From positions 1 through 21,777 of IMG/VR virus record IMGVR_UViG_3300041964_000010: a DNA stretch of 21,777 nucleotides; one strand, written 5' to 3'. Position numbers and translations under genes: made by a program. Of this stretch, positions 1 to 21,777 are shown in pieces (the first letter of the stretch is position 1; each line of letters begins with the position of its first letter). Origin of the DNA: a virus. The notes beneath the pieces are model-generated. The model was given only the letters and a program-made list of their open reading frames with translations, was not told the DNA's origin and searched no databases.

Positions 1-462
1 CGGGTTGTCGAAGCCTTGGCCGAGGCCGGCATCAGCGCCTGGGCGCCGCACGAGCGCCGCTGGCGGCACATCGGCCGGCGCAAGGTAGATGCTGGCTCCG
101 CCCTTTTCCCCGGCTACGTCTTCGTCCTGATGAAGCCTGAGGAGCCCCGCTTCGCTGACGTGCGGGCTATCGACGGGGTGAGGGGGTTCGTCTACGCCAG
201 CTTCAACCCGGCCACGATCGAACCCCGCTGGATCCAGCTTATCCAACGAGCCGAGCGGGTGGGCCTCTTCGACCGCACCAAGACACGGCACGAGAGGCGC
301 TTCGCTATTGGCGATGCGGTGCGGGTGAAGGACGGCGTCGACAAAGGGCTGCTTGGCCAGATCATTCGCGGCGGCACCAAGGAGCGCGTCCGGGTGCTGC
401 TCACGCTGTTCGGCCGCAGTATGATCGCAACCATCGAGACGAAGCGGCTGGAGGCAGCTTGA
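1..462 (+). CDS. NusG-family transcription antitermination protein, 5' partial
   Basis: This is the 3' part of a NusG/RfaH-like gene. The reading frame is open to the window edge (residues RVVEA precede the TTG at 16), so the TTG is probably internal and the true start lies upstream. The N-terminal NGN fold is recognisable from SAWAPHERR and the hallmark LFPGYVFV, followed by a VRGFV segment. The C-terminal KOW domain is seen in GDAVRVKDGVDKGLLGQI. NusG proteins bind the RNA polymerase clamp and change pausing and termination. Specialised paralogues (RfaH, LoaP and phage-borne versions) work on particular operons. Its position just before the packaging and structural operon suggests a late-gene processivity factor, which is inference. 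The stop overlaps the start of the next gene. Confidence 0.85.
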   Translation, partial: RVVEALAEAGISAWAPHERRWRHIGRRKVDAGSALFPGYVFVLMKPEEPRFADVRAIDGVRGFVYASFNPATIEPRWIQLIQRAERVGLFDRTKTRHERRFAIGDAVRVKDGVDKGLLGQIIRGGTKERVRVLLTLFGRSMIATIETKRLEAA

Positions 463-692
463 TACAGGCGGCGGCCACTCAAGGGCGGTGCATGACCTGC
501 CGGTACTGGACCGATCCCTTTGGCCCTGATGACGACCGATGGGGCGAATGCGCTCGAACCCTTAGCTCATACGGAGCGGCGCAAGACAGTACGTCGCTCG
601 CAGTGGCACAGGATGGAGAGGGCTACGCGGCGGGACTGGCGACCCGCCCCGACTTCGGCTGTCTGATGTGGGCGCAACGCGCCGGAACATAG
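459..692 (+). CDS. small four-cysteine (probable metal-binding) protein
   Basis: A 77-residue protein. It has a CxxC pair near the N-terminus (CMTCRYW, residues 11-14), a third cysteine in WGEC (about 31) and a fourth in RPDFGC (about 68). This spacing is seen in small phage and bacterial proteins thought to bind zinc or iron, and the function is unknown. The TTG at 459 is preferred over the ATG at 492 because the ATG would remove the first cysteine. GGAGG at 449-453 is also well spaced for the TTG. The TTG overlaps the TGA of the NusG-like gene, so the two are probably translationally coupled. Confidence 0.7.
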   Translation: MIQAAATQGRCMTCRYWTDPFGPDDDRWGECARTLSSYGAAQDSTSLAVAQDGEGYAAGLATRPDFGCLMWAQRAGT

Positions 693-734
693 ATGTTGCG
701 CCGTGGCCTCTCTTCAGGCACTATCCGTGGTAAT

Positions 735-814
735 GGCCGCTTCGGCGGCTGGGATGACCGGCTGAGTGGCTTACGCAGCCACAGGGCGAGAGCCCCCACC
801 GCCCCCGCAGGGGC
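735..814 (+). other. cluster of three short hairpins in the 693-943 gap
   Basis: The ~250 nt between the four-cysteine gene and the HNH gene has no convincing ORF. It contains three closely spaced perfect stems. 736-749 is GCCGC/GCGGC closing a TTCG tetraloop. 766-782 is GTGGCT/AGCCAC around TACGC. 801-814 is GCCCC/GGGGC around CGCA. None is followed by a T-run, so they do not look like ordinary intrinsic terminators. They could be a structured leader, for example an antitermination or pausing element for the NusG-like protein, but short stems arise easily in GC-rich DNA. Confidence 0.4.
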
Positions 815-943
815 AGGCCGATCCCCGGTTTCGCGCACATCGGCGCGAGGCCAACTGCGTTAGCAATTCCCGAGATCGCGCCCCGCCGACACCCATCGGA
901 CGGGCTCAGACCCCTAAACCCTAGCGGTGAGGGCGCGTACCCC

Positions 944-1246
944 ATGACCGACGAGCGCATCAGAGGCCGAGCCCTCCAACGCCTGCGCCAACAGGCCCTG
1001 ACCGACGAGCCTTTGTGCCGGCACTGCCTGCTGAACGGCAGGGTCAGAGCGGCCGAAGAGATCGACCACATCGTCCCGCTCTACAAAGGCGGGAGCAACG
1101 AGCGGTCCAACCTTCAGCCCCTGTGCTCCGACTGCCACAAGGTAAAGACTGCACATGACGAAGGCCGGCTCTTCTATACGGGCGCAGCGGATGCGACCGG
1201 CTGGCCAACCGATGAGCGGCACCCCGCGAACCGCACGAGACACTGA
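944..1246 (+). CDS. HNH endonuclease, packaging-associated type
   Basis: A 100-residue HNH nuclease. It has a zinc-knuckle CxxC (C25, C28) and a second pair C61/C64. The HNH core is EIDHIVPL (H42), N56 in SNLQPL and H65 in CSDCHK. Small HNH proteins next to terminase genes are a known feature of HK97-like phages, where they cooperate with the large terminase in cleaving DNA at cos sites. This one lies ~270 bases upstream of the small terminase, which fits that role. GTGAGGG lies about 10 nt before the ATG. The C-terminal ~25 residues after the nuclease core are not conserved in any family I recognise. Confidence 0.9.
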   Translation: MTDERIRGRALQRLRQQALTDEPLCRHCLLNGRVRAAEEIDHIVPLYKGGSNERSNLQPLCSDCHKVKTAHDEGRLFYTGAADATGWPTDERHPANRTRH

Positions 1247-1255
1247 GGTTCACAC

Positions 1256-1414
1256 ATGGCGAGCATCACACTGGATAGCCGAGAGGTCACCCAGCAGATC
1301 GTGCTGAAGTTCCGCTTCTCCCGCGGGCACAGACTGCGCCTATGGCTCGCAGCCAAGGTGGCAGTCCTCGTTGGTTGGCTCGCAGGTACGGATGTCGAGG
1401 TGAGCTTCGACTGA
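1256..1414 (+). CDS. small hypothetical phage protein with hydrophobic helix
   Basis: A 52-residue ORF with GAGG at 1244-1247 before its ATG, 9 nt after the HNH gene. The basic segment FRFSRGHRLRLW is followed by a hydrophobic stretch (LAAKVAVLVGWLAG) and an acidic end (TDVEVSFD). Short proteins with this 'basic, amphipathic or membrane helix, VEV ending' layout are common between HNH and terminase genes in phages of Proteobacteria, but I know of no assigned function. It may be membrane-associated (inference). Confidence 0.6.
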   Translation: MASITLDSREVTQQIVLKFRFSRGHRLRLWLAAKVAVLVGWLAGTDVEVSFD

Positions 1415-1515
1415 GGGGGGCGGTCCGAAAGTCCGGAGCCCACCCGAGCGGAAACCGGCGGGGCCTTCAAAACGAAATCCCGCGATTTTGACGATGTCGC
1501 GCGCGTGAGGTGCCC

Positions 1516-1990
1516 ATGCCCCGAGGCCGCAAGCCCAAGCCGACCGCCTTGAGGGTGATCGAGGGCAACCCCGGAAAGCGGACCGGTGAACGCGGATGAG
1601 CCCAGTCCAGGGCCTGTCGGCGCCCCGCCTGCCGGCCTGGACGGTGTCGCGCTGGAGAAGTGGCACGAGATGTCCCGGCTCTGGCGCCTGGTGGCCACCG
1701 CGGCGGACCGTGATCAGCTCGCTGAGTACTGCCGGCTCGAGGCGCGGCGGGTGACCGTCGAGCAGGAGATGGCCAGGGCCGAAGAGCTGAAGCCCGGCAG
1801 CAGCATGATCAGCGAAACGGCTGGAGGCCAGCCTGTGAGGTCTGCGTGGATGGTGGTCTTGGACAAGACCCGCGAGGACATGCGGAAGATCGCCGTGGAG
1901 TTCGGCGGAACGCCCGCAAGCCGGACGCGGGTCAAGGCGACGGGCGAAGAGAAGACAAGCAAGTTCCAGGGTCTGATCGGCGCGGCCTGA
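1516..1990 (+). CDS. terS: terminase small subunit, P27 family (frameshift in the read)
   Basis: The small terminase recognises phage DNA and recruits the large subunit. The ATG at 1516 has GAGG at 1507-1510. The first residues (GRKPKPTALRVIEGNPGKR) are the typical start of P27-family small terminases. That frame hits a TGA at once, while the conserved continuation (VNADEPSP, then LEKWHEMSRLWRL) runs in the +1 frame to 1990. Removing one base near 1579-1583 joins the two into a ~158-residue protein of normal family length. The rest includes DQLAEYCRLEAR, matching the helical core of the family. The stop lies against the large terminase start. An indel error or a real mutation is equally possible at this single site. 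Confidence 0.85.
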
Positions 1991-3534
1991 GTGAACGAGC
2001 GGCGAAGGTCGTCGCCTTCATCCAGTGCCTGACGGTTACCGCCGGCCCCGATGCTGGAAGGCCCATCCGGCTGAGGCCTTGGCAGGTCGCCTTTATCGAG
2101 GCGGTGTACGGGCCGGAGAGGTCGGGACTTCGCACAGTTCGTCGCGCGGTGCTCAGCATCGCTCGCAAGAACGGCAAGACGGAGCTAGCCGCCGCGCTGG
2201 CGCTGACGCATCTGGTCGGTCCTGAGGCCGAGCTGAACGGTGAGGTCTACTCCGGCCGCCTAACGATCGCGCCCAGGCTGCTCAAGTCTTCAAGGCCGCA
2301 GGCCCGGATGGTCCAGGCGGACGCCGAGTTGTCGGCGATGCTGAACGTGATCGAGTCCACCAAGCGCATCGTCTGCGCGTCTAACGGCAGCTTCTACGCG
2401 GCGCTGTCGGCCGAGGTCGGGACCAAGCACGGGCTGAACCCGAGCTTCGCGATTTTCGATGAGCTGGCGCAGGCGAAGAACCGGGATCTCTACGACGTGC
2501 TCGACACGTCGATGGGCGCCCGAGCGCAGCCGCTGTTTCTGACCATCAGCACGCAGTCGAACGACCCGAACCACATCCTCTCCAAGCTGATCGATGACGG
2601 CCTGTCGGGCGAGGACCCGAGTACGGTCTGCCACCTGTACGCGGCGGAGGAAGACACCGACCTGCTGGACGAGGCGGGCTGGAAAGCGGCCAATCCGGCG
2701 CTCGGCGACTTCCGGTCCTATGAAGACCTCGCCGTTCTGGCTCGCAAGGCAAAGCGGATGCCGGCGGAGGAGCCGAAGTTTCGGAACCTCTACCTCAATC
2801 AGCGGGTGGCGCCGAACGCGACTCTCATCGCGCGGACCGACTGGGAAAGCTGCCGCGGCGACGCGCAGTGGGAGGACGGCGAGGCCGTCTACCTGGCGCT
2901 GGATCTGTCCGCGAAGACTGACCTAACCTCGCTGGTGGGTGTGTCGGCCGAGGGCGGCTCACGGGTTCAGGCCTGGTTCTGGAAGCCAAAAGACCTGATC
3001 GAGGAGCACGAGCGCCGCGACCGGGTGCCTTACCGCCGGTGGGCGAACGAGGGCCTGATCGAGGCGGTGAATGGCCGAAGTATCCACCCGAAGGCTGTAG
3101 CGCAGCTAATCGCCGAGCTGAGCCAGCGCTTCAACGTGCTGGGCCTGGCCTATGACCGCTGGGGCATCGACAGCCTGCTTCGCGAGTTCGATGGCGTCCA
3201 GCTTGAGGCGCACAAGGACGGAGAGGGTGGCGACGGTCTGCGGCTGATCCCGTGGGGGCAGGGCTTCAAGGACATGAGCCCCGCGATCGACGCGCTTGAG
3301 ACGGCCGTTCTGCATGACGAGCTGAAGCACCCGAGCAACCCGGTGCTGACGTGGAACATGGCCAACGCCGTGGCCACGATGGACCCGGCCGGCGGGCGCA
3401 AGCTCGACAAGGCCAAGGCCCGGTTTCGCATCGACGGCGCGGTCGCTCTGAGTATGGCCCTGGGGTTGAAGGCGCGAGAGCGCGCAGGGGAGGGAGCGTT
3501 CGATGCCGACTCCTGGATTGCGAGCTACACTTGA
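1987..3534 (+). CDS. terL: terminase large subunit
   Basis: The ATP-driven packaging motor and nuclease. The N-terminal ATPase shows an adenine-binding-like region (RLRPWQVAFI), a Walker A-like ARKNGKT (residues 59-65) and a Walker B-like FAIFDELAQ. The C-terminal RNase H-like nuclease shows acidic residues in YLALDLS (D306), AYDRWGID (D390) and FRIDGA (D483). The length of ~515 residues is normal for the family. The start is unclear. Conserved similarity begins at SERAAKVV, which points to CTG at 1987 overlapping the small-subunit stop. Alternatively the GTG at 1991 is the start and one G is missing near 2000 (giving NERAKVVAF). The far-upstream ATG at 1846 only reads through terS in another frame. 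Confidence 0.93.
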   Translation: MSERAAKVVAFIQCLTVTAGPDAGRPIRLRPWQVAFIEAVYGPERSGLRTVRRAVLSIARKNGKTELAAALALTHLVGPEAELNGEVYSGRLTIAPRLLKSSRPQARMVQADAELSAMLNVIESTKRIVCASNGSFYAALSAEVGTKHGLNPSFAIFDELAQAKNRDLYDVLDTSMGARAQPLFLTISTQSNDPNHILSKLIDDGLSGEDPSTVCHLYAAEEDTDLLDEAGWKAANPALGDFRSYEDLAVLARKAKRMPAEEPKFRNLYLNQRVAPNATLIARTDWESCRGDAQWEDGEAVYLALDLSAKTDLTSLVGVSAEGGSRVQAWFWKPKDLIEEHERRDRVPYRRWANEGLIEAVNGRSIHPKAVAQLIAELSQRFNVLGLAYDRWGIDSLLREFDGVQLEAHKDGEGGDGLRLIPWGQGFKDMSPAIDALETAVLHDELKHPSNPVLTWNMANAVATMDPAGGRKLDKAKARFRIDGAVALSMALGLKARERAGEGAFDADSWIASYT

Positions 3535-4798
3535 GCTGGCTTAAGCGCCTGTTTCTCCCTCGACGGCACTAAGGACATCGAGCCTTGGCGCGGGGGGCAG
3601 GCCTCAACTGAGAACGTGGACAACTTCGTCACCAATCAGGTGACCGTGGCGGATTACCGCGACGTCCGAGCAGCGTCAGGGTGGGGGCGCTGTCGGGCCT
3701 GTCCGCCACTGGGCCTGCGTCCAGCTGATCGCGGGCACGATCGCGTCGCTTCCCGTGATGGTCTACCGCACGGACGACAAGGGCGTGCGAACGGTCGCGA
3801 GAGATCACCCGCTCTATTTTGTGCTGCACGACAGCCCCAACTTCGATCTTCACCGCCATGGACTTCTGGGAGGTCATGGCCGCGAGCCTTGAGCTTCAGG
3901 GCAACGCCTACGCGCTAATGGAGCGGCGCGACTCTGGGGCGCTGATGGCGCTGCATCCGATCCGCCCGGACTTGGTGAAGGCCAAGCGGCGAGGCGACGG
4001 CGGAATTGAGTACGAGTGGACGGACGGTGGGCGACGTGTGGTCAAGGCCGGCGAGCAGGTTCTGCATATCCGTGGCCCCTTCGGGGACGCGCTGTCGGGG
4101 GCCTCAACGCTCTCGGCGTGCCGGGGTGTGTTTGAGGACGCGTTGGCGGCTGAGAGTGCAGCGGGGTCGATGTTCGCCAACGGGGTCAACCCAAGCGGCG
4201 TGTTGTCCACCAAGCCTGAGGTGCGGCTCACCAAGGAGCAGCGCGACGAGCTCGAGCGCCACCTGGCGGAGAAGTATCAGGGCTCGATCCGGCAGGGCCG
4301 TCCGATGCTCTTGGACAACGGCCTGACTTGGACGCAGCTTTCCATCAACCCGCACGACGCTGAGATGCTTGAGAGCCGCAAGTTCAGCGGCGAGCAGATC
4401 TGTCGGCTCTTCGGTGTCCCGCCGGCCATGGTCGGGTTCGGCGACAAGGCCTCCAACTGGGGCACCGGCAAGGAGTCGACGTCCTTGGCTTCCAGAAGTT
4501 CACGCTCCGAAAGCGCTTGAAGCGCATCGAGCAGGCGGTGCTCAAGCAGCTCGTGCCGCTGGCTGAGCGTCGCGCCCAAGGCCTGAGCGTCGAATTCAAC
4601 GTCGAAGGCCTGCTGCGGGGCGACAGCGCTGCTCGGGCGGCCTTCTACCAGTCCGGCCTGCAGAACGGCTGGACCACCATCAACGAGGTCCGCGCGCACG
4701 AGAACCTGCCCCCGGTCCCGGGCGGCGATGTTCCGCGGATGCAGATGCAGAACGTCCCAATCAATGCGCCGCCGGCCGGCCAGGAGGAAGCGGCATGA
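3531..4798 (+). CDS. portal protein, HK97 family (several frameshifts in the read)
   Basis: The dodecameric ring through which DNA enters and leaves the capsid. The start is the TTG at 3531, overlapping the terL stop (SWLKRLFL). The protein is then spread over three frames: DNFVTNQVTVADYRDV; WACVQLIAGTIASLPVMVYR; MDFWEVMAASLELQGNAY through FGVPPAMVGFGDKASNWG; and VLGFQKFTLRKRLKRIE to the end. Single-base corrections near 3557, 3681, 3709, 3849 and 4475 rebuild one ~422-residue portal with the family's usual order. No in-frame stop remains after correction, which favours sequencing indels over decay. It ends in ATGA with the protease gene. Confidence 0.88.
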
Positions 4799-5421
4799 AC
4801 ACTCTCGACTTCCAGCTTGATGTCAAAGCCGTTGACGATGACGGGCTGATTGAAGGCGTCGCGGCTGGCTATGGTGACGTAGATCACGGCGACGACCTCA
4901 TCATCCCGGGTGCCGCTGCGAAATCTCTCGCCGGACGTGCGCGCGTCCCCATGCTGCTGTTCCACGATCAGAAGCGTCCGGTGGGCGTCTGGAGCAGCCT
5001 CACGGAGACGGGCGACGGGCTGCTCGCAAAAGGCCGGTTCGCGATGTCCACCAGCGCCGGGAAGGAGGCTCACGCCCTCACCCGCGATGGGGCGCTGTCC
5101 GGCCTGTCGATCGGCTATCGCACGCTCAAGCACCGGATGCAGGGCAAGGTGCGTGAGCTTCAAGAGATTGCCGTGCACGAGATTTCTCTGGTGGCGATCC
5201 CAATGCACCAGCGGGCGCAGATCACCGCCGTAAAAAGCATTCTGGAGGCCGGTGAACTGCCGACCATCCGTGAGTTTGAGGAGTTCCTGCGGGATGCAGG
5301 TGGCTTCTCGAAGAGCCTAGCCGCAGCGATTGCTGGCAAGGCGACGCCGCATCTTCGGGGGGAGCCCGAGGCGAAGGCGAACGATGCAGTCGAGTTCCTG
5401 CGTGCTCTGCAGGCCGGCTGA
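4795..5421 (+). CDS. HK97-family prohead protease
   Basis: A 208-residue intact serine protease that trims the capsid precursor and probably itself during head maturation. The ATG overlaps the portal TGA. Family marks are GVAAGYGDVDHGDDLI near residues 21-36, the catalytic histidine in MLLFHDQ (H57) and the serine region GALSGLSIGYR (S102/S105). The EISLVAIPM strand follows. The C-terminal ~50 residues (helical, with REFEEFLRDAGGFSKS) are the usual linker or scaffold-like tail. Its place between portal and capsid genes is the standard HK97 order. Confidence 0.95.
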   Translation: MNTLDFQLDVKAVDDDGLIEGVAAGYGDVDHGDDLIIPGAAAKSLAGRARVPMLLFHDQKRPVGVWSSLTETGDGLLAKGRFAMSTSAGKEAHALTRDGALSGLSIGYRTLKHRMQGKVRELQEIAVHEISLVAIPMHQRAQITAVKSILEAGELPTIREFEEFLRDAGGFSKSLAAAIAGKATPHLRGEPEAKANDAVEFLRALQAG

Positions 5422-5455
5422 CCCTTCACCCTCCCTTCTTCCAAGGACGACGAAC

Positions 5456-6654
5456 ATGACGACCGACACCAAGTCGGCCGCCGAGCTGGCGGCTGAGATC
5501 AAGAGCGACTTCGAAACCAAACACGACAGGGTCAAGGAGATCGCCGAGAAGGCCCTCGCCGAGGCCCAAGCCGGCACGCCCCTCGCCACCACGGCGAAGG
5601 AGCTGGCCGATCAAGCCATCACCGGCATGGACGAGGCCAAGTCCCGTCTCGATGAGATGGAGCAGAAGATGGCCCGCCGCGGCGTCGACGGCGACGCCCC
5701 CCGTTCCGCGGGCGAGCGCTTCACCGAAGACGAGCAGTTCAAGGCCTTCGCTGGCCAGACCCGTCCCCGCGGTCGCGTGGTGGTCGAGGTCAAGGACATC
5801 ACGTCCCTGACCACGGACGCCGCGGGCTCCGCGGGCGCGCTGATCCCGACCGATCGGCGCGGGATGCAGGTGGAGCTGCCGCAACGTCGTCTGACGGTGC
5901 GCTCGCTCCTGCTGCCCGGGCAGACCGCCTCCAGTTCGATTGAGTACGAGCAGGAGAAGCTGTTCACCAACAACGCCGCGCCGGTGGCGGAAGGGACCCT
6001 CAAGCCGCAGTCCGATCTGCAGTTCGAGGACAAGACCGCCTCCGTGCGGACCATCGCCCACTGGATGCGACCTCGGTCCAGATCCTGGCCGATGCTCCGG
6101 GTCTGCGCTCGATCATCGACCAACGCCTGCGCTACGGCCTGGCGCTGGCCGAAGAAGGCCCAACTGCTCAACGGCAGCGGCTCGGGACAGAACCTGCTGG
6201 GCTGGTGACGGCGGCCACCGCCTACGCTGCGCCCGGTGGCCTCACCGCCACGACGCAGGTGGACATCCTCCGCCTGATGATCCTGCAGGCGGCGCTGGCC
6301 GAGTATCCGCCCAACGGCATCGTGATGAACCCGATCGACTGGGCCTCCATCGAGATGGCGAAGGACACCACGGGCCGGTACATCATCGGCAATCCGCAGG
6401 GGACGATCGCTCCCACCCTGTGGAGCCTGCCGGTGGTGCCGACGCAGGCCATGGGCGTCGACAAGGCCCTCGTGGGCGCCTTCAACCTGGCGGCGCAGAT
6501 CTTCGACCGTCAGGACGCCACGGTGGACGTGTCCACCGAGGACCAGGACAACTTCGTGCGGAACAAGGTCACGATCCGCGCCGAAGAGCGGCTGGCGCTG
6601 GCCATCTACCGTCCTCAGGCCATCGTCTACGGCGACCTCGGCCGCGTGGCCTGA
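5456..6654 (+). CDS. HK97-fold major capsid protein (three frameshifts in the read)
   Basis: The main shell protein. The ATG at 5456 has AAGGA at 5443-5447. Residues 1-85 are a charged, helical scaffolding-like delta domain expected to be removed by the adjacent protease. The shell domain begins around SLTTDAAGSAGALIPTD and includes RRLTVRSLLLPG and ALAEYPPNGIVMNPIDW, with ...ERLALAIYRPQAIVYGDL at the end. The reading frame changes near 6066 (one G missing), 6155 (one extra A) and 6200 (one C missing). Correcting these gives a continuous ~400-residue protein containing VQILADAPGLRSIIDQRL and EEAQLLNGSGSGQNLLGLVT. The earlier in-frame start at 5330 overlaps the protease gene and lacks a ribosome site. 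Confidence 0.9.
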
Positions 6655-6666
6655 CCTGACGACCTA

Positions 6667-6704
6667 ACCGGCGGCGTCTTAAGGGGCGTCGCCGGTCCTT
6701 TTCT
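6667..6704 (+). terminator. intrinsic terminator after the capsid gene
   Basis: A 10-bp GC-rich stem (ACCGGCGGCG at 6667-6676 with CGTCGCCGGT at 6687-6696, one G-U pair), extended inward by further pairs. It is followed by CCTTTTCT. It lies 12 nt after the capsid stop and before the next ribosome site. Partial terminators after major capsid genes are common and lower expression of downstream genes relative to capsid. The same structure would be a target for an antiterminator. Confidence 0.8.
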
Positions 6705-6721
6705 GACAGCAAAGGACACGA

Positions 6722-6922
6722 ATGATCAAGGCAATCCTTGTGAAGCCGCTCGACGGCCAGCCCGCAGGCTCTGAGCGCGAGTTCTCGCAGGCAGACTTCG
6801 ACCATCTGACGCGCCTTGGCGCGGTGCGCGAAGCCGGGGCGAAGAGCGCGCCAGAAGTCCTGAACAAGGCTGCACCGGTCCCCGACAACAAAGCGACTAC
6901 CAGACGCGCGAAGGCCGGTTAA
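6722..6922 (+). CDS. small head-module protein, function unknown
   Basis: A 66-residue protein with AAGGA about 6 nt before its ATG. The N-terminal half (IKAILVKPLDG, then FSQADFDHLTRLGAV) resembles the short 'entry into a beta-hairpin plus helix' proteins found next to capsid genes in many siphophages. The C-terminal half is low-complexity and basic (KATTRRAKAG). It is the first gene after the capsid terminator and sits immediately before the head-tail connector. The role is not known; a capsid accessory or a connector helper are possible guesses. Confidence 0.7.
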   Translation: MIKAILVKPLDGQPAGSEREFSQADFDHLTRLGAVREAGAKSAPEVLNKAAPVPDNKATTRRAKAG

Positions 6923-6924
6923 GC

Positions 6925-7465
6925 ATGTCGGTCCGCGTCACCATCCCCGGCTCGCCCGCCGTCACCTGGGCTGAAGCTGACGCGCACCTCGTGCTGGATG
7001 GTGACACTTCTCAGCAGCCTTATGTCGAGGGTCTGATCGCGGCGGCGCAAAGCCACATCGAGAAGACCCTCGACCTTTCCATCACCACGACCACGCTGGA
7101 GGCGACGTCGGCGGGCGAGACGAGGTGGATTGGCTCTTACGGGCTACCGCGCGGGCCGGTGCGCTCGATCATAGAGGTCCGCGCAGGTTCTCCTTCAGCT
7201 ATCGTTTCGCCTGACCTCTACGCGCTCTCGGTGAGCACAGACTCCGCCTTGAAGCAGGCACGGTGCTGACCGGCGAACTGGTCGTGACATACACGGCCGG
7301 CGACGCTCCCGCAGATGTGCCCGCGCCTATCAAGCACGCGATCCTGCTGCTGGTCGGCCATTGGTTCGCCAATCGAGAGGCGGTCGTGGTCGGCGGGGAG
7401 ACCGCTCGCCAATACCGTTCGCCGCTGAGGCGCTGCTGGCGCCCTACCAAACGTGGAGAGTCTGA
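6925..7465 (+). CDS. head-tail connector protein, gp6-like (two frameshifts in the read)
   Basis: The adaptor that binds under the portal. The first frame gives TWAEADAHLVLDGD, then AAQSHIEKTLDLSI, typical of gp6/YqbG-like connectors. It continues through GPVRSIIEVRAG. The middle part (VLTGELVVTYTAGDAPADVPAPIKHAILLLVGHWF) is in a second frame and the end (PFAAEALLAPYQTWRV) in a third. One missing C near 7244 and one missing T near 7407 restore a single ~180-residue protein. The true stop is TGA at 7463-7465, which overlaps the next ATG. Confidence 0.85.
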
Positions 7466-7629
7466 TGAAGACAGTGACGTTCGCCCACGACTTCGACCTG
7501 GTGCTCGAGCGCGATGAGGGCGGTCGGCCGACTAAGGTCGCCGCCTACTACGCGGGTCAGACCTACGAGAAGGTCCCCGCTGAGGTGGCCAAGGCCGCCG
7601 AGGAAGCGAAGGCTGTGAAGCCCGACTGA
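7465..7629 (+). CDS. small connector-region protein, function unknown
   Basis: A 54-residue protein (starts MKTVTFAHDFD) coupled by TGATG overlaps to both neighbours. It has a short beta-rich N-terminus, a YYAGQTY segment and an alanine/lysine-rich helix (VAKAAEEAKA). Small proteins of this kind lie between the connector and closure genes of other siphophages, with no assigned role that I know of. The tight spacing supports it as real despite its length. Confidence 0.65.
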   Translation: MKTVTFAHDFDLVLERDEGGRPTKVAAYYAGQTYEKVPAEVAKAAEEAKAVKPD

Positions 7630-8727
7630 TGCGCGCCGGCCGCCTCGATCGTCGCATCACAATCGAGCGGGCGGCCATCACCGCCAACGCGTTCAACGAG
7701 GAAGTCCACGCCTGGGCGCCGTTCCTGACGGTGTCCGCCTCGAAAGAGGAGGTGCGGGACAGCGAGCGGTTTGCGTCCTCTGAGCTAGCCGCCTCCAAGG
7801 TCTTGCGGTTTCAGATCCGCTGGTCTCCCAACGCCGCCAAGGTCGATGTTGAGGATCGGCTGGTCTTCGGAAACCGCGTCTTCGAGATCATCGCGATCAA
7901 GGAGATCGGGCGCCGGGAAGGGCTTGAGCTAACCGCGACAAACCGGGCTGAGAACCCCGCCACCATCCGTTGGGCGCTGATTGGAGCCGCCGCGGCTCAG
8001 AGTGGCGCAACTGGCGAACTGCGGCTGGTTCGCAAGTTTTCGGGCAACGCGGCGACCATCACCTCCGCTCGCGGGTCGCTTCGCGTTCGTTCGGTCTTGG
8101 CGGGAAGCGCTGTCGGGCTTTCGTCCGCCGCCGGCGCGCTCCGCACCAGAGGGCAATTCGCCGGTTCGGCTGTCGCCCAGTTCGTCCGCCGCAGGTCAAC
8201 TACGTATTCGCTTCCTCCTCGCGGGTTCCGCCCAGGCCACAAGCGCCGCCTCTGGGGCGCTGACGCTGGCGGGTCAGAATGCCCTCGCAGGGGCGGCTGT
8301 GGCCACCAGCGCGGCCTCGGGAACGCTGAGGCGGCGCATCCTTCTGTCGGGCGCCGCGGTGGCTCAGGGCTTCGCTACGGGGCAGCTGCGCGCTCGAACC
8401 GACCTTCAGGGGGCGGGGGTCGGGCAGAGCACCGCTACCGGTGCGCTGAGGGTGCGGACCGTGCTCGCAGGATCGGCCGTGGCGACAAGCGCCGCGGGCG
8501 GTGTCCTGACTAACGGCGCGGGCCAACACCTCGATCCTCCAGCCGGAACCCAGTTCGTCCTCAGCAGCGGGTCGCTGGTGAAGAGCGACGGCAAGTACGT
8601 GTTGTTCGCCTCGCCCATGGTCCCGCCTGAAGGCTTCGACTTTGTCATCTCCAACAACGCCCTCGTCAAAGACGGCGGCAAGTACGTTCTCGTGGAGCCG
8701 CCTGATGCCGACTATCGACGTAAATGA
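7629..8727 (+). CDS. head closure protein fused to a repeat domain (frameshift in the read)
   Basis: Residues 1-~110 form a head-tail joining/closure protein of the SPP1 gp16 / phage head-tail adaptor type: LDRRITIERAAIT, VSASKEEVRDSERFASSE, LRFQIRWS, EDRLVFGNRVFEI and GLELTATNRAE. These normally stop there. Here the frame stays open into about nine ~20-residue repeats (consensus LAGSAVA-SAAGALRxR). A single extra T near 8181 moves the repeats to another frame. The C-terminus has two copies of a LVKxDGKYVLx motif. Total length after correction is ~365 residues. Either this is a true fusion, or a small indel near 7950-7980 has hidden a stop and new start. No ribosome site is visible at the junction, which favours fusion. 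Confidence 0.7.
7975..8510 (+). repeat. degenerate ~60-bp tandem coding repeats
   Basis: About nine units of 20-21 codons are seen, for example LAGSAVGLSSAAGALRTR, LSGAAVAQGFATGQLRAR and LAGSAVATSAAGGVLTNG. Each has a GSA-like turn, a small-residue stretch and an arginine-bearing strand. Units differ at many DNA positions, so the array is old and kept by protein-level selection rather than a recent duplication. Alanine/glycine-rich repeats of similar kind occur in fibre and adhesin parts of phage proteins. Confidence 0.75.
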
Positions 8728-9073
8728 CGGCGTTGAACTCCCGACCGCACTGGCGGGGCTTACCCGGATCAATGCTCAAACCGGCACGACCTACACGCTG
8801 CAGCTCAGCGACCGGGACAAGGACGTGGTGCTGACGAATGCCGCGGCGATCACCCTGGGCCTGCCGAATAGCCTCCCGGAAGGTTGGGGGTGCGGGATCA
8901 TCCAGGGCGGAGCGGGGCAGGTGACGCTTAACCCAGCACCTGGGGCGACGCTCGGGAACTACGACAACCACACCAAGCTGGCCGGGCTGAACGCGACTGC
9001 CGGCCTCGTGGTCAGGAGCAATGTCGGCGGCGCGTCGGCGGCTTACGTACTCTCCGGAACGACCTCCGCATGA
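8705..9073 (+). CDS. small beta-rich virion protein (fibre/decoration-like domain)
   Basis: A 122-residue protein. The start is the ATG at 8705, preceded by GGAG (8694-8697) and overlapping the end of the repeat protein. The sequence has TGTTYTLQLSDRDKDVVLTNAAAITLGLP, then IIQGGAGQVTLNPAPG and SAAYVLSG. This is the pattern of a beta-sandwich module seen in phage fibre and stalk proteins (TYTL...LTN..ITVTLP...I.QAGAGQVT). It is probably displayed on the virion, but whether on head or tail cannot be told. Its stop overlaps the ATG of the large SGNH protein, suggesting coupled production of the two. Confidence 0.7.
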   Translation: MPTIDVNDGVELPTALAGLTRINAQTGTTYTLQLSDRDKDVVLTNAAAITLGLPNSLPEGWGCGIIQGGAGQVTLNPAPGATLGNYDNHTKLAGLNATAGLVVRSNVGGASAAYVLSGTTSA

Positions 9074-11246
9074 TGCGGCCTTCTCGCCGGGCCGCTCGGG
9101 CGCGCCGATCCGGCGCATTCGGCAACCCCGCGCTGCTGTCACCTCAATTCCCCAACCTTCGGTCCGCTTATGCTGCGGGGCGCGCCTTAATCGGAATGAT
9201 CGGCGACAGCACCACCACGGGTTGGGGGAGCGGCACGACCGACGTGATCAGCCGGAACACCACCGGCGCCCATGTCTTGGCTCCCCCTGCGGTCGCGCGG
9301 GCCAGCCTGAACACCGGCCAGCTCAAGGTCTATGATGCCGTACTCACGCCCAACAACCGCGTAGCGCTCACCGGGGCCAGTTACGATCAAAAGCCGATCT
9401 GGGTCGGCTACGACTCCCGACTGACGCTGGGCACGAGCTGGGCGGTTGCGACCGAACAGATGGTGCTGGGGGGCAACCGAGCGCGTAGCGCCGGGACGGA
9501 TGCGCTGACTTTCGCACCTGGCTTTGTCTTCAATCGCATCGAATTGCTCTACGTGATGTCGCCGGGTCTCGGCGACTTCACTGTCGATGTTGGCGGTTCG
9601 GTGCTCCAGACCGTGCAAACGGCGGGGGCGGCCCAGATAGGGAAGGTTGTGGTTATCTCCCCGCTCGGCTCCAGCCCCGTGAATGTGCGGCGGGCCGCTG
9701 GGGGCAACGTGGAGATCCTGAACATCAGAGTCTGGAATACCGCCGAGGCTTCGGTCGCGGTTGCGAACTACGGCTCAGTGGGGGCAACGACTGCAGACCA
9801 TATCGTGGCAACGGACCCCTGGTCGCCGCTGAACATGATCGCTGCGGTTGGCGCTCACCTCTGGACGATCATGCTGGGCGCTAACGACATCTTCAACGGC
9901 GTGGCCGTGAGCACCTACAAGGCCAACCTTCAGACCCTGATCACCGCGTGCAAGGCGAGCGGGGCAGACGTGCTGCTGATCTCCCCAACGCCGGCAAGCG
10001 GCAGCTACAACATACCGGGGACCTACGTGACCGCCCTCTCCGAGTTGGTCACCGAGAACAGCTTGCCGCCGCTGTTGGATATCAACGCGCTGTTTGGCAG
10101 CTATGCAGCTTCAGCTGCGGACTACTTCGATAGCGTCCATCTCAAGGCCTCAGGTTCCTCGCGGGTCGGACAAGCTGTCGCCCAGCGCGTTGCGGCCGAT
10201 GCCGTTGCGCCCTCGATCACTTCCGCGGCGGTTATCGACGCTGTTGAGGGGAGCCCAAAAAACCACACCCTTACCGCCAACGAGATCGTCACCTGGTCCA
10301 AGACGGGCGGCGCGGATGCGGGCCTGTTCACCCTTGCCGGGTCTACACTTTCGCTGCCGTCGCAGACCTACGCGCCGGGGGGAGACAACGACCGGGTGGT
10401 CCAAGTGACGGCCACGGACAGCGCAGGAAACGCCACCTCCCAGACGATCACGTTCAACATCCAGCAGGTCACTGCCCTATGGACGCCCGCTGCGCTTGGA
10501 ACCGCCGATGTGGCGTGGTTCAGAGCCAGCGACCAAGCAACCGTCACCGAGAGCGGCGGCAATGTTTCGGCCGTGGCGAACAAGGGTGCTTACGGAGGGT
10601 CGCTTCAGCAGGCGACAGGCACCGCCCCAGCCGTCTTACATCGTCAACGCGCTGGGGAGCAGAAACGCCGTCCGTGTGGTGAGCGGCAAGAGCCTGGTGC
10701 AGGCCAGCATGGCTCACCCGGCGGCGCCCATCTACTTCATGGCCGTCGTCAAACCGTCGTCAGGGAACGCCAGCGGGGACATTTTCTGGACCCCCGGCTC
10801 ATGGGCGGCGACCTCCGGCTACATCGCCGGGGTCGCCAACGCCAACAAGCCGATTGCAGGCCATTGGCGACTTCAACCTGGCCGGTTCTGGCTTCGGCTT
10901 CGGCGGGCAGACGTTTACCGACCCCTACTACTACGCAGCCACCCCAGGCTACGGGACGGACAACGCGCTGCATGTGATTTCGGGCGTGATCGAGAATGGT
11001 CGGGTCGAGTTCCGCCAGGATGGCGCGGTCAAGGCGATGCGCTCAAGCTCGGCACTGAAAAACCCCGTTGCGGTCACATCAACCCTCCAGTTGCTGTCGA
11101 CCATCGGCGACAATTTCGAGATCTTCTTCAGCCGGAAGGTGATCAGCAACGACGACATGAGGCGGCTGGAAGGCTATGCCGCCTGGGATTACGGGATCAC
11201 CTTGGCGGTCGATCACCCTTACTTCAGCGCTGCGCCTACGCTCTGA
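9070..11246 (+). CDS. SGNH hydrolase / cadherin-like / LamG-like virion protein (two frameshifts)
   Basis: A ~725-residue multi-domain protein. Residues 40-375 are an SGNH/GDSL hydrolase: block I GDST (Ser47), block III LGAND (N272) and block V DSVH (D354, H357). Such enzymes remove ester groups, often acetyl, from cell-surface sugars. About 385-468 is a cadherin/Ig-like domain (GLFTLAGSTLSLP, VVQVTATDSAGN). The rest has the layout of a concanavalin/LamG-like binding module (ALGTADVAWFRASD, FFSRKVISNDDMRRLEGYAAWDYG). One extra base near 10630 and one near 10856 break the frame. The likely role is to modify and bind the host surface (inference). It lies far from the tip/fibre gene at 17.6 kb, an unusual place. 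Confidence 0.82.
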
Positions 11247-11387
11247 TCACCAATCACCGCTGATGCGATCTGGGTCCTCTGGCGGCGGGCCAAAGCAGGA
11301 ATTAAGCGCCCACAGAACCCCAGCCGCGAGCCCCAAGAGCGCGCCACCGCCGAGGATATTGCGAGCGTACTCAGTCAACCATTCCAT
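11247..11387 (-). CDS. small membrane protein on the minus strand
   Basis: A 46-residue ORF, the only plausible minus-strand gene. It has one predicted membrane helix (NILGGGALLGLAAGVLWAL, residues 10-28), an N-terminal acidic/aromatic segment and a C-terminal proline/acidic tail after a cysteine (SCFGPPPEDPD). Its stop codon abuts the stop of the SGNH gene, so the two converge with no gap. The DNA here is less GC-rich than the surroundings. The ribosome site is weak, and I cannot rule out chance. It could be a superinfection-exclusion or lysis accessory protein (guess). Confidence 0.4.
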   Translation of the reverse strand: MEWLTEYARNILGGGALLGLAAGVLWALNSCFGPPPEDPDRISGDW

Positions 11388-11425
11388 TTGTCGACCGTAC
11401 CACAACCCCCGCGGGAGGCGAGACC

Positions 11426-11781
11426 ATGCGCCTGACAGGTGAATGGGCGACCTAGCGGCCCGCGTGGGGGAGCTGGAAGCCGAAAACGCTCGGCTGAAGC
11501 GCCTCTTCGCGATCCACCACCTGGCCTTAGGCGAGCCCACGGCCCTGGATCGGCTGCTGGAGCGTCATCGGCTGACCGGCCAGGAGGCGAGGGTCCTAGA
11601 GTCGCTTCTTGCCGCGAAGGGTCGAGTCCTGAGCGCCGCCCAGTTGCTGCCTCACAACGAGAACCCTGGGAACGCTCAGGTCTACGTCCACCGCCTCCGC
11701 AGAAAGCTCGGCCACGAGGCCATCGAGAACGTCTACGGCTTGGGCTGGCGGGCCTCCAAGGCGCTGCTCCAGCAAGCCTAA
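11426..11781 (+). CDS. winged-helix DNA-binding protein with N-terminal coiled coil
   Basis: The C-terminal ~70 residues match an OmpR/PhoB-type winged helix: LTGQEARVLESLLAAKGRVLS, then a recognition-helix region QVYVHRLRRKLG, and the wing VYGLGWRAS. No receiver domain is present. Instead there is a short coiled coil (LAARVGELEAENARLKRLF). The ATG at 11443 lacks a ribosome site, while the ATG at 11426 has GGGAGG seven bases upstream but runs into a stop after eight more codons. One missing base near 11438 would join them (MRLTGE then MGDLAARV). A likely transcription regulator inside a structural operon; its target is unknown. Confidence 0.78.
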
Positions 11782-11809
11782 CCACCACCACGACTCCCGT
11801 TCTACCCCT

Positions 11810-11830
11810 GCCGCCCTCGCGCGGCCTTTT
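11810..11830 (+). terminator. weak hairpin terminator
   Basis: A 5-bp stem GCCGC/GCGGC with a six-base loop is followed by CTTTT, between the winged-helix stop and the ribosome site of the next gene. It is short but correctly arranged. It would separate the accessory block from the tail genes. Confidence 0.45.
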
Positions 11831-11847
11831 GGCATGGAGAAAACCTC

Positions 11848-12252
11848 ATGGCCGCGCTGTCCGACGTCATGGAAGCCCGCGTTCTCAACTATTTCCGGGG
11901 CACGGCCATGCCGGCAGCCCCAAGCGCCGTCTACGTCGGCCTTTTCTCTTCGGATCCGACTGACGCCGGAGCCGGGACGGAGGTCACGACCACCATCCGC
12001 CCTGCGGGTCGTGTAGTCGCCGCCTTTGGCGCTCCTACGGTTAGCGGGACCGCTCAGCAGATTGCAAACAGCGCCACCGTGGACTTCGGCGTGGCCGCTG
12101 GCGGGGCAACCGTCACCCACTTCGGTGTCTTCGACGCCGCGTCCGCAGGCAACCTTCTGTGGCACGCCCCACTGACCGGCGGCGCTCAGCTCGTAGCCAC
12201 CAATAACGAGGTGGCCTTTGCGGCCGGGACCCTGACCTTCAGCCTGGCCTGA
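11848..12252 (+). CDS. Gp80-like phage tail/fibre-associated protein
   Basis: A 134-residue protein with GGAGA before its ATG. It matches the small family with LSDVMEARVLNYFRGTA, AVYVGLFSSDPTDAGAGTEV, then ATVTHFGVFDAASAGNLLWHAPL and a closing AGTLTFSLA. Proteins of this family are annotated as phage tail fibre proteins (Gp80 type) and occur in the structural region of many siphophages. The position between the accessory block and the tail completion genes is usual. The segment TTTIRPAGRVVAAFG replaces the more common 'GGGYARQ' region. The biochemical role is not known. Confidence 0.75.
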   Translation: MAALSDVMEARVLNYFRGTAMPAAPSAVYVGLFSSDPTDAGAGTEVTTTIRPAGRVVAAFGAPTVSGTAQQIANSATVDFGVAAGGATVTHFGVFDAASAGNLLWHAPLTGGAQLVATNNEVAFAAGTLTFSLA

Positions 12253-12695
12253 TGAAGAAGGTTCGCGTCGCGGGCCTCCAGGAACTCGACCGGGCCTTAG
12301 GCGAGCTTCCCAAAGCCACCGGCAAGAACGTTCTGCGCCGCGTGCTGCTCAAGCGCGCTCAGCCGATCGCCGACAACTACCGCGCCGGCGTCGATGTTCA
12401 GCAAGGCCACCTTCGCCAGAGCATCGGCGCCAGCACCAAGCTGACGAGCCGCCAGGCTTCCAAGGCTCGGCGACTGGGTAAGTCTACGGTCGAGGTCTAC
12501 GCGGGCGCAGGTCCCGATCCGGCGGCCCACCTCGAGGAGTTCGGCTCCGTCCACAACGCTCCGAACGGGGCTCTCCGCCGGGCTTGGGACGGTGGACGCA
12601 TGGCTGCCTTGGAAGGGCTCAAGGACGACCTTGGCGCCGAGGTCGGCAAGGCGGCCGCGAGGCTCGCCAAGAAGCGGGCGAAGGCGGGGGGCTGA
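12252..12695 (+). CDS. HK97 gp10-like head-tail joining protein
   Basis: A 147-residue protein whose ATG overlaps the previous stop (TGATG). Family signs are the N-terminal VRVAGLQELDRALGELP, a basic helix VLLKRAQPIADNYRA, the GHLRQSIG motif and AHLEEFGSVHNAPNGALRRAWD near the C-terminus. HK97 gp10-like proteins act at the head-tail interface or tail terminator, preparing the joining surface. It is followed by DUF3168, the standard order. The lysine/alanine-rich end (RLAKKRAKAGG) is typical. Confidence 0.92.
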   Translation: MKKVRVAGLQELDRALGELPKATGKNVLRRVLLKRAQPIADNYRAGVDVQQGHLRQSIGASTKLTSRQASKARRLGKSTVEVYAGAGPDPAAHLEEFGSVHNAPNGALRRAWDGGRMAALEGLKDDLGAEVGKAAARLAKKRAKAGG

Positions 12696-12697
12696 TC

Positions 12698-13075
12698 ATG
12701 GAAGAGGCCCTGATCGGATACCTGCTCAGCCGAGCTTCCCTGGTCGCTTTGGTCGGGTCTCGCATTCACTGGGCGGTTAGGCCTCAGGGGACACCGCTGC
12801 CGGCCGTTGTCCTGACTCGCATCGACGCGGTGCGTGACCAGACCTACGCCGGGCGCTCCGGCCTCGTGCGCTCCCGCGTCCAGGTGGACTGCTGGGGCGC
12901 GTCTTACACCAGCGTGAAAGCGGTTGCCCGCCAGGTCGTTCAGCACGCGGACGCAGCGCCGTTCAACGCCGTCTTCATCGATGACGAAAGCGACAGTTTC
13001 GAGCCCGGACCCGAGGCGGCCGGTGCTCTCCACCGAACCCGCCTCGACCTCATCATCTGGCATACGGAGAACTAG
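12698..13075 (+). CDS. DUF3168 tail completion protein
   Basis: A 125-residue protein. DUF3168 proteins form the tail terminator/completion ring that ends tail tube polymerisation and joins the tail to the head. Evident features are the N-terminal helix LIGYLLSRASLVALVGSRIHW, the strand motif LPAVVLTRI, and RSRVQVDCWGASYTSVKAVA, ending in TRLDLIIWH. The start at ATG 12698 follows the gp10-like stop by two bases. The next gene begins two bases after the stop. No anomalies are visible. Confidence 0.93.
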   Translation: MEEALIGYLLSRASLVALVGSRIHWAVRPQGTPLPAVVLTRIDAVRDQTYAGRSGLVRSRVQVDCWGASYTSVKAVARQVVQHADAAPFNAVFIDDESDSFEPGPEAAGALHRTRLDLIIWHTEN

Positions 13076-13077
13076 CA

Positions 13078-13506
13078 ATGCCTACCGCCGCCACCATCGG
13101 CCACGGCTCCAGCTTCGCCCTTGGCGACGGGGCTCAGCCCGAAGTCTTCACCACCATTGCGGAGGTCTACGACATCACGCCGCCGAGCGAGACGTCGGAC
13201 GTGATCGACGCCACGCACATGTCGAGCCCGGGCAACATGCGCGAGTTCATCATGGGCCTCACCGATCCAGGCGAGGCCTCGTTCGAGATGAACTTTATTC
13301 CCGGCTCGGCCAGCGAAACGGCGATCCTGGCCTGGCGCGCTGGGCGGGTCTCTAAGAACTGCCGCATCACCTTCCCGAACGGCTGGCGCTGGACCTTCCT
13401 GGCGCTCTGCACGGGCTACGAGCCTGCGCTGCCCGCCGACGACAAGATGACGGCCACTGTGACCGCCAAGGTGACCGGCACTGTCACGCGGGTCGCGGGC
13501 TCCTGA
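13078..13506 (+). CDS. phage tail tube protein
   Basis: A 142-residue protein of the lambda V / siphovirus tail tube class: TIAEVYDITPPSETSDVIDATHMSS, then MREFIMGLTDPGEASFEMNF and ILAWRAGRV, ending in TATVTAKVTGTVTRVAG. It forms stacked hexameric rings around the tape measure. The gene position after DUF3168 and before the tail chaperone pair is standard. No C-terminal Ig-like domain is present, so this is the minimal form. Confidence 0.93.
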   Translation: MPTAATIGHGSSFALGDGAQPEVFTTIAEVYDITPPSETSDVIDATHMSSPGNMREFIMGLTDPGEASFEMNFIPGSASETAILAWRAGRVSKNCRITFPNGWRWTFLALCTGYEPALPADDKMTATVTAKVTGTVTRVAGS

Positions 13507-13859
13507 TGCCGAGCAATCCGATCAAGGGTGAGGTCTCGTTTGAGGCCGGTGATCAGAAGTACACGCTGGTGCTCGGCAGCTACGCCCTGGCGGCCCTGGA
13601 GCGCCGTCAGGGTATGCCTGCCCAGAAGTTCTTCGACAGGCCCGCCGACGCTTTCGGCTTCGATGATATGCTGGGGATCTTCCACAGCGGCCTGTTGCAG
13701 CACCACGACCTCAGTGAGCGGGAAGCAGCGGTCATCATCGATCAGGTGGGCGCCCTTCGCACCGGCGAGCTGATCGCGGAAGCCGTCTCTCTCGCGTTCC
13801 CGGAGGCAGCGAACGCCACCAAGGGCCCTCAGAAGCGGGCGAGGGCTGGGACTGGCTAG
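13506..13859 (+). CDS. tail assembly chaperone, upstream frame (gpG-like; GTA gp10 type)
   Basis: A 117-residue protein starting in a TGATG overlap with the tube gene. It shows GEVSFEAGDQKYTLVLGSYALAALERRQGM and DDMLGIFHSGLLQHHDL, the pattern of the gene transfer agent gp10-like tail assembly chaperones. In lambda and many siphophages two chaperones are made from this locus: a short one, and a fusion by programmed -1 frameshifting. Both coat the tape measure before tube assembly. Its last 10 codons overlap a second open frame (-1) that lacks its own start, consistent with this mechanism. Confidence 0.88.
   Translation: MPSNPIKGEVSFEAGDQKYTLVLGSYALAALERRQGMPAQKFFDRPADAFGFDDMLGIFHSGLLQHHDLSEREAAVIIDQVGALRTGELIAEAVSLAFPEAANATKGPQKRARAGTG
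13823..13829 (+). promoter_or_regulatory. candidate -1 ribosomal frameshift site (GGGCCCT)
   Basis: The heptamer G GGC CCT, in phase with the upstream chaperone, fits the X XXY YYZ slippery rule. Slipping one base back continues directly into the -1 frame, which is open to 14167. A purine-rich GGAGG (13802-13806) lies upstream and could act as an internal stimulator, though it is farther away than in dnaX. Confidence 0.6.
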
Positions 13860-14167
13860 AGCTTTACGGCCTGTGGGTCGGTGAGCTTGGTCTGCAGCCC
13901 GAAGACTTCTGGCGACAGACGCCCCGGCTTCTGGCGGCCGTGGTCCAGGGTTGCGCCCGCGCCGCTGATCACGCCCACCGCGGGCGCGCATGGCTGGCGT
14001 GGCACACCGCGCGCCTGGGCCAAGTCAACCCCAAGAAGTTCCCCAAGCTCGAAGACCTGACCGGTAGGCGCAAGCGCAGGCCGAAGAAGAACCAACCCCG
14101 CCCCTGGCAGGAGCTGATGGCCACCGCCCAGGCGTGGGCGGCTGCCACCGCAATCCACGAACCGTAG
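13829..14167 (+). CDS. tail assembly chaperone, -1 frame extension (gpT-like)
   Basis: The -1 frame after the slippery site is open for about 112 codons: WDWLELYGLWVGELGLQPEDFWRQTPRLL, then HRGRAWLAWHTARLGQVNPKKFPKLEDLTG. This matches the small alphaproteobacterial 'phage tail assembly chaperone' domain (WxLTPxEFWxxTPxEL). There is no ATG, GTG or TTG before this domain's core. The first GTG (13940) would remove half of it. The frameshift product would be about 220 residues. It overlaps the upstream gene and ends just before the tape measure, exactly the lambda G-GT arrangement. A sequencing deletion is the alternative. Confidence 0.75.
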   Translation, partial: SEAGEGWDWLELYGLWVGELGLQPEDFWRQTPRLLAAVVQGCARAADHAHRGRAWLAWHTARLGQVNPKKFPKLEDLTGRRKRRPKKNQPRPWQELMATAQAWAAATAIHEP

Positions 14168-14185
14168 GAGGCTCCTATTCAGGCA

Positions 14186-15937
14186 GTGATCGGCGCCCTG
14201 CGCGTCATCCTCGGCGCCGATACCGCGCAGTTCGAGACCGGCATGAAGCGCGCCCAGGCCACGATGAGCGGCGTTGGCCAGAAAATGCAGGGCATCGGGG
14301 CGGCGATGTCCCTCGGCATCACGGCTCCCGTGACGCTGATTGGCAAGGAGATGCTGAGCGCCGCCGTGAACGCGGAGGAGATGCAGTCCGCGTTCAACGT
14401 CAGCTTCGGCTCGATGTCTAAGAGCACCGAAGACTGGGCGCGTAAGACCGGCGACGCACTCGGCCGCTCAACGCAAGAGCTCCAGCAAGCCGCTCTGACC
14501 ATGAACGGCCTCTTCAAGGCCGGCGGACCTGCCACGGCTCAGACTGCAGAGCTGTCCAAAGAGTTCGCGGTGCTGGCTCAGGACCTCTCCAGCTTCCACA
14601 ACATCAAGCCCGAAGAGGCGCTGGATCGTCTCCGCGCCGGTCTCAGCGGTGAAGCCGAGCCGCTGCGGAAGTTCAACGTCTACCTGACCGAGGCCGCCGT
14701 GAAGGCTGAGGCCATGAAGCTGGGTCTGATCGGCGCGAACGGAGAGCTGGCCGAGAGCGCGAAGATCCAGGCTCGTGCGTCCCTGATCATGAAGGGCACG
14801 ACGGAAGCGCAGGGTGACGTGGCCCGCACATCCGAAAGTCTCGCCAACAAGCAGCGCGCCCTGTCGGCCCAGTGGCAGGAGTTGTCGGTCACGGTCGGCA
14901 CCCTGCTGATCCCAGCCATCACGCCGCTGGTCTCTGTCCTCACGGACGTGGCGAAGTGGTTCGGCTCGCTCTCGCCGCAGATGCAGACGGCGATTGGCGT
15001 CATGGCTGGTCTTGCGGCCGCGGTGGGACCGGTCGTGGGTGTGATGGGCACGCTGATGACCGCAATGACGGCCCTGAAGCCGGTGATCATGGCCGTGCGC
15101 GTAGCCTTCATGCTGCTGCTGGGTCCCACCAACCCGCTCGGCCTGATCATCACCGCCGTGACCGCGGTTATCGCGGTTTGGGTTCTCTTCGGCGACGATA
15201 TCAAGCGCATCGCTGGGGTGGTCGTGGACTACGTCCGGCGGATGTACGAGGGCATCAAGACCTGGTTGCTCGACAAGTTCTCCGCGATTGTCGACGGCGT
15301 TCGCAAGAAGGTGGAGGCCGTGAAGGGCTTCTTCGCCGGCATGTACGACGCCGTCGTCGGCAACTCCTACGTGCCCGACATGGTCCGCCAAGTCGGCGAG
15401 TGGATGCAGAAGCTCGACGGCGCAATGGTCGATCCCGCCCGTGCGGCCAACGACAACGTCGCCAAGTCGTTTGCGGGCATGTCCGATAGCGTGATCAGTA
15501 GCCTCGGATCTGTGGCCAAGGCGCTGGCAAGCGGTGACTGGAAAGGCGCCCTCCAGGGCGCGCTCGGGATGGCCGGCCGGGGCAACGGCAAGGTCGCGGG
15601 GTGGGCGAACGCGGCTTCCGAGGTCCTCAAGATGCTGCCGGGCTTCGCCAACGGGGGCTCGTTCACGGTCGGCGGCTCAAGCGGCATCGACAAGAACATC
15701 GTTGCCATCCGTGCCACACGCGGTGAGCGGGTGGATGTCACCCCGGCCAATCAGGCTCGAGCCGGCGGGAGCGACGGCGTGCTGGTGGTCCGCGTGGATA
15801 AGTCGGATCTCTTTGACGTGGCCGTGCAGCGCGCAGCGGCTCCCATGGCCGCTCAGGCCGCTGTGGCGGGGGCAAGGGGCGGAGCCGCCCTCGGCCGGCA
15901 GCAGATGGGCCGACAGGCCCGGCAGACGTTCCGATGA
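14186..15937 (+). CDS. tape measure protein
   Basis: A 583-residue protein that sets tail length and is ejected ahead of the DNA. The N-terminus (IGALRVILGADTAQFETGMKRAQ) is typical. There is a long helical region, a lambda-like segment WQELSVTVGTLLIPAITPLVSVL, and two hydrophobic stretches (AIGVMAGLAAAVGPVVGVMG and LGLIITAVTAVIAVWVLF). The C-terminus has FANGGSFTVGGSSGIDKNIV and GERVDVTP, common in such proteins. At about 0.15 nm per residue, a tail near 85-90 nm is expected (inference). A strong AGGAGG at 14166-14171 is 14 nt from the GTG at 14186 but 5 nt from an in-frame ATT at 14177, so ATT (or a miscalled ATG) may be the true start. Confidence 0.93.
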   Translation: MIGALRVILGADTAQFETGMKRAQATMSGVGQKMQGIGAAMSLGITAPVTLIGKEMLSAAVNAEEMQSAFNVSFGSMSKSTEDWARKTGDALGRSTQELQQAALTMNGLFKAGGPATAQTAELSKEFAVLAQDLSSFHNIKPEEALDRLRAGLSGEAEPLRKFNVYLTEAAVKAEAMKLGLIGANGELAESAKIQARASLIMKGTTEAQGDVARTSESLANKQRALSAQWQELSVTVGTLLIPAITPLVSVLTDVAKWFGSLSPQMQTAIGVMAGLAAAVGPVVGVMGTLMTAMTALKPVIMAVRVAFMLLLGPTNPLGLIITAVTAVIAVWVLFGDDIKRIAGVVVDYVRRMYEGIKTWLLDKFSAIVDGVRKKVEAVKGFFAGMYDAVVGNSYVPDMVRQVGEWMQKLDGAMVDPARAANDNVAKSFAGMSDSVISSLGSVAKALASGDWKGALQGALGMAGRGNGKVAGWANAASEVLKMLPGFANGGSFTVGGSSGIDKNIVAIRATRGERVDVTPANQARAGGSDGVLVVRVDKSDLFDVAVQRAAAPMAAQAAVAGARGGAALGRQQMGRQARQTFR

Positions 15938-16530
15938 CGGTCTTCCTGCCGGTCAATCCCGAGGCGGCTGAGGCCGAGCCTCGGTATGTAGGCTTCGGCG
16001 GCGAGATGCGCTCGTCCAAGGGTGGGCCTTCTCTGTTGCTCAACTGGCCTGGCGACCGCTGGGCTTTGGACGTTCAGACGCCTCCGATGCTGTACGGGAG
16101 CCTTGGGCGGGTCTGGGTTTCCCGCCTGGTGCAGGGCAAGACCGATACGGTTGCGATGCGCTTCCCGCAGCCTGGCTATGACGTGGGGCTTCCGGGCTCT
16201 CCCGTCGTGGATGGTGCGGGGCAGAGCGGCCAAACACTCGACGTCCGAGGCCTGTCGCCGCTCTATCTGGTTCACGAGGGTCAATTCTTCTCGATCATCG
16301 TCGGTGGGCAGCGCTACCTCTACAACTCCGCCGCTGATGTGGTTTCTAGCGAGACGGGCACGGCGGCGCTCATCATCCGCCCCATGATCCGAAAAATCCC
16401 GCCCGACGGGGCCGTGGTTGAACTCGCTCAGCCGATCATCGAGGGCCACCTTCAGGGGCGCGAGCAGGGCTGGACGCTGGAGGCCGCCAAGACAACCGGG
16501 TTGCGGTTTTCCATTATGGAACGGGCCTGA
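15934..16530 (+). CDS. distal tail / tail tip protein
   Basis: A 198-residue protein whose ATG overlaps the tape measure stop (ATGA). It contains RYVGFGGEMRSSKGGPSLLLNWPGDRWALDVQTPPM and ends in IEGHLQGREQGWTLEAAKTTGLRFSIM. The position after the tape measure and the beta-rich sequence fit the distal tail protein that starts the tip complex. I recognise it by context and general resemblance, not by a catalytic motif. A three-base gap leads to the next gene. Confidence 0.7.
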   Translation: MTVFLPVNPEAAEAEPRYVGFGGEMRSSKGGPSLLLNWPGDRWALDVQTPPMLYGSLGRVWVSRLVQGKTDTVAMRFPQPGYDVGLPGSPVVDGAGQSGQTLDVRGLSPLYLVHEGQFFSIIVGGQRYLYNSAADVVSSETGTAALIIRPMIRKIPPDGAVVELAQPIIEGHLQGREQGWTLEAAKTTGLRFSIMERA

Positions 16531-16533
16531 GCC

Positions 16534-17199
16534 ATGGCTCTTCCTGTTGCGATGGACACCGCGCTTCGGGGCGCGGTGGCGACCGGCGTTATGCTGGTGA
16601 AGATCGAGCTTCCTGGCCGAACTCTCCGCTACATCAACGGCTCTGCGGAGCTTCTGCACGAAGGCGAAATCTACTCCGGCGAGGACGCCACGTTCGGCTT
16701 ACTCGGCGCGATTGAGCCCGTCCCGGAGTCGGTTGGGACGGAAGCCCCGCGCCTGCAGATCGTGCTTCACCCGCGCTCGAATACGGCGATGGCGGAGGTG
16801 ACCTCCCCACTGGCTCAGGGTTCGCCGGTGACGATCTGGTTCGGCGTGATCAACCCCGCCACGGGCACGGTTACGGCCACGGACCCCCTGTTCGTGGGTG
16901 AACTCGACACCGCTCAGATCTCCATCGGCGAGGGGTCAAAGGCCCTGACGCTCGACGTCGCCTCCGCCTGGGAGCGCCTCTTCCAGGCGAACGAGGGCGC
17001 GAAGCTTAACGATCCCTTCTGGCAAGCCCTTCATCCGGGAGACCTGTCCATGCAGTACGTCCCGGTCATTCAGCGCCAGCTTCCGTGGGGCTCTGACGGT
17101 CCCCGCCCGGCCCTGATCACGGACGTTGGCCCGGGGATCAGCAACGGGGGCGGTGGCGGCGGAGGGTACGGCTACGACGCGCCGTTCACCTACGACTGA
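16534..17199 (+). CDS. tail tip protein, DUF2163-like
   Basis: A 221-residue protein. The N-terminal VMLVKIELPGRTLRYINGSAELLHEGEIYSGEDATFG is the 'grip on sugar-like strand' pattern seen in tail tip proteins next to NlpC/P60 genes. The LFVGELDTAQISIGEGSKALTLDVASAWERLF segment, with NEGAKLNDPFW following, is characteristic of DUF2163/GTA-type hub components. The C-terminus ends in a glycine run (GGGGGGGYGYD) that may be a flexible linker. The stop overlaps the next gene's ATG. Exact structural role is inferred from position. Confidence 0.75.
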   Translation: MALPVAMDTALRGAVATGVMLVKIELPGRTLRYINGSAELLHEGEIYSGEDATFGLLGAIEPVPESVGTEAPRLQIVLHPRSNTAMAEVTSPLAQGSPVTIWFGVINPATGTVTATDPLFVGELDTAQISIGEGSKALTLDVASAWERLFQANEGAKLNDPFWQALHPGDLSMQYVPVIQRQLPWGSDGPRPALITDVGPGISNGGGGGGGYGYDAPFTYD

Positions 17200-17621
17200 T
17201 GAACTCGCTCATTCGTCGCCAGCGGGCGACTGAGGCCACCATCGCCAGGTACGACGGCAAGCCTTTCACCTGGGGCCGGTACGACTGCGCCCGCATGGCT
17301 GCGTTTCAGCTTCGCGGCATGGGCAAGCGCGTGAGCCTGCTGAAGGGTGGGCGGTACTCCAGCCCTCTTGGAGCCGCAAAGGCCCTCAAGCGCCTCGGCT
17401 ATGCCGACCTCGGCGAGGCCGTGGACGCCCTTGGCCTGCCGCGCATCGCGCCTGCCGCAGCCATCATGGGCGACCTCGTCGGCATGCCCAGTGAGGACGG
17501 CAAGGTGGCCTTGGCAGTGGCCGTCGGAAACGGCCTGGTGCTCGGCGCTCAGGGCGGCCGGATCGCAATCCTCACCCCGATTATCCGAACGACGGCCTGG
17601 AGGGTGGATTGGCGGAAATAG
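17199..17621 (+). CDS. NlpC/P60-like small tail peptidase family protein (DUF6950-like)
   Basis: A 140-residue protein. GKPFTWGRYDCARMAAFQLRGMG holds a cysteine (about 30) at the position of the NlpC/P60 nucleophile. It also shows the LKRLGYADLGEAVDALG helix and AIMGDLVGMPSEDGKVALAVAVGNG. The expected catalytic histidine is not obvious at the GDLV segment, so it may be inactive or belong to the DUF6950 side of the family. In siphophages and gene transfer agents this slot holds a cell-wall peptidase delivered at the tail tip. It overlaps the next gene by 13 bases. Confidence 0.75.
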   Translation: MNSLIRRQRATEATIARYDGKPFTWGRYDCARMAAFQLRGMGKRVSLLKGGRYSSPLGAAKALKRLGYADLGEAVDALGLPRIAPAAAIMGDLVGMPSEDGKVALAVAVGNGLVLGAQGGRIAILTPIIRTTAWRVDWRK

Positions 17622-20600
17622 CAGCAGGCGCAGCCGCCATCGCATCCTGGGCCGCGGCCTCTTCCGCCGCTGTGGCCGCCGGGACAGCCACCTTCGCGCA
17701 GATCGCTACCTTTGTCGCGGTGAACGCAGCGGTGGCCGTCGGCACGTCAGCTGCGTCCAACGCGCTCGCGCCCAAGCCAAAAGTCGGGTCCGGCGGCTCG
17801 CCTGTGGACTTCCGCGCCAATCCAGATGCGCCAGTCCCGTTCCTCATGGGCCACATGGCGACCACGGGCACGCAGGTCCATGCGAACGTCGGCGGCGACA
17901 AGAACAAGTACCTGAGCTTCTATACGGTGCTGTCCGCAGGCGGGCCGATCCATCAGATCCTCGGCTTCACCGCCAACGACACGGCGGTCAGCTTCACGGC
18001 AGACGCGGGGGAGGGGGCCTCCGGCTACTACCTGAACCGGATGTGGCAGAAGCAAGCTCTCGGACAGCCTACCGGGGAGTGGCTTCGCCATACAGCCACG
18101 GGCTCCAAGGACACCCCCGCGAACCACGGCGGCAACCCCGCCGAGTGGACCGCCTCGCACAGTCTGAAGGGTTTGGCCGCGACGCTGTGGACGCTGGAAA
18201 GCGACAGCGCGAAGTACTCGACGGGCGTGCCCAAGCCGCTCTGGGAATGCCTTGGCCTGAAGGTGTGGGACCCGGCGCAGGACAGCACCTATCCCGGCGG
18301 GGTGGGCGCGCACCGACGCGATGACTGGCGGACCTGGGAGTACACCGACAACCCCTACCTCCACGCCCTCGCCTGGGTGCGCGGCCACCGCGTCAGAAAC
18401 GCCGACGGCACGCTGGGAAGGCGCATCGCCGGCATCGGGGCGCCAGACGCCCAGATCGACATCGCCGCCTTCGTGGAGGGCCGTGGCGTCGCCTACACCA
18501 ACGCTTGGGGCTGCAACGGCGTGGTCACCACGTCGGACGATAAGTGGCATGCGCTCGCGGCCATTCTGCAGGCTGGCGGCGGCGTCCCGCTGAACCGCGG
18601 CGCCCAGATCAGCTGCATGATCAACGCGCCTCGAGCGTCGGTGCTGACGATCACGGGCGACGACCTGGTTGGTGAAGCGCAGATCGACGCCTCGCTCAGC
18701 TTCCGAGACCGGATCAACACGGTGATCCCGAAGTTCCGCTCCTCCGCCCACGGCTGGCAGGTGATCGCCGGGCTGGTGGTCACTGCTGCCACGTATGTGA
18801 GCGAGGACAAGGACGAGGCCCGAACCCGCGAGATTGAATACCCCTACGTCACGTCGTCAGTTCAGGCCGCACAGCTCGCCGCCTATGACCTCACGAACAG
18901 TCGCGAGGCCCTGACCGGCACGCTCCCGTGCAAGCCGCATCTTCTGGGTCTCAGGGCCGGGGATGCGTTCACCGTTAATGAGCCGGAACTCGGTCTAAAC
19001 GGCCGGAAGTGCGTGGTCGTGCGCCGCAGCTTCGACCCAGCCTCCGGGGTGGTGACCATCAGCTTCCGCTCCGAGACGGACGGCAAGCACGACTTTGCCC
19101 TTGGCCGCACGGACGTCGCTCCGGCCACACCCGCCCTGACCGGGATAGATCCGGCTTACGTTGCTGCCCCAGGCGCGGGCTCCTGGCAGGCTGCACAGGA
19201 CGCCGTGACTGGCGCGGGCGGCGCTCAGGTGCCGGTGATCCGCGTCACGGGCGAGACCGACAACCCCGGCGCAACAGAGGTGCTGATCGGCTATCGGCTG
19301 GTCGACGGGTCCAACAATCCCCTTGGCGATTGGGTCTGGCGACCATCGCCGAACAGCTCGGTCCAGGTCGACCTCCGCGGCCTGACACCCGGCCTGCGCT
19401 ATGAGGTGGCGGTTCGCTACCGCGTGCGCGGGGTGGATGATCCCAGCGTCTACACCTCGCTGGGCCTCTACGTCGTCCCCAACCTGATCTCGAACGCAGC
19501 GGGCGCCCTGGTTGACCAGAACGGCGCACTCCGCACCTACGAGGAGATCATCGCCGACCCCGGCGGGGACTTCGACACGACGCCTCCAGGCCAGGTCACG
19601 GGGCTGGTGGTCACTTCGTCCATTCGAGGCGACGCGGCGCTCCTCAGCGCCAGTTGGACGGCACGCACCGAAACCGACCTCGGCGGCTATCAGATCGGCC
19701 TCACCCAGTCCGGCGGCGGAGAGATCATCTTCCCGGTGATCTCAAACAACTACCAGATCGAAGTCCCGGCTAACGTGAGCTTCAGCGTGCGGGTCCGAGC
19801 GGTCGACAAGTTCGGCAGCCTGGGGGCGTGGAGCAGCACGGTTGTCCACCTCACGACGAAGGACACCGTCGCGCCCGCCGCACCCACCGGCCTGCTCGTA
19901 TCGGCGTCTCTCACCGCCGTGTTCCTGTCGTGGACCAACCCCGTGGCGGCGGACCTAGCCCACGTTGAGGTCTGGGAGAACACGGCGAACAACAGCGGTG
20001 CAGCGATCCGCATCGCGACGGTCAACGCTCAGTCTGGTGTGCTCGGGGGGTTCGCGCGCTCCGGCCTCAGCGCTGGCGAGACGCGCTGGTACTGGCTGAA
20101 GGCCGTTGACCGATCGGGCAACACCAGCGGCTTCAGCTCGGGCTCCAGCGCCACCATCGCAGGCCTGACCGACGCCGACATCTCCGCCATCTCCGCCGCC
20201 AAGCTCACTGGGCAGATCACCAGCACCCAGATCAGCGACGGCGCGGTCTCAACACCGAAGCTGGAGGCCGGCGCGGTCAGCGCAGCCAAGATCGCTGCCG
20301 GGGCGGTCACGACTGAGAAGCTGAGTGCCAGTGCGGTCACGGCGGAAAAGATCGCCGCTGGGACCATCACGGCTGACAAGATCCAGTCCGGGACGATCAC
20401 CGGGGACAAGATCAGCACCACGACCAGCCTGCCCGGCTCGATCACCGTAGGAAACACGGGGGTCACGCTTCAGGCCGCCGCCACCGCCAACGCGGATCCA
20501 GCGGCTGCGATCAACGCCAACACCACCCAGATCGACCCCGGAAAGGTCACGATCTCCGGCGGCACGACCCTCGCCAACTGGCGGAACGGTGGCGACACCA

Positions 20601-21352
20601 CGAAGATCGAAGGCGGCAGCATCGCCGCCAACACAATCAGCGCCAACAGGCTGACTATCGGCCAGCGCGGGATCAACGTGCTGAACATCCAGTTCGAGCA
20701 CAACACCCCGAACCCAAACTGCCTCGCCTGGACTGCCGGAACGATCATCTACACCAACAACGCCGGGGTTGAGACCTTCGTCAACACCATCGCTGGGGGC
20801 GGGGCGAACGTCTTCTATGCCGGTCAGCCGGTCTATATCTTCTGGCTGCAGGGCGAGGGCTTCCTGCGCGCCACCAACGACCTGGCCGCCGCGACCGGTC
20901 CGAACTCGGTTTGCCTGGCCACCTACACCGGCGGCTCGTCGCTCTACTCCACCTACGGCCGTACCGTCATCGACGGAGATCAGATCAAGACCGGCGCCGT
21001 GACTGCCGCGAAGATCGCTGCGGGAGCCATCAGCGCCAACAAGATCGTCACCGGCGCAATCACGGCCGATAAGGTCGCCGCAGGGGCGATCACCGCGGAC
21101 AAGATTAGCGTCACGTCCCTCTCAGCGATCTCGGCCAACTTCGGCACCATCACCGTCCAGCGCCTGAACCTTCCCGGAGGCGTGATCGACACGGGGCGAC
21201 TGGCTCCGGGGGCGGTCACCGGGGACATCTACTACAACAACTATCAGTTCCCGCAGGACATTCCGCAGGCAGGCGTCACCACGCCGCCGGTCGTCACATC
21301 GCCCCCGCCGCCGCCCCCGCCTGGCAGCGGCGACTACTTCCGAGACTACTAG
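17609..21352 (+). CDS. tail tip / host specificity protein (J-like) with fibronectin-III and fibre repeats
   Basis: A 1247-residue protein, the largest in the window. The TTG at 17609 is preceded by GGAGGG (17599-17604). Residues 1-50 are alanine-rich and hydrophobic. About 55-540 form the tip body (IRIEYPYVTSS-like segment, LGLRAGDAFTVNEPELGLNGRKCVVVRRSFD). About 542-850 hold three fibronectin-III-like domains (GLTPGLRYEVAVRYRVRG, LLSASWTARTETDLGGYQI and VFLSWTNP). About 877-937 and 1129-1168 are 10-residue repeats flanking a beta-rich insert. The end is proline-rich (PPPPPPPGSGDYFRDY). It should bind the host receptor. The frame is intact over 3.7 kb, in contrast to the genes before 11.5 kb. 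Confidence 0.92.
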   Translation: MAEIAAGAAAIASWAAASSAAVAAGTATFAQIATFVAVNAAVAVGTSAASNALAPKPKVGSGGSPVDFRANPDAPVPFLMGHMATTGTQVHANVGGDKNKYLSFYTVLSAGGPIHQILGFTANDTAVSFTADAGEGASGYYLNRMWQKQALGQPTGEWLRHTATGSKDTPANHGGNPAEWTASHSLKGLAATLWTLESDSAKYSTGVPKPLWECLGLKVWDPAQDSTYPGGVGAHRRDDWRTWEYTDNPYLHALAWVRGHRVRNADGTLGRRIAGIGAPDAQIDIAAFVEGRGVAYTNAWGCNGVVTTSDDKWHALAAILQAGGGVPLNRGAQISCMINAPRASVLTITGDDLVGEAQIDASLSFRDRINTVIPKFRSSAHGWQVIAGLVVTAATYVSEDKDEARTREIEYPYVTSSVQAAQLAAYDLTNSREALTGTLPCKPHLLGLRAGDAFTVNEPELGLNGRKCVVVRRSFDPASGVVTISFRSETDGKHDFALGRTDVAPATPALTGIDPAYVAAPGAGSWQAAQDAVTGAGGAQVPVIRVTGETDNPGATEVLIGYRLVDGSNNPLGDWVWRPSPNSSVQVDLRGLTPGLRYEVAVRYRVRGVDDPSVYTSLGLYVVPNLISNAAGALVDQNGALRTYEEIIADPGGDFDTTPPGQVTGLVVTSSIRGDAALLSASWTARTETDLGGYQIGLTQSGGGEIIFPVISNNYQIEVPANVSFSVRVRAVDKFGSLGAWSSTVVHLTTKDTVAPAAPTGLLVSASLTAVFLSWTNPVAADLAHVEVWENTANNSGAAIRIATVNAQSGVLGGFARSGLSAGETRWYWLKAVDRSGNTSGFSSGSSATIAGLTDADISAISAAKLTGQITSTQISDGAVSTPKLEAGAVSAAKIAAGAVTTEKLSASAVTAEKIAAGTITADKIQSGTITGDKISTTTSLPGSITVGNTGVTLQAAATANADPAAAINANTTQIDPGKVTISGGTTLANWRNGGDTTKIEGGSIAANTISANRLTIGQRGINVLNIQFEHNTPNPNCLAWTAGTIIYTNNAGVETFVNTIAGGGANVFYAGQPVYIFWLQGEGFLRATNDLAAATGPNSVCLATYTGGSSLYSTYGRTVIDGDQIKTGAVTAAKIAAGAISANKIVTGAITADKVAAGAITADKISVTSLSAISANFGTITVQRLNLPGGVIDTGRLAPGAVTGDIYYNNYQFPQDIPQAGVTTPPVVTSPPPPPPPGSGDYFRDY
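20240..20419 (+). repeat. six 30-bp coding repeats in the tip protein
   Basis: Six exact 10-codon units in a row, of the form GAVSAAKIAA, GAVTTEKLSA, GTITADKIQS. This 'xITxxKI' pattern is typical of triple-stranded fibre stalks. Units differ at the DNA level but the 30-bp period is exact. Confidence 0.9.
20993..21112 (+). repeat. four more 30-bp coding repeats in the tip protein
   Basis: Four units of the same 10-residue type (GAVTAAKIAA, GAISANKIVT, GAITADKVAA, GAITADKISV). They are separated from the first array by a ~190-residue beta-rich segment, suggesting one stalk interrupted by an inserted knob-like domain. Confidence 0.9.
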
Positions 21353-21361
21353 GGCGCTTCC

Positions 21362-21702
21362 ATGGTCGCTGTTCCGTCGCCGAACACCTACGTCGCCAGC
21401 TTCGACATCGTGGCGGAGTCGCCCGGCTTCAGCATCGACCTGCTCTGGCAGTGTTTCATCCAGAACAACGGCTCCGGCGTCGCCAGCGTCAACATGTACG
21501 TGGCTCTGAACGGCAACACGGCCAACTGCATCGACGCATGGCCCGAGCAGTTCTTCCCGGCCACACCCGGGCCGGAGTGCATGAGACCCGGGTCGCAGGG
21601 CTCTCGCAGGGCACGCACCACATCGACGCGTGGATTGCTACGGGCTCGCCGAACATGCGCTTCATCCAGTGCGTCTGCACCGGCCGGAAGTTCAAGGCAT
21701 GA
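21362..21702 (+). CDS. small tail-end protein, function unknown (one frameshift in the read)
   Basis: A start at ATG 21362, 9 nt after the tip gene, gives TYVASFDIVAESPGFSIDLLWQCFIQNNG and NMYVALNGNTANCIDAWPEQFFP. The frame then breaks near 21571. The continuation ETRVAGLSQGTHHIDAWIATGSPNMRFIQCVCTG in the -1 frame runs to the TGA at 21700. One missing C there would give a ~113-residue beta-rich protein with several cysteines and a repeated IDAW motif. It may be a tip accessory or fibre-cap protein, which is a guess from location. The stop overlaps the next ATG. Confidence 0.55.
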
Positions 21703-21777
21703 GCCAAGCCGAAGACGCCTTCCTCGCCGAGCCAAGCCCCAGCCCACCCCCCCCCCCCCCCGGTCTCAACGCCCTGG
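21699..21777 (+). CDS. partial ORF at the right edge with a polyproline run
   Basis: The ATG in an ATGA overlap starts SQAEDAFLAEPSPSP, then five CCC codons, then GLNAL to the window end. The reading depends entirely on the length of the 15-base C tract, so the frame after it is uncertain. Too little is visible to assign a function. Confidence 0.4.
   Translation, partial: MSQAEDAFLAEPSPSPPPPPPGLNAL
21747..21761 (+). repeat. 15-base poly-C tract
   Basis: A pure run of fifteen C near the start of the last ORF. Such tracts change length readily by slippage and are hard to sequence. Here it encodes five prolines in the frame of the upstream-coupled ORF. Confidence 0.9.

Follow-up and report, generated by a model that had tools for sequence, protein, structure and literature searches.

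We find that the tail-assembly chaperone gene of a siphophage is very probably (about 0.9, judged from sequence) decoded through a programmed -1 ribosomal frameshift of the G/GT type. The window, that is, the whole stretch of DNA analysed, is an IMG/VR viral contig of 21,777 bases in which a tail tube gene, a 117-aa open reading frame, an open -1 frame, and a tape measure gene follow one another. Our reading relies on the combination of this gene order with the frames, the missing start codon, the slip motif, and a deep conservation among relatives. In the proposed mechanism, most ribosomes would stop at TAG 13857 and release the 117-aa short protein, while a few, holding GGC in the P site and CCT in the A site, would slip one base back to GGG CCC and read on in the -1 frame, giving rise to a 220-aa fusion that includes the TAC_6 extension. 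If the pair works as in lambda, the tape measure protein would be coated by the short form, and the scarce fusion would recruit tail tube subunits; we infer the slip, its rate, and these chaperone roles. The locus comprises the following features:

13078..13506, + strand: tail tube protein gene of the lambda type (Pfam Phage_TTP_12, E 2.5e-24; phrog_158 major tail protein, E 3e-20)
13506..13859, + strand: short chaperone gene, gpG-like, of the TAC_11/GTA-gp10 family (PF11836, phrog_2115), 117 aa, stop TAG at 13857
13718..14167, + strand: open -1 frame without a usable start, bounded by TGA at 13715 and by the stop TAG at 14165-14167
13802..13806, + strand: Shine-Dalgarno-like GGAGG, 16 nt upstream of the heptamer, a weak candidate stimulator
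13823..13829, + strand: putative slip heptamer G_GGC_CCT (0-frame AAG GGC CCT; -1 frame GGG CCC TCA)
13826..13829, + strand: C_CCT tetramer, the element common to most of the family (55/75 groups)
13829..14167, + strand: T-like extension with a Phage_TAC_6 domain (PF09550), predicted to be read after the -1 shift and to complete the 220-aa fusion
13830..13930, + strand: possible downstream RNA fold, weak (101 nt, z -2.0)
14186..15937, + strand: tape measure protein gene with a GTG start (phrog_1535 and other tape measure families)

The identity of the pair is supported both by its neighbors and by its protein families. The two chaperone frames sit between a gene with Phage_TTP_12 upstream and one matching tape measure PHROGs downstream, and the TGA of the tail tube gene overlaps the ATG of the 117-aa gene (13506). 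The 117-aa protein matches PF11836 with 24.7 bits (E 2.5e-5), the gathering score of 27.8 not being reached, and the phrog_2115 tail protein with E 5.7e-10; 48 of 60 relatives match PF11836 (E <= 0.01). The -1 product scores 27.4 bits against Phage_TAC_6 (PF09550), exceeding the gathering score of 23.4. The original prediction of a G/GT-type chaperone pair, with a downstream frame lying exactly -1 and lacking a start, is thus borne out in the window: the first ATG, GTG, or TTG of the -1 frame is GTG 13940, deep within the conserved TAC_6 domain, and none of the earlier starts found where the two are separate genes (GTA type) is present. Rfam families and tRNA genes were sought in the window and none was found. 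AlphaFold models of the short protein (pLDDT 88.8) and of the extension (pLDDT 87.1) agree with this assignment. The former folds as a beta hairpin followed by helices, and several of its best structural matches among viral proteins bear the name tail assembly chaperone; A0A0K1LMC7, a viral model of 247 aa, matches both halves, as a fused product would. In the latter, some ten residues separate the slip from the first helix, whose start is residue 11 of the -1 product; this would leave no room for a later start. PDB searches by sequence and by fold with the short protein, and by sequence with the extension, gave no match.

The heptamer G_GGC_CCT does fit the X_XXY_YYZ rule, as had been claimed, and is the sole in-frame heptamer of this form in the window overlap; re-pairing of two tRNAs is possible, from GGC to GGG and from CCT to CCC. 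The fusion, anticipated at ~220 residues, computes to 108 + 112 = 220 aa and 24.4 kDa, with a predicted junction peptide spanning ATKGPSEAGEGWDW. Nonetheless, in the window alone the heptamer is weak proof of frameshifting, given that shuffling the 40 junction codons yields one by chance in 14.6% of draws (P about 0.15). The contig also seems, from its reading frames, rich in indels. The portal gene (3644-4795) runs in three stretches of alternating frames, covering Pfam portal profile positions 4-49, 39-250, and 255-321, with indel-like breaks near 3.85 and 4.5 kb; the major capsid gene (5330-6651) occupies two frames within one Pfam capsid domain (2-81, 83-279), the first of which is briefly taken up again near 6.15 kb. 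Elsewhere, a GDSL-lipase-like tail or fibre protein (9070-11263) can plausibly be followed further in two other frames, from about 10.56 and 10.85 kb onward, and a head-completion-like protein (6901-7514) shows an apparent frame change near 7.25 kb. Since the portal and capsid genes show such breaks, a sequencing indel at the chaperone junction was a live possibility; this, along with the chance level of the heptamer, weakens the evidence from the window and makes relatives decisive.

Single-protein scans of viral and genome contigs found no close relatives, and a plasmid search gave one weak match. Small profiles (3-4 sequences) recovered 27, 15, and 78 loci from viruses and 11 from bacteria, besides phage records, for a comparison set of 130 loci with both genes (75 groups at 80% identity). 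The downstream gene lies in the -1 frame in 130 of 130 loci, some of which come from cultured bacteria and phages. A start is mostly missing too: the 120 nt ahead of the TAC_6 domain hold no ATG, GTG, or TTG in 71 of 75 groups, and in 60 the whole open -1 frame lacks one; in four phage groups a start codon may lie close to the junction. The comparison of relatives at the junction, proposed as a check, favors the prediction, with the -1 relation conserved throughout and C_CCT present in most groups. The same offset is found in six isolated phages, namely Agrobacterium phage Rivra, Caulobacter phage Kronos, and Paracoccus phages Pben1, Shpa, Psul1, and Pthi1, whose public records (L003 for Rivra, L169-L173) annotate the pair as two separate genes, mostly "hypothetical"; except in Pthi1, the start assigned to the second gene lies beyond the end of the first. 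Because the second gene is usually N-terminally shortened in this way, standard gene calling or a heptamer-only search misses the pair.

These relatives weigh heavily on two explanations that dispense with frameshifting. An indel that splits one continuous gene would be in keeping with the portal and major capsid genes of this contig, each split across frames within one Pfam domain; yet the same offset recurs at the same place in every record, cultured bacteria and phages included, so that at the family level the indel explanation is excluded, and for the window we consider it extremely improbable. Under termination-reinitiation, the TAC_6 protein would be produced on its own from a start close to where TAC_11 stops, as happens in translationally coupled genes, and such an arrangement exists. 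The Rhodobacterales GTA gp10 gene and the TAC_6 gene that follows it encode a homologous protein pair in the same order as the phage pair, and we used 29 such loci (taken as GTA type, mostly one per genome) as a control. In 28 of the 29, TAC_6 has a start codon close to the stop of TAC_11, frequently in an NTGA overlap, a geometry that also yields a -1 offset; the possible starts of the four phage groups point the same way. In the window, by contrast, no ATG, GTG, or TTG precedes 13940 (stop context GGCTAGAG), and in many relatives the upstream stop falls too late, well inside the TAC_6 domain (at +64 nt in L002, for instance). Moreover, slip motifs are present in phage loci but absent from GTA-type loci, where C_CCT occurs in 0/29 and a heptamer in 1/29. 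The slip motif thus accompanies the absence of a start, as expected if the motif does the job, and reinitiation appears very unlikely in the window phage. Relatives with a normal start for the second gene, which had been named in advance as grounds for refuting the frameshift, do exist, although only among GTA-type loci, which lack the slip motif, and possibly in the four phage groups. The difference between Rhodobacterales GTA-type loci (L133, L140-L168) and phages may reflect an evolutionary switch between frameshifting and ordinary starts.

If frameshifting is accepted, what remains to be weighed is which part of the site does the work. Printed as codons, the junctions show a recurring NNC CCT C(G/C/A)G AAG. 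C_CCT occurs in 55 of 75 groups against 19.0 +/- 3.5 expected from codon-shuffled junctions (maximum 33 in 2000 draws), at a rate 18-fold that in the rest of the upstream gene, and any canonical heptamer in 43 of 75 groups against 15 expected under codon shuffling. Among C_CCT sites only A_AAC_CCT and G_GGC_CCT are canonical heptamers, the former well above chance (11 vs. 0.35 expected) and the latter less clearly so (5 vs. 1.4). At the 56 C_CCT junctions, the codon preceding CCT is CGC in 24, AAC in 12, GGC in 10, and GAC in 6; because of this drift most C_CCT sites are not canonical heptamers. CGC before CCT cannot re-pair after a -1 shift, and in many CGC_CCT relatives a two-tRNA slip is accordingly not available. 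Assigned by our own choice of the most likely site per group, the site classes are CGC_CCT (23), AAACCCT (12), GGGAAAG (8), GAC_CCT (6), GGGCCCT (5), GGGAAAC (4), and CCCTTTA (3), the remaining classes being single or in pairs, with five groups showing no recognised slip motif. On a protein tree that leaves out the linker before the extension, and in which many branches are weak, the slip class switches at least 37 times while the -1 relation persists. GGGCCCT occupies at least four separate positions on this tree (the window, L002/L041, L031, and L067) rather than one clade; the nearest relative, L058 (51% identical), has C_CGC_CCT, and closely related loci swap AAC, CGC, GGC, and GAC ahead of CCT. 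Judged from these junctions, the element retained in the TAC_11/TAC_6 family is C_CCT and not the heptamer, because the codon before CCT is so often unable to re-pair (CGC in 24). The swaps among related loci, the site of L058, and the frequent CGC would all suit a real frameshift made by one tRNA at C_CCT alone, with the GGG of the heptamer incidental in the window phage. We regard this as possible but somewhat doubtful for the window, as canonical heptamers are over-represented in the family, and since they, A_AAC_CCT above all, exceed chance, re-pairing of two tRNAs probably makes slipping more efficient. We read the site most readily as one of low-level -1 slipping centred on tRNA-Pro, aided in the window phage by the move from GGC to GGG. 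The key step is likely the movement of tRNA-Pro from CCU to CCC; across the family, it seems to help if the preceding tRNA re-pairs as well, but this is dispensable. Were the slip driven by the move to CCC, the hosts would be expected to carry a tRNA-Pro with a GGG anticodon.

Such a site has counterparts in reporter work. A survey in Escherichia coli covered each of the 16 tetramers and 64 heptamers of the kind (Sharma et al. 2014, PMC4066793); in it, the same C_CC.U and G_GG.C_CC.U motifs were able to shift -1 with a strong stimulator. C_CCU is a weak -1 tetramer there, though one of six that reach at least four-fold over background with a strong pseudoknot (PMC4066793). With this stimulator, just three heptamers failed to reach the two-fold limit, A_AA.C_CC.A, G_GG.C_CC.A, and C_CC.G_GG.C; GGGCCCU, not being one of them, does shift in E. 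coli (PMC4066793). That survey used synthetic reporters, whereas here C_CCT occurs naturally and is conserved across a family of phage genes. Candidate stimulators in the family are weak. Upstream of the slip site, Shine-Dalgarno-like words turn up in 26/70 loci for one distance bin and in 24/70 for another, more than the roughly 12 expected; a conserved FPEA peptide (codons CCG GAG GC) can explain this excess. Just downstream of the slip site the mean folding z of the family is -1.01, against -0.12 to -0.62 at other offsets, and in the window z is -2.01 over 101 nt (7/200 shuffles as stable) and -1.18 over 76 nt. With only a mild family excess and unimpressive window values, a specific downstream RNA stimulator was set aside. 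In L083, L095, and L103 the upstream stop directly follows CCT (CCT TAG), and a stop beside the slip site may stimulate slipping.

The original prediction had also called GGGCCCT unusual and tied it to a GC-rich genome. The former holds in comparison with GGGAAAG generally, but not within the family, where C_CCT is the norm and GGGCCCT, found in 5 of 75 groups, is no one-off. The latter finds poor support, as similarly GC-rich relatives use GGGAAAG or CCCTTTA. Mean GC is 0.672 for GGGCCCT loci and 0.608 for AAACCCT loci (P = 0.006; five GGGCCCT groups, uncorrected for ancestry), 0.64 for GGGAAAG/C loci (P = 0.13 vs. GGGCCCT), and 0.663 for CCCTTTA loci; also uncorrected for ancestry, the contrast is significant only against AAACCCT and the non-heptamer C_CCT loci. 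These values amount to a hint of a GC correlation.

Like the lambda G/GT pair (slip site GGGAAAG), the window pair lies between tail tube and tape measure genes, with an overlapping -1 frame, a start-less extension, and predicted short and fusion forms (review PMC5009743). In lambda, the short form binds the tape measure and the extension binds the tail tube, and the products occur in a 30:1 ratio (PMC5009743), so that a weak slip site could suffice. Unlike in lambda, the Pfam families are TAC_11/TAC_6 and the slip codon is proline CCT after GGC; our searches gave no match to the lambda gpG or gpT families. Tail-chaperone frameshifting is already known in other alphaproteobacterial phages (PMC8601537). 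In the Rhodobacter phages RcRhea and RcCronus, which are likewise alphaproteobacterial, the chaperone extension is annotated as a joined CDS, and RcRhea carries G_GGA_AAC just ahead of the stop, a site of the GGGAAAC kind, unlike that of the window; their chaperones gave no convincing match to the TAC_11/TAC_6 profiles. In the open-access literature searched, we found no report of GGGCCCT or TAC_11/TAC_6 frameshifting, nor of a natural conserved C_CCU.

Overall, tail-chaperone frameshifting is a known phage mechanism; C_CCT as the persisting piece is uncommon. We lean slightly towards a model in which a large, mostly alphaproteobacterial phage chaperone family uses a one-tRNA slip at proline C_CCU, the preceding codon being free to drift among CGC, AAC, GGC, and GAC. 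The GGGCCCT of the window would be one station on this drift, and the GTA pair, which has its own TAC_6 start in 28/29 Rhodobacterales loci and no C_CCT slip site, would have swapped frameshifting for an ordinary start, or never had it. Frameshifted tail chaperones fix the proportion between two proteins that govern how the tail is assembled. In the family, the proline slip codon stays constant and the codon ahead of it varies, a natural series that makes the contribution of the P-site tRNA to -1 frameshifting directly testable. The GTA-type loci provide a contrast, the homologous pair being apparently expressed there with no frameshift.
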